Part shown: positions 1-64,000 of the stretch, in pieces
Layout: each line of letters begins with the position of its first letter
Position numbering within the stretch: the stretch's first letter is position 1
Source: Prochlorococcus marinus XMU1412
Lineage (GTDB): Bacteria > Cyanobacteriota > Cyanobacteriia > PCC-6307 > Cyanobiaceae
Direction: 5' to 3'
NCBI RefSeq assembly: GCF_017696315.1
Contig: NZ_JAAORJ010000002.1
Location: 186,001 to 250,000, forward strand
DNA length: 64,000 nucleotides
Translations under genes and position numbers: made by a program
The notes under the pieces: generated by a model
Database searches by the model: none
The model's input: only the letters and a program-made list of their open reading frames with translations
What the model was told of the DNA's origin: nothing

Positions 1-52
1 ACCCAATAAGTTGAGGTAAATGAGAATTTGCTAGAGAGATTTTTTCAATCAT
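1..52 (-). CDS. Start of an unidentified gene running off the left edge
   Basis: An ATG at 52 reading leftward stays open to the window edge (17 codons, beginning MIEKISLANSHL). It follows the minus-strand direction of its neighbours. Too little is visible to assign a family, and the reading frame could be fortuitous. Confidence 0.3.
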   Translation of the reverse strand, partial: MIEKISLANSHLPQLIG

Positions 53-103
53 TTCTCAATCCATAAAATAATATAATAATAAAAATTTTTTAATACTGTA
101 ATT

Positions 104-289
104 CTATTTTCTTTTTGATTCTTTAATTTCCCCAGATTTTTTTAGTGAATTAACAAGCCTTTCATTTTCTGTTTTTAAATTATCTAATGCAGATTTTGTG
201 AATTGTTCTTTAGCCTCAAATTTTGCTGAACTTATAACTTTTTTATTCGGGAGTTTTTTCTTCGGTTCTGGCTTCATATTAAAGAGCAT
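104..289 (-). CDS. Small basic coiled-coil-like protein, unknown function
   Basis: This is a 61-aa, Lys/Glu-rich soluble protein without membrane segment. Its second half (about residues 25-54) has a helical pattern with K-S-x-L-x-x-L-x-x-E-N-x-x-L-V-x-x-L-K-K-x-G. The same pattern recurs in the 41-aa protein at 4086-4211, so the two appear to be paralogues. The first Met (MLFNM) or the Met five codons in may be the true start. An open frame on the opposite strand (198-452) is taken as a shadow. No function can be assigned. Confidence 0.6.
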   Translation of the reverse strand: MLFNMKPEPKKKLPNKKVISSAKFEAKEQFTKSALDNLKTENERLVNSLKKSGEIKESKRK

Positions 290-375
290 TTTAAAAATTT
301 TAGAAGTTATTTTTTTTGTATTAGGTATTATTTTTTACAGTTTTCTGGTTAATAATATTTATTTACATAGACAAA

Positions 376-588
376 TTAATCTTTATCTTTTGGGAGCCTT
401 AACCATCCAGAAGTCCATTCTGATTTTAGTTTTGTCCATAGGATCCTTTTAATATCTTTTTTATTTTTGGTAGGAAAAATATCAACCCATCTATCATCAT
501 TTTTACCACCATAAGCTTTAACTTGAAAATGCCTATTACCATTAATAGTTTTTGGTGCTGTCCAACAAAGAGTAGGAGGCCATTTCAT
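376..588 (-). CDS. Small Trp-rich conserved protein (TIGR02450-like)
   Basis: The 70-aa protein has five Trp residues and the layout W-T-A-P near the N-terminus, R-H-F-Q-V in the middle and a C-terminal W-T-S-G-W. That layout resembles the small Trp-rich family TIGR02450 seen in cyanobacteria and some proteobacteria; the assignment is from memory of the family pattern and not a search. No signal peptide or membrane segment is seen. The function of the family is unknown. Confidence 0.65.
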   Translation of the reverse strand: MKWPPTLCWTAPKTINGNRHFQVKAYGGKNDDRWVDIFPTKNKKDIKRILWTKLKSEWTSGWLRLPKDKD

Positions 589-612
589 GAGAAATTTTAA
601 AAGTTGAAAAAA

Positions 613-699
613 CTAAAGGTTGCTTTGCCCAGTCAAAACTAAACCATAATAAGCAATCGTACCAAGGATAAGTACGATACCTAGTATTCTAATAATCAT
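613..699 (-). CDS. 28-aa single-pass membrane microprotein
   Basis: It encodes MIIRILGIVLILGTIAYYGL followed by a short polar tail of eight residues. Nearly the whole protein is one hydrophobic helix. It lies between same-strand small genes in an otherwise unexplained gap. It resembles in size and make-up the small single-helix proteins of thylakoid complexes, but matches none that I recognise. Confidence 0.5.
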   Translation of the reverse strand: MIIRILGIVLILGTIAYYGLVLTGQSNL

Positions 700-769
700 G
701 CTTTAATGTTTTTAAATTCAAATCATATTAAAGAAGATTTATAAATTTGAGTTGAAGATTTAATATTTT

Positions 770-979
770 CTAATTTTTCCTTTTTTTATTTCTAACTATG
801 GAGTGGCAAGATTGAGGATGCCATTCAGTCTGAATTTTGCCAATAAAATCATAAATAAATGAATCGGGACATCCAGTTTCTTTTTGAAGTTCTGAAAGTT
901 CTTCTTTAATGAATTTATACACTCTTGTTATTGCCCCTAAATTTTCTTCTTGAGAGGGAGCCCATTTTTTATTCTTCAT
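770..979 (-). CDS. Small hypothetical protein
   Basis: A 69-aa soluble protein with a predicted amphipathic helix (residues about 15-35, rich in Glu/Leu) and a C-terminal basic tail (NKKRKN). Its start overlaps the end of the upstream gene at 969-1160 by 11 bases, which suggests translational coupling. I do not recognise a family. Confidence 0.6.
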   Translation of the reverse strand: MKNKKWAPSQEENLGAITRVYKFIKEELSELQKETGCPDSFIYDFIGKIQTEWHPQSCHSIVRNKKRKN

Positions 980-1160
980 TAATATTTTTTAAATTATTTT
1001 CCACAATATCGTAATAGGTTATGTCTCCATAATCAGCATCTGAACAACATAAATCTCCATAAAGTTCCTCTAACAAATCGTACGCATCTGAATACTTATC
1101 AAAACTTTGAGCGGTTAATTCGTCATCTTTCCCATCAATTCTAATTATTTTGTAGTTCAT
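969..1160 (-). CDS. Small acidic hypothetical protein
   Basis: A 63-aa acidic protein starting MNYKIIRIDGKDDELTAQSF, with a hydrophilic body and a Cys-Cys pair in the middle (DLCCSD). It has the look of small beta-alpha cytoplasmic proteins common in marine picocyanobacteria. It overlaps the following gene (770-979) by 11 bases and is probably cotranscribed with it. Function unknown. Confidence 0.6.
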   Translation of the reverse strand: MNYKIIRIDGKDDELTAQSFDKYSDAYDLLEELYGDLCCSDADYGDITYYDIVENNLKNINEE

Positions 1161-1221
1161 ATTTTACTTAGATCCGAAAAGTATTCTTTTGATTCATTAG
1201 ATCACCTTCTAAATAAGAATC

Positions 1222-1428
1222 TTATTTAGGAGTATTGCTTGGGTAAAGCTTCTGAATTTTATTTTTCTGTATTTCTATTTTTCTTTGTTCATATTTTTTA
1301 GCCATTATTTTTCTGATAAATAATTGTGGGATAAGCCAAACTAACGCGATAGCTATAGCCATGAAAGCAGGATTTCTCCACGTTAGCCTAATAATCTCTT
1401 GTATAAATTCTTGATTGAAAATTTCCAT
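1222..1428 (-). CDS. Small membrane protein, unknown
   Basis: The 68-aa product has one hydrophobic helix (about residues 20-40, PAFMAIAIALVWLIPQLFI) followed by a strongly basic, probably cytoplasmic tail (KIMAKKYEQRKIEIQKNK). Inside-positive topology would place the N-terminus outside. No family recognised. The plus-strand frame that overlaps it is a low-complexity shadow. Confidence 0.6.
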   Translation of the reverse strand: MEIFNQEFIQEIIRLTWRNPAFMAIAIALVWLIPQLFIRKIMAKKYEQRKIEIQKNKIQKLYPSNTPK

Positions 1429-1602
1429 ACATTAAATTTTGATGATAAAAATATCTTTGCTTTCTTTTATAAAATCTTTTTTAATTTCATAATCCATCAT
1501 AACCTTAAAAAATCTAATAAGGAATTTTATAAATTTTTTCTTTTTCTAGTTTGTTTTCTTTTATATTTGGATTTAGATTAGTTTTTATTTTTAAGTTTAG
1601 AG

Positions 1603-2268
1603 ATGTCGACTTTTCTAATTACAGGATCAAATAGGGGTATTGGATTAGAACTATGTAGGCAAATTCATAAGAGGGGAGATAATGTAATTGCAACGTGTAG
1701 GAAAGCTTCAAAAGAACTTAGAGATTTAGGAGTGAGAGTTGAAGAGAATGTAGAAATTTCTTCTGATGAGTCGATAACAAATTTGTGTAAAAAATTATCT
1801 GGAGTTAATTTAGATTGCTTAATTCATAATGCAGGAATTTATGAATTTAATTCTTTCGAAAACTTAGAAAAGAAAAGTATTTTGCGTCAATTTGAAGTCA
1901 ATGCATTGAGCCCAATATGTATGACTCAATCACTTAAACATCTTTTAAAAAGATCTTCTAAAGTTGCTTTTATCACAAGTAGAATGGGATCTATTGAAGA
2001 TAATACATCAGGAAGTTCTTATGGTTACAGAATGTCTAAGGTTGCCTTGTCCATGGCAGCAAAATCACTTTCCATAGATTTATCAAGGGAAGATATTTAT
2101 GTAGCTATTTTGCATCCTGGGTTAGTGAGTACAAGAATGACTGGCTTTACAAGAAATGGAATTAGTCCTGAAGAATCAGCAAATGGCCTTTTAAAACGTA
2201 TTGATTCTTTAAATAAAAATAACTCGGGTACTTTTTGGCATACCAACGGAGAAGTTTTGCCTTGGTAA
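1603..2268 (+). CDS. Short-chain dehydrogenase/reductase (C-factor-like SDR)
   Basis: The 221-aa protein is a classical SDR. The nucleotide-binding motif TGSNRGIG is at residues 7-14, an NAG motif (HNAG) lies near residue 76, and the active-site motif Y-G-Y-R-M-S-K (YxxxK) follows a catalytic-region Ser/Thr stretch near residues 128-148. The C-terminal PGLVSTRM segment is typical of the family. It is expected to be a cytosolic NAD(P)H-dependent oxidoreductase; the substrate cannot be read from the sequence. It stands alone on the plus strand among minus-strand small genes. Confidence 0.9.
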   Translation: MSTFLITGSNRGIGLELCRQIHKRGDNVIATCRKASKELRDLGVRVEENVEISSDESITNLCKKLSGVNLDCLIHNAGIYEFNSFENLEKKSILRQFEVNALSPICMTQSLKHLLKRSSKVAFITSRMGSIEDNTSGSSYGYRMSKVALSMAAKSLSIDLSREDIYVAILHPGLVSTRMTGFTRNGISPEESANGLLKRIDSLNKNNSGTFWHTNGEVLPW

Positions 2269-2309
2269 TATCAATACATTTATATTGAAGAGATTTATAT
2301 CTTTAATTT

Positions 2310-2334
2310 GTTAAAAAATTTTTAAATTTTTAAC
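2310..2334 (+). terminator. AT-rich hairpin after the SDR gene
   Basis: The 8-base arms GTTAAAAA (2310-2317) and TTTTTAAC (2327-2334) are complementary. The hairpin lies 42 bases after the SDR stop codon. It is very AT-rich, so it is weak evidence for termination. Confidence 0.3.
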
Positions 2335-2400
2335 GAATTTCTTTCCTTGTTTAATTCTTTTGGTTATCTTTAGAAAAACATTAGTAAAGGAGGTGATTCA

Positions 2401-2523
2401 TTGTCGTATCTACCGAAAAATGCGGTTATCAAAGGGGCCGTGAATTCAGTATCTTCATCACATTCATCGGTCTCTTTTTCTTTGATTAAGAAAAAAGGTT
2501 TTATAATCAATAGATTTATATAA
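2401..2523 (+). CDS. Candidate 40-aa microprotein with an unusually strong ribosome binding site
   Basis: A TTG codon at 2401 follows AAAGGAGGTGATT (2386-2398), which matches the full anti-Shine-Dalgarno complement of bacterial 16S rRNA. GGAGG is 7 bases from the TTG. The frame stays open for 40 codons (begins LSYLPKNAVIKGAV, ends NRFI) and stops 20 bases before a strong terminator stem. Such a strong ribosome binding site is rare in this AT-rich window. A GTG inside the binding site opens a competing 16-codon frame. The segment could instead be a small RNA; I do not recognise the peptide. Confidence 0.4.
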   Translation: MSYLPKNAVIKGAVNSVSSSHSSVSFSLIKKKGFIINRFI

Positions 2524-2543
2524 ATCAGTTCCTTAATAATTAA

Positions 2544-2579
2544 AAACTCTGCAAATCATCAATTTGCAGAGTTTTTTTT
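2544..2579 (+). terminator. Strong rho-independent terminator
   Basis: A perfect 13-base-pair stem (2544-2556 with 2562-2574, core CTCTGCAAAT/ATTTGCAGAG) with a 5-base loop is followed by eight T residues in all (2572-2579). It is the best intrinsic terminator I found in the window and marks the end of the short plus-strand transcript starting near 2380. Confidence 0.85.
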
Positions 2580-2609
2580 ATGAATTTAAATAGTCTTTCA
2601 AAATTTACT

Positions 2610-2711
2610 CTATCTTTTTTGGCCGAAGTAAATTAAAGCTAAAAAAGATAAAGTGCTTACCAAAGCGATTAAGTACCATCCAGTTGAGGAGTTGCTAGTT
2701 ACTTCGTTCAT
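2610..2711 (-). CDS. 33-aa single-pass membrane microprotein
   Basis: The product begins MNEVTSNSSTGWYLIALVST and continues with a hydrophobic stretch ending FGQKR. It has one transmembrane helix (about residues 12-30) with a polar Ser/Thr/Asn N-terminus and positive C-terminus. It is the last of five closely spaced same-strand small genes (2610-3529). The size resembles small photosystem or cytochrome b6f subunits, but it is not one that I recognise. Confidence 0.55.
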   Translation of the reverse strand: MNEVTSNSSTGWYLIALVSTLSFLALIYFGQKR

Positions 2712-2801
2712 TTATTTTGATTTATCGGAGGAATTGATTATTTGAGTAAAAATCACAATTGATATCATTAAAAAAACTAAAAGGATGTAAGTTACGTTCA
2801 T
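2712..2801 (-). CDS. 29-aa single-pass membrane microprotein
   Basis: The product is an N-terminal hydrophobic helix (MNVTYILLVFLMISIVIFTQ) plus a nine-residue polar tail. It abuts the 33-aa gene at 2610-2711 with no gap (stop at 2712, next ATG at 2711), which suggests a coupled pair. Function unknown. Confidence 0.5.
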   Translation of the reverse strand: MNVTYILLVFLMISIVIFTQIINSSDKSK

Positions 2802-3056
2802 TTATAGAAAAATGCTAATTATCAAAAAGATTATTCCTAGAACTACCGTGACAATTGCTCCATCTACTAATAGGTCTTTCCATGTATAACTTTTAAGCAT
2901 CCTTGTTTTATCTTCTTCACTCATAAGGTTCTTTAACCACTTCCAATCTAAAAGCTGTGTCAATGCAATACCAAAAATTAAATGACCAAACAAAATACCA
3001 ATTAGATCAATTCTAGAAATATCTTTAGTGAGACTTGTAATAATAAAAAAGTCCAC
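2802..3056 (-). CDS. Small membrane protein, unknown
   Basis: The 84-aa protein has two hydrophobic segments: residues about 18-36 (LIGILFGHLIFGIALTQLL) and a C-terminal helix 64-84. A charged loop lies between them (MSEEDKTRMLKSYTWKDLL). Translation begins at a GTG that overlaps the TAG of the upstream gene (TAGTG), so the two genes are probably translationally coupled. No family recognised. Confidence 0.65.
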   Translation of the reverse strand: MDFFIITSLTKDISRIDLIGILFGHLIFGIALTQLLDWKWLKNLMSEEDKTRMLKSYTWKDLLVDGAIVTVVLGIIFLIISIFL

Positions 3057-3283
3057 TAGCTTTTTTCTTTATTAGATAAAGCACCACCTTCTTCTTTGTA
3101 TTTTTCCCAAGCTTCACTTATTTTTGCTTTAGAGAAATTTTGTTTTCCCTCAGAGAATTTATTTTTGAGGTTATTTAAACTATTAGTCAGTTCTTTTTTT
3201 GTTGGTTCATCAAGAAAGTTTGATGTTAATTTCCATAAATACCAGCTACTAGCTAGAAGAAGAATTAATCCAAGTAATTGCAT
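3056..3283 (-). CDS. Small protein with N-terminal membrane anchor
   Basis: The 75-aa product starts with a hydrophobic anchor (MQLLGLILLLASSWYLWKL) and continues as a long charged, probably helical, region rich in Lys, Glu and Asn. It is directly coupled to the next gene through a TAGTG overlap. The opposite-strand frame at 3096-3341 is a shadow. No known family. Confidence 0.65.
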   Translation of the reverse strand: MQLLGLILLLASSWYLWKLTSNFLDEPTKKELTNSLNNLKNKFSEGKQNFSKAKISEAWEKYKEEGGALSNKEKS

Positions 3284-3373
3284 ATTGGTTTTTTACCATC
3301 CTACAACTTTTCGAATGGTTTCGATTAATTTATTTATTTAATACCTGTAGAAATTTTTTGACTTAAATAAAAA

Positions 3374-3529
3374 TTAAAACTTTAACCAGTGGAAAAATAT
3401 TCTATCCAGTAGCCATATAGTTAGACCCCCTTCCAGGAAAGCTAACCAATACATCCCATAATCAGAAAATCCCATTTGTTCTTTAACTGTTTTAATCAAT
3501 TTTTTGTGAGCTTGAATGAGATCTTTCAT
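3374..3529 (-). CDS. 51-aa membrane-associated small protein
   Basis: The protein starts MKDLIQAHKKLIKTVKEQMG and ends with a hydrophobic, Trp/Phe-rich segment (YWLAFLEGGLTIWLLDRIFF). The N-terminal amphipathic helix is basic, and the C-terminal half could be one membrane helix. It lies in line with the minus-strand small-gene run. Function unknown. Confidence 0.55.
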   Translation of the reverse strand: MKDLIQAHKKLIKTVKEQMGFSDYGMYWLAFLEGGLTIWLLDRIFFHWLKF

Positions 3530-3543
3530 GAAGAATAAAATTT

Positions 3544-3795
3544 TTAAACCTGCTGAATTTCTTTAATTAAAAAACCCTTCCCATAGCAAGATAGACATGT
3601 TTTAGTCTCATCTAATGAAATTCTTAGAAAACCTGCTCCATTACATCTAAAGCAATTTACTTTAGTGTTTGAATAGATTTTTGATTTAATTTTAGCAGCA
3701 CGATTTAAGTAAGAAACAGTTTCTTTACGACCGTTTGCTTTGGCGGCTTTGTTTAGAAGCTTTTTGTAGTTGACTTTAAGTTCTTGGATATTCAT
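3544..3795 (-). CDS. Small DnaJ-type zinc-finger protein without J domain
   Basis: The 83-aa protein carries two CxxCxGxG repeats near the C-terminus (CFRCNGAGF at about residues 48-56 and CLSCYGKGF at about 68-76), together enough for one zinc site of the DnaJ type. The first 45 residues are a basic helical region. No J domain or second zinc site is present, so it is not a co-chaperone of the standard type. Comparable stand-alone modules occur in cyanobacteria and plastids (for example BSD2-like proteins), but a role in complex assembly is only inference. Confidence 0.75.
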   Translation of the reverse strand: MNIQELKVNYKKLLNKAAKANGRKETVSYLNRAAKIKSKIYSNTKVNCFRCNGAGFLRISLDETKTCLSCYGKGFLIKEIQQV

Positions 3796-4085
3796 CTTTA
3801 ATAGAAACTATGATGCGAATACAGGAAAAACTAAATGTTTAAATAAATTTAAAAAATTTTTCCGTTTATATTTCTAATCTGATCTCTTACTGAGATTTGA
3901 ATAATATAACTAGTATTTGGTTTATATGTTTAGTAACTGGAGTAATTAGTTTGTATATTTAATAGAAATTTTATATTTAATAAACTAAAAATTTTGTCGG
4001 TAATCATTCAAGAAAATATTTTTTTGTCTTTGAATAGAAGCTTAAATAATTTATTGTTTGAAAAGTATTTAAAAGCTCTAGTAGA
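3796..4085 (+). other. Intergenic stretch with no gene seen
   Basis: About 290 AT-rich bases between divergently read small genes. I see no open frame with a credible start, no strong hairpin and no RNA-gene signature. Confidence 0.4.
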
Positions 4086-4211
4086 TCATCCAGCCTTTTT
4101 GAGGTTTTTAACTAAAAAATCATTTTCATTAGTTAGAACTTGGAGCTTGGATTTTGCCAACTCTTTTTTGATTTCGGGATTTAAATCCTTTTTCGTCTCA
4201 TTTGGATTCAT
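4086..4211 (-). CDS. 41-aa small protein, paralogue of the 104-289 product
   Basis: The product starts MNPNETKKDLNPEIKKEL and ends VKNLKKAG. Over 30 aligned residues it shares 14 identities with the protein at 104-289, including K-S-x-L, E-N and L-V-x-x-L-K-K-x-G. That similarity is the main reason to prefer this minus-strand frame over the longer plus-strand frame at 3994-4254. A stop lies upstream in frame, so the ATG at 4211 is the only normal start. Function unknown. Confidence 0.55.
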   Translation of the reverse strand: MNPNETKKDLNPEIKKELAKSKLQVLTNENDFLVKNLKKAG

Positions 4212-4271
4212 AGGATTTGGACTTGAAATTTTTAAAATTCAGTTGCAATCATAGTGATCCCAAAAAAAATT

Positions 4272-4383
4272 TGTGGATAGTTTTTTCTTAAAAGAAGATA
4301 ATATTTTATTTTGCACATAGAAATTCAAATTTAATCAACATATTGTGGAAAACCCTGTTGAAAAACGCTTAAAAAGTGGATAA
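4272..4383. other. Cluster of DnaA-box-like 9-mers
   Basis: Four sites lie in 112 intergenic bases: TGTGGATAG (4272-4280), TTTTGCACA (4309-4317), TGTGGAAAA (4344-4352) and AGTGGATAA (4375-4383). TGTGGAAAA is the exact reverse complement of TTTTCCACA, the DnaA box known from Synechococcus elongatus. Two of the others differ by one base from TTATCCACA and one matches TTWTNCACA. Three share one orientation. Binding is inference, and AT-rich DNA yields some such sites by chance. Confidence 0.4.
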
Positions 4384-4496
4384 CTCTTCGGGAGCATTAT
4401 CAAAACAAGCTTTTCTGGAAAAAATTTTAAGTATTAATACTTCATCAAAAAAAATAAAATATAGTTTAAAAAGTAACATAATCTCTTGTTATAACT

Positions 4497-4595
4497 ATGG
4501 GATCATTACTTTTTAAAAAAGATAAATTTTCTATACCAGAAGCTCATGTTGATAAAAAATTCAAAAAGTTTTTTCTTCATGATGTATCAAATTGA
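4497..4595 (+). CDS. Possible 32-aa small protein
   Basis: An ATG at 4497 opens a 32-codon frame (MGSLLFKKDKFSIPEAH..., ending LHDVSN), basic and soluble. No good ribosome binding site is visible. It is reported because the composition is protein-like and the gap is otherwise empty. Confidence 0.3.
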   Translation: MGSLLFKKDKFSIPEAHVDKKFKKFFLHDVSN

Positions 4596-4743
4596 AAATT
4601 AAAGTGAAGAAAAATCAATCTAAACTTGAAATTTTTAATTTTTGTCATAGCTGATTAAAAATTGTTTAATTCGGTTTTCTCTATGCAAATATTTCTCAAA
4701 CCTAAAACTAATCAAATAGGTTTGTATGAGTTAAATATTTAAA

Positions 4744-4980
4744 ATGACAGAAGAAAAAAAGGATTCAAAAAAATGTTCTGGAAAGAAAAACATTATGTTT
4801 GCCTATGGTTTTATACAACTTGGTTCTAGTTTCGTATCGGCAATAGCTTTAGCTGCAATCGCTTTTGGATTCTGTTCAGTAAAAAAGGAATCTAAACTTT
4901 TTAATAAATGTGTTGCAGAAATAATTGAAGATGGTGGCACCAATTCTGAGGCCGTAAGGTATTGCAATGGGGGCAATTAA
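4744..4980 (+). CDS. Small membrane protein with Cys-containing tail
   Basis: The 78-aa protein has a basic N-terminus (MTEEKKDSKKCSGKKN), one hydrophobic stretch of about 28 residues (20-47, ending AIAFGFC) and a polar C-terminal domain with two further Cys residues (NKCVAEI, RYCNGG). The tail Cys pair could form a disulphide if located outside the cytoplasm. The gene at 5002 follows by 21 bases in the same direction. Family unknown. Confidence 0.65.
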   Translation: MTEEKKDSKKCSGKKNIMFAYGFIQLGSSFVSAIALAAIAFGFCSVKKESKLFNKCVAEIIEDGGTNSEAVRYCNGGN

Positions 4981-5001
4981 ACCCACTCTCAGATTAATTA
5001 A

Positions 5002-5244
5002 ATGGATTCAACTTGTGATTTGATTATTGATTCTTTAAAAGAAGAGCCAATTGGAGAAACGGATCATTTTATTTGGTTCATAACAGATATTGGCATTGTT
5101 GCTCTGTTTAAAAAAGAGGAAAACTTTGAAACTTATAGTTCGAATGCTGAAATTGAGGCAAATAAAATTGCTTTAGACATAACTAAAGAAGAAAAAGAGT
5201 ACCTCAAAATAAAAGAGAGACAGCTGTTCTTGTTTTATTCATAA
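5002..5244 (+). CDS. Small hypothetical protein
   Basis: The 80-aa, acidic, soluble protein starts MDSTCDLIIDSLKEEPIGET. It has a beta-strand-like centre (DHFIWFITDIGIVALF) and a helical C-terminal half. It is closely downstream of the membrane protein at 4744 and may be cotranscribed. No family recognised. Confidence 0.6.
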   Translation: MDSTCDLIIDSLKEEPIGETDHFIWFITDIGIVALFKKEENFETYSSNAEIEANKIALDITKEEKEYLKIKERQLFLFYS

Positions 5245-5264
5245 TCTAGGATTTAGTTCTTGAT

Positions 5265-5459
5265 TTAGTAAGATGCCTCAAGGTTAAAGGCCGGCTCCAT
5301 AATATTGCTTTCGCTAATTAATTCGTAGGTTAGCTCTTTATTTAGGGCATTTATATAAGATGTATAAAGTTTCCCCCAAACAAATTCAAATTCATCTTTA
5401 CTTAAATTCTTGAAAAGAATTTCTCCTTTGAAGTAAATGTGATAAGAATCATTCATCAT
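5265..5459 (-). CDS. Small hypothetical protein
   Basis: The 64-aa product (MMNDSYHIYFKGEILFKNLS...) has an alternating beta-like N-terminus followed by a helix with conserved-looking Trp/Tyr residues (FEFVWGKLYTSYI). It is convergent with 5002-5244 across a 20-base gap. Similar small proteins are frequent in picocyanobacterial genomes, but no function is known to me. Confidence 0.6.
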   Translation of the reverse strand: MMNDSYHIYFKGEILFKNLSKDEFEFVWGKLYTSYINALNKELTYELISESNIMEPAFNLEASY

Positions 5460-5552
5460 GGAAAATTAATCTTATCCTTTTTAACGCAGTGATATATGTA
5501 TGTAGTATTGGGCGCTACTAAAAAGAAATTTATTTAGAAGTTAGAAATATTT

Positions 5553-5864
5553 TTAGACTATCCTTGTATTCATTTTTTGTTTTTTGAATAAACCGACTGT
5601 CTCATCAAGATCCATACACGGCTGAATACTTATATCCATTAACCTTCTCCAGGGGTGCCATTGCTTCCAAATTGTTTCAAGAGAATCTGCACTCACTACA
5701 GAATGTCCAATTCCATTTTGAACCATAAAAATCCAAGAATGAACCTCATAGTTTTCAGGTCTGTTTTGGGGACCTCCTGATTCGTACCAATTAATTAGCA
5801 TTTCTGCCCCTTCTTCTTGATCCTCGCCATCTGTAAATTCGTAGGAAATCAAATACCTTTGCAT
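5553..5864 (-). CDS. DUF3303-like protein
   Basis: The 103-aa soluble protein has the DUF3303 pattern as I remember it: an N-terminal strand (YLISYEF), a helix over residues 17-30, a central strand with aromatic residues (HSWIFMVQNGIGHSVV), and a W-x-x-W-x-x-L-M-D-I-S-I-Q-P segment. The fold is a ferredoxin-like dimeric alpha-beta barrel type by analogy; no catalytic residues are evident. It stands alone with no operon partner. Confidence 0.65.
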   Translation of the reverse strand: MQRYLISYEFTDGEDQEEGAEMLINWYESGGPQNRPENYEVHSWIFMVQNGIGHSVVSADSLETIWKQWHPWRRLMDISIQPCMDLDETVGLFKKQKMNTRIV

Positions 5865-6147
5865 ATAGATTATTATTAAAACCTCTAAACCATTTTAACT
5901 CTAGATTTAGATATTGCCTCCCAATTTAATTAATGCTATGAAGTTTATAGAAGAGATTATTTTAAATGACCGAAAGATTTGGGAAAATTAAAAAGAATAT
6001 TTTGACTAATTTATCTTTTATAAATAAGACAATCTTGAAGTATTTTCAAAACCATGATCTGTTCGTATAGCTCCAGTTAACAGATAAAATTTGATACTTT
6101 TTAAAATACCTTAAATTAGTTAACATATTTGTACTTTATAGATAGCA

Positions 6148-6531
6148 ATGACAAATAAAAAGGATCAAAGCGATCCAATTGATAATTTAGAGTATGAAAA
6201 AGTTCTAGAAGAAGAAATAATTAATTCCTACGAAAGTAAATTTCAGAAAGATACTGAAGAAGATAGTAAAAAGATTAAATTTTACAGACTTAAAAGAACT
6301 CCATTAGAAATACTAAATAGGTCATTTTTCTTTTTCTTTATTGGAAGTTTTCTTTTCTCTTTGTTTTTAGCTTATTCAGAAAGTAAGTTATGGTTCATAC
6401 TTTATGTGATAAGTGCATTGTCATGTGTTTTCTATACTCCTAATAGAAAGGCACTAAAAGAATTAATAGCAGCTTGGCCAAATATAGAGGATCTCATCAA
6501 AGGTAGGAGTATGTGGAGAAAAGGCAAGTAA
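6148..6531 (+). CDS. Membrane protein with two hydrophobic helices, unknown
   Basis: The 127-aa protein has a long acidic N-terminal region (residues 1-50) and two adjacent hydrophobic segments: about 58-76 (RSFFFFFIGSFLFSLFLAY) and about 80-97. A short amphipathic C-terminal tail contains Trp. It is followed within eight bases by a run of two tiny genes (6539-6765) that may share its transcript. No family recognised. Confidence 0.65.
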   Translation: MTNKKDQSDPIDNLEYEKVLEEEIINSYESKFQKDTEEDSKKIKFYRLKRTPLEILNRSFFFFFIGSFLFSLFLAYSESKLWFILYVISALSCVFYTPNRKALKELIAAWPNIEDLIKGRSMWRKGK

Positions 6532-6538
6532 ATAGATT

Positions 6539-6631
6539 ATGAAACCTTTAAGTGCATTTAAAAAATGGTTATTAAATATCCTTGTGCCATATATCGAAGG
6601 CACCAACAAGAAAAAAGAGGATAAAAAATGA
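6539..6631 (+). CDS. 30-aa basic microprotein
   Basis: The product starts MKPLSAFKKWLLNILVPYIE and ends in a lysine-rich tail. It starts seven bases after the stop of the 6148-6531 gene, and its TGA overlaps the ATG of the next small gene (ATGA). Position and coupling, more than composition, support it. Confidence 0.4.
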   Translation: MKPLSAFKKWLLNILVPYIEGTNKKKEDKK

Positions 6632-6765
6632 GCCTTATACAGCTTGGAATTATTGTTGAAATATTTTTGTTTGTAGGAGTTTTTATATGGGTTAGGAAAC
6701 TAACTAGTAAAAAAGGTAGACAACCATCTCTATCAAAAAAAACAATTAAAAATCTCAAATTTTAG
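6628..6765 (+). CDS. 45-aa single-pass membrane microprotein
   Basis: An N-terminal hydrophobic helix (LGIIVEIFLFVGVFIWV) is followed by a strongly basic tail (RKLTSKKGRQPSLSKKTIK), which would stay in the cytoplasm. Its ATG overlaps the TGA of the preceding 30-aa gene, so the two are probably coupled. The opposite-strand frame at 6558-6758 is taken as a shadow. Confidence 0.5.
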   Translation: MSLIQLGIIVEIFLFVGVFIWVRKLTSKKGRQPSLSKKTIKNLKF

Positions 6766-6886
6766 AATTTTGATCACAAAATAAGGAATCTTTATAAAGA
6801 GATCAAATTTATGGGAGAATTCTTTACTTTTTCCCTCTCACTTTGTGTATGAAATCGGTTAGAACATCTATATAGTTTTTAAAAAT

Positions 6887-7240
6887 ATGGTTTCCTCCAT
6901 TCAAGGTCTTGCTCCAATAACTAATCCATTAAATAGTGTCTTAATAGAAAAGAAACTAATAAATGTTGATCAAAAGTTCATTCAACTTGTTTCTCTGGCA
7001 GAAGGGTTACCTAGGACAGAAGTTGTTGAAAGTGGTAGAAATTATTGGAGGGGCGTTTGTAGAAGCTTAATTTTTAGATTTCCAGATGACCTCGAAATTT
7101 TAAAGCTTGATGTGAGAAGTTATGTAGATAGATCTAAAGGAATTATTCAGATAAGATCTGCAGCAAGATTAGGGCAATCAGATTTAGGTGTGAATCTAAG
7201 AAGAGTGGAATACTTGTTTAATCAATTAGAGAAATTTTAA
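6887..7240 (+). CDS. DUF1499 family protein
   Basis: The 117-aa protein shows the DUF1499 signature: G-L-P-R-T-E-V-V, a Y-W-R-G-V-C-R-S-L-I-F-R-F-P-D-D segment, and the C-terminal I-R-S-A-A-R-L-G-Q-S-D-L-G-V-N-L-R-R-V-E. It has no signal peptide and begins close to the domain, so it is a short family member. The function of DUF1499 is unknown; it occurs widely in cyanobacteria and plastid-bearing organisms. Confidence 0.85.
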   Translation: MVSSIQGLAPITNPLNSVLIEKKLINVDQKFIQLVSLAEGLPRTEVVESGRNYWRGVCRSLIFRFPDDLEILKLDVRSYVDRSKGIIQIRSAARLGQSDLGVNLRRVEYLFNQLEKF

Positions 7241-7317
7241 TTAATCTATTTTTTATAAATTTAAGGTTCTTTTTACCAAATAGTTGTGCTTTAATTCATA
7301 ATAATATTTGAATTGCC

Positions 7318-7449
7318 ATGGTGAAGATAATTTTAGTTGGAATTATTGTCGCACTTGTATATTCTCAACCTGACCTCCGTCTTACAGTCGCTGATTGGTT
7401 AAAAGCAGCTTCTGATTTTCTTATTGAATCAGTACAAGTAAAACCATAA
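7318..7449 (+). CDS. 43-aa small membrane-associated protein
   Basis: The protein starts MVKIILVGIIVALVYSQPDL and continues with an amphipathic segment (ADWLKAASDFLIESVQ). The N-terminal hydrophobic stretch may be a short anchor. It lies between DUF1499 and a minus-strand microprotein. Composition and codon pattern look protein-like; the family is not known to me. Confidence 0.55.
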   Translation: MVKIILVGIIVALVYSQPDLRLTVADWLKAASDFLIESVQVKP

Positions 7450-7468
7450 ATTAATTTTTAATCAAGCA

Positions 7469-7555
7469 TTAAATAAGACCTGAGACAGTAATCATTTGTT
7501 TAATGCAAACAGCTACAAAAATAAATATTATTATCCTGCTCAATATGTATTTCAC
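7469..7555 (-). CDS. 28-aa membrane microprotein with GTG start
   Basis: Reading leftward from a GTG at 7555 gives 28 codons (start KYILSRIIIFIFVAVC after the initiator, end VSGLI), one hydrophobic helix with basic N-terminus. Its size and make-up are like the 28-aa product at 613-699. No strong ribosome binding site is visible. Confidence 0.4.
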   Translation of the reverse strand: MKYILSRIIIFIFVAVCIKQMITVSGLI

Positions 7556-7632
7556 TTAATCAAATAAATAGTTTTAGGAACATAATAGAAAATTTTTTTG
7601 AAATTTTTGAATAGTTAACGATAATAAGGGTT

Positions 7633-8688
7633 ATGAAGCTTAGATTATTTGAGTTCTATTTTATTAAAGACTATTTAAGACCTTGGTTTGGTCTTATTTA
7701 TTCTTTATTCTTTCTGTTTTTTTTAGGTGCAATTGGCTATCGAATAACAGAAGGATGGGAATGGAGTGATTGCTTATGGATGGTTCTAATCACAATAACC
7801 ACTATTGGTTTTGGAGAAGTTCAACCTTTAAGTCCTGAAGGCAGGATAGTAACTGTTTTAGTAATCGTTGGCGGATTGATCTTTATTCAATTTACCTTTC
7901 AAAAAGCTGTTAGATTATTCGAATCCGGCTATTTTCAAAGAGTAAACGAATTACGTTTTAAAAGACTTCTTAGAAAAATGGAAAATCATGTAATTTTGTG
8001 CGGATATGGGAGGGTAGGTCAGGAAATATCTAACCAAATAAAGACGCAAAATATTCCAATTATTGTGGTTGAGAGCGATGAAGATAGAAAAAAGATTGCT
8101 GAAGAAAATGGTTTAGAAGTTCTTTGTGCTGATGCGACTCTTGATGAGACTTTAAAACTGGCAGGATTAGAAAAATGCAAAAGTTTGGTCGTAACTTTAC
8201 CTAATGATGCTGCTAATTTATATGTAGTTTTAAGCGCTAAAGGGATAAGAAGTTCTATAAGAGTAATTGCAAGAGCTGGAACTGAAGAAGCTGCAAGTAA
8301 GTTGAGATTAGCTGGGGCAAGTATAGTTGTAAGCCCTTATATTGCTGCAGGAAGAGCAATGGCATCAATGGCTTTAAGACCTATCGCAATTGACTTTCTA
8401 GATCTTCTAGCAGGAAGTGAATGTGAGATTGAGGAATTTGAATTAAGTAATGATATTAGTCTTTTTGAAACAGCAGAGAAAAGATCACTTTCTGAACTTG
8501 GAATAGGTAAAAAAAGCGGGGCAAAAATTTTGGCTATAAAAGAGAACGAAAAATTATTTACTAACCCTGGCGGTAATTTCATACTTCAACCAGGTCAGGT
8601 ATTAATAGCATTTGGTAGTAAAGAACAACTAAATATTTTGAACGGTTTGTTGGGTAATCTTGTAGTAGCAGTAGAGTTATTAAAATAG
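7633..8688 (+). CDS. Potassium channel with RCK (TrkA-N) domain
   Basis: The 351-aa protein has two membrane helices (about residues 20-38 and 75-92) flanking a pore helix and a selectivity filter T-T-I-G-F-G-E (56-62), a K+ filter variant of TVGYG. A cytoplasmic NAD-binding RCK domain follows, with the Rossmann motif G-Y-G-R-V-G (124-129) and an acidic V-V-E-S-D-E. A C-terminal TrkA-C-like domain covers about 265-351. It is expected to be a tetrameric K+ channel of the 2TM/P class in the plasma membrane. It sits 99 bases upstream of pstS in the same direction. Confidence 0.9.
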   Translation: MKLRLFEFYFIKDYLRPWFGLIYSLFFLFFLGAIGYRITEGWEWSDCLWMVLITITTIGFGEVQPLSPEGRIVTVLVIVGGLIFIQFTFQKAVRLFESGYFQRVNELRFKRLLRKMENHVILCGYGRVGQEISNQIKTQNIPIIVVESDEDRKKIAEENGLEVLCADATLDETLKLAGLEKCKSLVVTLPNDAANLYVVLSAKGIRSSIRVIARAGTEEAASKLRLAGASIVVSPYIAAGRAMASMALRPIAIDFLDLLAGSECEIEEFELSNDISLFETAEKRSLSELGIGKKSGAKILAIKENEKLFTNPGGNFILQPGQVLIAFGSKEQLNILNGLLGNLVVAVELLK

Positions 8689-8787
8689 ACATATCAAAAT
8701 AATTTGATATATAAATCTTTCAATTTTTTAATTTCTTAATGGCTGTAAATTATCTTTGTACATAACAAACTTAGTTCTCATTACATA

Positions 8788-9759
8788 GTGGGCATTTTCA
8801 AAAAAACCCTGATTTTCTCTTCTGCAATTTCATTAATACTTTCTCCATCTGCAATGGCTTCAAAAAGATTGAGTGGAGCTGGTGCATCATTTCCTTCGAA
8901 AATTTATACCAGGTGGTTTTTTGACTTAGCTAAAGATGGAGGCCCTAGAGTTAATTATCAAGCAGTAGGTTCTGGGTCTGGCAGAAAAGCCTTTATAGAT
9001 GAAACTGTAAATTTTGGTGCATCAGATGATCCTATGAAAGATTCTGATATAGAGAAAGTTAAAAGAGGACTTGTTCAAATACCGATGGTAGGCGGAACAA
9101 TTGCGTTTGGATATAACTATGATTGCGATTTAAAACTAACTCAAGAGCAGGCTGTTCAAGTAGCAATGGGAATGATAAAAGATTGGAAGGAATTAGGATG
9201 TAAATCAGGAAAATTAACTTGGACGCATCGTTCCGACGGTTCAGGCACGACTAAAGCTTTTACTAATTCTATGGAAGCTTTTTCTAAAACCTGGAATTTA
9301 GGTACTGGTAAATCTGTTAAATGGCCTTCGGGAGTTGGAGCAAAAGGAAATTCTGGTGTTGCAGGTGTTATACAAAATACTCCCGGAGCAATTGGTTATG
9401 TCAATCAATCATATATAAAAGGGAAGGTAAGAGCTGCAGCTTTACAAAATCTTTCTGGCGAATTCGTTACTCCGAATACTGAAGCAGGAGCAATAGCTTT
9501 AAACGGAATAAATCTTGATAAGAACTTGGCGGGTAAAAATCCAAACCCTACCGCTAAAGGAGCTTATCCAATAGCAACCTTAACTTGGATACTCGCTTAT
9601 GAAAAAGGTAATGGTAGGAATACTAATGCAATTCAAGATACATTCTATAAATTGCTCAGTGATGAATACCAAGATAAAGCTTCTGCCTTAGGTTTTGTTC
9701 CCTTGAAAGGAGAAATTTTAAATAAATCAAGAGCCGCCGTTAAAAAAATAGGTAGATAA
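8788..9759 (+). CDS. pstS: Phosphate ABC transporter, phosphate-binding protein PstS
   Basis: The 323-aa protein starts at GTG with a Sec signal peptide (FKKTLIFSSAISLILSPSAMA, cleavage after AMA). The mature part begins with L-S-G-A-G-A-S-F-P, the classical PstS phosphate-binding start. The phosphate-contacting R-S-D-G-S-G-T-T motif (about residues 149-156) is intact, as is the early D-E-T-V-N-F-G-A-S-D-D-P segment. It works in the periplasm, delivering phosphate to PstC-PstA. The genes pstC, pstA and pstB follow in order. Confidence 0.97.
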   Translation: MGIFKKTLIFSSAISLILSPSAMASKRLSGAGASFPSKIYTRWFFDLAKDGGPRVNYQAVGSGSGRKAFIDETVNFGASDDPMKDSDIEKVKRGLVQIPMVGGTIAFGYNYDCDLKLTQEQAVQVAMGMIKDWKELGCKSGKLTWTHRSDGSGTTKAFTNSMEAFSKTWNLGTGKSVKWPSGVGAKGNSGVAGVIQNTPGAIGYVNQSYIKGKVRAAALQNLSGEFVTPNTEAGAIALNGINLDKNLAGKNPNPTAKGAYPIATLTWILAYEKGNGRNTNAIQDTFYKLLSDEYQDKASALGFVPLKGEILNKSRAAVKKIGR

Positions 9760-9800
9760 ATTTATCAAACCATGTCAAATTATCATGACTTTCATATACC

Positions 9801-9828
9801 TTTAACGGCTCTTAAAGTCTTTTACAGC
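9801..9828 (+). promoter_or_regulatory. Candidate Pho box upstream of pstC
   Basis: Three related octamers occur in phase every 10 bases: TTTAACGG (9801), CTTAAAGT (9811) and TTTACAGC (9821). They resemble the cyanobacterial Pho-box half-site PyTTAAPyPy(T/A), although published sites repeat every 11 bases. Their place 37-64 bases before pstC suggests PhoB-type control of pstCAB separate from pstS. This is inference. Confidence 0.35.
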
Positions 9829-9864
9829 ATTTAGTAGTAGATTTATAGAGATATTCTTTTTTTA

Positions 9865-10812
9865 ATGGAAGAGAAATTAACTCTTTTCAAGAATCGTAAA
9901 AGATTCGGTATCGAAAAAAATATAGATATTATCTTCAAGAATACTGCCCTAGTCTTGTCTAGTTTCGTAGCAATAATACTTTTAGGAATTATTTTAGTAG
10001 TTTTTTTTCAGTCATTTGAATCCTTTTCAAGGTATGGCTTGAAGTTTTTAGTAACCTCTGAATGGAATCCAGTAAAAGATGAATACGGAGCTTTTACTGC
10101 AATTTATGGCACATTAGTTACCTCATTTCTTTCGTTACTAATAACTATCCCTTTGGGAGTTGGAACTGCAATATTTATTACCGAAGACTTTGTACCTAAA
10201 GTTGTTAGAGAAATAATAGGCTCCTTTGTTGAATTACTAGCGGCTATACCATCAGTTGTATTGGGACTTTGGGCAATATTTGTGATGGAACCCTTTTTTA
10301 GAGCATTTTTTGTCTTTTTACATAATTTCTTTGGTTGGATACCTTTATTTAGTACAGAACCTACAGGCAGGAATTCCTTGTTAGCAATATTGATTTTAGT
10401 CGTGATGCTTTTGCCAATAGTGACTGCGATAGCTAGAGATTCTCTTAATCAAGTTCCTAAAAAGTTAAGAAATGCAGCCTATGGAATTGGAGCTAGTAGA
10501 TGGAAAACAATATTTTCAGTGATTTTGCCAGCAGCATTATCAGGAATTATGGCAGGTGTTCTATTAGCTTTAGGCAGGGCCATGGGAGAAACTATGGCTG
10601 TGACAATGATTATTGGCAATTCCAATGCATTTAGTTGGTCTCTCTTATCTCCCGGATATACCATTTCCTCCATGCTTGCAAACCAGTTTGGTGAGGCTGA
10701 TGGAAGTCAGGTTTCATCACTATTTTATGCGGCTTTTGTGTTGATGATCCTGTCGTTAGTGGTAAATATCTTTGCACAGTGGCTTGTTAAGAAATTCAGT
10801 CTCAAATATTAG
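9865..10812 (+). CDS. pstC: Phosphate ABC transporter permease PstC
   Basis: The 315-aa integral membrane protein has six predicted transmembrane segments. The inner-membrane permease signature for ABC coupling lies around residues 205-235 (A-A-Y-G-I-G-A-S-R-W-K-T-I-F, then P-A-A-L-S-G-I). With PstA it forms the channel through the plasma membrane energised by PstB. The gene follows pstS after 105 bases and precedes pstA by six bases, consistent with a single pst operon with a possible internal promoter. Confidence 0.95.
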   Translation: MEEKLTLFKNRKRFGIEKNIDIIFKNTALVLSSFVAIILLGIILVVFFQSFESFSRYGLKFLVTSEWNPVKDEYGAFTAIYGTLVTSFLSLLITIPLGVGTAIFITEDFVPKVVREIIGSFVELLAAIPSVVLGLWAIFVMEPFFRAFFVFLHNFFGWIPLFSTEPTGRNSLLAILILVVMLLPIVTAIARDSLNQVPKKLRNAAYGIGASRWKTIFSVILPAALSGIMAGVLLALGRAMGETMAVTMIIGNSNAFSWSLLSPGYTISSMLANQFGEADGSQVSSLFYAAFVLMILSLVVNIFAQWLVKKFSLKY

Positions 10813-10818
10813 ATAATT

Positions 10819-11712
10819 ATGAATTCACTTTATTACCAGAAAAGATTATCAAGAAATATAGGAGATAAATTCTTTACTTCTTTATCAGTAATTTGTGCAT
10901 TGATAGCAATACTTCCTTTGATTTTTTTGGTAACTTATATTCTTATTAAAGGTGGATCACAAATTACACCAGAATTATTTACTCTAGAGCCAAATCCTCC
11001 TGGAGATGATTTAGATGCAGGAGGTATTAATCCTGCATTGATTGGGACATTAATAATAACTACCATTGCTTCAATTATTGCGATACCAGTAGGTGTTGGA
11101 GGTGGAATATATCTAGCTGAATACTCTAAAGGTGGTGCTTTTTCTAGGTTTATAAGATTTGGGGTAAATGTTTTAGCTGGAGTCCCTTCAATTATTGCCG
11201 GTGTATTTATTTATGCCTTAATTGTTTCTACAAAGATCTTGTTTGGAAGTATGTACAGTGGCTTGGCGGGAGGAATGGCGCTTTCAATATTGATGTTGCC
11301 CACTGTGATAAAAACAACTGACGAAGGTTTAAAGCTTGTGCCTAATGAGTTGAGATATGCTTCTCTTGGAGTTGGAGCAAGTATGTATACAACTATATTG
11401 AAAGTTACTTTGCCCTCTGCCTTTAGGTCTATTGCTACTGGCGTTGTACTTGGAATCGCGAGAGCTGCAGGTGAAACAGCACCTTTGATATTTACGGCTT
11501 TATTCTCTTACTACTACATAACAGGCTTTGGAGACTTGTTTTATGAGATGGGTTCTTTGGCTGTATTGATATACAATTTTGCTCTAGAACCATACGATGC
11601 GCAGAATAAATTAGCCTGGGCAGCTTCCTTTATTCTTGTTTTGTCGATACTATCAGTAAATATATTTTCAAGGATTTTGGCCGCTTTTACTGAGAAAACC
11701 AAGAGAGTATAA
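10819..11712 (+). CDS. pstA: Phosphate ABC transporter permease PstA
   Basis: The 297-aa membrane protein has about six transmembrane helices and the EAA-type coupling loop (Y-A-S-L-G-V-G-A-S-M-Y-T-T, about residues 180-192) that contacts the ATPase. It starts six bases after pstC, and pstB begins at the base immediately after its stop codon, so translation is probably coupled. Confidence 0.95.
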   Translation: MNSLYYQKRLSRNIGDKFFTSLSVICALIAILPLIFLVTYILIKGGSQITPELFTLEPNPPGDDLDAGGINPALIGTLIITTIASIIAIPVGVGGGIYLAEYSKGGAFSRFIRFGVNVLAGVPSIIAGVFIYALIVSTKILFGSMYSGLAGGMALSILMLPTVIKTTDEGLKLVPNELRYASLGVGASMYTTILKVTLPSAFRSIATGVVLGIARAAGETAPLIFTALFSYYYITGFGDLFYEMGSLAVLIYNFALEPYDAQNKLAWAASFILVLSILSVNIFSRILAAFTEKTKRV

Positions 11713-12522
11713 ATGATTAAAACTAATAAAAAAATACCAAAGAATATCATTTTATCTCTAGAGAATGTCTCTATTAGTTATGGAACTTTTGAAGCAGTAA
11801 GAAATGTTTTTTGTAACTTTAAAAAAAGCAACATAACATCTCTTATTGGTCCTTCTGGTTGTGGCAAATCAACTGTTCTTAGATCTTTAAATAGGATGAA
11901 CGATCTAATTCCTAATTGTTCGTTAAAAGGAACAGTCATTTTTGATGGAACTAATATTTACGACAAAAGAGTAGATCCAGTTGAAGTAAGAAGAAGAATA
12001 GGAATGGTTTTTCAACAGCCTAATCCTTTCCCGAAATCTATCTACGAAAATATCGCATTTGGAGCAAGAATTAATGGCTTTACAGGAGATATGGATGAAT
12101 TAGTCGAAAGTTCACTAAAAAAGGCTGCTTTATGGGATGAATGTAAGGATAAATTAAATGATAGTGGTTACTCTTTATCTGGTGGACAACAACAAAGATT
12201 ATGTATTGCTCGAACCATCGCAATTGAGCCTGAAATAATTCTCATGGATGAGCCTTGTTCAGCTTTAGATCCAATCTCTACCTTGAAAATAGAAGAGACT
12301 ATGCATGAACTTAAGAAGAATTACACAATAATAATCGTTACTCATAATATGCAACAGGCATTAAGAGTTAGTGATATGACTGCATTTTTTAATGCTATTG
12401 AATATGAAGATGGTGATGGAGGAAAGGTTGGTTACCTTGCAGAATTTAATTCGACAAAGAAAATTTTTAACTCTCCAAAAGAAAAAACCACTCAGGAATA
12501 CATATCAGGTAAATTTGGCTGA
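11713..12522 (+). CDS. pstB: Phosphate ABC transporter ATPase PstB
   Basis: The 269-aa ATPase has Walker A G-P-S-G-C-G-K-S (residues 46-53), a Q-loop (VFQQPNPFP), the signature L-S-G-G-Q-Q-Q-R, Walker B I-I-L-M-D-E-P and the H-loop T-H-N-M. The Q-Q-P-N-P-F-P segment and the S-A-L-D-P-I-S D-loop are typical of PstB. It hydrolyses ATP to drive phosphate import through PstCA. It is the last gene of the pst run; no phoU, phoB or phoR lies next to it in this window. Confidence 0.97.
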
Positions 12523-12629
12523 TGTTAATTTTTTACTGTTAAAAGAAAGATTTTTAGCTTTAAAACTGATAAAGGGTAGACAAACAGTATAAATACCTAT
12601 ATAGTTATTTCGAATTAGTAAGTTTATCT

Positions 12630-12719
12630 TTGAAAAACTACCCTTTTCTACCTTTCTTGATTTTCGCAGGAGCTCTCATAACTACTGCAACAATAGGATT
12701 GCCTGTATTTACTTCATAA
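12630..12719 (+). CDS. Possible 29-aa membrane microprotein (TTG start)
   Basis: From a TTG at 12630 the frame encodes a hydrophobic peptide (KNYPFLPFLIFAGALITT after the initiator, ending LPVFTS), one membrane helix with several Pro. No ATG is available in frame and no clear ribosome binding site is seen, so it is uncertain. Confidence 0.35.
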   Translation: MKNYPFLPFLIFAGALITTATIGLPVFTS

Positions 12720-12749
12720 TTTAAGAGTATTACTATTTTAGGTAATCTT

Positions 12750-12905
12750 ATGCTTTCAATAATAAATAAAGAATTAATTGGAAGTCCTCATAAAACCTTT
12801 ATAAATGGAAATTTATTTGACTTTATAAAAAAAAGAGAGAATATGAACCTGTGTGGGAGTGAAAAATCTGTATTAAAACCATTTTTAAGAGTGGTTAATT
12901 TCTAA
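12750..12905 (+). CDS. 51-aa small hypothetical protein
   Basis: An ATG at 12750 opens a 51-codon frame, basic and soluble (MLSIINKELIGSPHKTFING...), with a single Cys. It lies among small plus-strand frames after pstB. No family recognised; support comes only from length and composition. Confidence 0.4.
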   Translation: MLSIINKELIGSPHKTFINGNLFDFIKKRENMNLCGSEKSVLKPFLRVVNF

Positions 12906-12915
12906 TTTATTTATC

Positions 12916-13062
12916 ATGGATAAAACTAAAGAACAGTTAGAAAAATTAAGAGAAGTAGCAGAAGCATCTCTTACAAAGACGGATGAACTTCAAAAAGTTC
13001 TTGCTCAAATCGAGGCTTTAATGTCTAGAGAAGAATCACAAACATTATCAAAGAAGAAATAA
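12916..13062 (+). CDS. 48-aa coiled-coil-like protein
   Basis: The product starts MDKTKEQLEKLREVAEASLT and is an uninterrupted charged helix with regular Leu spacing, ending in Lys-Lys-Lys. It starts ten bases after the preceding small frame. The regular heptad-like pattern makes it likely to be a real protein. Function unknown. Confidence 0.6.
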   Translation: MDKTKEQLEKLREVAEASLTKTDELQKVLAQIEALMSREESQTLSKKK

Positions 13063-13172
13063 TTATTTAAAAAATAATTTTTGGTTTTGTACTTTTAATT
13101 ACACCTATACAATTCCATCGAAGTTATTAATTGGTTATGCAGAACCCGTTCCAAAGTTTTCTGTTAGGTCTC

Positions 13173-13220
13173 GAGGTCTTACCTTCTTTAAGTAAAAGAC
13201 CTCTTTAATTTGTTTGTTTT
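13173..13220. terminator. Stem-loop between convergent genes
   Basis: GAGGTCTT (13173-13180) pairs with AAGACCTC (13196-13203), and a T-rich tract follows (to about 13220). It lies between a plus-strand gene ending at 13062 and a minus-strand gene ending at 13246, where a shared terminator would be useful. Confidence 0.45.
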
Positions 13221-13245
13221 TATTATATTTTTATAACCTGCTTAT

Positions 13246-13548
13246 TTAGTTGATTACTTTATAGATTTCTTTCAAGCATACGTTTACATCAAAAGATTCT
13301 GTATTTACAACCTCTAAACCTGTTTTTTCTGTAACTTCAACAGTTGCATTACATTCGTCTTGTTTGAGAGCCATGTAACTTGGCGTTTTGTCTTCTATAT
13401 CTAATTCAATGCTTGATTCAGTATCTTCCTTATATTGCTCCATTACAAGTGTAAGTGCCTCTATCTCAACAGAAAAATTATCATTTGCTTTTGCCGCAAA
13501 TGGAATTATAAGAAATGGAAATAAAATCAAGGCTATTAATTTTTTCAT
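13246..13548 (-). CDS. Secreted or periplasmic hypothetical protein
   Basis: The 100-aa product has a Sec signal peptide (MKKLIALILFPFLIIPFAAKA, likely cut after AKA). The mature part is acidic, about 79 residues, with two Cys (DECNATV and VNVCLKE) that could form a disulphide in the periplasm or thylakoid lumen. No family is recognised. A 20-base perfect palindrome lies 82 bases upstream of its start codon. Confidence 0.7.
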   Translation of the reverse strand: MKKLIALILFPFLIIPFAAKANDNFSVEIEALTLVMEQYKEDTESSIELDIEDKTPSYMALKQDECNATVEVTEKTGLEVVNTESFDVNVCLKEIYKVIN

Positions 13549-13629
13549 TTCTATAAAATGTGTTTATTTTTTTTATAACGTGGATTGTCTGCTAAGGAAA
13601 GGGTCATTAGCTGTAAAAAATTTTTTATC

Positions 13630-13649
13630 AATTTCTACTAGTAGAAATT
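13630..13649. promoter_or_regulatory. 20-bp perfect palindrome, candidate operator
   Basis: AATTTCTACT and AGTAGAAATT form an exact inverted repeat with no spacer (centre between 13639 and 13640). It lies upstream of the secreted-protein gene (start 13548) and downstream of the pdeM operon end (13753). It occurs once here and no array is present. A dimeric regulator site is inferred. Confidence 0.4.
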
Positions 13650-13752
13650 TATTAATAGGTTCAAAATAATAGATAAATAAAATAAACGAGACTTTTAAGT
13701 ATAAATTTGTATATCTAAATGAAAAATTTAAGTCACTTTAATAGGATTTTCC

Positions 13753-14403
13753 TTAAGATTTCATTTCGATAATTTCTTCTTCAGAAACAATTGCCCATTT
13801 TTTAAATGACTTTTTGCAGGGATATCCTCCTGTTAAGTCTCCAAATGCAGGTAAAAATAAAGTATTTTTTTTCTTATCCATTGCAAAACACCTGAAAGAT
13901 AATTTATCTCCATTGCTTTTTAAGTAGATTTTTGGATGATAATGTCCACAAATATTCAATGATTTATTATCGCCAAAATCAACTGGTTCATGGCTAAAAG
14001 TAATATTTTTAGTTTTTCTAATATCAAAAATTTTTATATTTTTAATATCACAACCTACATCGTGATTTCCTAGGACTAGTTCAACGTTAGTTTTTAGTAG
14101 TTCAGGAAGATCCTCAACTTTTTTTTGAAGAGTTTTATCTATTGAATATTTACTGTGGAATAAATCTCCTAATATTATTAACTTTTCAGGACTATATTTT
14201 TTTACTATTTTTTTTATTCTTGCAAAATTGTTTTTATCTGAATTATTAGTAAGAGGTATACCATTTTGCTGAAAATACTCAGCTTTCCCAAGATGAATAT
14301 CGCATATTAACAACTCTTTTGTTTCGGGTAGAAATAACGCTCTTGAAGGAAGCATCTCTAACAATGTATCTTCCCAACAAAATTTAAAAGAACTTTTTTT
14401 CAT
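13753..14403 (-). CDS. pdeM: Ligase-associated DNA damage response phosphoesterase PdeM
   Basis: The 216-aa calcineurin-type metallophosphoesterase has all core metal-binding motifs: D-I-H-L-G-K (residues 35-40), G-D-L-F-H-S (79-84), G-N-H-D (112-115), a later S-H-E-P, and G-H-Y-H (153-156). In other bacteria PdeM-type enzymes are encoded with a DNA ligase, helicase and exonuclease and are named ligase-associated. Here it is the last gene of that four-gene minus-strand run, with its ATG one base after the helicase stop. It likely acts on DNA ends as an endonuclease or phosphodiesterase. Confidence 0.88.
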   Translation of the reverse strand: MKKSSFKFCWEDTLLEMLPSRALFLPETKELLICDIHLGKAEYFQQNGIPLTNNSDKNNFARIKKIVKKYSPEKLIILGDLFHSKYSIDKTLQKKVEDLPELLKTNVELVLGNHDVGCDIKNIKIFDIRKTKNITFSHEPVDFGDNKSLNICGHYHPKIYLKSNGDKLSFRCFAMDKKKNTLFLPAFGDLTGGYPCKKSFKKWAIVSEEEIIEMKS

Positions 14404-16890
14404 TTAATTACTATATTTTTTTATAAGTTTTTCTACTCTTTTTTCTATTGGCTCATTGCTTAAAGTATTTTTAAGTCTTTCAACTAGTAAAGGGAAAGCA
14501 AAAGGAGTTGGAGTTTTTATCTCGTTTAGTAGCATTTTTAAATTTTTTAATCTTTCTAATGATCTAGATATTCTTTTATTTTCTAATTGATATTCTTTAA
14601 CTTCTTGATGCGATTGTTTTATCAAAAGATGGTCTTCTTCATATTTAGTAAAGACATCGTAGAAAAGACTTGAACTTATTTGAAGTTGGGAAGAAGTTTT
14701 TGTTTTGGTTGGATTATTTTGATTTACTAGTCCACTTATTTGAGCAATATTTTTAAATCTACGTTTTTTTAATTCTGAAAAATTAATTGCATTTTCTAGA
14801 TCTTCTTCTAATTTTTTGTTATTCAAAAAGTAATCAGCTTCTTTTTTTATTATGGAAAAATCATAATCTTCTGCAGTAGTTAAGCTGAATCCAAAATCAT
14901 TAGCAGTAATACTAAATGTAGATTGTTTTAATTTTGCTAATCTCAAAGCCCATAAAAATGCAATTCCTTCATTTACAAATTTGCCATCAAGTGTAAAAAC
15001 AAAAAGATTTGATAAATCCTTGGTTTTATATATCTCTATAAGGAATTCATCTTTCTTTGGAATATTTGAAAGAACTTTTTGTTTCTTCAATATTGGGCGT
15101 AATGAATTTAGTTCAGGATTTAAGCAATCATAATTTTCTAGTTCATTGCATATATCTATTTCTTTTCTCAAACTCTCACAAAGTAGATCAGAAATTGCCA
15201 TTTGACCTCCAACCCATGCAGGAATTAGAGAACTTTTTTTTGTTGATTTTTTAACGTATAAAATCATATCTCTTATTCTTACAAATTGAAGCATTTTGCC
15301 AGCAAAGTAAAATGTATCCCCAGGATTTAATTTTGAAGCAAAATTTTCCTCTAAATTACCTAGAGATTTACCTTTCATATATTTGACATTCACAAATTTA
15401 TCACTTGTAATTGTCCCAATATTGAACTTATGCATTCTTATTAAAGAGTTGTCTTTTACAAAATATTTAAAGTTTTCATTATTATTTTGTGATTCTTCTT
15501 TAACTATCTTTTTATATTTTGGGTATGCTTTAAGACATTTTCCTCCATATTCTAAAAAGTCAAGACACCAATTCCAATCTTGATCTTTTAAGTTTCTATA
15601 ACTCCAGCAATTTTTAATTCTTTCTTTCTCAATTTTCGGATCAAAGCCATTTCCACATGCCAAACTTATTAGATGTTGTAGAAGCACATCATAAGATAAT
15701 TCAGGAAGTCTGATTTCCTCAGATATACCACTTTTTATTATTCTTCTCATTGCACTAATCTCTAATAACTCTAAAGAATTAGTAGGCATAAAAATTATTT
15801 TTGATTTTCCACCTGGTCTATGAGCACTTCTTCCAGCTCTTTGAATAAGCCTAGCTAAATTCTTTGCACTACCAATTTGAACTATTTGATCTACAGGTTG
15901 GAAGTCAACTCCCAAATCTAAAGAGCTGGTGCAGACTACCCATTTTATTAATCCGTCTTTAACCCCTTCTTCAACTCTTTTTCTATCTTCTTTATCGAGG
16001 GAGCCGTGATGAAGTGCAATTTTGTCTTCCATCTCTGGGAGAAAAAATTTAAGACATTGATACCATCTTTCAGATTGATTTCTCGTATTAGTGAATAATA
16101 AGGTGCTTTTATTTTTATCTAGGATTTTTAATAATGAAGAATGACTTCTAATCCCAAGATGCCCACTCCATGGAAAGGTAGTTTCCTCCTCTGGTAAAAC
16201 ACTTATAATTTCGATCTCTTTTTGAATATTTGTACTTATAATTTTGGGTTTAATAGCGCTCATCCCAACTATTGCTCTTGCTGCTTCTTCAATATTTCCA
16301 ATAGTTGCAGACATTGCCCAAATTTGTAAATTTTTTATATTACCTCTTAGCCAACTTAAACATAATTCGCACTGGTTTCCTCTTTTACTACCCATCAATT
16401 CATGCCATTCATCAATAATTATTGAAGACAACTCCTTGAACAGATTATTAGATTCTTTATTAGAAAGTAAAAGAGATAAAGATTCTGGAGTGGTAATAAG
16501 AATATTAGGTGGTTTAGCTAATTGTTTTTTCTTTTCATATGGGGTTGTATCCCCGTTCCTAATTTCAACATTGATTTCTTTATTAAAATGCAAAGCTGCT
16601 AATTGTATGGAATTTTTTAGATCTCTACTTAGTGCTTTTAAAGGGGTTATTAATAATATATTCACACTTTTATTATTTTTGGGATCTTCTATCTTTGATA
16701 GAGGTCCCATTAATGCAGCATAAGTTTTGCCGCATCCCGTAGGAACTTGTATTATTCCACTCTCTCCATTTAAAAATGCTTCCCAAGATTCGATCTGATA
16801 GGGTAGTGGCTCCCATCCATTTGTGGAGAAAAAATGTTTTATTTTAGAAATTAAATTATTTTGCGTATTATTTTTCGTAATATTTTTCAT
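14404..16890 (-). CDS. Ligase-associated DEXH-box DNA helicase (Lhr-like)
   Basis: The 828-aa superfamily 2 helicase has Walker A T-G-C-G-K-T (residues 51-56), motif Ia T-P-L-K-A-L, T-T-P-E-S (133-137), the Walker B box D-E-W-H (160-163), S-A-T motif III, and motif VI Q-R-A-G-R-S-A-H-R. DEWH in place of DEVH and the long C-terminal region match the Lhr-core family TIGR04121. It is expected to be a 3'-5' DNA translocase in damage response. Its ATG overlaps the ligase stop codon by four bases (16887-16890). Confidence 0.93.
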   Translation of the reverse strand: MKNITKNNTQNNLISKIKHFFSTNGWEPLPYQIESWEAFLNGESGIIQVPTGCGKTYAALMGPLSKIEDPKNNKSVNILLITPLKALSRDLKNSIQLAALHFNKEINVEIRNGDTTPYEKKKQLAKPPNILITTPESLSLLLSNKESNNLFKELSSIIIDEWHELMGSKRGNQCELCLSWLRGNIKNLQIWAMSATIGNIEEAARAIVGMSAIKPKIISTNIQKEIEIISVLPEEETTFPWSGHLGIRSHSSLLKILDKNKSTLLFTNTRNQSERWYQCLKFFLPEMEDKIALHHGSLDKEDRKRVEEGVKDGLIKWVVCTSSLDLGVDFQPVDQIVQIGSAKNLARLIQRAGRSAHRPGGKSKIIFMPTNSLELLEISAMRRIIKSGISEEIRLPELSYDVLLQHLISLACGNGFDPKIEKERIKNCWSYRNLKDQDWNWCLDFLEYGGKCLKAYPKYKKIVKEESQNNNENFKYFVKDNSLIRMHKFNIGTITSDKFVNVKYMKGKSLGNLEENFASKLNPGDTFYFAGKMLQFVRIRDMILYVKKSTKKSSLIPAWVGGQMAISDLLCESLRKEIDICNELENYDCLNPELNSLRPILKKQKVLSNIPKKDEFLIEIYKTKDLSNLFVFTLDGKFVNEGIAFLWALRLAKLKQSTFSITANDFGFSLTTAEDYDFSIIKKEADYFLNNKKLEEDLENAINFSELKKRRFKNIAQISGLVNQNNPTKTKTSSQLQISSSLFYDVFTKYEEDHLLIKQSHQEVKEYQLENKRISRSLERLKNLKMLLNEIKTPTPFAFPLLVERLKNTLSNEPIEKRVEKLIKKYSN

Positions 16891-18527
16891 GATATTTTTT
16901 TCATTAGTTCATAAGCATTATCTAGGCTATCTGCATCATTAATTTTTTTATCTTTTCTCCATTTTGTTATTCTTGGAAATCTTACTGCTATGCCTGACTT
17001 ATGACGTTTAGAAATTTGTATTTTCTCAAAAGATATTTCGAATACCATTTCTGGTTTTAAAGATCGAACAGGACCAAATTTTTCTATTGTATTTTTTCTT
17101 ATCCATTTATCTAGCTCTTTAATCTCAATATTCGTTAAACCAGAATATGCACTTGCAAATTTAATTAATTCTTTGTCTTTCCATAATGCAAAACTGTAAT
17201 CTGTATACAGACCAGCTCTTCTACCGCTACCGCCCTTAGCGTAAATTAGAACAGCATCCAGTTGCATAGGATCAACTTTATATTTCCACCAAATACCTTT
17301 CTTTCTACCAGATGAGTATATAGAAGTCTTTTTCTTAATTATTAATCCTTCAGTATTATTTTCTCGAGATTTTTCTTTATAAGTTAAAGCATCAGGCCAA
17401 TCTTTAGGAAAGATTAAATCACATATTTTGAAAATATCGGAGATGTTATTCTCAGTTTTAATTTGCCATTTTGAAAAATATTTTTCTAACTCAATTCTTC
17501 TATTTTCTAATTTAATTTCTCTTATATCTCTCCCATTAATCTCTAAAAGATCATAAGCAATAAAAATAATTGGATATTTTATTTGGATTGATCTAGTAGG
17601 AGACTTTCTATTTATTCTTTTTTGAAGTAAAGAAAAATCAAAGGCAATTTGTTCTTTAAAATTCCAAACTAATAATTCCCCATCAAGAACAAAATCATCT
17701 TTTATATGTGACATTTTCTCTACTAATTCTGGAAAAGATTCATTTACTAATTCTTGCCCTCTTGTCCATAACGAAACATTGCCTGATCTTTTAATTAATT
17801 GCATCCTTATACCGTCGTATTTCCATTCAAATTGAAAATCATTTATTGAATTTTTGAAGATTTTATCTTCAATAGTATTTGCTAGAAGAAATGGAAATGG
17901 TTTGGAATTTAACTCTTGAAGATTGATATTCTTGTTAATTAAAAATTCATATGAATCAATTGAAGGTTTAAAATCACCCATCAACCTATGGGAAATAATC
18001 TCTTCCTCAATATTATTTAGTTTTGATATTGATTTTGTGATTAATCCGATAGAGACTCCTACTCTAAAAGTTCCTGTAAGAATTTTATTAAAAATTAGAT
18101 GGTTATCTTCAGGTAATGTTTCCCATAGATTTTTAATTTCTAAATTTTTCTCCTCATCATTAAGTTTTGATAATTCAGGTATTGTTTCGCTTAGTAATTC
18201 ATTGAGACTTATATTTGATAATTTCTTTTTTCTAGAATTAGTTTTATTTTTAAGTAATAACGTTATTACCTCAGCAGAATCACCAACTTTTAAATAACAT
18301 GTATCAATTAACCATTGAGGATATTCATATATTTGAGAAAAAAGATTTTTTAAATATCTTCCACTAATAAATCTCTTGTTACTTTTCCCAGTTAGTAAAT
18401 ATATTGCCCATGAATTATCTATTGGATCATTAGATAAAAAATAATTCTTTAAAACTTCAATTTTATTATTTGTACTGTTAATTGAATCTAGATCGCCAAA
18501 TAATTCTGAAAAATTTTTTAAGCTCAT
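16887..18527 (-). CDS. ATP-dependent DNA ligase (LigB-type, damage response)
   Basis: The 546-aa protein has an N-terminal alpha-helical DNA-binding domain (about 1-200), the adenylation motif E-W-K-Y-D-G-I-R with lysine 236 as nucleotidyl acceptor, motif III (FVLDGELL), motif IV (NTEGLIIKK), motif V (WWKYK) and a C-terminal OB-fold with R-F-P-R motif VI. It seals nicks with ATP, unlike the NAD-dependent LigA that bacteria use for replication. It is the second gene of the repair cassette, two bases after the exonuclease gene, and overlaps the helicase gene by four bases. The gene resembles the TIGR04120 family. Confidence 0.93.
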   Translation of the reverse strand: MSLKNFSELFGDLDSINSTNNKIEVLKNYFLSNDPIDNSWAIYLLTGKSNKRFISGRYLKNLFSQIYEYPQWLIDTCYLKVGDSAEVITLLLKNKTNSRKKKLSNISLNELLSETIPELSKLNDEEKNLEIKNLWETLPEDNHLIFNKILTGTFRVGVSIGLITKSISKLNNIEEEIISHRLMGDFKPSIDSYEFLINKNINLQELNSKPFPFLLANTIEDKIFKNSINDFQFEWKYDGIRMQLIKRSGNVSLWTRGQELVNESFPELVEKMSHIKDDFVLDGELLVWNFKEQIAFDFSLLQKRINRKSPTRSIQIKYPIIFIAYDLLEINGRDIREIKLENRRIELEKYFSKWQIKTENNISDIFKICDLIFPKDWPDALTYKEKSRENNTEGLIIKKKTSIYSSGRKKGIWWKYKVDPMQLDAVLIYAKGGSGRRAGLYTDYSFALWKDKELIKFASAYSGLTNIEIKELDKWIRKNTIEKFGPVRSLKPEMVFEISFEKIQISKRHKSGIAVRFPRITKWRKDKKINDADSLDNAYELMKKIS

Positions 18528-18529
18528 AT

Positions 18530-19516
18530 TTATTTACCGAATAAAAGGACATTTATTGATTCCTTTTCAACTAAATATTTACTTAAGGCTTCACTATCTC
18601 CATGATGAAAAAATACATTTTTTGCTTCAGACTTTTTTACTACTTCCAGAATTCCATCCCAATCCGCATGATCAGAGATTGCGAATCCTTTATCATATCC
18701 TGATCTTTTTCTTAGAGCTCTTATTGACATCCATCCACTCGCGAAAGCTGTTTGAATGTTTTTGAAATTTTTTAAATAAGAACCCTTACTTAAAGATGGC
18801 GGTAATAATATTAGACTTCCTTTAAGTTCATCTATCTTTTTTTTATTTTCAATTTTTATAGTATCTCTAATATCAATTCCAAGTTCCCTATAACTATTGT
18901 TCATTTTGTGAATACTGACATGGGAATAAATATTGCCATTAAAATTTGTTTGACTAATTTCGTTTAACAATCTCTGAGCTTTTCCAAGTGAATAACAGAA
19001 AAGTAAAGAAGTTTTTTCTGGTGAATTAGTTATCCATTTTGAAATGTCATTTGCTATTTTATTTGATTCATCCCACTTAAATATTGGCAAACCAAAAGTA
19101 CATTCGCTTATTAAATAATCAGTTTTTACTATTTCATATTGTTTGCAAGTCTGATCTTTTTGAAGCTTAAAGTCACCTGAAATTAGCCATTTTTCTTCAG
19201 CAAAAATAAACCTTATTTGACTAGATCCAAGGATGTGACCGGATGGATGAAAAGAAATATTAATACCATTTATCTTAAATTCTTCTCCATATTCAAAAGT
19301 CTTAATTTTGATATTATCTCCAACTCTTTCTTTAAGAAGTATCGCAGTTTCCTTTGTAGAAATGTATTCTTCACAGCCAAATGTAAAATGATCAAAATGA
19401 GCATGAGTTATTAAGGCCTTTTTTACTGGCATGCTTGGATCAATCCAAATATCAGCAAGTTCACAATAAAGATTTCCATCTTTATATCTAATTAAATATT
19501 CTTGTTTAGTTCTCAA
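18530..19516 (-). CDS. Ligase-associated DNA exonuclease (metallo-beta-lactamase fold)
   Basis: The 328-aa protein has the metal-binding H-A-H-F-D-H motif (residues 38-43), a downstream G-H-I-L-G-S and S-G-D-F-K, and a C-terminal beta-CASP-like part with S-D-H-A-D-W and F-F-H-H-G-D. This fits the exonuclease TIGR04122 encoded with ATP-dependent ligases, related to SNM1/Pso2 nucleases. It probably trims DNA ends before ligation. It is the promoter-proximal gene of the four-gene cassette. Confidence 0.9.
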   Translation of the reverse strand: MRTKQEYLIRYKDGNLYCELADIWIDPSMPVKKALITHAHFDHFTFGCEEYISTKETAILLKERVGDNIKIKTFEYGEEFKINGINISFHPSGHILGSSQIRFIFAEEKWLISGDFKLQKDQTCKQYEIVKTDYLISECTFGLPIFKWDESNKIANDISKWITNSPEKTSLLFCYSLGKAQRLLNEISQTNFNGNIYSHVSIHKMNNSYRELGIDIRDTIKIENKKKIDELKGSLILLPPSLSKGSYLKNFKNIQTAFASGWMSIRALRKRSGYDKGFAISDHADWDGILEVVKKSEAKNVFFHHGDSEALSKYLVEKESINVLLFGK

Positions 19517-19551
19517 AACTACATCTCTTACAATGAAGTTAATTTAGCTAA

Positions 19552-19965
19552 TTATGCCCATGCTTGTTTTGATAAAGCTATAGCTGAAATTGTTAGTAAA
19601 GAAATAAATACAAATTTATTACTCCAATTAATCATGAATGAACTAATTTTGTTGAAAGAAACTCTATTAGATGGCAATATCTTTTTTTTATTCATAATGT
19701 GATGATTTTCATTATTTTCTAAGTAATTTAAATTTTTAATCTCATTTATTAATTTAGATTCGCAAGTTGAGAGTTTTTCTACTTGATTTAATAATTCAAT
19801 ATCTTCTGGCCTTAATAAAGAATTTAATTCTTTAATTTGTCTTTCGTTTTTCATAAGAAATTCATTAACTATCTCATCTGTCCCTAAGCCCTTCTTTATA
19901 TTTAAAAGAATATCATCTCTTTCCCAGGATTTTTCAAGAGAATTTAAAATTTTGCTTATGCTCAT
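19552..19965 (-). CDS. Hypothetical protein with C-terminal membrane anchor
   Basis: The 137-aa protein has a charged, helical N-terminal body (about 1-110) with coiled-coil-like Leu/Glu/Asn spacing. It ends with a single hydrophobic segment (FVFISLLTISAIALSKQAWA), so it looks tail-anchored. It lies 35 bases upstream of the repair cassette on the same strand and may share a transcript, though its own role is unknown. Confidence 0.65.
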   Translation of the reverse strand: MSISKILNSLEKSWERDDILLNIKKGLGTDEIVNEFLMKNERQIKELNSLLRPEDIELLNQVEKLSTCESKLINEIKNLNYLENNENHHIMNKKKILPSNRVSFNKISSFMINWSNKFVFISLLTISAIALSKQAWA

Positions 19966-20048
19966 TTTAAGTATTTTTACTTATGATAAATTATTATTTT
20001 TTTCTTCTGTGGCTTATTCCTTTAAGTAATTAAAAAAATTATTTTTAT

Positions 20049-20330
20049 TTAAGATTTACGAATAAGTCTGTTAGCAAAATATTTTATCTTTACCTTTTCT
20101 ACAATTTTTTTAGAACTACTATTAGTTTTAACTTTATTTAAATTGATCACTTCATCTGAAACATTTTTGCCCGTTTCAAAATAACTTTTTATTTTTTCTA
20201 ATTCTTCTTTATTTAATCTTTTTGTTGCACCTTTTGCATTGATTCCAAGTTTCTTGCAGGCTAATAATATTCTATTACTTTCGACATTAAGATCTTTGGC
20301 AATACTGAAAATAGGAGTGTTGATAGACAT
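20049..20330 (-). CDS. Stand-alone IF-2 N-terminal-domain-like protein
   Basis: The 93-aa protein begins with a module like the IF2_N domain of translation initiation factor IF-2: I-A-K-D-L-N-V-E-S-N-R-I-L-L-A-C-K-K-L-G-I, followed by A-K-G-A-T and a helix. A basic C-terminal tail follows (KKIVEKVKIK). The GTPase domains of IF-2 are absent. Full-length IF-2 is expected elsewhere. It may bind RNA or a ribosome-associated partner, but this is inference from the domain only. Confidence 0.75.
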   Translation of the reverse strand: MSINTPIFSIAKDLNVESNRILLACKKLGINAKGATKRLNKEELEKIKSYFETGKNVSDEVINLNKVKTNSSSKKIVEKVKIKYFANRLIRKS

Positions 20331-20427
20331 TATTTTCTTTACTATGAAATTTATTATTTATAGTATATTTATAATTTAGAAATTAAATATATTTTTAATT
20401 ATTATTAATTTTAAAAACTTTTTTTTA

Positions 20428-21747
20428 TTAGGCTACTTCATCTTCAAAATTATTTAAATCATTAAACTTCTTCTTCATGGTTGGATTATTTCTAGTTAAT
20501 TTCTTTACTGTCAGGTCTTGAGATTTGCTGTCAGCGGATAAAAGATGTTTTTTTGAGAGAACTAAAGCTTCCTTAGTTTTTTGTAAATGTGTTATTGATT
20601 TATCAATTTCTGAAATTGCATCATTAAATCTATCTTGGGCAAGTGAAACATTTTTACCAACTGCATTTTTGAATTGCTCAAGGGTACTTTCAAAATTAGT
20701 TATATCAAAATTCTCACGTTTCATTAAATCAATTTGTGATTTGTACTTTAAGGTTTCCATAGATGCATTTCTTAAAAGAGAAATAATGGGCAAGAAAAAT
20801 TGCGGTCTTATGACATACATTTTTGGGAATCTATGAGAAACATCTACTATGCCTGAATTATAAAGTTCACTATCTGGTTCTAGAAGCGATACGAGTACTG
20901 CATATTCACAAGATTTTTGTCTTCTATCTTTATCTAATTCCTTTAAAAAATCTTCGTTTTTTCTTTTATTAGTTCCATTTAAACTTTCATTCTTCATCTC
21001 AAACATTATGGATACGACTTCAGTTTTATTTTCATCAAATTCTCTAAATATATAGTCACCTTTACTTCCAGAAGTGACATCATTATCCTTTTCGAAATAT
21101 GAGTTTTTAAAAGCAGAGGCACGATTCAGATTAAATTGTGTTTCGCAATGGATTTCTAAGGTTTCTCCTACCATCTTTGTAGATAATCTAGATTTCATTT
21201 CTCTTAACTCCTGAATAGTCAGGTCCCTTTCACTGATTTTGCTTTTAAACTTTTCTTCTATTAATTTTTCATTAATTGAATGTTCAAGCCTCATTTTTTC
21301 AATGGAATTTGTTAGTGATGAGTTCTCTTTTTCTAAATTAGTAACAGCTTCACTGACTTTGGTTTTTAAAGATAATTCTGAAATTAAATACTGGTTTTTA
21401 ATTTCATCCTTTAACTTGACTAATTCATTATTCAATGAATTGATTTTATTTGTTGCTTGATTTTTTAAATCATTAAGAGCATTTATTTTCTTTTCTTCAG
21501 CTATTTTTAATTTAGATTCAAGAGTTTGTATCTCAGACTCTTTAATGCGATTTTGTTCAATTAACTGTATTTTTAACTCACGTTTTAAAATTTCTAAAGC
21601 TTTTTTATTATCTTCTTCAGCCAAAATAAGTCTTTCTTTTATTTGTTTATTGAATTCTTCGTCTTTTATTTGAAGAAGAATTTCTTCAAAGCTGCTTGGA
21701 TCAATTCGGAAAGTTTTGCCGCATGAAGGACATTTAATATCTTTCAT
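20428..21747 (-). CDS. DUF2130 (COG4487) protein with coiled coil and nuclease-like motif
   Basis: The 439-aa protein begins with a single CPSC knuckle (C6-P-S-C9), continues as a long coiled coil (about residues 25-185), and ends with the DUF2130 domain (about 190-360). That domain contains G-E-T-L-E (194-198), D231 in K-G-D-Y-I-F, and E250-M-K252, which together match the E...D...ExK spacing of PD-(D/E)XK nucleases. Nuclease activity is inference. It is encoded on the same strand upstream of the ligase repair cassette, with two small genes between. Confidence 0.85.
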   Translation of the reverse strand: MKDIKCPSCGKTFRIDPSSFEEILLQIKDEEFNKQIKERLILAEEDNKKALEILKRELKIQLIEQNRIKESEIQTLESKLKIAEEKKINALNDLKNQATNKINSLNNELVKLKDEIKNQYLISELSLKTKVSEAVTNLEKENSSLTNSIEKMRLEHSINEKLIEEKFKSKISERDLTIQELREMKSRLSTKMVGETLEIHCETQFNLNRASAFKNSYFEKDNDVTSGSKGDYIFREFDENKTEVVSIMFEMKNESLNGTNKRKNEDFLKELDKDRRQKSCEYAVLVSLLEPDSELYNSGIVDVSHRFPKMYVIRPQFFLPIISLLRNASMETLKYKSQIDLMKRENFDITNFESTLEQFKNAVGKNVSLAQDRFNDAISEIDKSITHLQKTKEALVLSKKHLLSADSKSQDLTVKKLTRNNPTMKKKFNDLNNFEDEVA

Positions 21748-21807
21748 TTTTTAATTATAAGATTGATATTTGAAATGATTTAATATTCGAATTATGTAAA
21801 AAGAATA

Positions 21808-21827
21808 TTATTCTTGACTAAGAATAA
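21808..21827 (-). terminator. AT-rich stem-loop after the ribbon-helix-helix-like gene
   Basis: TTATTCTT (21808-21815) and AAGAATAA (21820-21827) form an 8-pair stem with a 4-base loop. On the minus strand it lies 52 bases past the stop of the 21879-22247 gene and is followed by a T-rich run. It may end that transcript. Confidence 0.35.
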
Positions 21828-21878
21828 ACAATGATCCAATAATATGCATTAAAAAATAAAATAATTACTCAATAAAAG

Positions 21879-22247
21879 TCATATTAATCCTGATTCCTTA
21901 AGAATATTTATTTTATTCGCTAATTCAATATCTGCGGAAGATATTGAGCGGTCTAAAGTTTTCTGAGATGAAACTGTGTAACCACTATCATCAACAAATT
22001 CGTCTTCAGCATCTTTTAGGTGGGCATTCTCACTTTGGAGACCTTTAAAATTATCCGACTTGTATATATTTGACTTACTAATATTACTATATCCAAAATT
22101 CGCAATTCCTCTCGCATCTAATGCTTCCTCAACTAATATTCCAACTACCTTAGATCTACTTATAGATTCGCTTTTGGATATTTCATCAATAATTTCAAGT
22201 ACTCTTTTCCTAGGGAGATACCCTATTCTTTTAACTTTATTTTCCAT
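21879..22247 (-). CDS. Ribbon-helix-helix-like (CopG-type) protein
   Basis: The 122-aa protein begins with a strand-like segment (VKRIGYLPRKRVLEII) then two helices including S-I-S-R-S-K-V-V-G-I-L-V-E-E-A-L. This is the beta-alpha-alpha order of small ribbon-helix-helix DNA-binding proteins. The rest is polar and of low complexity. It is a plausible regulator; an inverted repeat immediately upstream of its start could be its own operator. Confidence 0.6.
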   Translation of the reverse strand: MENKVKRIGYLPRKRVLEIIDEISKSESISRSKVVGILVEEALDARGIANFGYSNISKSNIYKSDNFKGLQSENAHLKDAEDEFVDDSGYTVSSQKTLDRSISSADIELANKINILKESGLI

Positions 22248-22253
22248 AAGTCT

Positions 22254-22274
22254 TTACATATGTCAATATTGTAA
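22254..22274. promoter_or_regulatory. Inverted repeat upstream of the ribbon-helix-helix-like gene
   Basis: TTACA (22254-22258) and TGTAA (22270-22274) are inverted with an 11-base spacer. It lies 7-27 bases from the start codon at 22247, overlapping the expected ribosome-binding or promoter zone. Autoregulation is inference; short AT-rich repeats are common. Confidence 0.25.
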
Positions 22275-22476
22275 CACTTCTGTCAAATTAAATCATATTT
22301 TGATTAAGAGCAATTATGTGTAAATTTAAATAATAGGATTAAAGTATAATTTTAAAGAACACTCTTACAAAGTTATTTCTCAAATAGTCCTAAGCATAGT
22401 TTTGTATGCTTCTTCTAATTACTCTTTCAGATTGGGTCGGATTTCTGAATTTTTCTTAATTTAAATTCTAAATATT

Positions 22477-22680
22477 ATGAAAAATAAACTTTATGATAAT
22501 GCTGATAGCTTTGCAATGTCATTTGATGAGGCATGGGAAAATATCGACTGTGAGGATATACGTTTAAAGATAGATAAGGTATTTGAACTTTTATCAGACC
22601 ACCCTTTTCTAATATCTAATCCAGAAAATGCTAGAAAAATGGCAGAATTTAGGATATTTTCATTAAAAAAATTTCAATAA
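22477..22680 (+). CDS. Small hypothetical protein
   Basis: The 67-aa soluble protein starts MKNKLYDNADSFAMSFDEAW and has two probable helices. Acidic and basic residues alternate in the centre. No Cys cluster or membrane segment marks a function. It stands alone on the plus strand behind a 229-base gap that carries a 7-pair hairpin (22392-22411) of unknown meaning. Confidence 0.6.
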   Translation: MKNKLYDNADSFAMSFDEAWENIDCEDIRLKIDKVFELLSDHPFLISNPENARKMAEFRIFSLKKFQ

Positions 22681-22736
22681 TTATTTTTAAATTTTATAAA
22701 AATAAATTTTTTTAATTAATCTTAATTATTCAGAAT

Positions 22737-22910
22737 TTAAATAGTTGGTGCATTAAAAAATCCCTTACTGTATAAAAATATTATTATGCCAATAATTGGA
22801 CCTATCCCAAAAACAAAAAGAACTAATTTTGCAGAATTTTTTGTTTGACCTAATTTTTGATCTTTAAAACTTGAATTAGTTTGATTTTTTTTTGATTTTT
22901 TCTTTTTCAT
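22737..22910 (-). CDS. 57-aa membrane microprotein
   Basis: A Lys/Asn-rich, strongly basic N-terminus (MKKKKSKKNQTNSSFKDQ) is followed by one hydrophobic helix (LVLFVFGIGPIIGIIIFLY) and a short tail. The positive-inside rule puts the N-terminus in the cytoplasm. It fills an otherwise empty gap. Family unknown. Confidence 0.55.
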   Translation of the reverse strand: MKKKKSKKNQTNSSFKDQKLGQTKNSAKLVLFVFGIGPIIGIIIFLYSKGFFNAPTI

Positions 22911-23019
22911 GAAGGATATATTACTACAAAGCGACTTTAGAAGATTTTGATATGTTATTGAGTTTGAAATAATTTTTCAATTTAACAAAAATGATATGGG
23001 AGTCAAAAAGACCATATTG

Positions 23020-23025
23020 TATAAT
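23020..23025 (+). promoter_or_regulatory. TATAAT -10 box of the 23046 gene
   Basis: A perfect TATAAT lies 20 bases upstream of the ATG at 23046, so the untranslated leader would be about 14 bases, long enough for the AAAGGA ribosome binding site. Upstream, ATATG and CATAT with inner GTC/GAC (22994-23017) form an interrupted inverted repeat across the -35 region that could be an operator. Confidence 0.45.
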
Positions 23026-23045
23026 GATAAGAATATAAAGGAAAT

Positions 23046-23243
23046 ATGAGTGCAACTAAGAGAGAGGAGGTATGTTCTCACCTTAGATATATAAGGTTAG
23101 AGCTTAGAGAGATGCATCAAATGCTTATCAAAGAAGATTTGTTACCTGATCTTAATGAAGCAAAGGAGGTACTCGCACAGCTTGATGCTTTATTGGATTT
23201 ATTATCAGAAAAAAGAGTAACCAAGATAAAAAGCCAATTTTGA
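23046..23243 (+). CDS. Small helical protein, unknown
   Basis: The 65-aa protein starts MSATKREEVCSHLRYIRLEL. It is almost entirely alpha-helical with a charged surface and a Leu-rich second helix (LNEAKEVLAQLDALLDLL). A purine-rich AAAGGA precedes the ATG. It looks like a small soluble helical-hairpin protein. No family recognised. Confidence 0.65.
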   Translation: MSATKREEVCSHLRYIRLELREMHQMLIKEDLLPDLNEAKEVLAQLDALLDLLSEKRVTKIKSQF

Positions 23244-23255
23244 AAAATAATATAT

Positions 23256-23450
23256 TTAAAGATAATTTGTAGCTGATTCAATTTTTTTTCTATTATCGTG
23301 CATCTGTTCTAATTTATTGTAAATTTCTTTAATTTGGATTTGTATTAGATCGGTGGAATGTATATTACTTAACGCATCTAATGTTGAAAGAAGGCTTTCT
23401 TTGGCTTCAATTAAATGTCTACATTCTTTACTGCCTGCTTCGTATGACAT
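23256..23450 (-). CDS. Small helical protein, unknown
   Basis: The 64-aa product (MSYEAGSKECRHLIEAKESL...) consists of two amphipathic helices and resembles in size and style the convergent neighbour at 23046-23243. The two genes end 13 bases apart. Both contain early Cys residues near His/Arg. No function can be given. Confidence 0.6.
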   Translation of the reverse strand: MSYEAGSKECRHLIEAKESLLSTLDALSNIHSTDLIQIQIKEIYNKLEQMHDNRKKIESATNYL

Positions 23451-23591
23451 GGGATTTTTATAAAATCAAATTATCCCAAATATATTAGAAATTCTTCCGT
23501 ATTGCTTGATACTCTTATTAAATCAACGTTTATTATTGTAATTTTCATTACATAAAAAGAAATTATTTTTACTAAGATTTATCTAAAACTT

Positions 23592-23774
23592 ATGAAAGGA
23601 AACTCAAAGGATTTTAAATTCTGTATTAAGTTGGCCTTAGATAATGCAAAAAAAAGAATTAGTCTGCTAGATAATTCTGACAAAAAGTGCGTGATAGAAG
23701 AATACAAGGAATGGTTCAATGATGGTTTAAATAAGCATACAGTCTTACTATTAAGAGATGATCCGATCATCTAA
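23592..23774 (+). CDS. Small hypothetical protein
   Basis: The 60-aa soluble protein starts MKGNSKDFKFCIKLALDNAK and contains a central helix and a Trp-bearing segment (YKEWFNDG). A frame of similar length runs on the opposite strand (23579-23770), but the plus-strand product has more typical protein composition and a purine-rich leader. Function unknown. Confidence 0.55.
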   Translation: MKGNSKDFKFCIKLALDNAKKRISLLDNSDKKCVIEEYKEWFNDGLNKHTVLLLRDDPII

Positions 23775-23794
23775 GAATGATTTAAAAATATTTT

Positions 23795-23890
23795 CTAATT
23801 CTTTGCACTAGAAGTAACCCTAAATAAAAAGTAAAGACTTACTATAAAAATTATTGACAGAATAATAGTTAATGAAGAAAAACTATTCAT
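23795..23890 (-). CDS. 31-aa membrane microprotein
   Basis: The product starts MNSFSSLTIILSIIFIVSLY and continues FLFRVTSS with a basic end; nearly all of it is one transmembrane helix. It is in line with several similar microproteins in this window. No family recognised. Confidence 0.45.
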   Translation of the reverse strand: MNSFSSLTIILSIIFIVSLYFLFRVTSSAKN

Positions 23891-23949
23891 ATCTTTATGA
23901 ATTAAAAAATTTATTTAACTATAGCAGTAAAGTTAAGTAAGTCCTGCAT

Positions 23950-24078
23950 TCAATTTTCTTTAAAAAGTGAAAGAATAAACTTATTCAAACTTTCTTTTTC
24001 TAAAAATATTTTTTTATTCTTATAGGTGTTTAATTTCTTAAAAATTAAATCAACTAAGTGATCTGATTTTGGAGTCAT
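23950..24078 (-). CDS. 42-aa small basic protein
   Basis: An ATG at 24078 starts a 42-codon frame (MTPKSDHLVDLIFKKLNTYK...), helical, Lys-rich and soluble. It abuts the lipoprotein gene downstream of its own promoter side, in the same direction. No function can be assigned; the evidence is composition only. Confidence 0.45.
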   Translation of the reverse strand: MTPKSDHLVDLIFKKLNTYKNKKIFLEKESLNKFILSLFKEN

Positions 24079-24087
24079 ATATTAAAT

Positions 24088-24438
24088 TTATTTTTCCAAT
24101 AAATAAATTTTCTCTTCACCTATTTTATCAGGTTTTGTTATTTTACATCCTTTATCTTTTTCCATATTACAATCTTTTGTGGCAGGAACAGATTTCCATG
24201 TGCAAATTTTTTCTTGGGAATCTTCTTTTAAAATATTCCATCCATCATCTAAATAGTCGTTAATACCATCCTCTCCACAAGAAAACTTTATTTCCATTCT
24301 TTTCTTTTCTGGTTTAGCATTATCGTCAATATTTTTTCCCGAATTATTTCTGGGATAATCTTTATTAGTTGATGTCCTGCAAGAAATTAAGAAAATTGCA
24401 ATTAGAATTATCAGTGGAAATTGTTTTACTATTTTCAT
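24088..24438 (-). CDS. Small lipoprotein, unknown function
   Basis: The 116-aa protein has a lipoprotein signal (KIVKQFPLIILIAIFLISC), with the lipobox L-I-S-C placing the lipidated Cys at residue 20. The mature part is polar, rich in Lys and Asp, and has four further Cys residues (FSCGED, KICTWK, KDCNME, KGCKIT) that could form two disulphides outside the cytoplasm. Family not recognised. Confidence 0.7.
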   Translation of the reverse strand: MKIVKQFPLIILIAIFLISCRTSTNKDYPRNNSGKNIDDNAKPEKKRMEIKFSCGEDGINDYLDDGWNILKEDSQEKICTWKSVPATKDCNMEKDKGCKITKPDKIGEEKIYLLEK

Positions 24439-24479
24439 TTTTTTAATTTTTGATAATTCTAAATGATTTAAATTATAGT

Positions 24480-24656
24480 TTATTTTGATTCTATTAATTT
24501 TAATAGTTTATCCATTTTATTCATCAAGTCTTTAACATCGCCTGGCTTCGGTAATATCAATTCTTCCGTAACTTCTAAATGCATTTTCTTTAAGTTTTGC
24601 CTCAAATCTTTTAAATGCATTTTTACGTTTTCTTTCTTTTGTTTTATATCAGTCAT
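24480..24656 (-). CDS. 58-aa helical protein
   Basis: The product (MTDIKQKKENVKMHLKDLRQ...) is a charged helical protein with a Pro-containing kink (LPKPGDV) and a Leu-patterned C-terminus. It sits 41 bases upstream of the lipoprotein gene on the same strand. No known family. Confidence 0.5.
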   Translation of the reverse strand: MTDIKQKKENVKMHLKDLRQNLKKMHLEVTEELILPKPGDVKDLMNKMDKLLKLIESK

Positions 24657-24737
24657 AGGAGTAAAATTTTAACTTTATTAAACTTAAAGTTAATATCATA
24701 ATATTAAGATGCTTATTAATAGAGAATAATTCAAAAT

Positions 24738-25175
24738 TTAATTATTTAAGTTTTCTATTTCATAGATTTCTTCGCCACCATTACAAAAATTTGTAGATAT
24801 CATTTTTAGTTCCTTATTATTAATTCCGATTATATTTTTATTTTTAATAATATAATTTTTAGCAATCGCTTCACAATCTAATTTGTTTTTTGAATGTTTA
24901 ATAACTGGATAAAAATATGCCAATGTGGTAATTACAAACAAAAAAATTATTATTAATTTTTTTTCATTCTTAATAAATTGTTTAGATGTTTTTTTTGCTT
25001 TTAATATTTTTATTAGTAATTTATCTGGTAAGCCTATTTGAACGAATAAAAACTCTACCCACCAAGGAAGATCTTTAAGGTTCTTTTTCCTTAAGTTTTC
25101 GGAAGTATTCATTTTCTTGGCGTCATAGTTTTGGTCTCTAACCTCTTTAGAATTAGTTGTTTCTTTTTTACTCAT
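24738..25175 (-). CDS. Hypothetical membrane protein
   Basis: The 145-aa protein has a polar, Lys-rich N-terminal part (about 1-70), one membrane helix (about 72-90, KLIIIFLFVITTLAYFY) and a C-terminal extracytoplasmic-looking domain with two Cys (KLDCEAIA and NFCNGG). It could be an inner-membrane anchored protein with a small periplasmic domain. No family recognised. Confidence 0.6.
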   Translation of the reverse strand: MSKKETTNSKEVRDQNYDAKKMNTSENLRKKNLKDLPWWVEFLFVQIGLPDKLLIKILKAKKTSKQFIKNEKKLIIIFLFVITTLAYFYPVIKHSKNKLDCEAIAKNYIIKNKNIIGINNKELKMISTNFCNGGEEIYEIENLNN

Positions 25176-25302
25176 ATCATCGAATGATTTATTTGGAATG
25201 TAGAGGTTTTATTTTGATTTGGAAACTATATTTTTATTTTATAAGTTTTAATTTAATTTATCTATGAATTTGAGTATTGTTAATCTGTATTTAAAATTTT
25301 AA

Positions 25303-25572
25303 ATGGCAAAAAAAAGAAGGAAGTTAAATAAAGAGTTTGAGAGAAAAATATATTCATCAAAAAAAAGTGTCGAATTAGTATTGGCAAAAATCTATGATAT
25401 CGATGATGAAGATATACAAAAAGAATATATGAGTGCTTTTAAAAAAGTGGTTTACATATATGATGAATTAAAAGAAGATTATGAACGACAAGGATTTTCT
25501 GATAATTCAGAAGAACTACTCACAAACTACAAAAATGCTTTTAATCTTTTCGAATCAGAATTTGAAATTTAA
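25303..25572 (+). CDS. Small hypothetical protein
   Basis: The 89-aa soluble protein has a basic start (MAKKRRKLNKEFERKIY) and an acidic C-terminal half, all helical. It has no Cys and no membrane segment. It stands between minus-strand genes, so it must have its own promoter. Function unknown. Confidence 0.6.
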   Translation: MAKKRRKLNKEFERKIYSSKKSVELVLAKIYDIDDEDIQKEYMSAFKKVVYIYDELKEDYERQGFSDNSEELLTNYKNAFNLFESEFEI

Positions 25573-25585
25573 ATTAAATTTCTAA

Positions 25586-25792
25586 TTACCTTTTGTAAGG
25601 TTTTACTGGTATTTCAATCGGCTTTCCTTTTTGGAGATCAGATCTTTTTTCTTCTAAATTTTTGATACAAATAGATACCCTTTTTCCCTTTGAGCAAAAC
25701 CTTTTTATTTGGTAGTCAGTAAATGCGAATGATTCATTACATAATAAAAAAAAGGACAATATAAATATAGAAAAATTTAATGCCAATTTCAT
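25586..25792 (-). CDS. Small secreted protein, Cys- and Arg-rich
   Basis: The 68-aa product begins with a signal peptide (KLALNFSIFILSFFLLCNESFA, likely cut after SFA). The 45-residue mature part is basic and contains two Cys (RFCSKGKR and VSICIKNL) with a probable disulphide. It is a periplasmic or lumenal small protein of unknown role. Confidence 0.6.
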   Translation of the reverse strand: MKLALNFSIFILSFFLLCNESFAFTDYQIKRFCSKGKRVSICIKNLEEKRSDLQKGKPIEIPVKPYKR

Positions 25793-25835
25793 TTATTCGT
25801 TCCTGACTATTTTCTAATTCTCTTTAATTTAATTA

Positions 25836-26111
25836 CTATCTATTATAAATATCTATAATTTGTTGTAATTCATCTTTATTTAAGTCTGTTGAAATAAAAA
25901 CTTCTTGGGCTGTTTTACCCTTTCTTGCTATTGCTTTATATCCGTTTATAGTTTTCACTGACAATCTAATTATCAATTTGGAAGATTTCCCCCTAGCTCT
26001 TGAAATAACAGCTGGAGTTATTGTCTTGATATTAATATCCAGTGCTAGCTTCTGGAGGATTGGAATTAGACCTTCTATATTTGTACTATGATTTAAAACT
26101 AACCTTCCCAA
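25836..26111 (-). CDS. DUF2103-like conserved cyanobacterial protein
   Basis: The 91-aa protein starts MGRLVLNHSTNIEGLIPILQ and contains I-K-T-I-T-P-A-V-I-S-R-A-R-G-K and G-Y-K-A-I-A-R-K-G-K-T-A-Q-E-V-F. This pattern, as I recall it, is the DUF2103 family of cyanobacteria. It is basic and may bind nucleic acid, but no function is established. No partner gene is adjacent. Confidence 0.75.
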   Translation of the reverse strand: MGRLVLNHSTNIEGLIPILQKLALDINIKTITPAVISRARGKSSKLIIRLSVKTINGYKAIARKGKTAQEVFISTDLNKDELQQIIDIYNR

Positions 26112-26225
26112 TTTAGATTTATTTTTATTCTATTGTGAAAATTTTGTTTCTGAGAAATTAACTTTGTTTTAAAAAGATTAAAAATTATGAGGTTCTGTTA
26201 TATTTATACTAGTGATTTAAATTTA

Positions 26226-26327
26226 ATGATCTTTCAAATAGGTTGGGCAGCATTGGCTGCAATTTTTACTTTTTCAATTGCAATGGTTGTATGGGGAAGA
26301 AATGGTGATGGTTCCATTGATATATGA
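26226..26327 (+). CDS. petN: Cytochrome b6-f complex subunit PetN
   Basis: The 33-aa protein has the PetN (subunit VIII) sequence pattern: [26 protein letters not shown]. It is one transmembrane helix with a conserved C-terminal W-G-R-N tail. PetN is required for stability of the cytochrome b6-f complex of the thylakoid membrane. Its TGA overlaps the ATG of the next gene by two bases (ATGA). Confidence 0.95.
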
Positions 26328-26464
26328 TTCCATTTTTAACTTATGAAGTCTATATAAGTAAATTTCTTATCCTAACATCGTTCGTTTTACTCATATGTAT
26401 AACATTCGCTGTAGTTTATATATCCTATGTCTCTTGGAAAGACAAAAAAAGATTAAATAAATAG
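26324..26464 (+). CDS. 46-aa membrane microprotein coupled to petN
   Basis: Its ATG at 26324 overlaps the petN stop as ATGA, so the two are probably translationally coupled. The product has a hydrophobic centre ([20 protein letters not shown]) flanked by a short start and a basic end (WKDKKRLNK). It is a candidate partner of the b6-f complex or its assembly. This is inference from position only. Confidence 0.6.
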
Positions 26465-26467
26465 GTA

Positions 26468-27079
26468 TTATTCTTTTTGTTCTTTTTTCTTATCTTTAGT
26501 CCTGAGCTCTTCAATTAATTCTTTTGCTTGTTCCATTTTTGAGATACTGCTTTTATATATACCAATATCTTTTTCTGCTTTATTAGAAGATAAGTTTAAT
26601 TTTTCAAAAATATCAGAAATCATCTTATTTGTCTCTGATTCATCTTTCTCTTTAAGATCTTGGGCCTTTGAAATTAATTTATATATCGCTAAGTTCAAAA
26701 TCCTTGAAGGATAAAGTTGAGAATTACTTTTTTCTATTAATAATTTCAAAATATCGTTAGATGTTTTATTCTTGAATTCCTTTTGAGATTTTTGAGAAAT
26801 TTCATTAATTTCCTTCGCTTCAAAATTTGAAGAACTGCATAATGCTTCAAAAAGTTGATCCAAGTGTTTTTCAGGTTGATATCCTTTCATTAATTCTTTA
26901 AATGTTTCGGTGAGACCTACACAAAAGAGATAATCTTCCGTAAATTCATTTTGATGGTTTAGAAGATTAAGTTCGACAAGCATTTCATCAACTATTCTTT
27001 TATATAAACCTGGAATGACGTAAGGGAATTTTTCATGAAATAACTTTTTGCTATCTGAAACAGTCAATTTTTCTTTCAA
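26468..27079 (-). CDS. thf1: Thylakoid formation protein Thf1 / Psb29
   Basis: The protein has the family core T-V-S-D-S-K-K-L-F-H, then I-P-G-L-Y-K-R-I-V-D-E-M-L-V-E-L-N-L-L, an F-C-V-G-L-T-E-T-F-K-E-L segment and a charged coiled-coil C-terminus. I take the TTG at 27079 as start because family members place TVSD about five residues in; a longer frame from a TTG at 27124 is possible. Thf1 acts in thylakoid biogenesis and photosystem II repair, where it is linked to FtsH protease; ftsH lies 0.7 kb away. It is divergent from clpP. Confidence 0.9.
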   Translation of the reverse strand: MKEKLTVSDSKKLFHEKFPYVIPGLYKRIVDEMLVELNLLNHQNEFTEDYLFCVGLTETFKELMKGYQPEKHLDQLFEALCSSSNFEAKEINEISQKSQKEFKNKTSNDILKLLIEKSNSQLYPSRILNLAIYKLISKAQDLKEKDESETNKMISDIFEKLNLSSNKAEKDIGIYKSSISKMEQAKELIEELRTKDKKKEQKE

Positions 27080-27159
27080 TTTTTTATATGTAAACCTTAA
27101 TAAGGTTAGCGTATGTTGACTCAATATCGTTAGTATCTAATAAACAGATAAATATTATT

Positions 27160-27741
27160 ATGATCCCTTTAGTATTAGAAGAATCCGGCGGTAGTGAAAG
27201 AGTCTTTGATATTTATTCAAGATTATTAAGAGAGAGAATTATTTTTTTGGGAGAACAAGTTACTAGCGAAACTGCTAATAGAATTGTTGCTCAATTATTG
27301 TTCCTCGAAGCAGAGGATCCAGATAAGGATATTTATATGTATATAAATTCACCAGGCGGATCAGTATACGATGGATTGGGTATCTTCGACACAATGCAAC
27401 ATGTTAAACCTGACATTCATACAGTATGTGTAGGCTTAGCAGCTAGTATGGGTGCATTTTTACTTGCAGCAGGCACTAAAGGTAAAAGAAGCAGCCTTAA
27501 ACATTCAAGAATAATGATTCATCAACCACTTGGAGGTGCTAGAGGACAAGCTAGTGATATACGGATTCAAGCAGATGAAATTTTGTTCTTAAAAGAGAGA
27601 CTTAATACTGAATTGTCAGAAAGAACTGGAAAGGATTATGACACTATCAAAGAAGATACTGATAGAGATTTTTATATGTCCCCAAACGAAGCAGTTGAAT
27701 ACGGTTTAATTGATCTGGTATTAAATAAGAAACCTATTTAG
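27160..27741 (+). CDS. clpP: ATP-dependent Clp protease proteolytic subunit ClpP
   Basis: The 193-aa serine protease subunit has the catalytic triad: Ser96 in G-L-A-A-S-M-G, His121 in M-I-H-Q-P-L-G-G and Asp170 in D-T-D-R-D. The I-N-S-P-G-G-S oxyanion segment is at 62-68. It forms heptameric rings fed by Clp ATPases. Cyanobacteria have several clpP paralogues; I cannot say which one this is. It ends two bases before the convergent ftsH stop. Confidence 0.95.
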
Positions 27742-27743
27742 GT

Positions 27744-29657
27744 CTAGTTTAATAATTGAGGTGTTCTCTCTTTCTCAGGTATTTTAGTAAATTTGGAGAG
27801 AATACTTACGAATTCATCACCATCTAATGTTTCTTTTTCGATTAATAGGTCAACTATCTTATCCATAGCTTCTCTATTTTTGCTTACTAAATCGTAAGTT
27901 TCTTTGTAACATTCCTTGACCATTACTCTTACACTTTCATCGATTTGTTTAGAGATTGAATCAGAAACTTCACTTCTAGTCATTAAATCTCTACCAACAA
28001 ATACCTCTTGATTACCACTTTCTAAAGCTATAGGACCTAAATTACTCATTCCAAATCTAGTAACCATTTGGCGGGCCATTGAAGCGACTTGTTGGAAATC
28101 ACCTCCCGCTCCTGTTGTAATTTCACCTTCTCCAAAAACTACATCTTCAGCAGCTCTTCCTCCTAAAGCACCCATTATCCTGGCTTTTAATTGCGCCCTG
28201 CTAACAAGTGTTTGTTCATCGTCTGGGGTAAACCAAGTTAATCCTTTAGCCTGACCTCTTGGAATTACGGTAACTTTTTGAACAGGATCATGGGCTTTAA
28301 CAAGTGAACCTATGAGAGCATGGCCAACTTCATGATAAGCAATTAATCTCTTGCTTCTACCATCTGTTAATGGAGAACCTTCCATTCCTGCGACAATCCT
28401 ATCTACAGAGTCATCAATTTCTGAGATACTTATAGAATCTTTTCTTCTCCTGGCGGTTAATATAGCAGCCTCATTTAATAAATTTGCTAAATCTGCTCCA
28501 GTAAACCCTGGAGTTCTTCTCGCAATGCTTTCAAGCGTTAAATCCTCTTGAAGTTTCTTATTCCTAGCATGAACCTCCAATATTGATAGTCTACCCTTTA
28601 TATCAGGTGCATCTACTGTTACCTGCCTATCAAATCTGCCTGGTCTCATTAACGCTGAGTCTAGAACATCGGGCCTATTAGTGGCTGCAATTATTATTAT
28701 GCCACTATTACCTTCGAAACCATCCATTTCAGTAAGTAATTGATTGAGAGTTTGTTCTCTCTCATCATTACCTCCACCAATTCCTGCGCCCCTTTGCCTA
28801 CCGACAGCATCGATTTCATCAATAAAGATTAAACAAGGACTATTCTCTTTAGCTCTTTTGAAAAGGTCTCTTACTCTACTAGCACCAACACCTACAAACA
28901 TTTCAACAAATTCTGACCCTGATAATGAGAAAAATGGCACACCAGCTTCACCTGCAATTGCTTTAGCTAAAAGAGTTTTACCAGTTCCAGGAGGTCCTAC
29001 CAATAGAACCCCTTTGGGAATCCTTGCACCTACAGAAGTAAATTTTTCTGGTTTTTTCAAAAAAGTGACAACTTCTTGCAAATCCTGTTTAGCTTCATTA
29101 ACGCCTGCAACATCATCGAATACAACTCCTGTTTCAGCTTCCATTGCAAATCTTGCCTTTGTTTTTCCAAACTGCATTGCTTGCCCGGGACCTCCAGGCA
29201 TACCATTTGACCTCCTCGCCAACAAAATTAAACCTCCAATTAAGATAGCCGGGAAGAGTAAATTACCTAAAATACCTAATGCAGGAGGAGCTGTTTTTAC
29301 TGGATGAACATCAAAACTGATCCCCTCATTTTTTAAAATATTTATAAGTTCAGGTGTTAAGCCGGGAAGATCTACACGTAACCTTTGAACTTTATTGTCT
29401 AAATCCGAATCTATTGTCTCTATAACTGCATTTCTGCCTCCCTCAAAAATATCAACTGAAGTAACCCTTCCTGAATTAATGTAATCTAAAAATCTGCCGT
29501 AACTAACTCTTGCTACCGCTGAATTTCTTGGTGCAACAGTAGTCCCATTAGATTTAAGTGAATCAACATTACTTGAAGATAAAAATTGGTATGAAAGCGC
29601 TATTACTAGAAGTATAGGTAAAGCCCATAAAATTAATGTTTTAAATTTCTGATTCAT
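27744..29657 (-). CDS. ftsH: ATP-dependent zinc metalloprotease FtsH
   Basis: The 637-aa protein starts at the ATG encoding [11 protein letters not shown]; a TTG 18 bases upstream is also open. It has an N-terminal membrane helix, a second helix around residues 128-147, a Walker A G-P-P-G-T-G-K-T (221-228), Walker B F-I-D-E-I-D, the SRH region N-R-P-D-V-L-D, and the zinc site H-E-V-G-H (442-446). It is a hexameric membrane protease; in cyanobacteria such FtsH enzymes remove damaged D1 from photosystem II. The long plus-strand open frame inside it (28744-29307) is a shadow. Confidence 0.97.
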
Positions 29658-29764
29658 TAATTTGTAGAAAGTCAATTCTAGGATTCTAGAATGAATCAGT
29701 GCATTTCGTTGATATTTTCTCTAACTTTATGCTTATACTACTCTTTAATGTATCTAATTTATAT

Positions 29765-29974
29765 ATGAAATTTGAGATCAACGATAAGGTTAAGTTGATT
29801 GCGCCAGTCTCTTACTTGAAGACTTCAGATAATATGCCGATGTTAAGACCACCTGATCTAGTGGCAATTGATGAAATAGGGGAAATCATTTCAATTAAAT
29901 CTCCAGATACTGTTGAAGTAAAGTTTAGAAGAGGTTCGTTCTTAATAGATATTGATAAGATTGAGAAAAACTAA
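29765..29974 (+). CDS. sipA: SipA-like regulatory protein (DUF3148)
   Basis: The 69-aa protein starts MKFEINDKVKLIAPVSYLKT and continues with M-P-M-L-R-P-P-D-L-V and a small beta-barrel ending F-R-R-G-S-F-L-I-D. This is the pattern of SipA, the small protein that binds the sensor kinase NblS in freshwater cyanobacteria. I place the start at the ATG at 29765; a longer frame from a GTG at 29699 adds a hydrophobic stretch not typical of the family. Confidence 0.8.
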   Translation: MKFEINDKVKLIAPVSYLKTSDNMPMLRPPDLVAIDEIGEIISIKSPDTVEVKFRRGSFLIDIDKIEKN

Positions 29975-29975
29975 C

Positions 29976-31193
29976 TTAAAAGTTTTTCTTCCACCTATTA
30001 GAAATTTCTAAACATATTTTTTTATTTCCAGAAATACTCAGACAAGGTTTTGAAAAATACTTATTTGTTGATTTAAAAATATCTAACGAAGATATTTGCT
30101 CTATTTTTGCATTTAAATCGTTCTCAGAAATTGGTGAAATACCATAACTAACTATCTGTATCTTTCTCTGTAAAATTTCATCTAATGATTGATTTCCTAA
30201 TAGAAAAGAACCTTTTAGTTTTTCTTTTGCTAAAAATATTTCAGCATCAGTCAACGGATTTAAAAGTAAATTTTTCCATAGTGTTGATAAAAGTTCAAAA
30301 GCAAAAAGTGCTTGCTGATTAGATACGGATAAATAAATTAAAAATGGGGCATTTCCACTCCTAATAGGATAATAAACACCTAAATCGTAAGTGATACCAT
30401 GTTTTTCTCTAAAAAGTTTAAACAAAGCAGCGCTCATTCCATAAGATAAATATGACTCCAAAACCTTAAGAGGAAAATATTCACTACTTCCTCGCGAGCA
30501 AGTTTGGTCCCCCATCATTATTATTGTCTGATTTGAATCATTATTAACGCAATCAAATCTATTCGTAGTATTTAAATTTTGATTTAAAGGATCTGATTTT
30601 TCTTTTAAGATTTGTTTTTCTAATGTTTCAAAATTTTCTCCATTTATTTCGGAATTATTTGAAATTAAATACTTTTCTCTATTTTTTAAATTTTTAAACT
30701 CAAGCAAAACATCTTCATAGGTAATTTTTGAGACATCATTAGCATTGCCAATTGTGTTGAAAGCATAAGGATGATTTGAGTAAACAATTTTTCTCCATTT
30801 TTCAAAACAGATATTGAATGGATTCTCTTTATCTTTTTTAATGTAATCAATAGAAGATTTTTTTACTTTTATAAATTCAGTTTCCGAGAGGATTGGCTTA
30901 TTAATTATTAAGTCTAATAAAGGTAATAATTTGCTGAAATGTTCATTTAGGGATTTAATACTTATTGAAATACCATCTTCAAATATTTCTTGATTTAATT
31001 CTGCTCCATAGGACTCAATATACTCAGATAGAGCAAAATTGTTAAAACCTTCACACCCTCTTGTAAGTAATGAACAAAGGATCTTGTTTATCCCTTTTTT
31101 GCCAATACTATCCATATCACTCCCGCCTTTAATCCAAATTGAAGCAGTTGAAAAATTTCTTTTTTTATTATTTAAAAAATATCTTTTTAACAT
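29976..31193 (-). CDS. M16 family peptidase-like protein, lacking the zinc motif
   Basis: The 405-aa protein matches the M16 peptidase fold (A-S-I-W-I-K-G-G-S near the N-terminus, then the long two-lobed body). At the position of the HxxEH zinc site it has K-I-L-C-S-L-L, so it is probably catalytically inactive. Its start overlaps the stop of the active M16 gene by seven bases, suggesting coupled translation of an active/inactive pair like the two-subunit processing peptidases. Partnership is inferred from position and family precedent. Confidence 0.85.
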   Translation of the reverse strand: MLKRYFLNNKKRNFSTASIWIKGGSDMDSIGKKGINKILCSLLTRGCEGFNNFALSEYIESYGAELNQEIFEDGISISIKSLNEHFSKLLPLLDLIINKPILSETEFIKVKKSSIDYIKKDKENPFNICFEKWRKIVYSNHPYAFNTIGNANDVSKITYEDVLLEFKNLKNREKYLISNNSEINGENFETLEKQILKEKSDPLNQNLNTTNRFDCVNNDSNQTIIMMGDQTCSRGSSEYFPLKVLESYLSYGMSAALFKLFREKHGITYDLGVYYPIRSGNAPFLIYLSVSNQQALFAFELLSTLWKNLLLNPLTDAEIFLAKEKLKGSFLLGNQSLDEILQRKIQIVSYGISPISENDLNAKIEQISSLDIFKSTNKYFSKPCLSISGNKKICLEISNRWKKNF

Positions 31194-32437
31194 TTACTAG
31201 GGGATGCAACTAAAGTGAATTTCTCTCCACGGATATATTCTGTGATCTCTTTGAAGTTATCCAAGTCATTCCAATATTTTAAATGACTCTCTAAATTATT
31301 TATTGAAGATTTTCTACCCCAAAGAAGTTCATTTCCAAAGAATGAAGAGAGTTGTGTAGATGTCTCTAAATTAAAAATATAATTACTTTTCACAATATTA
31401 ATTGCTTTTTTTATTTCATCCATAGCCAACGTTTTACAATTTGAGATCTCATCAATTGTTTTATTAATTTGTTTTTCTACTAAATCAATATCTTTGGACT
31501 CACAACTTGCTTCTATTATAAATAATCCTCCTAATTCTCCAGCATTTACATCTCCATACACCGATTCAACAAGATTACTATCTTCTTTTAAAATTTTAAC
31601 TAATCTGCTGTTTCTTCCAACAGAGAGTATTGATGCTAATATCTCAAGTCCAATAATATTTTTTTGATCATTTAGGTTTGGGATAAACCAAGCCATAAAT
31701 ATTCTTGAAAACTCTAAATTATCAAACTTAATTGACTCTCTACCATTCCTAATTTTTAAAGGAGGTTTGTTTTTTAGATTTATTAAATTTGGACTTTCTT
31801 TTATGCCAGATAGATCACTTTTTTTTAAAATTTTATAAATTTCTTCAGAGAGATTCCCAGCAATTGCAATACAAATTTTTTCGGCAGTGTAATGTTTGCT
31901 ATGAAATTTCACAAGGTCATTTATCTCCAAGTTTTTAATACTATGTTCAGTTCCGAGAATAGAATTGGCATAATTCGGACTTAACCAAACCCTTTTCAAA
32001 AAATAATTAAATAGTCTTTCTTCTGGCTGATCATTTTGTTGTTTTATTTCATCAATAACTACCCCTTTTTCCTTTATGAACTCATCAGGATTAAAATCTG
32101 GAGCAATGACAATATTTGTCAAAAGAGCAAGTGATTCTTTAAAGTTACTTGGAGGAACTAAGACATGGTAATGTACATCATCATAACCAGTTGAAGCGTT
32201 ACTTAATCCGCCTAGTGATTCAATTTTATAGTCAAACTCGCCTGGCATTATTTTGTTAGATCCTTTAAAAATCATATGTTCTAGAAAATGAGCAGTGCCG
32301 TTTTTATTAACATCCTCAAATGAAGAACCTGCTTTGCACCAAATATCAATGCTTATAAGCGGCAATTCTTTATTATCCACAAACACACATCTAGTTTTGC
32401 TTGAATGGGTGTAGTAGTTAACATCTCCTACGTTCAT
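31187..32437 (-). CDS. M16 family zinc peptidase
   Basis: The 416-aa protein has the inverted zinc motif H-F-L-E-H (about residues 48-52, preceded by N-G-T-A) and the downstream Glu region typical of M16 (pitrilysin/processing peptidase). It may act on small peptides or signal peptides. It is the promoter-proximal gene of a two-gene operon with an inactive-looking M16 partner. It is divergent from pcyA. Confidence 0.9.
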   Translation of the reverse strand: MNVGDVNYYTHSSKTRCVFVDNKELPLISIDIWCKAGSSFEDVNKNGTAHFLEHMIFKGSNKIMPGEFDYKIESLGGLSNASTGYDDVHYHVLVPPSNFKESLALLTNIVIAPDFNPDEFIKEKGVVIDEIKQQNDQPEERLFNYFLKRVWLSPNYANSILGTEHSIKNLEINDLVKFHSKHYTAEKICIAIAGNLSEEIYKILKKSDLSGIKESPNLINLKNKPPLKIRNGRESIKFDNLEFSRIFMAWFIPNLNDQKNIIGLEILASILSVGRNSRLVKILKEDSNLVESVYGDVNAGELGGLFIIEASCESKDIDLVEKQINKTIDEISNCKTLAMDEIKKAINIVKSNYIFNLETSTQLSSFFGNELLWGRKSSINNLESHLKYWNDLDNFKEITEYIRGEKFTLVASPSKC

Positions 32438-32454
32438 TTCTGTTCTATCTTTAA

Positions 32455-33203
<749 letters not shown>

Positions 33204-33204
<1 letters not shown>

Positions 33205-34118
33205 TGAAATTAAAAAAATTAAAAAATTTATTTATTTATTTTTTATTATTTACACCAATATCTCTAGGTATTATTTCGTGTTCTTTAAATAATAAATCTA
33301 GTTCAAAATTAAAAGATGAAATAACTGCAGATTTCATTCCACCTATTACAGCTGTAGCCGCACTTGGTCAACTTTCTCCTTCGGGAGAGATTAGACAATT
33401 GGCAGCTCCAATAAGTCAGTTTGGATCTTCCCCCCGAATTGTCGAAATTTTAGTAAATGAAGGTGATTTCGTAAAAAAAGGTGATATCCTCGCAATTTTT
33501 GAAAATGGAGAAAAATTAATTGCTGATCTTGAAAGAAACGAAAATCTAATTAAAACTATTATCGAAGAAATTACCTTAAAGAAAGATCAAATTCAAAGGT
33601 ATGACTTAGCTTTGAGCAAAGATGCTTATTCTTTTGTAGAGTTTTCACAGAGAAAAGATGAATTATTAAAATTGCAAAAACAGAAAATAAACCTTATAGG
33701 AGATCAAAAAAATATCAAGATAGATCTATTTAATTCAAAACTAAGGAGTCCAATTGATGGTTTTATCCTTGAAATAAATACGAGAGTTGGTGAGAGGCCA
33801 CATAATGAAGGGATTTTGGATATTGGTTCTAGTCAAAAAATGGAAGCTTTGATAGAGGTTTATGAATCTGACATCGATAGAGTCTTTATCTCTCAGAATG
33901 TTGAATTGAGCAGTGAGAATGGCGGATTCCAAAAAAATCTTAAGGGAAAGGTGATTAGGATTAGTCCTCAGGTAAAACAAAGAAAAGTTCTATCGACTGA
34001 TCCTACAGGGGATGCTGATTCGCGAATTGTCGAGGTGCTAGTAAAACTAGATCAAGATTCTATAGATATCGTTCAAAAATATGCAGGAATGAAAGTGATT
34101 GCAAAGTTTATTCCCTGA
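33204..34118 (+). CDS. devB: DevB-like membrane fusion protein (HlyD family)
   Basis: The 304-aa protein has an N-terminal hydrophobic anchor (residues 8-26, I-S-L-G-I-I-S-C) that may be a lipoprotein signal. The HlyD/biotinyl-lipoyl half-motifs follow (V-N-E-G-D-F-V-K-K-G-D, and later I-D-G-F-I-L-E-I-N), with a helical hairpin between them at about 110-165. It would be the periplasmic adaptor of a tripartite exporter with devC and devA. The gene overlaps pcyA by one base (TAATG) and devC by one base (TGATG). Confidence 0.9.
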
Positions 34119-35290
34119 TGAGTTTTTCTTTTTTAAAATTTAGAAAAATACCATTAGCTTGGTTGCTATTAACAAGGCAACCATTGAGGCTAGCAGTTGC
34201 CATAGCTGGAATAAGTTTTGCAGGGATTTTGATGTTTATGCAATTAGGCTTTAGAGATGGTTTATTTGATACGAGCGTAACCATTCATAAACTTCTAGAT
34301 GCTGATCTCGTTTTGATAAGTCCTAGATCAAAAAGTTCTATAAGCATGAGTGGATTCCCAAAAAGAAGGTTAATCCAAACTCTGGCAGTAAAAGATGTTG
34401 AAAAAACTGCTCCCATTAATCTAAATTATTTACTTTGGAGAAATCCAGAAAATCTTAAAACTAGATCAATACTTGCATTAGGTTTTAATCCCTCCGATTC
34501 ACTTCTTTTAGATGAGGGATTCTCAAAGAAAGCATATAAATTGAGGAATCCATCAAGAGTTCTTTTTGACAAACTATCTAGACCTGAATTTGGACCGATT
34601 GAAGAATGGTTCCTATCTGAAAGAAAAGTTGAGACTGAGGTTGCTGGGAAAAGAGTAATTGTTGAGGGCCTTGTGGAGTTGGGACCATCTTTTGGTGCAG
34701 ATGGTAATTTGATAACTAGCCGAGAAACCTTCTTAAGACTTTTTCCTGCCAATCCTCCTGGCAGTATAGAAATTGGTTTGGTAAAGCTAAAAAAAGGATC
34801 AGATCCTCAATTGATTTCAAGGATATTAAATAACTCACTCCCAAATGATGTTAGGGTTCTTACAAAAAATCAATTTATAGAATTTGAGAAGAATTATTGG
34901 AAAAATAGTACTGCAATAGGTTTTATATTTAGTTTGGGAGCATTGATGGGTTTCGTTGTAGGGTGTGTGGTGGTTTATCAAATTCTTTATAGTGACGTTA
35001 CAGATCACCTCCCAGAGTACGCCACCTTATTGGCAATGGGTTATAGACTTAAGTCCCTTTTCTTCGTTGTAGCTAGAGAGGGTTTTTTGTTGGCATTGTT
35101 TGGTTATTTACCTGCTTATTTCTCTGGTCAAATACTTTACTCAGTTATAAGAAGTTCTACTAAACTCCCAATAATAATGGACGCAGATAAAACTATTTTA
35201 ATTTTCGTATTAGTTTTAGTTATGTGTATGGGATCCGCCGCTGTTGCGATGCGTAAATTAGTTGACGCTGATCCTGCCGAAATTTTTTAA
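34118..35290 (+). CDS. devC: DevC-like ABC exporter permease (FtsX/MacB type)
   Basis: The 390-aa permease has four predicted membrane helices: one near residues 20-42, then three in the C-terminal third (about 265-290, 310-345, 355-378). A large extracytoplasmic domain lies between. The pattern L-A-V-A-I-A-G-I-S-F-A-G and the end L-V-D-A-D-P-A-E-I-F match DevC, permease of the DevBCA exporter first found in heterocyst-forming cyanobacteria. The substrate in this non-heterocystous organism is unknown. Confidence 0.9.
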   Translation: MSFSFLKFRKIPLAWLLLTRQPLRLAVAIAGISFAGILMFMQLGFRDGLFDTSVTIHKLLDADLVLISPRSKSSISMSGFPKRRLIQTLAVKDVEKTAPINLNYLLWRNPENLKTRSILALGFNPSDSLLLDEGFSKKAYKLRNPSRVLFDKLSRPEFGPIEEWFLSERKVETEVAGKRVIVEGLVELGPSFGADGNLITSRETFLRLFPANPPGSIEIGLVKLKKGSDPQLISRILNNSLPNDVRVLTKNQFIEFEKNYWKNSTAIGFIFSLGALMGFVVGCVVVYQILYSDVTDHLPEYATLLAMGYRLKSLFFVVAREGFLLALFGYLPAYFSGQILYSVIRSSTKLPIIMDADKTILIFVLVLVMCMGSAAVAMRKLVDADPAEIF

Positions 35291-35303
35291 CAATTGAAGA
35301 TAA

Positions 35304-36032
35304 ATGGTTAAAGCTAATCAATCAAAAAATTATGTTAAAAATCTTAAAACAGTCTCAATAAATAATTTGAGTCACTTTTATGGAAAAAATGAGAATAAAA
35401 AACAAGTTCTCAATGATGTTAATTTAACTATTGATAAAGGAGAGTTGGTTCTTTTGAAAGGACCTTCTGGATGTGGTAAAACGACTCTTTTAACATTAAT
35501 TGGTGCCTTGAGAACCTGTCAAAGTGGAGATTTAACTGTATTAAATAATCAGTTAAATGGAGCATCAAGGAAAACTCGTCAGATTCTTAGAAGAAGTATT
35601 GGAATGATTTTTCAAGGTCACAATCTTCTGAGATGTTTAACAGCAGAACAAAATGTCCAGATGGGCGCCGATTTAATAAAAGGTTTAACATACTTGCAAA
35701 GACGTGAAATAGCACGGAATTGGTTGTCAGCAGTAGGGTTAGAAGAACATCATAAAAAGTTGCCAAATGACTTATCTGGTGGGCAGAAACAGAGAGTAGC
35801 AATTGCTCGAGCTTTATCTGCTAACCCAAAACTTTTATTGGCTGATGAGCCCACTTCTGCTTTAGATAGCGTAACAGGAAGAGAAATAGTAACCCTTTTA
35901 AGGAAACTAGCAAAAGAGCAAAACTGTTCTGTACTTATGGTGACGCATGATCCAAGAATTTCTGATATGGCTGATAGGATATTAAATATGGAAGATGGTA
36001 AAATATATAGTGCTCATAGTGAGCTAATATAA
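35304..36032 (+). CDS. devA: DevA-like ABC exporter ATPase
   Basis: The 242-aa ATPase has Walker A G-P-S-G-C-G-K-T (residues 53-60), Q-loop I-F-Q-G-H-N, signature L-S-G-G-Q-K-Q-R, Walker B L-L-L-A-D-E-P and H-loop T-H-D. It is LolD/MacB-like. It completes the devBCA set and starts 13 bases after devC. Confidence 0.93.
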   Translation: MVKANQSKNYVKNLKTVSINNLSHFYGKNENKKQVLNDVNLTIDKGELVLLKGPSGCGKTTLLTLIGALRTCQSGDLTVLNNQLNGASRKTRQILRRSIGMIFQGHNLLRCLTAEQNVQMGADLIKGLTYLQRREIARNWLSAVGLEEHHKKLPNDLSGGQKQRVAIARALSANPKLLLADEPTSALDSVTGREIVTLLRKLAKEQNCSVLMVTHDPRISDMADRILNMEDGKIYSAHSELI

Positions 36033-36050
36033 TTAAAAGTTAAAAATTTT

Positions 36051-36200
36051 ATGTCTAAGAGAAGGAATCTAAAAAAAGAAAAGCAGGAACGTAATAGAGC
36101 CTATGCTAGAAAATTTAAAAAAAGGAAATTAAGAACTGATGGAAGACCTGATGGAGGAAACGTTACAGGTACAGCAAATAATGGCGGTGCAGCTGATTAG
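36051..36200 (+). CDS. Small basic conserved cyanobacterial protein
   Basis: The 49-aa protein (MSKRRNLKKEKQERNRAYAR..., ending GGAAD) has 18 Arg/Lys in its first 31 residues. It may bind RNA or the ribosome. It lies 18 bases downstream of devA, and I recall similar short basic proteins in other cyanobacteria, but cannot name it. Confidence 0.6.
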   Translation: MSKRRNLKKEKQERNRAYARKFKKRKLRTDGRPDGGNVTGTANNGGAAD

Positions 36201-36261
36201 GGAATATCTTTTATTTTTATCATTTGGAATTCAATATATTATGCATATTTAAGACATAATC

Positions 36262-37173
36262 ATGAATGTAAGTATTGTTATTCCGACTTACAATAGATTA
36301 CCTATATTAGAGAAATGTCTATTTGCGCTTGAGAATCAAAAATTAAATACAAATATCAGTAATTATGAAGTAATAGTAGTTGATGATGGATCAACTGATG
36401 GGACAACCTCATGGATAAATAAAAACAAAGCTAATCTCCCACACGTTATTCTATTTCAACAAGAACACGGAGGGCCTGCACTTGGAAGAAATCTGGGAGT
36501 AATTAAATCAAAATATGAAATTATTATATTCATTGATAGTGATCTTATTGTTTTAGACAATTTTATAAATTGCCACGTAGAAAAATTACTTACCTCTTGG
36601 AGAAAAAATGATAAAAAATGTTTTACCTATGGCTCGGTAGTCAATACATCTAATTTTCTAAATCCTCAGAGTGAAAAACATAAAATAATGGACACTTCTT
36701 TTGCATACTTTGCTACTGGGAATGTAGCGATATCAAAAGAATTGATTTTAAGTGTGGGATTATTTGATACTTCTTTTAGTCTTTACGGTTGGGAGGATTT
36801 AGAACTCGGAGAAAGATTAAAAAAAATTGGGACAAAATTAATAAAATGCCCAAATGCAGTAGGTTTTCATTGGCATCCGCCATTTAATTGCGAACAAATA
36901 GATTCATTAATAGCTCAAGAAAAAGAGAGAGCAAAAATGGCTTTAGTATTTTATAAGAAACACCCAAATTTAAGGGTTAGATTTATGATTCAATTAACTC
37001 CTCTCCATAATTTACTTTGGCAAATTCTTTGCTTGGGAGGACTAATCAGTGTTGATAGAATCCTTCCTTTATTAAGATTCCTAGTAAATATAAGAAGAAA
37101 TAGACTTGCACTTGAGATACTTAGGATCCCTCTAAATATGATTTACATTAAACAGTTAACCAAATCAAGATAA
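36262..37173 (+). CDS. Glycosyltransferase family 2 protein
   Basis: The 303-aa GT-A fold enzyme has the N-terminal V-S-I-V-I-P-T-Y-N, a nucleotide-sugar-binding V-V-D-D-G-S-T-D-G (residues 42-50), a metal-binding F-I-D-S-D (about 93-97) and the acceptor-side G-W-E-D-L-E-L-G motif at about 177-184. The C-terminal 70 residues are hydrophobic/basic and may contact the membrane. It likely adds sugar to a lipid or polysaccharide. It stands alone upstream of rpsB. Confidence 0.9.
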   Translation: MNVSIVIPTYNRLPILEKCLFALENQKLNTNISNYEVIVVDDGSTDGTTSWINKNKANLPHVILFQQEHGGPALGRNLGVIKSKYEIIIFIDSDLIVLDNFINCHVEKLLTSWRKNDKKCFTYGSVVNTSNFLNPQSEKHKIMDTSFAYFATGNVAISKELILSVGLFDTSFSLYGWEDLELGERLKKIGTKLIKCPNAVGFHWHPPFNCEQIDSLIAQEKERAKMALVFYKKHPNLRVRFMIQLTPLHNLLWQILCLGGLISVDRILPLLRFLVNIRRNRLALEILRIPLNMIYIKQLTKSR

Positions 37174-37198
37174 AAAACTTTTAGAAATACACATCACT

Positions 37199-37207
37199 TG
37201 CTAGAAT
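37199..37207 (+). promoter_or_regulatory. Extended -10 promoter for rpsB-tsf
   Basis: The extended -10 sequence TGCTAGAAT (TG at 37199, TAGAAT at 37202-37207) would start transcription near 37214. This places the whole pseudoknot-forming leader (37227-37290) inside the 5' untranslated region. No clear -35 box is visible. Confidence 0.5.
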
Positions 37208-37226
37208 AGTTGGAATAAATTTCACA

Positions 37227-37290
37227 CATCTGACAGTTTCGGGTGAATTATTAATATTAATTCCCCGTCAGATGGAGGCTAACCCGAAAC
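37227..37290 (+). promoter_or_regulatory. rpsB leader pseudoknot, candidate ribosomal-protein autoregulatory element
   Basis: Three perfect helices can form in the 5' leader. P1 pairs CATCTGAC (37227-37234) with GTCAGATG (37267-37274), P2 pairs GTTTCGGGT (37236-37244) with ACCCGAAAC (37282-37290), and P3 GAATTA (37245-37250) with TAATTC (37258-37263). P1 and P2 cross, making a pseudoknot with P3 nested inside its middle loop. It ends 12 bases before the rpsB start codon and hides a GGAGG (37274-37278). In Escherichia coli, S2 represses rpsB-tsf through its leader; a similar role is inferred here. Confidence 0.7.
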
Positions 37291-37302
37291 CCTTTTTAAA
37301 TT

Positions 37303-38007
37303 ATGGCTGTTGTATCGCTATCAGAAATGATGGAAGCTGGTGCTCATTTTGGGCATCAAACTAGACGTTGGAATCCAAAGATGTCTAAGTATATATATTG
37401 CGCTAGAAATGGAGTTCATATTATTGATCTTGTAAAAACAGCATTGTGTATGAACAATGCATATAAGTGGACAAGAAACGCTGCAAAAAGCGGTAAACGT
37501 TTCCTATTTGTCGGTACAAAAAAACAAGCATCAGATGTAGTAGCTCAAGAAGCTACACGGTGTGGAGCTGCATATGTAAATCAAAGATGGCTTGGAGGGA
37601 TGTTGACTAATTGGACAACAATGAAAGCTAGGATTGAAAGATTAAAGGATCTAGAAAGAATGGAAAGTAGTGGTTCAATAGCAATGAGGCCTAAAAAAGA
37701 AGCTGCAGTATTAAGGAGAGAACTTGAAAGATTACAAAAATACTTAGGTGGACTTAAGGGTATGAGAAGATTACCAGATGTGGTTGTATTGGTTGATCAG
37801 AGAAGAGAATCTAATGCAGTATTAGAAGCTAGAAAATTAGACATCTCATTAGTATCAATGTTGGATACAAATTGCGATCCGGATTTGTGTGAAGTTCCAA
37901 TCCCTTGTAACGATGATGCCGTTAGATCTGTGCAACTTATTTTAGGAAGACTTGCAGATGCCATAAACGAGGGTAGAAAGGGCTCAAATGCCGAAAGAAA
38001 AAATTAA
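37303..38007 (+). CDS. rpsB: 30S ribosomal protein S2
   Basis: The 234-aa protein has the S2 signatures: [17 protein letters not shown] near the N-terminus and the internal [10 protein letters not shown] segment. S2 binds late in 30S assembly on the platform side. tsf follows after 44 bases in the order typical of bacteria. The leader upstream carries the pseudoknot described separately. Confidence 0.98.
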
Positions 38008-38051
38008 ATTCCAATTTAAAACTTACTATTCACTATTTTTTATTACTTCAA

Positions 38052-38708
38052 ATGGGAAACATTACAGCAAAACTTGTAAAAGATCTTAGAGACAAAACTG
38101 GCGCAGGAATGATGGACTGCAAAAAAGCACTTAACGAAACTGAAGGAAATCTAGATAAAGCTTTGGAATGGTTAAGAAAGAAAGGCATAGCCAGTGCTGA
38201 AAAGAAATCGGGAAGAGTAGCGGCCGAAGGGTCAATTGGTAGTTATATACATACCGGATCAAGAGTCGGAGTTTTACTAGAGTTAAATTGTGAAACTGAT
38301 TTTGTTGCTAGAGGTGATATATTCCAATCTCTGTTGAAGGATGTCTCAATGCAAGTAGCAGCATGCCCAAATGTTGAGTATGTATCAATTGATGAAATAC
38401 CAGAAGATGTTGTGGAAAAAGAAAAGCAGATTGAAATGGGTAGGGATGATTTATCTGGAAAACCAGAACAAATTAAAGAAAAAATAGTTGAAGGGAGAAT
38501 AGCAAAAAGACTTAATGAGCTTGTTTTGCTTTCACAACCCTACATTAAAGATAGTTCTCTAACAGTTGAGGATCTTGTTAAACAAGCAGCTGCAAAAATT
38601 GGGGAAAATATCAAAGTGAGACGCTTTACAAGATATACGTTGGGTGAAGGTATCGAAAAAAATCAGATGGACTTTGCTGAAGAGGTCGCATCAATGCAAA
38701 CAAACTAG
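38052..38708 (+). CDS. tsf: Translation elongation factor Ts
   Basis: The 218-aa protein has the N-terminal UBA-like motif [20 protein letters not shown] and the core N-C-E-T-D-F-V-A-R. This matches cyanobacterial EF-Ts, which lacks part of the longer E. coli C-terminus. It catalyses GDP release from EF-Tu. It is cotranscribed with rpsB. Confidence 0.97.
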
Positions 38709-38712
38709 TCAC

Positions 38713-39798
38713 TTGAATGATTTGAATAATTACAATAATTACATAGATATAGATAAAATTAATTCTCAAATAGAGAGAGCAGACATACAAAAAAGAATAT
38801 TAACTAGAAATATCTACAAGGAATATGAACTTTATCTTAATCTAATAAGAGATCTACTTTTCATCTCTGTAGAAAAAGGCCTTAATCAAATATATAGTTA
38901 TCCATTAATTAATGATAATTTCTTGAATGAAAATGAATTCTATAGTCATTTTGAAAAAAAAATAAGTAAATTAATATTTACGAATTTGCCCTTTTTAACA
39001 GTAGAACAATTAAAGATAAATGAAATTGAAAAAAATATAAATAAGGAAATTAATTTTACTATTTTTAATAGTTCCACAAAAATAAAGGATGATCATAAAG
39101 AAAAATTTCAATATGAAGATGGTTGTCAATTAAAAGAACCCACTCAGTTCAAGATTACTGAAGACTTTCCAAATACTTCTGAATATTATAAAGCTCATAA
39201 TTATGAGAGATTAGTATCACTTGATTTAGATAATAACCACCATAATAATTATTTATCTAAAAATAATATTTTTGAAGATTTAGGAGTGGAAAAAAAATTT
39301 ATTTCCTCCTTAATTGAATTAATAGGAGAAGAAAAGGTGGAAAAATCAATACATCAAGAAAAAGAAAATATCAATCAAATGGATAATTTACCAAAAAATC
39401 AGATTCTTAATAATTTTGATTTAATAGACAAGTCATTGGAAAATTTACTATTGAATCTTTCATATGATATTAACCAAGAATTATTCAAGGCAAATCTAAT
39501 AAAAAAGATGATATCTAAAGATTCTTTTGTTTACTTAGTAGGCAAAAATTTTATGATAAAACATCCATATCCTTTTGTTATTAATTTCGAATTAAACTTA
39601 AATCGGTCATCATTAACCGGTAATAATTTTCCAAGCATTATTTTCTTCAATATATCTACTGTTGAGTTAGAGTTTAAAAATTTAAATCTTTCTATTCAAA
39701 GGAACAAAATAAATGAGCTAAAAAATCAATTTCAGCGTTTGATTAAAAAAGAGACATATTGGAGGCAAAAAGAAATAACTTTGAATAGGATACGTTGA
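38713..39798 (+). CDS. Uncharacterised protein between tsf and recG
   Basis: The long frame is open from inside tsf, but the part after the tsf stop begins with TTG codons (38713 or 38722) and has no ATG until far downstream; I use 38713. The product (about 361 aa) is Asn/Lys/Glu-rich with few Cys and no membrane segment. It ends with a charged helix. It lies in the same direction as tsf and recG. I do not recognise a family. Confidence 0.7.
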   Translation: MNDLNNYNNYIDIDKINSQIERADIQKRILTRNIYKEYELYLNLIRDLLFISVEKGLNQIYSYPLINDNFLNENEFYSHFEKKISKLIFTNLPFLTVEQLKINEIEKNINKEINFTIFNSSTKIKDDHKEKFQYEDGCQLKEPTQFKITEDFPNTSEYYKAHNYERLVSLDLDNNHHNNYLSKNNIFEDLGVEKKFISSLIELIGEEKVEKSIHQEKENINQMDNLPKNQILNNFDLIDKSLENLLLNLSYDINQELFKANLIKKMISKDSFVYLVGKNFMIKHPYPFVINFELNLNRSSLTGNNFPSIIFFNISTVELEFKNLNLSIQRNKINELKNQFQRLIKKETYWRQKEITLNRIR

Positions 39799-39820
39799 AA
39801 AAATAACTCTTTTTTCAAAT

Positions 39821-42277
39821 GTGACTATTAGCGGGAATAATAATAAATTAATTAAAGATTGGATAAGACCTCTTCAAAAATCTCTTACTATTGAAACTGA
39901 AAACAAATTTATTAATACTTTAGGAAGAGAAAAATATTTTAATGATTATTTGCATGAATCATTAAAAAAACTAGATAATCTAAATCTCTCAGACGAATAT
40001 TTAAGGATATTTTATGAATTTTCTAAAAAATATAATGAATATAATAAATTAGATGAAAATCAAAGAAAAAGATTAATTATAGATACAAGAAAAAATCTTT
40101 ATAAACTAGGTAAAACTCTAGAAATAGAGAGTTCTAATAATATTTCTAATAATGTTTTTCTGAATAAAGCTGATTCAAGTTTGTCTTTTGATTCAGATAT
40201 TTCATTAATAAAAAATGTAGGAAAAGTTTATAAAAATAAGCTTAATGAATTAGGGATATTTCATATAAAAGATCTAATTAATTATTTCCCACGAACATAT
40301 TTAGACTATACGAATAGAGTCAAGATAATAAATTTAAAACCAGATAATTTATACACGTGCATTGCAATCGTTAAAAGATTTTATATTCATAAGAGTAAAA
40401 AAAATAGTAATTTATCAATAATGAATATTGTAGTTTCTGATGAAACGTCTTCAATAAAGGTTACAAAATTTTTTTTAGGAAGAAGATTTAGATCTTACTC
40501 CTTCTTCACATCTCAAAAATCTTTGTATACTACTGGTACCAAATTAGCAATTTCCGGTAAGGTTAAATTGACAGAGTATGGCAAAACTTTTGTAGATCCG
40601 CAAATTGAAATTCTTAAGGATAATAATGATAATTTTAATTTCTCAGGCAAAATATTACCCTTGTATTCATTAGGTGAAGCATTATCAAATATGAGTTTTA
40701 TAAAACTTATGAAAAAGGTACTAATTTATGCAAAGCAATATCCAGAAATTTTAAATAAAAAGCAACTTGATTCATTATCTTTACTATCAAAAGGAGAGTC
40801 GTTGATTAATATTCATTTTCCACCAACTCAACAGGCACTTATTGATTCAAAAAAACGTTTGGTTTTTGATGAGTTATTCCTACTTCAAATAAAGTTCCTA
40901 CTTAGAAAAAGAAAGACGAATAAAAATTTAACTTCCCTTCAATTACCTCAAAAGAAATCTTTATTAAAAGAATTTTTAAATACCTTTCCTTTTGAATTAA
41001 CAAAATCTCAAGAAAATGTTTTAAATGAAATTAAGAAAGATTTATCTAATCCCGAACCAATGTCTAGATTGCTTCAGGGAGATGTGGGAAGTGGTAAAAC
41101 CATAATTGCAATAGCGTCTCTTTTACTTGTCATTGAAAAAAACCTGCAAGGTGCATTTATGGTCCCAACTGAGGTATTGGCAGAACAGCATTATAAAAAT
41201 TTATTGAAATATTTGAACCCCCTTTTAGTTTCTGTTGAACTACTTACTGGGAATACTCCTCAAAAAAAGAGAAAAGAAATTTTCTCTAATTTGAACAATG
41301 GATTAGTTGATATCCTCGTAGGTACTCATGCATTATTTGAGGATAAAGTCATCTTTAATGCATTAGGCATGGTCGTAATTGATGAACAACATAGATTTGG
41401 GGTTACTCAAAGAAATCGATTACTAAATAAAGGAGAAAATACTAACTTGTTATCAATGACAGCAACACCAATTCCAAGAACTCTTGCGCTTTCTATTTAT
41501 GGTGATTTAGATGTGAGTCAAATTACAGAACTACCTCCTGGGAGAGTTCCCATAACAACAAAAATAATATCAGAAGACGATTTAACTAAGTTGTTCAAGA
41601 TTGTTGAAGATGAGATTAATAAGGGAAAGCAAGCTTATGTGATTTTGCCACTTATAGAAGATTCAGAAAAAATGAATTTAAGCTCCGCGAAGAAAACATT
41701 TAAACATTTATCAGAAGAGGTCTTTTTTAACAAAAAAGTTGGATTATTACATGGCAAATTAAGTCCACAAGAAAAGAATGAAGTAATTAATTCTTTTTTA
41801 AAGAATGAAATTAATTTATTGGTTTCAACCACAGTAATTGAGGTTGGCATTGATGTGCCTAACGCCACAATTATGATTATTTATAATGCTGACAGATTTG
41901 GATTGTCCCAGCTACATCAATTAAGGGGGAGAGTTGGTAGAGGATCAACAAAATCTTTTTGTTATCTGGTAACCCCCGATAAAAATGGATTAGAAAATAA
42001 ACGACTTTGTGTTTTGCAAAAATCTAATGATGGCTTTTATATCGCTGAAAAAGACTTGGAGCTTAGGGGACCAGGCCAGATTTTAGGATATAGACAATCC
42101 GGATTGCCTGATTTTGTACTGGACAATTTACCTAACAATAAATTTCTTATTGATAAGGCTCGTGAAGAGGCTATTAAGATTATTAGTGATGATCCTGATT
42201 TAAAAGAAAATATTGTTTTAAGGAATATACTTATCGATAATTCTGATAATAAATTCATTCATGATTTCTTAAATTAA
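39821..42277 (+). CDS. recG: ATP-dependent DNA helicase RecG
   Basis: The 818-aa protein starts at GTG. A wedge/OB domain covers about residues 130-260 (L-I-N-Y-F-P-R-T-Y-L-D-Y). The helicase core has Walker A G-D-V-G-S-G-K-T (420-427), DEQH box I-D-E-Q-H-R-F-G-V, T-A-T-P-I-P-R-T-L, and motif VI Q-L-R-G-R-V-G-R-G. The C-terminal E-L-R-G-P-G-Q-I-L-G-Y-R-Q-S-G is diagnostic of RecG. It regresses stalled forks and branch-migrates Holliday junctions. The roughly 110-residue N-terminal extension is typical of cyanobacterial RecG. Confidence 0.96.
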   Translation: MTISGNNNKLIKDWIRPLQKSLTIETENKFINTLGREKYFNDYLHESLKKLDNLNLSDEYLRIFYEFSKKYNEYNKLDENQRKRLIIDTRKNLYKLGKTLEIESSNNISNNVFLNKADSSLSFDSDISLIKNVGKVYKNKLNELGIFHIKDLINYFPRTYLDYTNRVKIINLKPDNLYTCIAIVKRFYIHKSKKNSNLSIMNIVVSDETSSIKVTKFFLGRRFRSYSFFTSQKSLYTTGTKLAISGKVKLTEYGKTFVDPQIEILKDNNDNFNFSGKILPLYSLGEALSNMSFIKLMKKVLIYAKQYPEILNKKQLDSLSLLSKGESLINIHFPPTQQALIDSKKRLVFDELFLLQIKFLLRKRKTNKNLTSLQLPQKKSLLKEFLNTFPFELTKSQENVLNEIKKDLSNPEPMSRLLQGDVGSGKTIIAIASLLLVIEKNLQGAFMVPTEVLAEQHYKNLLKYLNPLLVSVELLTGNTPQKKRKEIFSNLNNGLVDILVGTHALFEDKVIFNALGMVVIDEQHRFGVTQRNRLLNKGENTNLLSMTATPIPRTLALSIYGDLDVSQITELPPGRVPITTKIISEDDLTKLFKIVEDEINKGKQAYVILPLIEDSEKMNLSSAKKTFKHLSEEVFFNKKVGLLHGKLSPQEKNEVINSFLKNEINLLVSTTVIEVGIDVPNATIMIIYNADRFGLSQLHQLRGRVGRGSTKSFCYLVTPDKNGLENKRLCVLQKSNDGFYIAEKDLELRGPGQILGYRQSGLPDFVLDNLPNNKFLIDKAREEAIKIISDDPDLKENIVLRNILIDNSDNKFIHDFLN

Positions 42278-42334
42278 AAACTATCATTGTAATTTTAGAT
42301 ATATATGCCACTATGAATCAATTGCAAATTTTAA

Positions 42335-43018
42335 TTGAAAATTTGGAATAAAATACCAATTAAAGATAATGGAGATAAATTAATAGCTATACCTAGCTGT
42401 CTAAAGTTTTTAGATCCCCACCCTTACTCTCATTTAGGAGCACCTTACAAAGATAAAACTTCTATTTGGAAATTAAGAGAGGAGGTAGTAAATAGATTAG
42501 TAAAAGTAAATGATTATTTGATATCAAAGAGTGGTTTTAACCTTTTAATTTATGACAGTTGGCGACCTTTAGAAGTCCAGGAATTTATGTTTAAAAGAGC
42601 ATTTTCATTAGAGTGTGAAAAATCAGATATTGATATTTCTTTTGAAAACATAAATTCTTATCCATCCATTTTAAAAAAAGTGGAAAAATTTTGGGCATAT
42701 CCTTCTTATGACACTAGGTGTCCCCCCCCTCATTCAACTGGGGGTGCATTGGATGTTTGTTTATCTGATAAAGACGGAAATCTTGTTGAAATGGGAAGCA
42801 TGGTTGATCAAATGGATGAGACCTCAAATCCATATTTTTATGCAAACATAAAGAATGAAGAAGCAATTATTTGGAATAGTAGAAGAAATTTATTAAGGGA
42901 AATTATGACTAAATTCGGATTTGCTCAACATCCTAATGAATGGTGGCATTTTAGTTATGGTGATCAATTATGGGCTTGGAAAAATAAAAAAACAAATGCC
43001 CTTTATGGAAAAATTTAA
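42335..43018 (+). CDS. D-alanyl-D-alanine dipeptidase (VanX/DdpX-like, M15D)
   Basis: The 227-aa protein has the M15 zinc motif H-S-T-G-G-A-L-D-V (SxHxxGxAxD type) and the catalytic E-W-W-H-F near the C-terminus, with R-P-L upstream (D-S-W-R-P-L). This fits VanX-type D-Ala-D-Ala dipeptidases, which recycle the peptidoglycan dipeptide. No signal peptide is seen, so it is probably cytoplasmic. The start is a TTG (42335); an earlier ATG in frame was not found. Confidence 0.87.
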   Translation: MKIWNKIPIKDNGDKLIAIPSCLKFLDPHPYSHLGAPYKDKTSIWKLREEVVNRLVKVNDYLISKSGFNLLIYDSWRPLEVQEFMFKRAFSLECEKSDIDISFENINSYPSILKKVEKFWAYPSYDTRCPPPHSTGGALDVCLSDKDGNLVEMGSMVDQMDETSNPYFYANIKNEEAIIWNSRRNLLREIMTKFGFAQHPNEWWHFSYGDQLWAWKNKKTNALYGKI

Positions 43019-43021
43019 ATT

Positions 43022-44809
43022 CTATTGATTTTCATTTAGTAAATTTAATATATAATTTTCATCTTGAGTATTTATAAAATCTCCGAAATCCAAATCTAAA
43101 TTACTCTTCCAATTATCAAATAATGGTTGAAGAGTTTTTTCTAAATCGTTAAGTTCCATTCTTTGTAAAAATGGTTTAGCAAGCCTTTGTAGATTTTTAC
43201 TTCCTCCCAACCATAATTGGTATTTGTTTTGCCCACTTCCAACAAGTGCTAATTCGGCCATATAAGGCCTGGTACATCCATTCGGACATCCTGTCATTCT
43301 GAATAATATTGTCTTTTGTATTTTTAGTTCTAATAGTAAATTTTCAATCCTTTTTAATACATCAGGTAATATTCTTTCAGCTTCAGTCATTGCAAGACCA
43401 CAAAGTGGTAAAGCAGGACAAGCTAAAGCGTGTCTTTGTATTTCATTAATGTTTTCTAAATTATCGTATCCAATTTTTGATAGAGATTTTTGAATTTCAC
43501 CTTTGTTTTTATTGGCGATATTACAAAGTAAAATATCTTGATTTGGTGTGAGCCTTAAATCTAAATTATATTTTTTAACAATACTTGTGATGGTATTCTT
43601 CTTATCTCCAGATAATCGCCCTGATAATAATGGTAAACCTACGAAATGGGAGGTTTTATTTTGTTTATGCCAACCTAGGTAATCAATAAGAGCCTTATCA
43701 GGTTCTTTTCTAATTTTTTTAATTTCTTTTTTGAAATACTTATCAGAAAGTATCTTTTTGAACCATTTAATACCTTTCCTATGAAGAAGATACTTCATTC
43801 TTGAATTTTTTCTTGATTTTCTATCACCATAATCTCTTTGAATAGCCACAATGCTTTGTATTAATTCATAAACATCAGGTTCTTCAACATATCCAAGTGG
43901 ATCTGCAATTCTGGCAAAGGTCTCTTCATTATTATGTGTGCGGCCCATACCACCTCCAACATAGAAGTTGCACCCTTCTAACTTTCCATCTTTAGAGGTA
44001 AAGGCAACTATTCCTATGTCATTGGTAAGAAGATCAACAGAATTGTCCCCAGGAACTGTAACAGCACATTTGAATTTTCTCGGTAAATAAGTTGAACCAT
44101 AGAGAGGCTCATCTTTTATCCCACTAAAAACATTATCTTTGAATTGGAGCTTCCTAATTGCTTCAATATCTTTGTCAGGCTTTATGGTGTACTCTAAATC
44201 TCCATCAGCCCAAAGCTCTAAAAAAGTTCCCTGGCCAGCCATTGGGGTGAGGAGATCTGCAACTTTTTTTGCCAATGCTCTTGCAATATTATAGTCTGGC
44301 GAATCAAATGGAGCCGCGGGTGCCATAACGTTTCTATTTATGTCTCCACATGCAGCTAATGTGGAGCCCATTGAATTTACGATTGTTTGAATTACTTCCT
44401 TTAGGTTCTCCTTTCTAATTCCATGCATTTGAAAGGCTTGTCTTGTAGTGGCCCTTAGTGTTCCATTGCCTAGTTTGTCAGATAATTCATCTAATGCTAA
44501 AAATAATTTCCCAGGGACTTCACCGCCCGGATTTCTTAACCTAAGCATCATTTGCCAATCTTTACTTTTGCCAGGCCTTCTATTTTCTCTGTTATCTTGT
44601 TGATAGCTACCATGAAATTTTAATAACTGAACTGCATCATTGGTAAAATGATCGCTCTCATTGACTAATTCTGTAGCTAGTGGCTCCTTAAGAAATTTGC
44701 TACTTTTTTTAAAATTTTCAAATTTAGAAACTTCTAGTCCATTTGCCAAACAAACAGTTTCTTCCTTGGCAGGATCTTTTTTCTTTTTTACTTTCTCAAC
44801 CTTGATCAA
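43022..44809 (-). CDS. sir: Ferredoxin-sulfite reductase
   Basis: The 595-aa siroheme/4Fe-4S enzyme has the four ligand cysteines Cys464, Cys470, Cys508 and Cys512 (C-P-A-L-P-L-C and G-C-P-N-G-C). The duplicated ferredoxin-like domains are recognisable (L-R-A-T-T-R-Q-A-F-Q, N-F-Y-V-G-G-G-M-G-R). It reduces sulfite to sulfide with six electrons from ferredoxin in assimilatory sulfur metabolism. A nitrite reductase is related, but length and motif context favour sulfite reductase. It is divergent from glyS. Confidence 0.92.
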   Translation of the reverse strand: MIKVEKVKKKKDPAKEETVCLANGLEVSKFENFKKSSKFLKEPLATELVNESDHFTNDAVQLLKFHGSYQQDNRENRRPGKSKDWQMMLRLRNPGGEVPGKLFLALDELSDKLGNGTLRATTRQAFQMHGIRKENLKEVIQTIVNSMGSTLAACGDINRNVMAPAAPFDSPDYNIARALAKKVADLLTPMAGQGTFLELWADGDLEYTIKPDKDIEAIRKLQFKDNVFSGIKDEPLYGSTYLPRKFKCAVTVPGDNSVDLLTNDIGIVAFTSKDGKLEGCNFYVGGGMGRTHNNEETFARIADPLGYVEEPDVYELIQSIVAIQRDYGDRKSRKNSRMKYLLHRKGIKWFKKILSDKYFKKEIKKIRKEPDKALIDYLGWHKQNKTSHFVGLPLLSGRLSGDKKNTITSIVKKYNLDLRLTPNQDILLCNIANKNKGEIQKSLSKIGYDNLENINEIQRHALACPALPLCGLAMTEAERILPDVLKRIENLLLELKIQKTILFRMTGCPNGCTRPYMAELALVGSGQNKYQLWLGGSKNLQRLAKPFLQRMELNDLEKTLQPLFDNWKSNLDLDFGDFINTQDENYILNLLNENQ

Positions 44810-44896
44810 AGGACCAAAAAATATCTCTTTTTATACATTAGCGAAAAGCTTATTTAACTGGTAGTAAATTATAGTAAGTAAAGTCATATTTTTTTC

Positions 44897-47059
44897 TTGT
44901 CTAAATATTTACTTGAGATAGGAACAGAGGAGTTGCCCGCAAAATTTTCTCATTCTGTTCTAGAGCAATTTAAAACTCTAATAGAATTTGAATTGGATAA
45001 AAAGTTAATCAAATTCGAACATATAGTTGTTACATCCACACCAAGGAGGATAATTCTACTTATCGAAGGTTTAGTTGATTATGCAGAAGATAAGATAATA
45101 GAAAGAAAAGGGCCTAAAGCAAATTCAGCTTATTTAAATGGATGCCCTACTAATGCTGCTTTAGGATTTGCTAATAGCTTAGATATAGATGTAGGCGAAC
45201 TAGAAATAAAAAGTACAGAAAAGGGTGATTTTGTATTTGGAAAGAAAATTGAGAAAGGACAATCAACAAGAATTTCTTTGTATTCGATTATCCCAAAATT
45301 AATAAAGAGTCTTCAAGGCCCTCGATTTATGAAATGGGGTGCTGGGAATATAAAATTTTCAAGACCTATTAGATGGATTGCCTCTATTTATAATGATGAA
45401 ATTCTTGATTTTGAATTTGATGAATGTGATCCAAAAATTCAAATAAGTAATAAATCAAAAAGTCATAGATTAATAAATGAAGTTTTAGAAGTTCAGAATC
45501 CTGATGATTTTTTTGAATTATTGAAACGAAATAGAGTAATAGCTATTCGAAAAGAAAGAAAAGAAAAAATTGAAAGTTTAATAAATCAGGCATCTAAATC
45601 TTTAAATCTGAAACCAGACCTTTCAGAAGGATTACTAAATGAACTAACTGATTTAGTTGAATGGCCAGACTTAATTATTGGCAAATTTAGTGAGGAATTT
45701 CTTGATCTTCCGGTTGAAGTTCTCTCAACAGTCATGAAAAATCATCAGAGATACGTTCCTCTTTTATTGAAAAATAAAAGTTTTTCTAAACTAGATTTAA
45801 GCTCTGAAAAAAATATTAGTACAACTTTTTGCGTTATTTCAAATGGTCTTGAAGAATCAAATAATAATATTACTAAAGGTAATGAGAAAGTATTAAGGGC
45901 AAGGTTTTCAGATGCAAAGTTTTTCGTAGAAAGTGACAAAAAAGTTGCTTCAATCGAAAGAAATGAAAAGCTTAAATCTGTTTCATATTTGAAAGGACTT
46001 GGAAATATATTCCAGAGGGTAGAAAGAATAGAGGAAGTTACTAAAAAAATTCTTAAATTTTTAAATGATAGGTCTTTAGAAGAAAAAAAAATAATAGAGG
46101 CTGCTAAATACTGTAAAAACGACTTATGTAGCGAAATTGTTTTCGAATTCCCTGAGCTGCAAGGAATAATGGGTGGTAAATATCTTAAATATGAGGGATT
46201 TAGTGAGGATGTTTGCTTGGCTGTCGCTGAACATTATTTACCTTCTTTTTATAAAGATGCGTTGCCCTCCACAAAATATGGTGCAATAGTTTCCATAGCA
46301 GATAAGGTCGAAACTTTAATAAGTATATTTATTTCTGGTAAACGTCCCAGTGGATCATCTGATCCTTATGCTTTAAGAAGAAATTTGAATGGAGTGATTA
46401 AAATAATTTGGGATTATGAAATTGATTTACCTTTAGATAAATTATTCAAAGAACTTATTGATTTTTGGAAAATCTTATTTCCGAATTTAAACTTCTCAAG
46501 AGAAAAAGTATTTTATGATTTAAATGAATTTTTAGTTCAAAGAATTGTTAGTCATCTAGAAGAAATATCACTAAGTAAAGAATTAATAAAGGCCGTTTGC
46601 TCTTCTGATGAATTACCTCAAAAAAGAGTAATGAATATTGTTGATCTTAAAAATAGGATTAATTCCATTATCAATTTTAACGAAAAGGATAATTTTGTTG
46701 AAATCCAAAAGGTGATTACTAGGGTAAGCAAATTAGCAAATAATAGTGATCTTTCAAGAGAGGTTCTCTCAACAAAAGATTATGTAAACACAAAACTTTT
46801 TGAAAAAGATTGTGAATTCAAAGTTTTTGAATTTATTAAAGAATTAGAAAAACTCTTTTCTAAAGGCTATTGCAATTATTTGGAACTTCTAAATTTGTTT
46901 GAGATTAATGTAAACACTATCGAGGATTTATTTGATAATGAAAAGGGAGTCCTAATAATGTCAGAGGATTTAAAAATAAGAAACAATAGACTCAATTTGT
47001 TGAGCTTAATTAGAAATTATTCTCTAAAAATAGCCGACTTTACACTTTTGAACTCTTAA
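44897..47059 (+). CDS. glyS: Glycine-tRNA ligase beta subunit
   Basis: The 720-aa protein begins (from a TTG) with S-K-Y-L-L-E-I-G-T-E-E-L-P-A-K, the standard GlyS start. It contains an HD-like region (D-A-L-P-S-T-K-Y-G, S-G-S-S-D-P-Y-A-L-R-R) and a C-terminal anticodon-binding-like domain. It works with GlyQ (alpha) as an alpha2-beta2 enzyme; glyQ is not in the window. Its 3' end overlaps the convergent chlP gene by 20 bases. Confidence 0.96.
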   Translation: MSKYLLEIGTEELPAKFSHSVLEQFKTLIEFELDKKLIKFEHIVVTSTPRRIILLIEGLVDYAEDKIIERKGPKANSAYLNGCPTNAALGFANSLDIDVGELEIKSTEKGDFVFGKKIEKGQSTRISLYSIIPKLIKSLQGPRFMKWGAGNIKFSRPIRWIASIYNDEILDFEFDECDPKIQISNKSKSHRLINEVLEVQNPDDFFELLKRNRVIAIRKERKEKIESLINQASKSLNLKPDLSEGLLNELTDLVEWPDLIIGKFSEEFLDLPVEVLSTVMKNHQRYVPLLLKNKSFSKLDLSSEKNISTTFCVISNGLEESNNNITKGNEKVLRARFSDAKFFVESDKKVASIERNEKLKSVSYLKGLGNIFQRVERIEEVTKKILKFLNDRSLEEKKIIEAAKYCKNDLCSEIVFEFPELQGIMGGKYLKYEGFSEDVCLAVAEHYLPSFYKDALPSTKYGAIVSIADKVETLISIFISGKRPSGSSDPYALRRNLNGVIKIIWDYEIDLPLDKLFKELIDFWKILFPNLNFSREKVFYDLNEFLVQRIVSHLEEISLSKELIKAVCSSDELPQKRVMNIVDLKNRINSIINFNEKDNFVEIQKVITRVSKLANNSDLSREVLSTKDYVNTKLFEKDCEFKVFEFIKELEKLFSKGYCNYLELLNLFEINVNTIEDLFDNEKGVLIMSEDLKIRNNRLNLLSLIRNYSLKIADFTLLNS

Positions 47060-48380
47060 CTTTAATGCCTCCCTTTATTGAATAATTTTCTAGCATTTTT
47101 TCTACTTCTTTATTTTCCCTAACAGCACTATCAACGGGTTTATATTTTAGAGGCGCTAGGGCTTTCCCTCTTAAAATCGAACCAAGTGTAAGCATTGTAA
47201 TTTTAAGTTGTTGTAATGGTTTCATGGAGACAACTTTTTTGTATAAGTAACTATCAAAAGTAAGTCTTTGTACATCCATGTCATCACACATCTCAACAAA
47301 GGCTTCTCTAGCAGAATCATTTCTGTAGAAAATATTTTGAAGGATTTCTAGCACCTTATAAGTTGTGCCATATTTTTTATCCCATTTTTTAAGATAGTTT
47401 TTTAAATCTTTTTCTGATGGAATTACTTGGCCTTTTTTTGATGCTTCAACAATTTCTTCAGCACACATTCTTCCGCTTTTTGCAGCAAAATAAATACCCT
47501 CTCCAGAACTTTTTGTAACATAACCAGCTGCATCACCAACCAATGCCATTCTCCCAACTACCCTTCTTGGCCTTGGATGCTCAGGAATAGGGTGAGCTTC
47601 TACTTTTATTACTTCACCATTAACAAGTCTTTTCTTTGCCCTATTTCTTACACCCTCTTGAAGTCCTTTAATTAATGACTGATTCTTTTGCATGGTTCCA
47701 GTGCCCACAGCAACATGATCATATTTTGGAAATACCCACCCATAAAAATCAGGAGAAACATCAGTTCCAACATACATTTCAGCAAGATCTTCGTAGTAAC
47801 TCATTTCTTCTTTAGGCAATTTAATTCTTTCCTGAAATGCTATAGCAACTTTGTAATCACCTGCATCCATGGCTTTTGCTACTCTGCTATTGGCTCCATC
47901 AGCTCCGATCAAAAGGTCAACAGTAAGCTCTTTGAGTTCCCCCTTTTTATCTCCATTCGTAAAATCTGAGTAGGAAAGCTTATATGGCCCTTGATTATTA
48001 TCGCCAGTATCAATAGAAGTAACTAATCCATTTATTAATGTAGCACCAAGATCTGATGCTCTGTTGCGCATAAAGGCATCCATAACTTCTCTTCTACACA
48101 TTCCAATAAACTCATTATCACTTTTTCCATAAACTCTATCTAAACTTATATCTACTTCTCTATTTGATGGAGATATCATTCTCATATGCCTTACTTTTCT
48201 ATCAATAATTGACTCAGGCAAATCAAATTCTTCGACCATGCAAAGTGGAATTGCTCCTCCACATGGTTTCGCATTATCTAATTTTCTCTCGAAGAGCCAA
48301 GTTTTTATTCCAGCTTTAGCAAGTATTTCTGCCGCGCATGAACCACTTGGACCTCCACCAATAACAGCTACCCTCAACAT
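47040..48380 (-). CDS. chlP: Geranylgeranyl reductase ChlP
   Basis: The 446-aa flavoprotein starts with the FAD-binding Rossmann motif V-I-G-G-G-P-S-G-S-C-A-A-E and has the second motif L-I-G-A-D-G-A-N-S-R and G-D-A-A-G-Y-V. It reduces the geranylgeranyl chain of chlorophyll (and of tocopherol and phylloquinone precursors) to phytyl. It is essential for mature chlorophyll in the thylakoid. Its end overlaps glyS by 20 bases. Confidence 0.96.
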   Translation of the reverse strand: MLRVAVIGGGPSGSCAAEILAKAGIKTWLFERKLDNAKPCGGAIPLCMVEEFDLPESIIDRKVRHMRMISPSNREVDISLDRVYGKSDNEFIGMCRREVMDAFMRNRASDLGATLINGLVTSIDTGDNNQGPYKLSYSDFTNGDKKGELKELTVDLLIGADGANSRVAKAMDAGDYKVAIAFQERIKLPKEEMSYYEDLAEMYVGTDVSPDFYGWVFPKYDHVAVGTGTMQKNQSLIKGLQEGVRNRAKKRLVNGEVIKVEAHPIPEHPRPRRVVGRMALVGDAAGYVTKSSGEGIYFAAKSGRMCAEEIVEASKKGQVIPSEKDLKNYLKKWDKKYGTTYKVLEILQNIFYRNDSAREAFVEMCDDMDVQRLTFDSYLYKKVVSMKPLQQLKITMLTLGSILRGKALAPLKYKPVDSAVRENKEVEKMLENYSIKGGIKVKSSKV

Positions 48381-48492
48381 ATGAAAAAAAATATTACTGT
48401 ATATAAAAACTACATCTTTTTTGCTTATAAAAGTGCATTTCTTAAAATAATAGTTAATATCGAAATATCTTTTCCAAATTCACTTCTAAATA

Positions 48493-49206
48493 TTGGAACT
48501 AAACAAAGATATCGATCAATTTGATATACCACTTGCCAAAAGAACTTACCTAAATAATCCAAATTCAACATTATTAAAAAAACTATTAATATTTTCTCCA
48601 TTTCTTTTTCTTATCTTTTCTGTCGCTGCTTTGCGATTAATTAAAAATATAGAAATAGGATCACTTGATAATCTCAATTTTCAGGCTCAGATAAATCACG
48701 ACCATAGAATTTTAGGTCATTTACCCTATGCGGAAATTTCTAAGGAGAAATTAGTTTTAATTGAGCCTAATATTGAAGTTCATATGGATATGCGCGATTC
48801 TCTACTAAGGATGAGAGAAGAAGCCAAAAAGGATGGGATATATTTAGTCTTCTTGAGTGGTTATAGATCAATAAATTTGCAAAACGATATCTTTTATTCT
48901 TTAAAATCTATTAGAAATCAAGAAGCGGCAGAAAGAGCTAGAGTTTCAGCCCCTCCAGGGTATTCCGAACATAGTACAGGTTTCGCAATCGATATTGGTG
49001 ATGCTACTCAAAGAGAGACAGACTTTGAAACCGACTTCGAAAATACTGACGCCTTCAGATGGTTAATAAAAAATGCAGCTAAGTTTCACTTTAAGTTATC
49101 GTTCACCAAAGATAATAAATATATAGATTACGAACCCTGGCATTGGAGATATGAGGGGTCAATTGAAGCATTAAAAGTTTTTGAAAGCTCAAATAGAAAA
49201 TTATAA
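48493..49206 (+). CDS. D-alanyl-D-alanine carboxypeptidase (VanY-like, M15B)
   Basis: The 237-aa protein has an N-terminal membrane anchor (about residues 30-48). Its extracytoplasmic M15 domain carries S-G-Y-R-S, the zinc motif S-E-H-S-T-G-F-A-I-D (about 157-166) and the C-terminal E-P-W-H-W-R-Y. It should trim peptidoglycan stem peptides at the cell surface. The start is a TTG at 48493. It is divergent from chlP. Confidence 0.9.
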   Translation: MELNKDIDQFDIPLAKRTYLNNPNSTLLKKLLIFSPFLFLIFSVAALRLIKNIEIGSLDNLNFQAQINHDHRILGHLPYAEISKEKLVLIEPNIEVHMDMRDSLLRMREEAKKDGIYLVFLSGYRSINLQNDIFYSLKSIRNQEAAERARVSAPPGYSEHSTGFAIDIGDATQRETDFETDFENTDAFRWLIKNAAKFHFKLSFTKDNKYIDYEPWHWRYEGSIEALKVFESSNRKL

Positions 49207-49334
49207 ATCTAATTGATTAATTTAATTATTCAATAAATTATATTTTTCAAAGTCTTAAAGAGAAAATTCTCATAATAAGCATACTTTGAGTTAGCCTTAA
49301 TAAAGTTAATCTAATATTTGTATAAATTCTATAA

Positions 49335-51131
49335 ATGTCATCTTCGATAAAAGAAATTAGAAATGTTGCAATTATTGCTCACGTAGATCATGGGAAGACA
49401 ACTCTTGTAGATGCATTGTTATCTCAATCAGGAATATTTAGAGACAATGAAGTTATTCCTACATGTGTAATGGATTCAAATGATCTTGAAAGAGAAAGGG
49501 GGATAACAATTCTCTCAAAAAATACTGCAGTTAACTACAAAGATACCAGAATTAATATTATAGATACACCTGGACATGCCGATTTTGGAGGAGAAGTTGA
49601 AAGGGTTTTGGGAATGGTTGATGGTTGCCTGCTTATTGTTGATGCAAATGAGGGACCTATGCCTCAAACAAGATTTGTTTTAAAAAAAGCATTAGAAAAA
49701 GGACTTAGGCCTATAGTCTTTGTAAATAAAATTGATAGACCACGAGTAGTACCAGAAATAGCAATTGATAAGGTCCTTGATTTGTTTTTGGAGTTAGGTG
49801 CTGATGATGATCAATGTGATTTCCCTTATCTTTTTGGGAGTGGCTTATCTGGTTTCGCAAAAGAAGAGATGGAATCTAATAGTGACAATATGATGCCTCT
49901 TTTTGAAGCTATTATTAGACACGTTCCTCCTCCAGTAGGTGATTCTAATAAGCCTCTTCAGCTACAAATAACTACTTTGGACTATTCTGATTTCTTAGGC
50001 AGAATAGTAATTGGGAAGATCCATAATGGAACTATAAAAAATGGCCAACAGGCTAGTTTAATTAAAGAAAACGGAAAAACTATTAAAGGTAAGGTTAGTA
50101 AGCTTTTAGGATTTGAAGGCTTACAAAGAATTGATATAAATGAAGCATTTGCAGGTGATATTGTTGCTGTTTCTGGTTTCGATGACGTCAATATTGGTGA
50201 GACCATAGCATGTCCCGATTCTCCTCATCCTCTTCCATTAATCAAAGTTGATGAACCTACCTTAAATATGACTTTTGTTGTCAATGATTCACCATTCGCG
50301 GGTAAGGAAGGGAAATTTGTTACCAGTAGACAATTAAAAAATAGATTGGAGAGGGAACTTCTAACAAATGTTGCCCTAAGAGTAGAAGAAACTGATTCTC
50401 CTGACAGGTTCTCAGTTTCAGGAAGAGGAGAATTACATCTAGGGATATTGATTGAAACTATGAGAAGAGAGGGTTTTGAGTTTCAAATCTCACAACCTCA
50501 AGTAATTTTCAGAGAAATTGATAATGTTGAATGTGAGCCTATAGAGACTTTGGTTTTAGATGTACCTGAAGTATCTGTTGGTTCTTGCATCGAAAAACTT
50601 GGATCTAGAAAGGCAGAGATGAAAAACATGCAGACAAGTTCTGATGGTAGAACTCAATTAGAATTTCTAGTACCATCAAGAGGATTAATTGGATTTCGCG
50701 GGGAGTTTGTAAGGATCACCAGAGGTGAAGGTATCATGAGCCATTCGTTTTATGAATATAAACCTAAAACAGGAGACTTTGAAACCAGAAGGAATGGCGT
50801 TCTTATAGCTTTTGAGGAAGGTGTAGCCACATTTTATGCTTTAAAGAATGCTGAAGATAGGGGAGTATATTTCATTAAACCTGGAGTTAAAGTTTATAAA
50901 GGAATGATAATTGGTGAGAATAATCGACCTCAAGATCTTGAGTTGAATATATGTAAAACTAAGCAGTTGACTAATATGAGATCTGCAGGGGCAGAAGAAC
51001 TTGATACTTTGCAGTCACCTGTGGATATTACCCTTGAAAGAGCGCTCGAATATATTGGTCCAGATGAAATGCTAGAGGTAACACCGGATTCAATAAGAAT
51101 GAGAAAAATAAATAAAAAGAAAAAAAATTAG
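49335..51131 (+). CDS. typA: Translational GTPase TypA/BipA
   Basis: The 598-aa GTPase has [10 protein letters not shown] (G1), the R-G-I-T-I switch, D-T-P-G-H-A-D-F (G3) and N-K-I-D-R-P (G4), followed by EF-G-like domains III and V and the TypA-specific C-terminal domain ([18 protein letters not shown]). It is an LepA/EF-G family factor for ribosome assembly and stress adaptation. The DUF309 gene follows closely. Confidence 0.96.
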
Positions 51132-51142
51132 TAATTGCTTTA

Positions 51143-51511
51143 ATGAACGAAGAAAGTGCAAAAAGTTTTCAAGATTCCCTTTTTACAGCTTTAAATCTTT
51201 TTAACAATCATGAATGGTACGAGGCTCATGATGCTTTTGAAGAAATATGGAATTCCGTAGATGGTGACGAAAGACAAGTTATCCAAGGAATTTTACAAGT
51301 ATCTGTTTCTCAGTTTCACCTAAGTAAAGGTAATTTAAATGGAGCTACTATTTTGCTTGGAGAGGGTTTAGGCAGAATAAAAACTAGAACCAAGATTGAT
51401 TTAGGGATTGATCTTGAATCCTTCTGCCAATGTTTGGAAGATTTATTAAGGAAATTACAATATAGAGAACTATTAAACGAGAACGATAAGCCTTTTTTGA
51501 AACCTCTTTGA
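51143..51511 (+). CDS. DUF309 family protein
   Basis: The 122-aa helical protein has the DUF309 motif N-H-E-W-Y-E-A-H-D-A-F-E-E-I-W and the later G-I-L-Q-V-S-V-S-Q-F-H-L-S-K-G-N. The conserved His/Glu pairs resemble a metal- or ligand-binding helical bundle. It starts 11 bases after typA and probably shares its transcript. No activity is established for the family. Confidence 0.85.
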   Translation: MNEESAKSFQDSLFTALNLFNNHEWYEAHDAFEEIWNSVDGDERQVIQGILQVSVSQFHLSKGNLNGATILLGEGLGRIKTRTKIDLGIDLESFCQCLEDLLRKLQYRELLNENDKPFLKPL

Positions 51512-51598
51512 TGAATATATCTTTATCTTCAATTAAATTACTATTATGTATTTAATTTTTTTTCAAGAAAGTGAGAAAACTAATCGATCTCAAGGAAA

Positions 51599-52327
51599 AT
51601 GAACCTAAATATTCATAATGTATCCCTTTCAATTAAAGGAAGATTAATTGTAAATGATGTTTCCATAACTGTTAATCCAGGGGAAGTTGTAGGTTTGATG
51701 GGACCTAATGGTGCTGGGAAAACTACAACTTTTAATCTTGCAGTTGGGAATATAAAACCAGATAAAGGTGAAATTTTAATGAATGGGAAAAATATAACCA
51801 ATCTTCCTCTACCAATTAGATCAAGACTTGGGTTAGGGTACTTAACTCAGGAAGCGAGTATATTTAGAGACCTCACAGTTAAGGATAATATAGATTTGGC
51901 TTTACAAAATTCATCTTATAGTAGAGCAGCTATAAGAAATAGAAGAGAACAATTAATTAATGAATTTAATTTGAATAACTTTGTAGATAATTATGGTTAT
52001 CAACTTTCAGGAGGAGAGAGGAGGAGGTGTGAAATTGCAAGGGCTCTCACTGTAGGCAGAAAAGGACCTAAATATTTGTTATTAGACGAACCTTTTGCTG
52101 GGATAGATCCTCTAGCTGTTAATGATCTAAAGAAACTAATTCTAAAATTAAGTAGTGATGGGGTGGGGATTCTCATTACAGACCATAATGTGAGGGAAAC
52201 CCTTCTAATTACTAACAAATCATATGTATTAAGTGAAGGACAAATTTTAGCTAAAGGTTCATCAAGTGAATTGGCTTATAATCCAATAGTCAAGAAGTAT
52301 TATCTAGGAGATAATTTCAAACTTTGA
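51599..52327 (+). CDS. lptB: LPS export ABC transporter ATPase LptB
   Basis: The 242-aa ATPase has Walker A G-P-N-G-A-G-K-T, Q-loop Y-L-T-Q-E, signature L-S-G-G-E-R-R-R, Walker B Y-L-L-L-D-E-P-F-A-G-I-D-P and H-loop D-H-N-V-R-E-T. The sequence L-T-Q-E-A-S-I-F-R and D-H-N-V-R-E-T is typical of LptB. It powers lipopolysaccharide transport with LptF/LptG, not encoded here. Confidence 0.93.
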   Translation: MNLNIHNVSLSIKGRLIVNDVSITVNPGEVVGLMGPNGAGKTTTFNLAVGNIKPDKGEILMNGKNITNLPLPIRSRLGLGYLTQEASIFRDLTVKDNIDLALQNSSYSRAAIRNRREQLINEFNLNNFVDNYGYQLSGGERRRCEIARALTVGRKGPKYLLLDEPFAGIDPLAVNDLKKLILKLSSDGVGILITDHNVRETLLITNKSYVLSEGQILAKGSSSELAYNPIVKKYYLGDNFKL

Positions 52328-52440
52328 AATGCTTTTTTAAAATAAATTAAAACTTTATTATTAAAAATTTACTCATATGAGAATGATTTTAATTATTATT
52401 TGGTTGTCATTAAATATTAAAACTTGAGAAATTTCTAGAA

Positions 52441-53370
52441 ATGTTACTAGATAATTTTTTTAAAAATTTAATATATGAACCGGTTTCAGTCTTAGGTCTT
52501 TTAGTTTTTTATTTATTATTAATTAACTTACCATTATCTTTGGGTGCAGTTTTTAAAAAAAAGTCTTCTGCTGCTGTAAGACTCATTACGATTTTAGTGA
52601 ACTTATTAATAACATTACAGTTACTTTTTAGGTGGTCAATTTCTGGGCACTTTCCTATCAGCAATTTGTATGAATCTCTTTATTTCCTTACTTGGGGTAT
52701 CACATTAGGTCAACTATTGGTTGAAAGAGAATACCAAGCACCAATAATTCCTTCAATTGCTATACCTATTGAGTTACTGACTGTGGCTTTTGCTTGTTTT
52801 GTTTTACCTGAGGATTTGAAATTATCATCCAATTTAGTTCCAGCTTTAAGGTCTAGTTGGTTAGTAATGCACGTTAGCGTCGTAATGCTTAGTTATGCAG
52901 CATTAATAATAGGTTCTTTACTTTCAATGTCTGTTTTGTTTATCAATAAAAATAAGCCACTTCAAATCAGAAGTAGTTCTACAGGTATAGGAGGATTTAA
53001 ACTTTCAAATAGCTATCCCGTAAATGATTTAGTTGAGCCTATTGAATTTTCTCATTCAGAAGAATTAGATACATTAAGTTATCGTTCTATATTGGTAGGT
53101 TTTGTTCTTTTGACTCTCGGTTTAATTTCAGGTGCAGTTTGGGCTAATGAGGCCTGGGGCACATGGTGGAGTTGGGATCCAAAAGAAACATGGGCATTTA
53201 TCTCATGGTTGTTTTATGCCGCTTATCTACACATGAGAATAAGCAAGGGTTGGCAAGGACGCAAACCAGCATTATTAGCATCTACAGGCTTTTTAGTTGT
53301 TTTAGTATGTTATTTAGGAGTTAATTTTTTAGGAATAGGTTTGCATAGTTATGGATGGATATTTGGGTGA
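52441..53370 (+). CDS. ccsA: Cytochrome c biogenesis protein CcsA
   Basis: The 309-aa integral membrane protein has about eight predicted transmembrane segments and the haem-handling WWD motif W-G-T-W-W-S-W-D-P-K-E-T-W (about residues 239-251), with conserved His residues in flanking helices. It is the CcsA component of system II (ResC-like) cytochrome c maturation, delivering haem to the lumen with CcsB. It attaches haem to cytochrome f and c6/c550 in the thylakoid lumen. Confidence 0.95.
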   Translation: MLLDNFFKNLIYEPVSVLGLLVFYLLLINLPLSLGAVFKKKSSAAVRLITILVNLLITLQLLFRWSISGHFPISNLYESLYFLTWGITLGQLLVEREYQAPIIPSIAIPIELLTVAFACFVLPEDLKLSSNLVPALRSSWLVMHVSVVMLSYAALIIGSLLSMSVLFINKNKPLQIRSSSTGIGGFKLSNSYPVNDLVEPIEFSHSEELDTLSYRSILVGFVLLTLGLISGAVWANEAWGTWWSWDPKETWAFISWLFYAAYLHMRISKGWQGRKPALLASTGFLVVLVCYLGVNFLGIGLHSYGWIFG

Positions 53371-53391
53371 TTTCTTAATCATCCAGAATAT

Positions 53392-54150
53392 TTATTGAGG
53401 TTCTGAAAGAACATTCCCTTTTTGTGCTTCTTGTGCAACTTTTCTCAAGTCATCACATCCTTCTTTTAATGTTGGGTAAGCAAACATTCCGCTACCTGCA
53501 ATAAAACAATTAGCACCAGCATCGGCACATTGTGAAATAGTCCAATTTGCTTTTATCCCCCCATCAACTTCAATGTCGACATCTAAGTTTTTTTCGATAA
53601 TAAAGTTTCTTATTTCTCTTATTTTATTAAGCATTGTTGGTATATAAGCTTGTCCTCCAAAGCCTGGATTAACTGTCATAACCAAAACATGATCAACCAT
53701 ATCCATTATATTTTTAATCATTTCAAAAGGAGTATGAGGGTTCAATGCAACAGAAGGAGATCCTCCTAAATCTCTTATTCTTCCAAGAACTCTATGCAAA
53801 TGAATATTTGCTTCGGCATGAGCTATTACTACTCCTGGTTCACCATTTACCCCTTTTGTAGCGTTTACATAAGATTCAAGCATTGTTTCACAGTTGTACT
53901 GGCTTACCATTAATTGAGTTTCAAAAGGGACATTGCAATATTTCCTGCATGCAGCAATCATTTCAGGACCAAATGTAAGATTTGGTACGAAATTTCCATC
54001 CATTACATCAAACTGAATTCTATCTACCCCAGCTTCCTCGAGCTCTTTCACACATGCCCCCATATTTGCCCAATCTGCTGGTAAAACTGAAGGAATTATT
54101 TGAATTGGTCTATTTGCACCAGTTAAATTTGCTTGATTTGACTCAGTCAT
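53392..54150 (-). CDS. rpe: Ribulose-phosphate 3-epimerase
   Basis: The 252-aa TIM-barrel enzyme begins I-I-P-S-V-L-P-A-D-W and has H-F/D-V-M-D-G-N-F-V-P-N, the V-N-P-G-F-G-G-Q-A-Y loop, and the phosphate-binding V-D-G-G-I and A-G-S-G motifs. It interconverts ribulose 5-phosphate and xylulose 5-phosphate in the Calvin cycle and the pentose phosphate pathway. The N-terminal 17 residues precede the usual start of the family. It is convergent with ccsA across 21 bases. Confidence 0.96.
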   Translation of the reverse strand: MTESNQANLTGANRPIQIIPSVLPADWANMGACVKELEEAGVDRIQFDVMDGNFVPNLTFGPEMIAACRKYCNVPFETQLMVSQYNCETMLESYVNATKGVNGEPGVVIAHAEANIHLHRVLGRIRDLGGSPSVALNPHTPFEMIKNIMDMVDHVLVMTVNPGFGGQAYIPTMLNKIREIRNFIIEKNLDVDIEVDGGIKANWTISQCADAGANCFIAGSGMFAYPTLKEGCDDLRKVAQEAQKGNVLSEPQ

Positions 54151-54337
54151 TTAATTTTTAAAATATTTAATAAAGATACTATATTTAGTTGTTTATTCCT
54201 AATTTCAAGTCACGGCCTGATAAAGTAACAGCTGTAAAGAGTTAAAAAAAGCTTACTAGCATAATAATTCTCATAAAAAATTGCATTTTATATGAGATCA
54301 TACTCAAAACCTTTTAGAAAAACCTCAAAATTTAATT

Positions 54338-55339
54338 GTGAATCAAACTTTAATTCAAGAAATTCTCGAAGTTGTCGAGCAAGCAGCTATTGCCTCAGCA
54401 AAACTAACAGGACTTGGTCAAAAAGATGAAGCTGATGCTGCAGCTGTCGAAGCAATGAGATTGCGAATGGGCAAAATTGAAATGAAAGGGAAAATTGTTA
54501 TTGGAGAAGGTGAAAGAGATGAAGCACCCATGCTTTATATAGGTGAAGAGGTTGGTAGTGGAAGTGGCCCAGGGGTTGACTTTGCAGTAGATCCTTGCGA
54601 AGGAACTAATCTTTGTGCGAATAATCAAAGAGGTTCTATGGCGGTTTTGGCTGCCTCTGATACGGGTGGTCTTTTCAATGCTCCTGATTTTTACATGAAC
54701 AAATTAGCAGCGCCTCCTGCGGCCAAAGGTAAAGTTGATATTAGAAATTCAGCTACTGAAAACTTGAAGATACTAAGTGATTGCTTGGGCCTTTCTATTG
54801 ATGAGCTTACTGTAGTTGTAATGGATAGAACTAGACATAAAGATTTAATTAAAGAGATTCGAGGATGTGGTGCAAAAGTACAACCGATTTCTGATGGTGA
54901 TGTTCAAGCTGCGATTGCATGCGGTTTTGCAGGAACTGGAACACATTGCTTGATGGGTATAGGAGCAGCTCCAGAGGGTGTTATTTCAGCTGCTGCGATG
55001 AGAGCTCTCGGCGGACACTTTCAAGGACAACTAGTTTATGATCCGGCAATCGCTCAAACTTCTGAATGGGCTGATTACACAAAAGAAGGAAATATAAAAC
55101 GTCTTAATGAAATGGGCATAACAGATATAGATAAAATCTATGAAGCAAATGAATTGGCATCTGGAGAAAATGTTGTTTTCGCTGGAAGTGGAATAACTGA
55201 TGGATTATTATTTGATGGAGTTAAATTTGAAAGGGATTGTGTTAGAACAAGTAGTCTAGTTATTAGTACATTAGATAGTACTGCAAGGTTCACAAATACT
55301 GTCCATATAAAAGATGGTGCTAAGAGTATCAGCCTTTAA
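54338..55339 (+). CDS. glpX: Class II fructose-1,6-bisphosphatase/sedoheptulose-1,7-bisphosphatase
   Basis: The 333-aa protein starts at GTG and shows the GlpX pattern: [19 protein letters not shown], and later R-T-R-H. Cyanobacterial GlpX acts on both FBP and SBP in the Calvin cycle. It sits between rpe and hemA, and gnd and pgl are about 3-4 kb downstream. Confidence 0.96.
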
Positions 55340-55357
55340 AAATTCACTTTTGATTTT

Positions 55358-56668
55358 ATGCATATTGTTGTCGTCGGACTGAGTCATCGCACGGCACCTG
55401 TCGAAGTGCGTGAGAAGTTAAGTATTCCTGACCAATCCATAACAGAGTCATTGAAAGCATTAAAAGCTTTCTCTGATGTATTAGAGGTGTCAATTTTAAG
55501 TACTTGTAATAGGCTGGAAATATATGCGCTAGTAAAGGATAAAAATACTGGAATTTCATCTATAAAAGAATTCATATCAGAATATTCTGGAATTATTTTT
55601 GAAGATTTAAATCCACATCTTTTTTGCTTTAGACAGGAAGAAGCAGTTTTGCATTTGATGAAAGTCTCGGCAGGACTCGATAGCCTCGTTTTAGGGGAAG
55701 GACAAATCCTTTCGCAGGTAAAAAAAATGATGAGATTAGGTCAAGAGAATCAATCTACTGGACCAATTCTTAATAGATTATTAACTCAATCAGTTAGTAC
55801 AGGTAAAAAAGTAAGATCCGAAACAAATTTAGGAACTGGAGCTGTGTCAATCAGTTCAGCAGCGGTAGAACTAGCTCAATTAAAAATTGGACAAGAAAAG
55901 GGTTTTGATAGTCTTGTAAGTTTGGAATCAGAGAACGTTCTTGTTGTTGGCGCCGGACGAATGAGTAGGCTTTTGATAACTCATTTAAAATCAAAAGGAT
56001 GTCATAAACTTATCCTTTTAAATAGAAATATTGATAGAGCATTAAATCTTGCTCAAGACTTCCCTGATTTAGAGATTGTTTGTAAAGGGTTAAACGAATT
56101 AGAAGAAAACATATCATTATCTTCACTTGTTTTTACCAGTACTGCTTCTGAAGAGCCAATTATTGATCTCACAAAAATTGAAAAAATTAATTTGAGTAAT
56201 AGACTGAAATTTATTGATATTGGTGTACCGAGAAATATATCTAATGATGTCAAACAACATGAATTTGTTAAATCATTTGATGTTGATGACTTACAAGAGG
56301 TCGTTTCAAGAAATCAAGAATTTAGACAGAAAATAGCAAAGGAAGCGGAATCTTTAGTAGAAGAAGAAAGGATCATTTTTCTAGAATGGTGGGCAAGTTT
56401 AGAGGCCGTTCCAGTAATTAATAAACTTAGATCAGATTTGGAGTTAATTAGAAAAGAGGAATTGCAAAAAGCACTTAGCAGAATGGGACCAGATTTTTCG
56501 GCTAGAGAAAGAAAAGTTGTGGAAGCTCTGACTAAAGGAATTATTAATAAAATACTTCATACGCCTGTCACCAAGTTGAGAAGTCCTCAATCAAGAGAAG
56601 AAAGACAAGTTTCTTTGAAAATCGTTGAAAAATTGTTTTCTTTGGTAGAAGAGGATAAAAATAACTAA
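55358..56668 (+). CDS. hemA: Glutamyl-tRNA reductase
   Basis: The 436-aa enzyme begins V-V-V-G-L-S-H-R-T-A-P-V-E-V-R-E. It has catalytic Cys50 in S-T-C-N-R-L-E-I-Y, the G-E-G-Q-I-L-S-Q-V motif, an NADPH-binding V-V-G-A-G-R-M segment and the C-terminal dimerisation helix. It reduces Glu-tRNA to glutamate-1-semialdehyde, the first committed step toward chlorophyll and haem, and is a main control point. The gene starts 18 bases after glpX. Confidence 0.97.
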   Translation: MHIVVVGLSHRTAPVEVREKLSIPDQSITESLKALKAFSDVLEVSILSTCNRLEIYALVKDKNTGISSIKEFISEYSGIIFEDLNPHLFCFRQEEAVLHLMKVSAGLDSLVLGEGQILSQVKKMMRLGQENQSTGPILNRLLTQSVSTGKKVRSETNLGTGAVSISSAAVELAQLKIGQEKGFDSLVSLESENVLVVGAGRMSRLLITHLKSKGCHKLILLNRNIDRALNLAQDFPDLEIVCKGLNELEENISLSSLVFTSTASEEPIIDLTKIEKINLSNRLKFIDIGVPRNISNDVKQHEFVKSFDVDDLQEVVSRNQEFRQKIAKEAESLVEEERIIFLEWWASLEAVPVINKLRSDLELIRKEELQKALSRMGPDFSARERKVVEALTKGIINKILHTPVTKLRSPQSREERQVSLKIVEKLFSLVEEDKNN

Positions 56669-56798
56669 CTTTCTTCGGTTTATATTAAGTTTTTCCAGTG
56701 ATTTATCGAAATACCTTTGTAAACTGACCATTTGTATTTCTAAATATGCCCATAATCAGTTACTTTAAATAATTGTATATCTACCTCCATTAGATTGA

Positions 56799-58094
56799 AT
56801 GAAGCGTGTGTTGGCCATAATCCTCGGAGGAGGAAAAGGTTCTAGACTTTACCCTCTAACAAAAATGAGGGCTAAACCTGCTGTGCCATTGGCAGGTAAG
56901 TATCGTTTGATAGATATTCCGATTAGTAATTGTATAAATTCAGGCATTGAAAAAATGTACGTATTGACCCAGTTCAATAGTGCATCTCTAAATAGACATA
57001 TAGGAAGAACCTATAATTTAAATGGCCCCTTTGGCCAAGGATTTGTGGAGGTTTTAGCTGCACAACAGACTCCAGATAGTCCTAAATGGTTTGAAGGTAC
57101 TGCTGACGCTGTAAGAAAATACCAATGGTTATTTCAAGAATGGGATGTTGATGAATATTTAATATTGTCAGGTGATCAACTGTACAGAATGGACTACAGT
57201 TTATTTGTTCAACATCATAGAGATAATGGTGCTGATTTAACTGTTGCAGCTTTGCCTGTTGATGAAGCTCAAGCAGAAGGTTTCGGCCTAATGAGAACCG
57301 ATGATGTAGGAAATATAAAAGAATTTAGTGAAAAGCCTACTGGAGAGAAGTTGAAGGCTATGGCAGTAGATACTTCAAAATTTGGATTAAGTAAGGAGTC
57401 AGCTGCGGAAAAACCATATCTAGCCTCTATGGGGATTTACGTTTTTAGTAGAAATACTCTCTTCGATCTTCTAAATAAATTTCCAAATTATACGGATTTT
57501 GGTAAGGACATAATTCCAGAAGCCCTCAATAGAGGCGATACTCTTAAAAGTTATGTATTCGATGATTATTGGGAAGATATCGGCACAATTGGGGCATTCT
57601 TTGAGTCAAACCTTGCATTGACTGAGCAACCAAAACCTCCATTCAGTTTTTATGATGAGAAATTTCCAATTTATACTAGGCCTAGATTTTTACCCCCTTC
57701 TAAACTTGTAGATGCTCAAATTACTGATTCAATTGTCTGTGAAGGCACAATCTTGAAGTCATGCAGTATTTTACATTGTGTATTAGGTGTAAGAAGCAGG
57801 ATTGAAAGTGACTCGGTTCTTGAGGATACTCTTGTTATGGGAGCCGATTTCTTTGAATCTCCTGAAGAGAGGATTGAATTAAGAAAAGGGGGCGGAACGC
57901 CTCTTGGAGTAGGTGAAGGGACTACTGTCAAAAGAGCAATTCTTGATAAAAATACTAGAATTGGTGATAATGTCGTGATCATTAATAAAGATCGAGTAGA
58001 AGAAGCAGATAAGCCAGAATTAGGCTTTTATATCAGAAATGGAATTGTTGTAGTAGTTAAAAATGCAACTATTGCAAACGGAACTGTTATTTAA
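56799..58094 (+). CDS. glgC: Glucose-1-phosphate adenylyltransferase
   Basis: The 431-aa enzyme has the N-terminal nucleotide-binding [14 protein letters not shown], the E-K-P site (F-S-E-K-P-T-G), the Y-L-A-S-M-G-I-Y-V segment and a C-terminal beta-helix. It makes ADP-glucose for glycogen. Cyanobacterial GlgC is activated by 3-phosphoglycerate, tying storage to carbon fixation. A single gene follows hemA after 130 bases. Confidence 0.97.
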
Positions 58095-58189
58095 ATCTTT
58101 TCCATCATTTTTCGCTGACATAAGTATTTTTTTTGAGCAATTTTTTTGAGTTGCAGGCACACTGTATTTATTGAGTTTTTTAATTTTTT

Positions 58190-59608
58190 ATGTCCAAGGC
58201 ACATTTTGGTTTAATAGGTCTTGGTGTTATGGGCGAAAATTTAGTTCTTAACGCAGAGAGAAATGGATTTTCTAGTGTAGTTTTTAATAGGACTTATTCA
58301 AAAACTGAAGAATTTTTACAAGGTCGTGGCCTTGGGAAGAATATAGAAGGAGCTGAAACTCTTCAAGAATTTGTTAATAAGCTAGAGAGACCTAGAAGAA
58401 TTCTAATGATGGTAAAAGCTGGGCCCGCAACAGATGCTGTCATTGATAATATTTCTGAATATCTCGAGGAAGGAGATTTGTTAATAGATGGCGGCAACTC
58501 TCAATTTAAAGATACAGAAAGAAGGGTGAATACTCTTGAAAGTAAAAGTTTTGGATACATTGGAATGGGAGTCTCTGGAGGGGCCAAAGGAGCTTTAGAG
58601 GGTCCAAGTATGATGCCCGGTGGTACTAAGGCTTCATATGATGCAATAGAAAGCTTATTAACAAAAATGGCTGCCAAAGTTGAAGACGGACCATGTGTTG
58701 CATATGTTGGACCAGGAGGCTCAGGTCATTTTGTGAAAACTGTTCATAACGGAATTGAATATGGAATTGAACAAATACTTGCAGAAGCTTATGACCTTAT
58801 GAAGAGAGTCAAAGGTATGAACGGTCAGCAAATGTCAGAGGTTTTTGGTATTTGGAATAATACTGATGAATTAGCTTCTTATCTTGTTGAGATAACAGAG
58901 ATTTGTCTAAATACAAAAGATGAGATAACTGGAGATGATGTTGTGGAAAAAATATTAGATAAAGCTGGCCAGAAAGGTACAGGGTTATGGACTGTTGTAA
59001 GTGCTCTAGAACTTGGGGTATCAGTCCCAACTATTTATGCATCTTTAAATGCAAGAGTAATGAGTTCTTTAAAAGAGCAACGTAGTGAGATTGAAAAAAC
59101 TATTCCATCTAAAGAGATAGAAGATTTTGATTTAGGAAATATATCAGATGGAATGAAACCTTTATTTGATGCTGTAGTCCTTGCAACAATAGCTAGCTAT
59201 GCCCAGGGTATGGACATTTTAAGAGAAGCATCTGCAGTATATAACTATGGTTTGAATATGCCGTCAATTGCTCAAATATGGAAAGGTGGTTGCATAATTA
59301 GATCAAAATTATTAAGTAAAATTCAAGATGCTTATAACAAAGATCCTAATCTAAAAAATTTAATTTTTGATGATTGGTTCAATATTGAAATTGCGACAAG
59401 ATTAGATAACTTAGCTAAAGTTGTTTCTTTATCCACAAAAGCTGGTATACCAGTCCCATGTTTATCCAGTACCCTAGATTATTTGAATAGTTATAGAACC
59501 AATAGACTTCCTCAGAACCTTGTTCAGGCAATGAGAGACTGTTTTGGCTCTCATACATATGAAAGAATTGATAAGGAAGGTAGTTTTCATACTGAATGGA
59601 TGAAATGA
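58190..59608 (+). CDS. gnd: 6-phosphogluconate dehydrogenase, decarboxylating
   Basis: The 472-aa enzyme has the NADP-binding F-G-L-I-G-L-G-V-M-G-E-N-L, the substrate loop G-V-S-G-G-A-K-G-A, catalytic K and E in H-F-V-K-T-V-H-N-G-I-E-Y, and the C-terminal Q-A-M-R-D-C-F-G-S-H-T-Y-E-R. It performs the last oxidative step of the pentose phosphate pathway, providing NADPH in the dark. Its end overlaps pgl by 13 bases. Confidence 0.97.
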   Translation: MSKAHFGLIGLGVMGENLVLNAERNGFSSVVFNRTYSKTEEFLQGRGLGKNIEGAETLQEFVNKLERPRRILMMVKAGPATDAVIDNISEYLEEGDLLIDGGNSQFKDTERRVNTLESKSFGYIGMGVSGGAKGALEGPSMMPGGTKASYDAIESLLTKMAAKVEDGPCVAYVGPGGSGHFVKTVHNGIEYGIEQILAEAYDLMKRVKGMNGQQMSEVFGIWNNTDELASYLVEITEICLNTKDEITGDDVVEKILDKAGQKGTGLWTVVSALELGVSVPTIYASLNARVMSSLKEQRSEIEKTIPSKEIEDFDLGNISDGMKPLFDAVVLATIASYAQGMDILREASAVYNYGLNMPSIAQIWKGGCIIRSKLLSKIQDAYNKDPNLKNLIFDDWFNIEIATRLDNLAKVVSLSTKAGIPVPCLSSTLDYLNSYRTNRLPQNLVQAMRDCFGSHTYERIDKEGSFHTEWMK

Positions 59609-60333
59609 TTGAAAAGGTTAAAAATGGATATACACTTAACATTTACAAAGACAAGTTAGAGCTATCTAAAGCGGTTTTTAAGTTTATTGAAAGTCACATT
59701 ATTCATACTTTAAAAAAGAAAGACAGGTTCAAATTTTGTGTAAGTGGAGGTTCAACTCCTAAATCTGTCTATAAGCTTTTATCAAAAAGTGATCTTAGAT
59801 GGGATATGGTTGACGTCTTTTTAGGGGATGAAAGATGTGTTGATCCAAATTCAGAATTGAGTAACTCGTTAATGTTGAAGAATTCATTGTTGACTAATTT
59901 TGGATCCAAAGCTTTTTTTTATGAAATTTTCAATGATTTAAATACTGATGATGAAGCTACAAAAAATCAATTTATTTCTAAACTATTTGAAAAATGCGGA
60001 TCAAATCCTCCAATTTTTGATTTAACATTATTAGGTCTTGGAGACGATGGTCATACAGCATCATTATTCCCTTATCAAAAAAATAATAATGTAGATGATT
60101 TTGTTATTTTTAATGAAGGTAAGGGTTTAAAAAGAATTTCATTAACTCCAAAGGTTCTTTCAGCTTCTTTAAAGATAGTATTTTTAGTTAGTGGAGCTTC
60201 TAAAAGAATTGCTCTTGAGAGGTTATTAGATGAAAAAGAGCCACCAAATAGAACACCATCAAAATTAATAAAATCTATTAATCAAATTTCAATATTTTGT
60301 GATCAAGAATCAGCAAAAGAATTAGAAATTTAG
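59596..60333 (+). CDS. pgl: 6-phosphogluconolactonase
   Basis: The 245-aa protein has the Pgl motifs C-V-S-G-G-S-T-P-K-S-V-Y, L-G-D-E-R-C-V and L-G-L-G-D-D-G-H-T-A-S-L-F-P. It hydrolyses 6-phosphogluconolactone just before the Gnd reaction. The gnd overlap makes translational coupling of the two oxidative steps likely. Confidence 0.95.
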   Translation: MDEMIEKVKNGYTLNIYKDKLELSKAVFKFIESHIIHTLKKKDRFKFCVSGGSTPKSVYKLLSKSDLRWDMVDVFLGDERCVDPNSELSNSLMLKNSLLTNFGSKAFFYEIFNDLNTDDEATKNQFISKLFEKCGSNPPIFDLTLLGLGDDGHTASLFPYQKNNNVDDFVIFNEGKGLKRISLTPKVLSASLKIVFLVSGASKRIALERLLDEKEPPNRTPSKLIKSINQISIFCDQESAKELEI

Positions 60334-60363
60334 TTAAAGTCTATTAATAATTTAAATTATTTA

Positions 60364-60912
60364 ATGAGTAAGAAAAAATTTTTATTCCAGAAAAAGGAGT
60401 TCGATGGTTGGAAAACATTAAATGATACTGTTATGGGCGGATCAAGTTCAGCTTTTTGTGAAATTTCAAATTCTGGTTTGATATTAAAGGGTAATATTGT
60501 CGAGAAAGCAGGAGGATTTGTTAGTTGTAGATCGTCTATATATAAACCTTCTTTAAATGTATCTGATTATTCATCCTTTGAATTAAATATTGATGGACAA
60601 GGAAGAACTTTTAAATTTGCTGTCGCTTGTGAAGATGATCTACTAGGACTAACCGAATTTATTCCGGGTGGACTTAGATGGATTAAATCATTCCCAACAA
60701 AAAAATTCGGGACAACAAATGTTCAAATTCCTTTTAGTGAGTTAAAACCTTCAGTAAGAGCTAATAAAGTACGTTTTCCATTTAAATTCAAGCCATCTAA
60801 AATTAAAAGATTGCAACTACTACACTCTAAGTTCGGTGATGATGGATTACTTAATAATGAGTTTAGACAGGGTTCCATAAAAGTTTTAATTAAATCAATA
60901 AGTGTTATTTGA
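60364..60912 (+). CDS. CIA30 family protein
   Basis: The 182-aa protein has the CIA30/NDUFAF1-like pattern: W-K-T-L-N-D-T-V-M-G-G-S-S near the N-terminus, beta-rich body (G-G-F-V-S-C-R-S), and C-terminal L-L-H-S-K-F-G-D. In mitochondria the family is a complex I assembly factor; in cyanobacteria its target is not settled. It follows pgl closely and overlaps the next frame by 11 bases. Confidence 0.87.
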   Translation: MSKKKFLFQKKEFDGWKTLNDTVMGGSSSAFCEISNSGLILKGNIVEKAGGFVSCRSSIYKPSLNVSDYSSFELNIDGQGRTFKFAVACEDDLLGLTEFIPGGLRWIKSFPTKKFGTTNVQIPFSELKPSVRANKVRFPFKFKPSKIKRLQLLHSKFGDDGLLNNEFRQGSIKVLIKSISVI

Positions 60913-61288
60913 AAATCCGCCTAAAAATATAGAGAGCTTAATCGCTAAGTCAGCAGATTTAACAAATAAACCTTTTGTTCATTCTGTAGTAAAAATAAAT
61001 GGCGAATACGAATTCGAAGATGAAGATATTGATTTAACAGTTAATATCTTATGTCGTGATAAAGAAGGTAAAAGATTAGAAATTTATGATCTTGAATTAG
61101 AACTTTTTAAATCAAATAAAGAGTTGGTTTTAGTAATCTCTAAGCTTAACTTCCCTAATGAACCAATATTATGGTGTGGAGTTAAAACATTATGGATGGA
61201 TAGCAATAATGGGAAAAAATGCAACTCACCAAAATACAGCGCTAGATTGGAAAATTTAGCAAATAGGATAAAAAGTTTTATTGATTAA
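60902..61288 (+). CDS. Hypothetical protein
   Basis: The 128-aa protein starts at a GTG overlapping the CIA30 gene (60902-60912) and encodes an acidic, beta-rich soluble domain with a Trp-Cys centre (I-L-W-C-G-V-K-T-L-W-M-D). It is convergent with ilvD. Overlap with the CIA30 gene suggests shared expression. No family recognised. Confidence 0.65.
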   Translation: MLFENPPKNIESLIAKSADLTNKPFVHSVVKINGEYEFEDEDIDLTVNILCRDKEGKRLEIYDLELELFKSNKELVLVISKLNFPNEPILWCGVKTLWMDSNNGKKCNSPKYSARLENLANRIKSFID

Positions 61289-61309
61289 GAAAATAAAAAT
61301 TGAGCTGAT

Positions 61310-62983
61310 TTATAAATCAGTAACAGCCCCTAAACTTGATGTGCTTACGATTCTCGAATATTTTGAAAGTATTCCTCTTTTGTATTTTTGAATAGGTTTT
61401 ACCCAATCTTTTTTTCTTTTTTCTAATTCTTCGTCGGTTAAATCAACTTCAATTAGTTGTTTTACAGCATCTACTGTAATTAAATCACCTTGTTTTATTA
61501 GAGCAATATTTCCTCCTACAGCAGCCTCTGGAGCTATGTGACCCACAACTAGACCATAGGTACCCCCGCTAAATCTGCCATCGGTAATTAAAGCCACCTT
61601 CTCTCCTAGCCCTTGACCAACAATCGCAGATGTTGGAGCTAACATTTCTCTCATGCCTGGGCCTCCTACAGGACCTTCGTTTCTAATAACAACAACATCA
61701 CCAGCTTTGATATCGTTATTTAATATCGATTTTAAACAATCTTCTTCACTTTCAAAAATCTTTGCGGGACCTGTTAATACAGGGTTTTTTACTCCGCTAA
61801 TTTTGGCTACAGAACCTTCGCTCGCTAAGTTACCTTTTAATATAGCTAGATGTCCTTTTTTATAAAGAGGGTCATCTATTTCTCTTATGACATTTTGATT
61901 TGTTGGAGGCTTGTCTGGAATATTCTGTAAGTATTCTGAGATGGTTTTCCCTTCAATATTTTTGCAATCGCCATGAATTAATCCTGCATTCAAAAGTATT
62001 TTCATTACTTGTGGAATCCCACCTGCCTTATGAAGATCCACCGTCACATATTTACCACTCGGTTTAAGGTCACAAATAACGGGTACTTTTTGTCTTATTC
62101 TCTCGAAATCATTAATGTTGATATCTATTCCTGCAGTATTCGCAATAGCTAAGATGTGCAATACCGCATTTGTTGATCCGCCAATTGCCATAATTACTGA
62201 TATTGCATTTTCAAATGCTTTCTTTGTCATTAGGTCTAGAGGTCTTATATCTTTTTCTATTGCAGAGACTAATATCTCAGCACTTTTATCTGCACTTAGT
62301 TCTTTCTCAAGATCTTCAGCAGCCATAGTGGAACTGTGAGGCAGACTTAACCCTAATACTTCTATAACCGCAGACATTGTATTGGCTGTAAACATTCCTC
62401 CACAGCTACCTGCACCAGGAATACAATTTTTCTCAACTTGGATTAGCCTTTCTTCATTAATTTTGCCTGATGTTAATTGTCCAACAGCTTCAAATGCACT
62501 AACAACAGTAAGATCTTCTCCATGCAATTTCCCAGGCTTTATTGTCCCTCCATAAATGAAAATTGAGGGAATATTCATTCTTGCAATCGCAATCATGGCA
62601 CCCGGCATATTTTTATCACATCCACCTATAGCAAGTACTCCATCCATACTCTGAGCATTGCATGCTGTTTCAATTGAATCAGCAATAACTTCTCTTGAAA
62701 CTAGGGAATATTTCATGCCCTCTGTTCCCATAGAAATGCCATCACTTACTGTTATAGTCCCAAACATCTGAGGCATCCCACCTGATCTTTTTATTGACTC
62801 TTCAGCTTTTAGAGCTAACTTATTTAAACCCATATTGCATGGTGTTATGGTGCTGTATCCATTTGCAACTCCAATAATAGGTTTATTAAAATCTTCATCA
62901 TTAAATCCAACAGCTCTTAACATCGATCGGTTAGGGGATCTTTGCACACCTTGGGTTATTGCAGATGATCTGAGTTTATTCAT
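61310..62983 (-). CDS. ilvD: Dihydroxy-acid dehydratase
   Basis: The 557-aa Fe-S enzyme has the cluster-binding G-G-C-D-K-N-M-P-G and [12 protein letters not shown] motifs and the C-terminal [15 protein letters not shown]. It makes the 2-keto acids for valine, leucine and isoleucine. It lies downstream of two minus-strand genes (63007-63297, 63327-63944) that may share its transcript. Confidence 0.97.
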
Positions 62984-63006
62984 ATTATTTGAGAACCTTT
63001 TTTATT

Positions 63007-63297
63007 CTATTGCCCCAACTCTTCAAGTTGCTTCCTCACATCAGCAATTGCAGAATTAAGTTGCTCAACTTTCTTCTCCAGATTCTCTCCTTCAGCTTCA
63101 TTTATATTTTCACTTGAATCAATCGCTTCTGAGCCGTCTTGAATTCTAGAGGAATACATCATTGCTTTTTGTTTTTTTTCCTCCTTTCTTTTGTCTGCTT
63201 CGGATATTAACCACCAAGCTAGACCTGCTGCTCCAATAAAAGCACCGCTTATTAATGATAAAAGATTATTTGAAGACGAATCTCTGTATTCAGACAT
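63007..63297 (-). CDS. Small membrane-anchored coiled-coil protein
   Basis: The 96-aa protein has one hydrophobic segment (about residues 12-30, L-L-S-L-I-S-G-A-F-I-G-A-A-G-L-A-W-W-L) and a charged, Glu/Lys-rich C-terminal coiled coil. It starts 29 bases from the phosphoribosyltransferase-like gene and 23 bases from ilvD. Function unknown; similar small proteins are widespread in cyanobacteria. Confidence 0.7.
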   Translation of the reverse strand: MSEYRDSSSNNLLSLISGAFIGAAGLAWWLISEADKRKEEKKQKAMMYSSRIQDGSEAIDSSENINEAEGENLEKKVEQLNSAIADVRKQLEELGQ

Positions 63298-63326
63298 TGG
63301 TAAAATATTTACTCCTATATTCTATA

Positions 63327-63944
63327 TTAGTTCTTATCTTGAAATATAGTACTTAAACGCAAAAGAGGATTCCCAATACCCGGTACTAATAATTGTGTTT
63401 TTTCGTCTTCCTCATCTATGCAAGAAGTGTAAATTACCTGATTAGGGAGTAATTTCGCAATTTCATTTAACCCTTTATTTGAGCAAATAGCAGTTATTAA
63501 AAGAATCCTATTTGAATCAACACCTAATTCCTTTAATTTAATTAAAGTTTCTAATGTTGCTGATTTTGTTGTTATTTGTTCTGAATAAAATATAACTCCT
63601 TCATTTGATTCAATAGTTTTAGGAAGTTCTCCTAATGAGACAGTTGAATTAGGAATTACTTCTTTAGATCCAAACCAAAGAGATAACCCTTCGGGCAACA
63701 TTGCGAGCACTTTTATTGGATAATCATTATTAATAAAGAATCCATCTGCGTCTCCATTATCAGTATTTACTATTTCTTTTTTATATGGCAGCCAATTACG
63801 TAATGCTTCATATGTAAGCCATTTCCCTAATTGCTCATATCCTGTTGAGTACAAAATATTTGGAGTATTTTTTTCTCGCAATATTGAAAGCCAATGTTTT
63901 ATTAATGGATGAGGAGGAACAATAACCTTTAGTGACATTGCCAT
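63327..63944 (-). CDS. Uracil phosphoribosyltransferase-like protein with altered PRPP loop
   Basis: The 205-aa protein aligns with Upp: H-P-L-I-K-H-W-L near the N-terminus, a central hydrophobic core and a C-terminal V-P-G-I-G-N (187-192) that binds uracil in Upp. Where Upp has the PRPP loop DPMLATGGS, this protein has S-E-Q-I-T-T-K-S (121-128), losing the first Asp and the Gly pair. It may have lost phosphoribosyltransferase activity. It is the promoter-side gene of the run toward ilvD. Confidence 0.8.
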   Translation of the reverse strand: MAMSLKVIVPPHPLIKHWLSILREKNTPNILYSTGYEQLGKWLTYEALRNWLPYKKEIVNTDNGDADGFFINNDYPIKVLAMLPEGLSLWFGSKEVIPNSTVSLGELPKTIESNEGVIFYSEQITTKSATLETLIKLKELGVDSNRILLITAICSNKGLNEIAKLLPNQVIYTSCIDEEDEKTQLLVPGIGNPLLRLSTIFQDKN

Positions 63945-64000
63945 ATATTTTCCTTTAAGATACTCTTACAAACTTTAAATACTTAAGTTCTAAAATACAG

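Follow-up and report, generated by a model that had tools for sequence, protein, structure and literature searches.

The closest described system is the rpsB motif, which Meyer et al. (2009) present as a stem P1, a hairpin P3 and a pseudoknot formed between J2-3 and a 3' extension of P1 (PMC2704228). According to the account of the motif in that report, the motif precedes rpsB in the majority of Alpha- and Gammaproteobacteria, in Cyanobacteria, in some Firmicutes and in a few other groups; P2 is absent or has at most three pairs in Cyanobacteria, P3 typically has at least four, and the pseudoknot has five pairs outside Firmicutes (PMC2704228). For E. coli, the relevant part of a recent review states that surplus S2 represses rpsB-tsf translation via the leader with the assistance of S1, and describes the details of this repression as unclear (PMC10931766). 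Repression of rpsB-tsf by surplus S2 in E. coli is also given by Meyer et al. (PMC2704228). The words uS2 and cyanobacteria are absent from a 2020 survey of ribosomal leaders (PMC7247131).

We analyzed a pseudoknotted element located ahead of rpsB-tsf in a 64,000-nucleotide stretch of Prochlorococcus marinus XMU1412 DNA, which is referred to below as the window. The original prediction held that its shape may be undescribed. This part of the prediction fails, as the topology upstream of rpsB is given in the motif description of Meyer et al. (PMC2704228), where Cyanobacteria are listed among its holders. Since the rpsB motif, as given there, was described in 2009, the element in the window is of a known kind that has been published for the phylum, and it is not a discovery. 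With a probability of roughly 0.85, we consider it to be a 5' leader of the rpsB-tsf mRNA that belongs to the rpsB motif and that, by analogy with E. coli, would be repressed by S2.

Structure and setting of the leader

The three helices of the element are exact Watson-Crick helices on the forward strand, and the observation of a three-helix pseudoknot is confirmed. P1 joins 37227-37234 (CATCTGAC) to 37267-37274 (GTCAGATG) in 8 pairs, the pseudoknot joins 37236-37244 (GTTTCGGGT) to 37282-37290 (ACCCGAAAC) in 9 pairs, and P3 joins 37245-37250 (GAATTA) to 37258-37263 (TAATTC) in 6 pairs. The features shared with the rpsB motif are the location directly upstream of rpsB (identified by TIGR01011), a P1 stem, the absence of P2 with one base (A37235) separating P1 from the pseudoknot strand, a P3 hairpin, and a pseudoknot that joins J2-3 of the motif, here the 5' strand 37236..37244, to the sequence extending P1 on its 3' side. 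The difference lies in the length of the pseudoknot, which has 9 pairs in the window compared to the five that the motif description gives outside Firmicutes.

As claimed originally, 46 of 64 bases take part in the helices, the pseudoknot ends at 37290 with 12 bases left before the rpsB ATG (37303), and upstream of the element a -10 box extended by TG, TAGAAT, ends at 37207. The genes that follow on the same strand encode the 30S ribosomal protein S2 (rpsB, 37303..38007; TIGR01011, 326.2 bits) and elongation factor Ts (tsf, 38052..38708; TIGR00116, 226.9 bits). The TAGAAT sequence (37202..37207, forward strand) was found by a consensus scan only, which returned 4 promoter-like sites in 401 bases compared to 1.6 in shuffles; it is presumably the promoter of rpsB-tsf, and transcription would start near 37213-37215. 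In 45 of the 46 genus loci described below, TTGCTA or TTGTTA occurs no more than 34 nt upstream of CACA.

Conservation begins four bases before P1, at CACA 37223. The corresponding CRCA (37223..37226, forward strand) forms the first four columns of alignment A1, described below; most A1 rows keep it, L188 and L201 do not, and it is present in E. coli. Between P1 and the pseudoknot strand lies a conserved GGAGG (37274..37278, forward strand), 24 nt upstream of the ATG and complementary to the 16S 3' end (CCUCC), which occurs in 45/46 genus and 96/106 family loci and is also found in the E. coli leader; GAGG at this place is conserved as well. Inspection of the leader by eye for mimicry of 16S rRNA gave no grounds for a claim. 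A loop stem at P3 of at least 3 bp in 46/46 genus loci and of at least 4 bp in 106/106 family loci is weak evidence, having no chance control. The nested fold of 37213-37302 has an energy of -20.9 kcal/mol (z -2.73), with 3 of 200 shuffles equally low. In the minimum-energy nested fold, the CCC between P3 and P1 (37264..37266, forward strand) could pair with GGG 37241-37243 if the pseudoknot is open.

In the window, the bases separating the pseudoknot from rpsB (37291-37302) contain no Shine-Dalgarno-like site. Likewise, GGAG, AGGA or GAGG 3' of the pseudoknot core was found in 0/152 genus and family leaders; the other 45 parsed leaders (44 from Cyanobacteriia, plus L073, which is not a class member) all have one of them. 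Since a Shine-Dalgarno-like site precedes only 2 of 51 long open reading frames in the window, compared to 10% of random positions, the lack of such a site before rpsB is part of a wider habit and nothing special to this gene.

Distribution among Cyanobacteria

To assess the distribution of the leader, DNA upstream of rpsB was taken from 211 genomes, comprising 46 from the genus (including the window), 106 from the rest of the family and 59 from elsewhere in the phylum, 45 of the latter belonging to the class Cyanobacteriia and 14 lying outside it. These loci are part of the matches obtained, with 80/101, 120/121 and 145/146 genomes matched in draws that overlap. The leader precedes rpsB in 46/46 genus, 106/106 family and 45/45 other Cyanobacteriia loci, i.e., in all 197 class loci taken. 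A strict pattern that needs CGGGT and ACCC matched 46, 105 and 43 of these, respectively, and missed 17 of the 211 loci, namely the 14 from outside the class (0/14) together with L115, L188 and L201. The last three were matched by the covariance model R1, but all three are among its training rows; L115 and L201 were also captured by the looser parse described below. In L188 (162-224, reverse strand), L201 (309-369, forward strand), L218 and L219, class members from two other families, GTTG or GTTT stands in place of GAGG after P1, and P1 and the pseudoknot core are retained.

R1, a model that leaves the pseudoknot out, was built from 70 cyanobacterial sequences, and its E-values are rough. It gave one strong match in the window, at 66.4 bits and itself a training row, the next best being 9.7 bits (E 1.4). 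Among 290 genomes of the class, 245 had exactly one match each and 45 were unmatched. Re-examination of 12 of the latter revealed the element before rpsB in 11 and one assembly without an rpsB match; the element is also present in two further unmatched genomes, G139 and G302 (loci L037 and L188). In the ten best-scoring genomes present in both genome sets (G265, G222, G275, G267, G329, G259, G285, G241, G316 and G300), the R1 match lies directly 5' of rpsB. Outside the class, R1 gave one weak match in 14 loci (L062, 16.2 bits, E 0.018) and left the other 13 unmatched. Three of these loci, L063, L067 and L076, unmatched by R1, have CACA-P1-GGCGGAGG-like leaders in which no ACCC strand was visible by eye, as if the pseudoknot had been lost.

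Covariation of the helices

The original prediction called for compensatory changes in both crossing helices. A looser parse, which accepted cores with 12 or more of 17 positions paired and with loops no longer than 75 nt and which favours paired rows, yielded 75 distinct cores; among the 197 parsed leaders, all but L201 and L083 reached 12 paired positions. Alignment A1 (70 distinct sequences) omits seven of the 75 (L033, L073, L094, L114, L152, L157 and L197), uses the window in place of L001, adds L188 and L201, and has one row, L191, one base off register. In A1, 94.3% of the cells hold standard pairs compared to 85.0% after shuffling (0/500 as high), and 11 of the 17 pairs show changes on both sides compared to 6.7. 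The whole-structure covariation score was 0.328, compared to 0.159 in shuffled (0/500 as high) and at most 0.091 in slid alignments. The number of further pair types was less striking, at 27 compared to 23.5, with 9/500 shuffles as high. Most of this signal is carried by P1, which covaries strongly: changes in this helix are compensated, with both sides changed in seven of its eight pairs, and 97.9% of its cells are paired. Among the other 45 leaders, five (L074, L075, L083, L184 and L201) were assigned only 2-5 P1 pairs by the automatic parse, and 7-8 were counted in them by eye; the low counts are due to a shifted register. In the genus, one locus lacks one pair in P1 and, likewise, one locus lacks one pair in the pseudoknot, uncompensated in both cases.

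For the pseudoknot, the expectation was borne out in part. All nine pairs are kept in the genus (45/46 loci) and the family (105/106 loci; 150/152 together), whereas the outer one to four pairs are unconserved in other Cyanobacteriia, and thus the nine-pair form is lineage-specific, i.e., picocyanobacterial. An extended alignment including E. coli, A2, was not used for counts, its 3' pseudoknot strand being misregistered in some rows. For this reason, its 79 rows (the 70 of A1, eight more divergent leaders and E. coli) were re-anchored by script on GGGT and ACCC or ACTC, which favours rows with those letters and left none of the 79 unparsed; the eight leaders came from 11 new loci, of which L221, L224 and L225 were left out for their long loops. 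The innermost five pairs are standard in 79/79 rows, and pairs 6 to 9 in 70, 66, 60 and 47 of them, respectively. Pair 5 is C-G in 75 rows, U-A in three, all from one genus and maybe a single event, and G-C in E. coli. The locus L042 has an uncompensated C-A in the pseudoknot. The core pseudoknot is nearly invariant and most of its pairs never vary, and therefore its support consists of a few compensated changes together with the invariance of both strands.

Alternative explanations

Crossing helices may arise by chance in AT-rich DNA, and when composition is disregarded, exact 8-base stems do cross frequently here, at 8 places in the window and at least once in 46 of 60 shuffles (up to seven times). 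However, if both exact stems must have eight or more pairs, of which four or more are G-C, the window contains a single crossing, and 1 of 200 shuffled windows contains one. Chance was already refuted by the covariation, and the presence of the leader before rpsB across the class, with R1 matches in most class genomes, argues in the same direction; a chance origin, rejected on the shuffled-window count and covariation, has next to no probability. It is also very improbable that the element acts as a free small RNA, like t44/tff as listed in E. coli. The annotation of E. coli tff as a putative small RNA and the Rfam type of t44, an sRNA gene, speak for this, but the pseudoknot core lies only 9-24 nt from the start codon in 197 parsed leaders, and the part of the review that treats the E. 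coli element places it in the rpsB 5'UTR (PMC10931766).

A more serious alternative, although we regard it as unlikely, is that cyanobacteria have no feedback by S2 and keep the structured leader for mRNA stability, translation enhancement or ribosome standby. The identity of the ligand does not follow from conservation by itself, the internal GGAGG complementary to the 16S 3' end would suit such a role, and no cyanobacterial S2 experiment was found among the papers listed in literature searches; on the other hand, both the anatomy and the conserved letters match the S2-responsive leader of E. coli, and the element stands directly 5' of rpsB in the ten genomes compared. Another possible lead, and a lead only, is a bistable switch in which the P1 5' strand (37227-37233) pairs with the GGGUG strand (37239-37245), so that a hairpin forming first as the RNA is transcribed would be the ON state and S2 would drive the RNA to the pseudoknot; this hairpin (37227-37245) and the pseudoknot are mutually exclusive. 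A terminator scan reported the hairpin unprompted, and five pairs with GGGUG are kept by 61 of 62 distinct P1 strands, with pyrimidines at P1 positions 3, 4 and 5 in 62, 62 and 61 of 62 and free variation at positions 7-8. However, at -6.5 kcal/mol the hairpin is less stable than P1 with P3 (-12.0), P1 position 6 is a purine in 60/62 (A in 19) although the hairpin has no need of one there, only three such pairs are possible for the P1 strand of E. coli, and a requirement of S2 for a purine-rich strand would account for the same bias. Such a switch therefore appears quite improbable.

Proposed mechanism

The reading that we prefer, an S2-repressed leader of the rpsB motif, is well supported as a leader by the sequence comparison, and repression by S2 through it is the most likely form of control by analogy with E. 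coli. In the proposed mechanism, P1 would form as a stem with the P3 hairpin in its loop, and the linker strand between P1 and P3 would pair with the sequence 3' of P1 to give the pseudoknot that ends 12 nt upstream of the AUG. When S2 exceeds the assembling 30S subunits, it would bind and stabilise the folded leader. The 3' strand of the pseudoknot, 37282..37290, corresponds to positions -21 to -13 relative to the start codon, and these positions lie within the footprint of an initiating ribosome. Because the fold would occupy the region that the starting ribosome has to cover, rpsB translation would drop and, via rpsB, the expression of tsf as well. That S2 binds, that the pseudoknot represents the OFF state and that tsf is affected are inferences from the E. 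coli system.

The picocyanobacterial S2 leader may also be a distinct variant, in which the nine-pair pseudoknot at -21 to -13 would directly block initiation that proceeds without a Shine-Dalgarno site, a competing 5' hairpin together with GGAGG would be the ON state, and S2 would turn the leader OFF. No earlier description of a nine-pair pseudoknot, a leader without a Shine-Dalgarno site or a possible competing hairpin was seen in the literature consulted, and this variant as a whole is doubtful. Prochlorococcus, few of whose genes in the window have a Shine-Dalgarno-like site, offers a test of S2 repression without one.

Comparison with Rfam models and the E. coli leader

The Rfam family RF01815, 'rpsB', is, from its name, likely the Rfam form of the motif of Meyer et al. 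It gave no match among those listed in the window stretch (E up to 10) and no match at rpsB in 13 genus genomes, and it scored below its cut-off of 40 in 20/20 relatives; the best cyanobacterial score seen was a sub-threshold 28.5 bits, at locus L211. Its sub-threshold matches overlap those of R1 in 5 of 7 non-genus relatives (G358, G359, G361, G362 and G363). The Rfam family t44 (RF00127) matched the window at 37205-37284 with 26.9 bits (E 0.0007) in a permissive 251-base search, which does not reach its curated score of 44. Whole-genome searches with t44 under strict filters gave 0/146 matches among genomes of the phylum, and the search of the window's own genome returned a sole match elsewhere and missed the element. 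The sole Rfam family above cut-off in the window is Yfr17 (RF02365; 4235-4499, 108.6 bits). These searches point to a gap in annotation: both Rfam models, taken at their curated scores, miss the cyanobacterial copies searched, and R1, from 70 sequences, finds most of them.

In the reverse direction, R1 matched the E. coli leader (L212 278-354, 25 bits, E 7.1e-5 over 18 sources), where the match overlaps the annotated tff (213-348) just upstream of rpsB (375). In the same locus, the rpsB-tsf spacer (L212 1186-1295) matches Rfam CssrA (RF02798) with 136.2 bits. The relation to the proteobacterial leader, another feature shared with the rpsB motif, is thus seen from both sides, by R1 in E. coli and by t44 in the window. 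The original prediction of a pseudoknotted rpsB-tsf S2 leader has comparative support, and the element is a relative of the region through which S2 acts in enterobacteria.

The E. coli tff/t44 leader and the window share the order CACA, 8-pair P1, GGGUG, P1', GAGGC and UAACCC. In E. coli, these are represented by CACGTATC/GATACGTG as the 8-pair P1, GGGGUG, and GAGGC-UAACCCC. The E. coli leader differs in its loop, in the greater distance from P1 to the pseudoknot strand, and in its pseudoknot, which has 5 pairs (GGGGU/ACCCC) compared to 9 in the window. The architecture of the S2 leader is common to all class Cyanobacteriia loci taken and to E. coli, and S2 feedback is therefore probably ancient.
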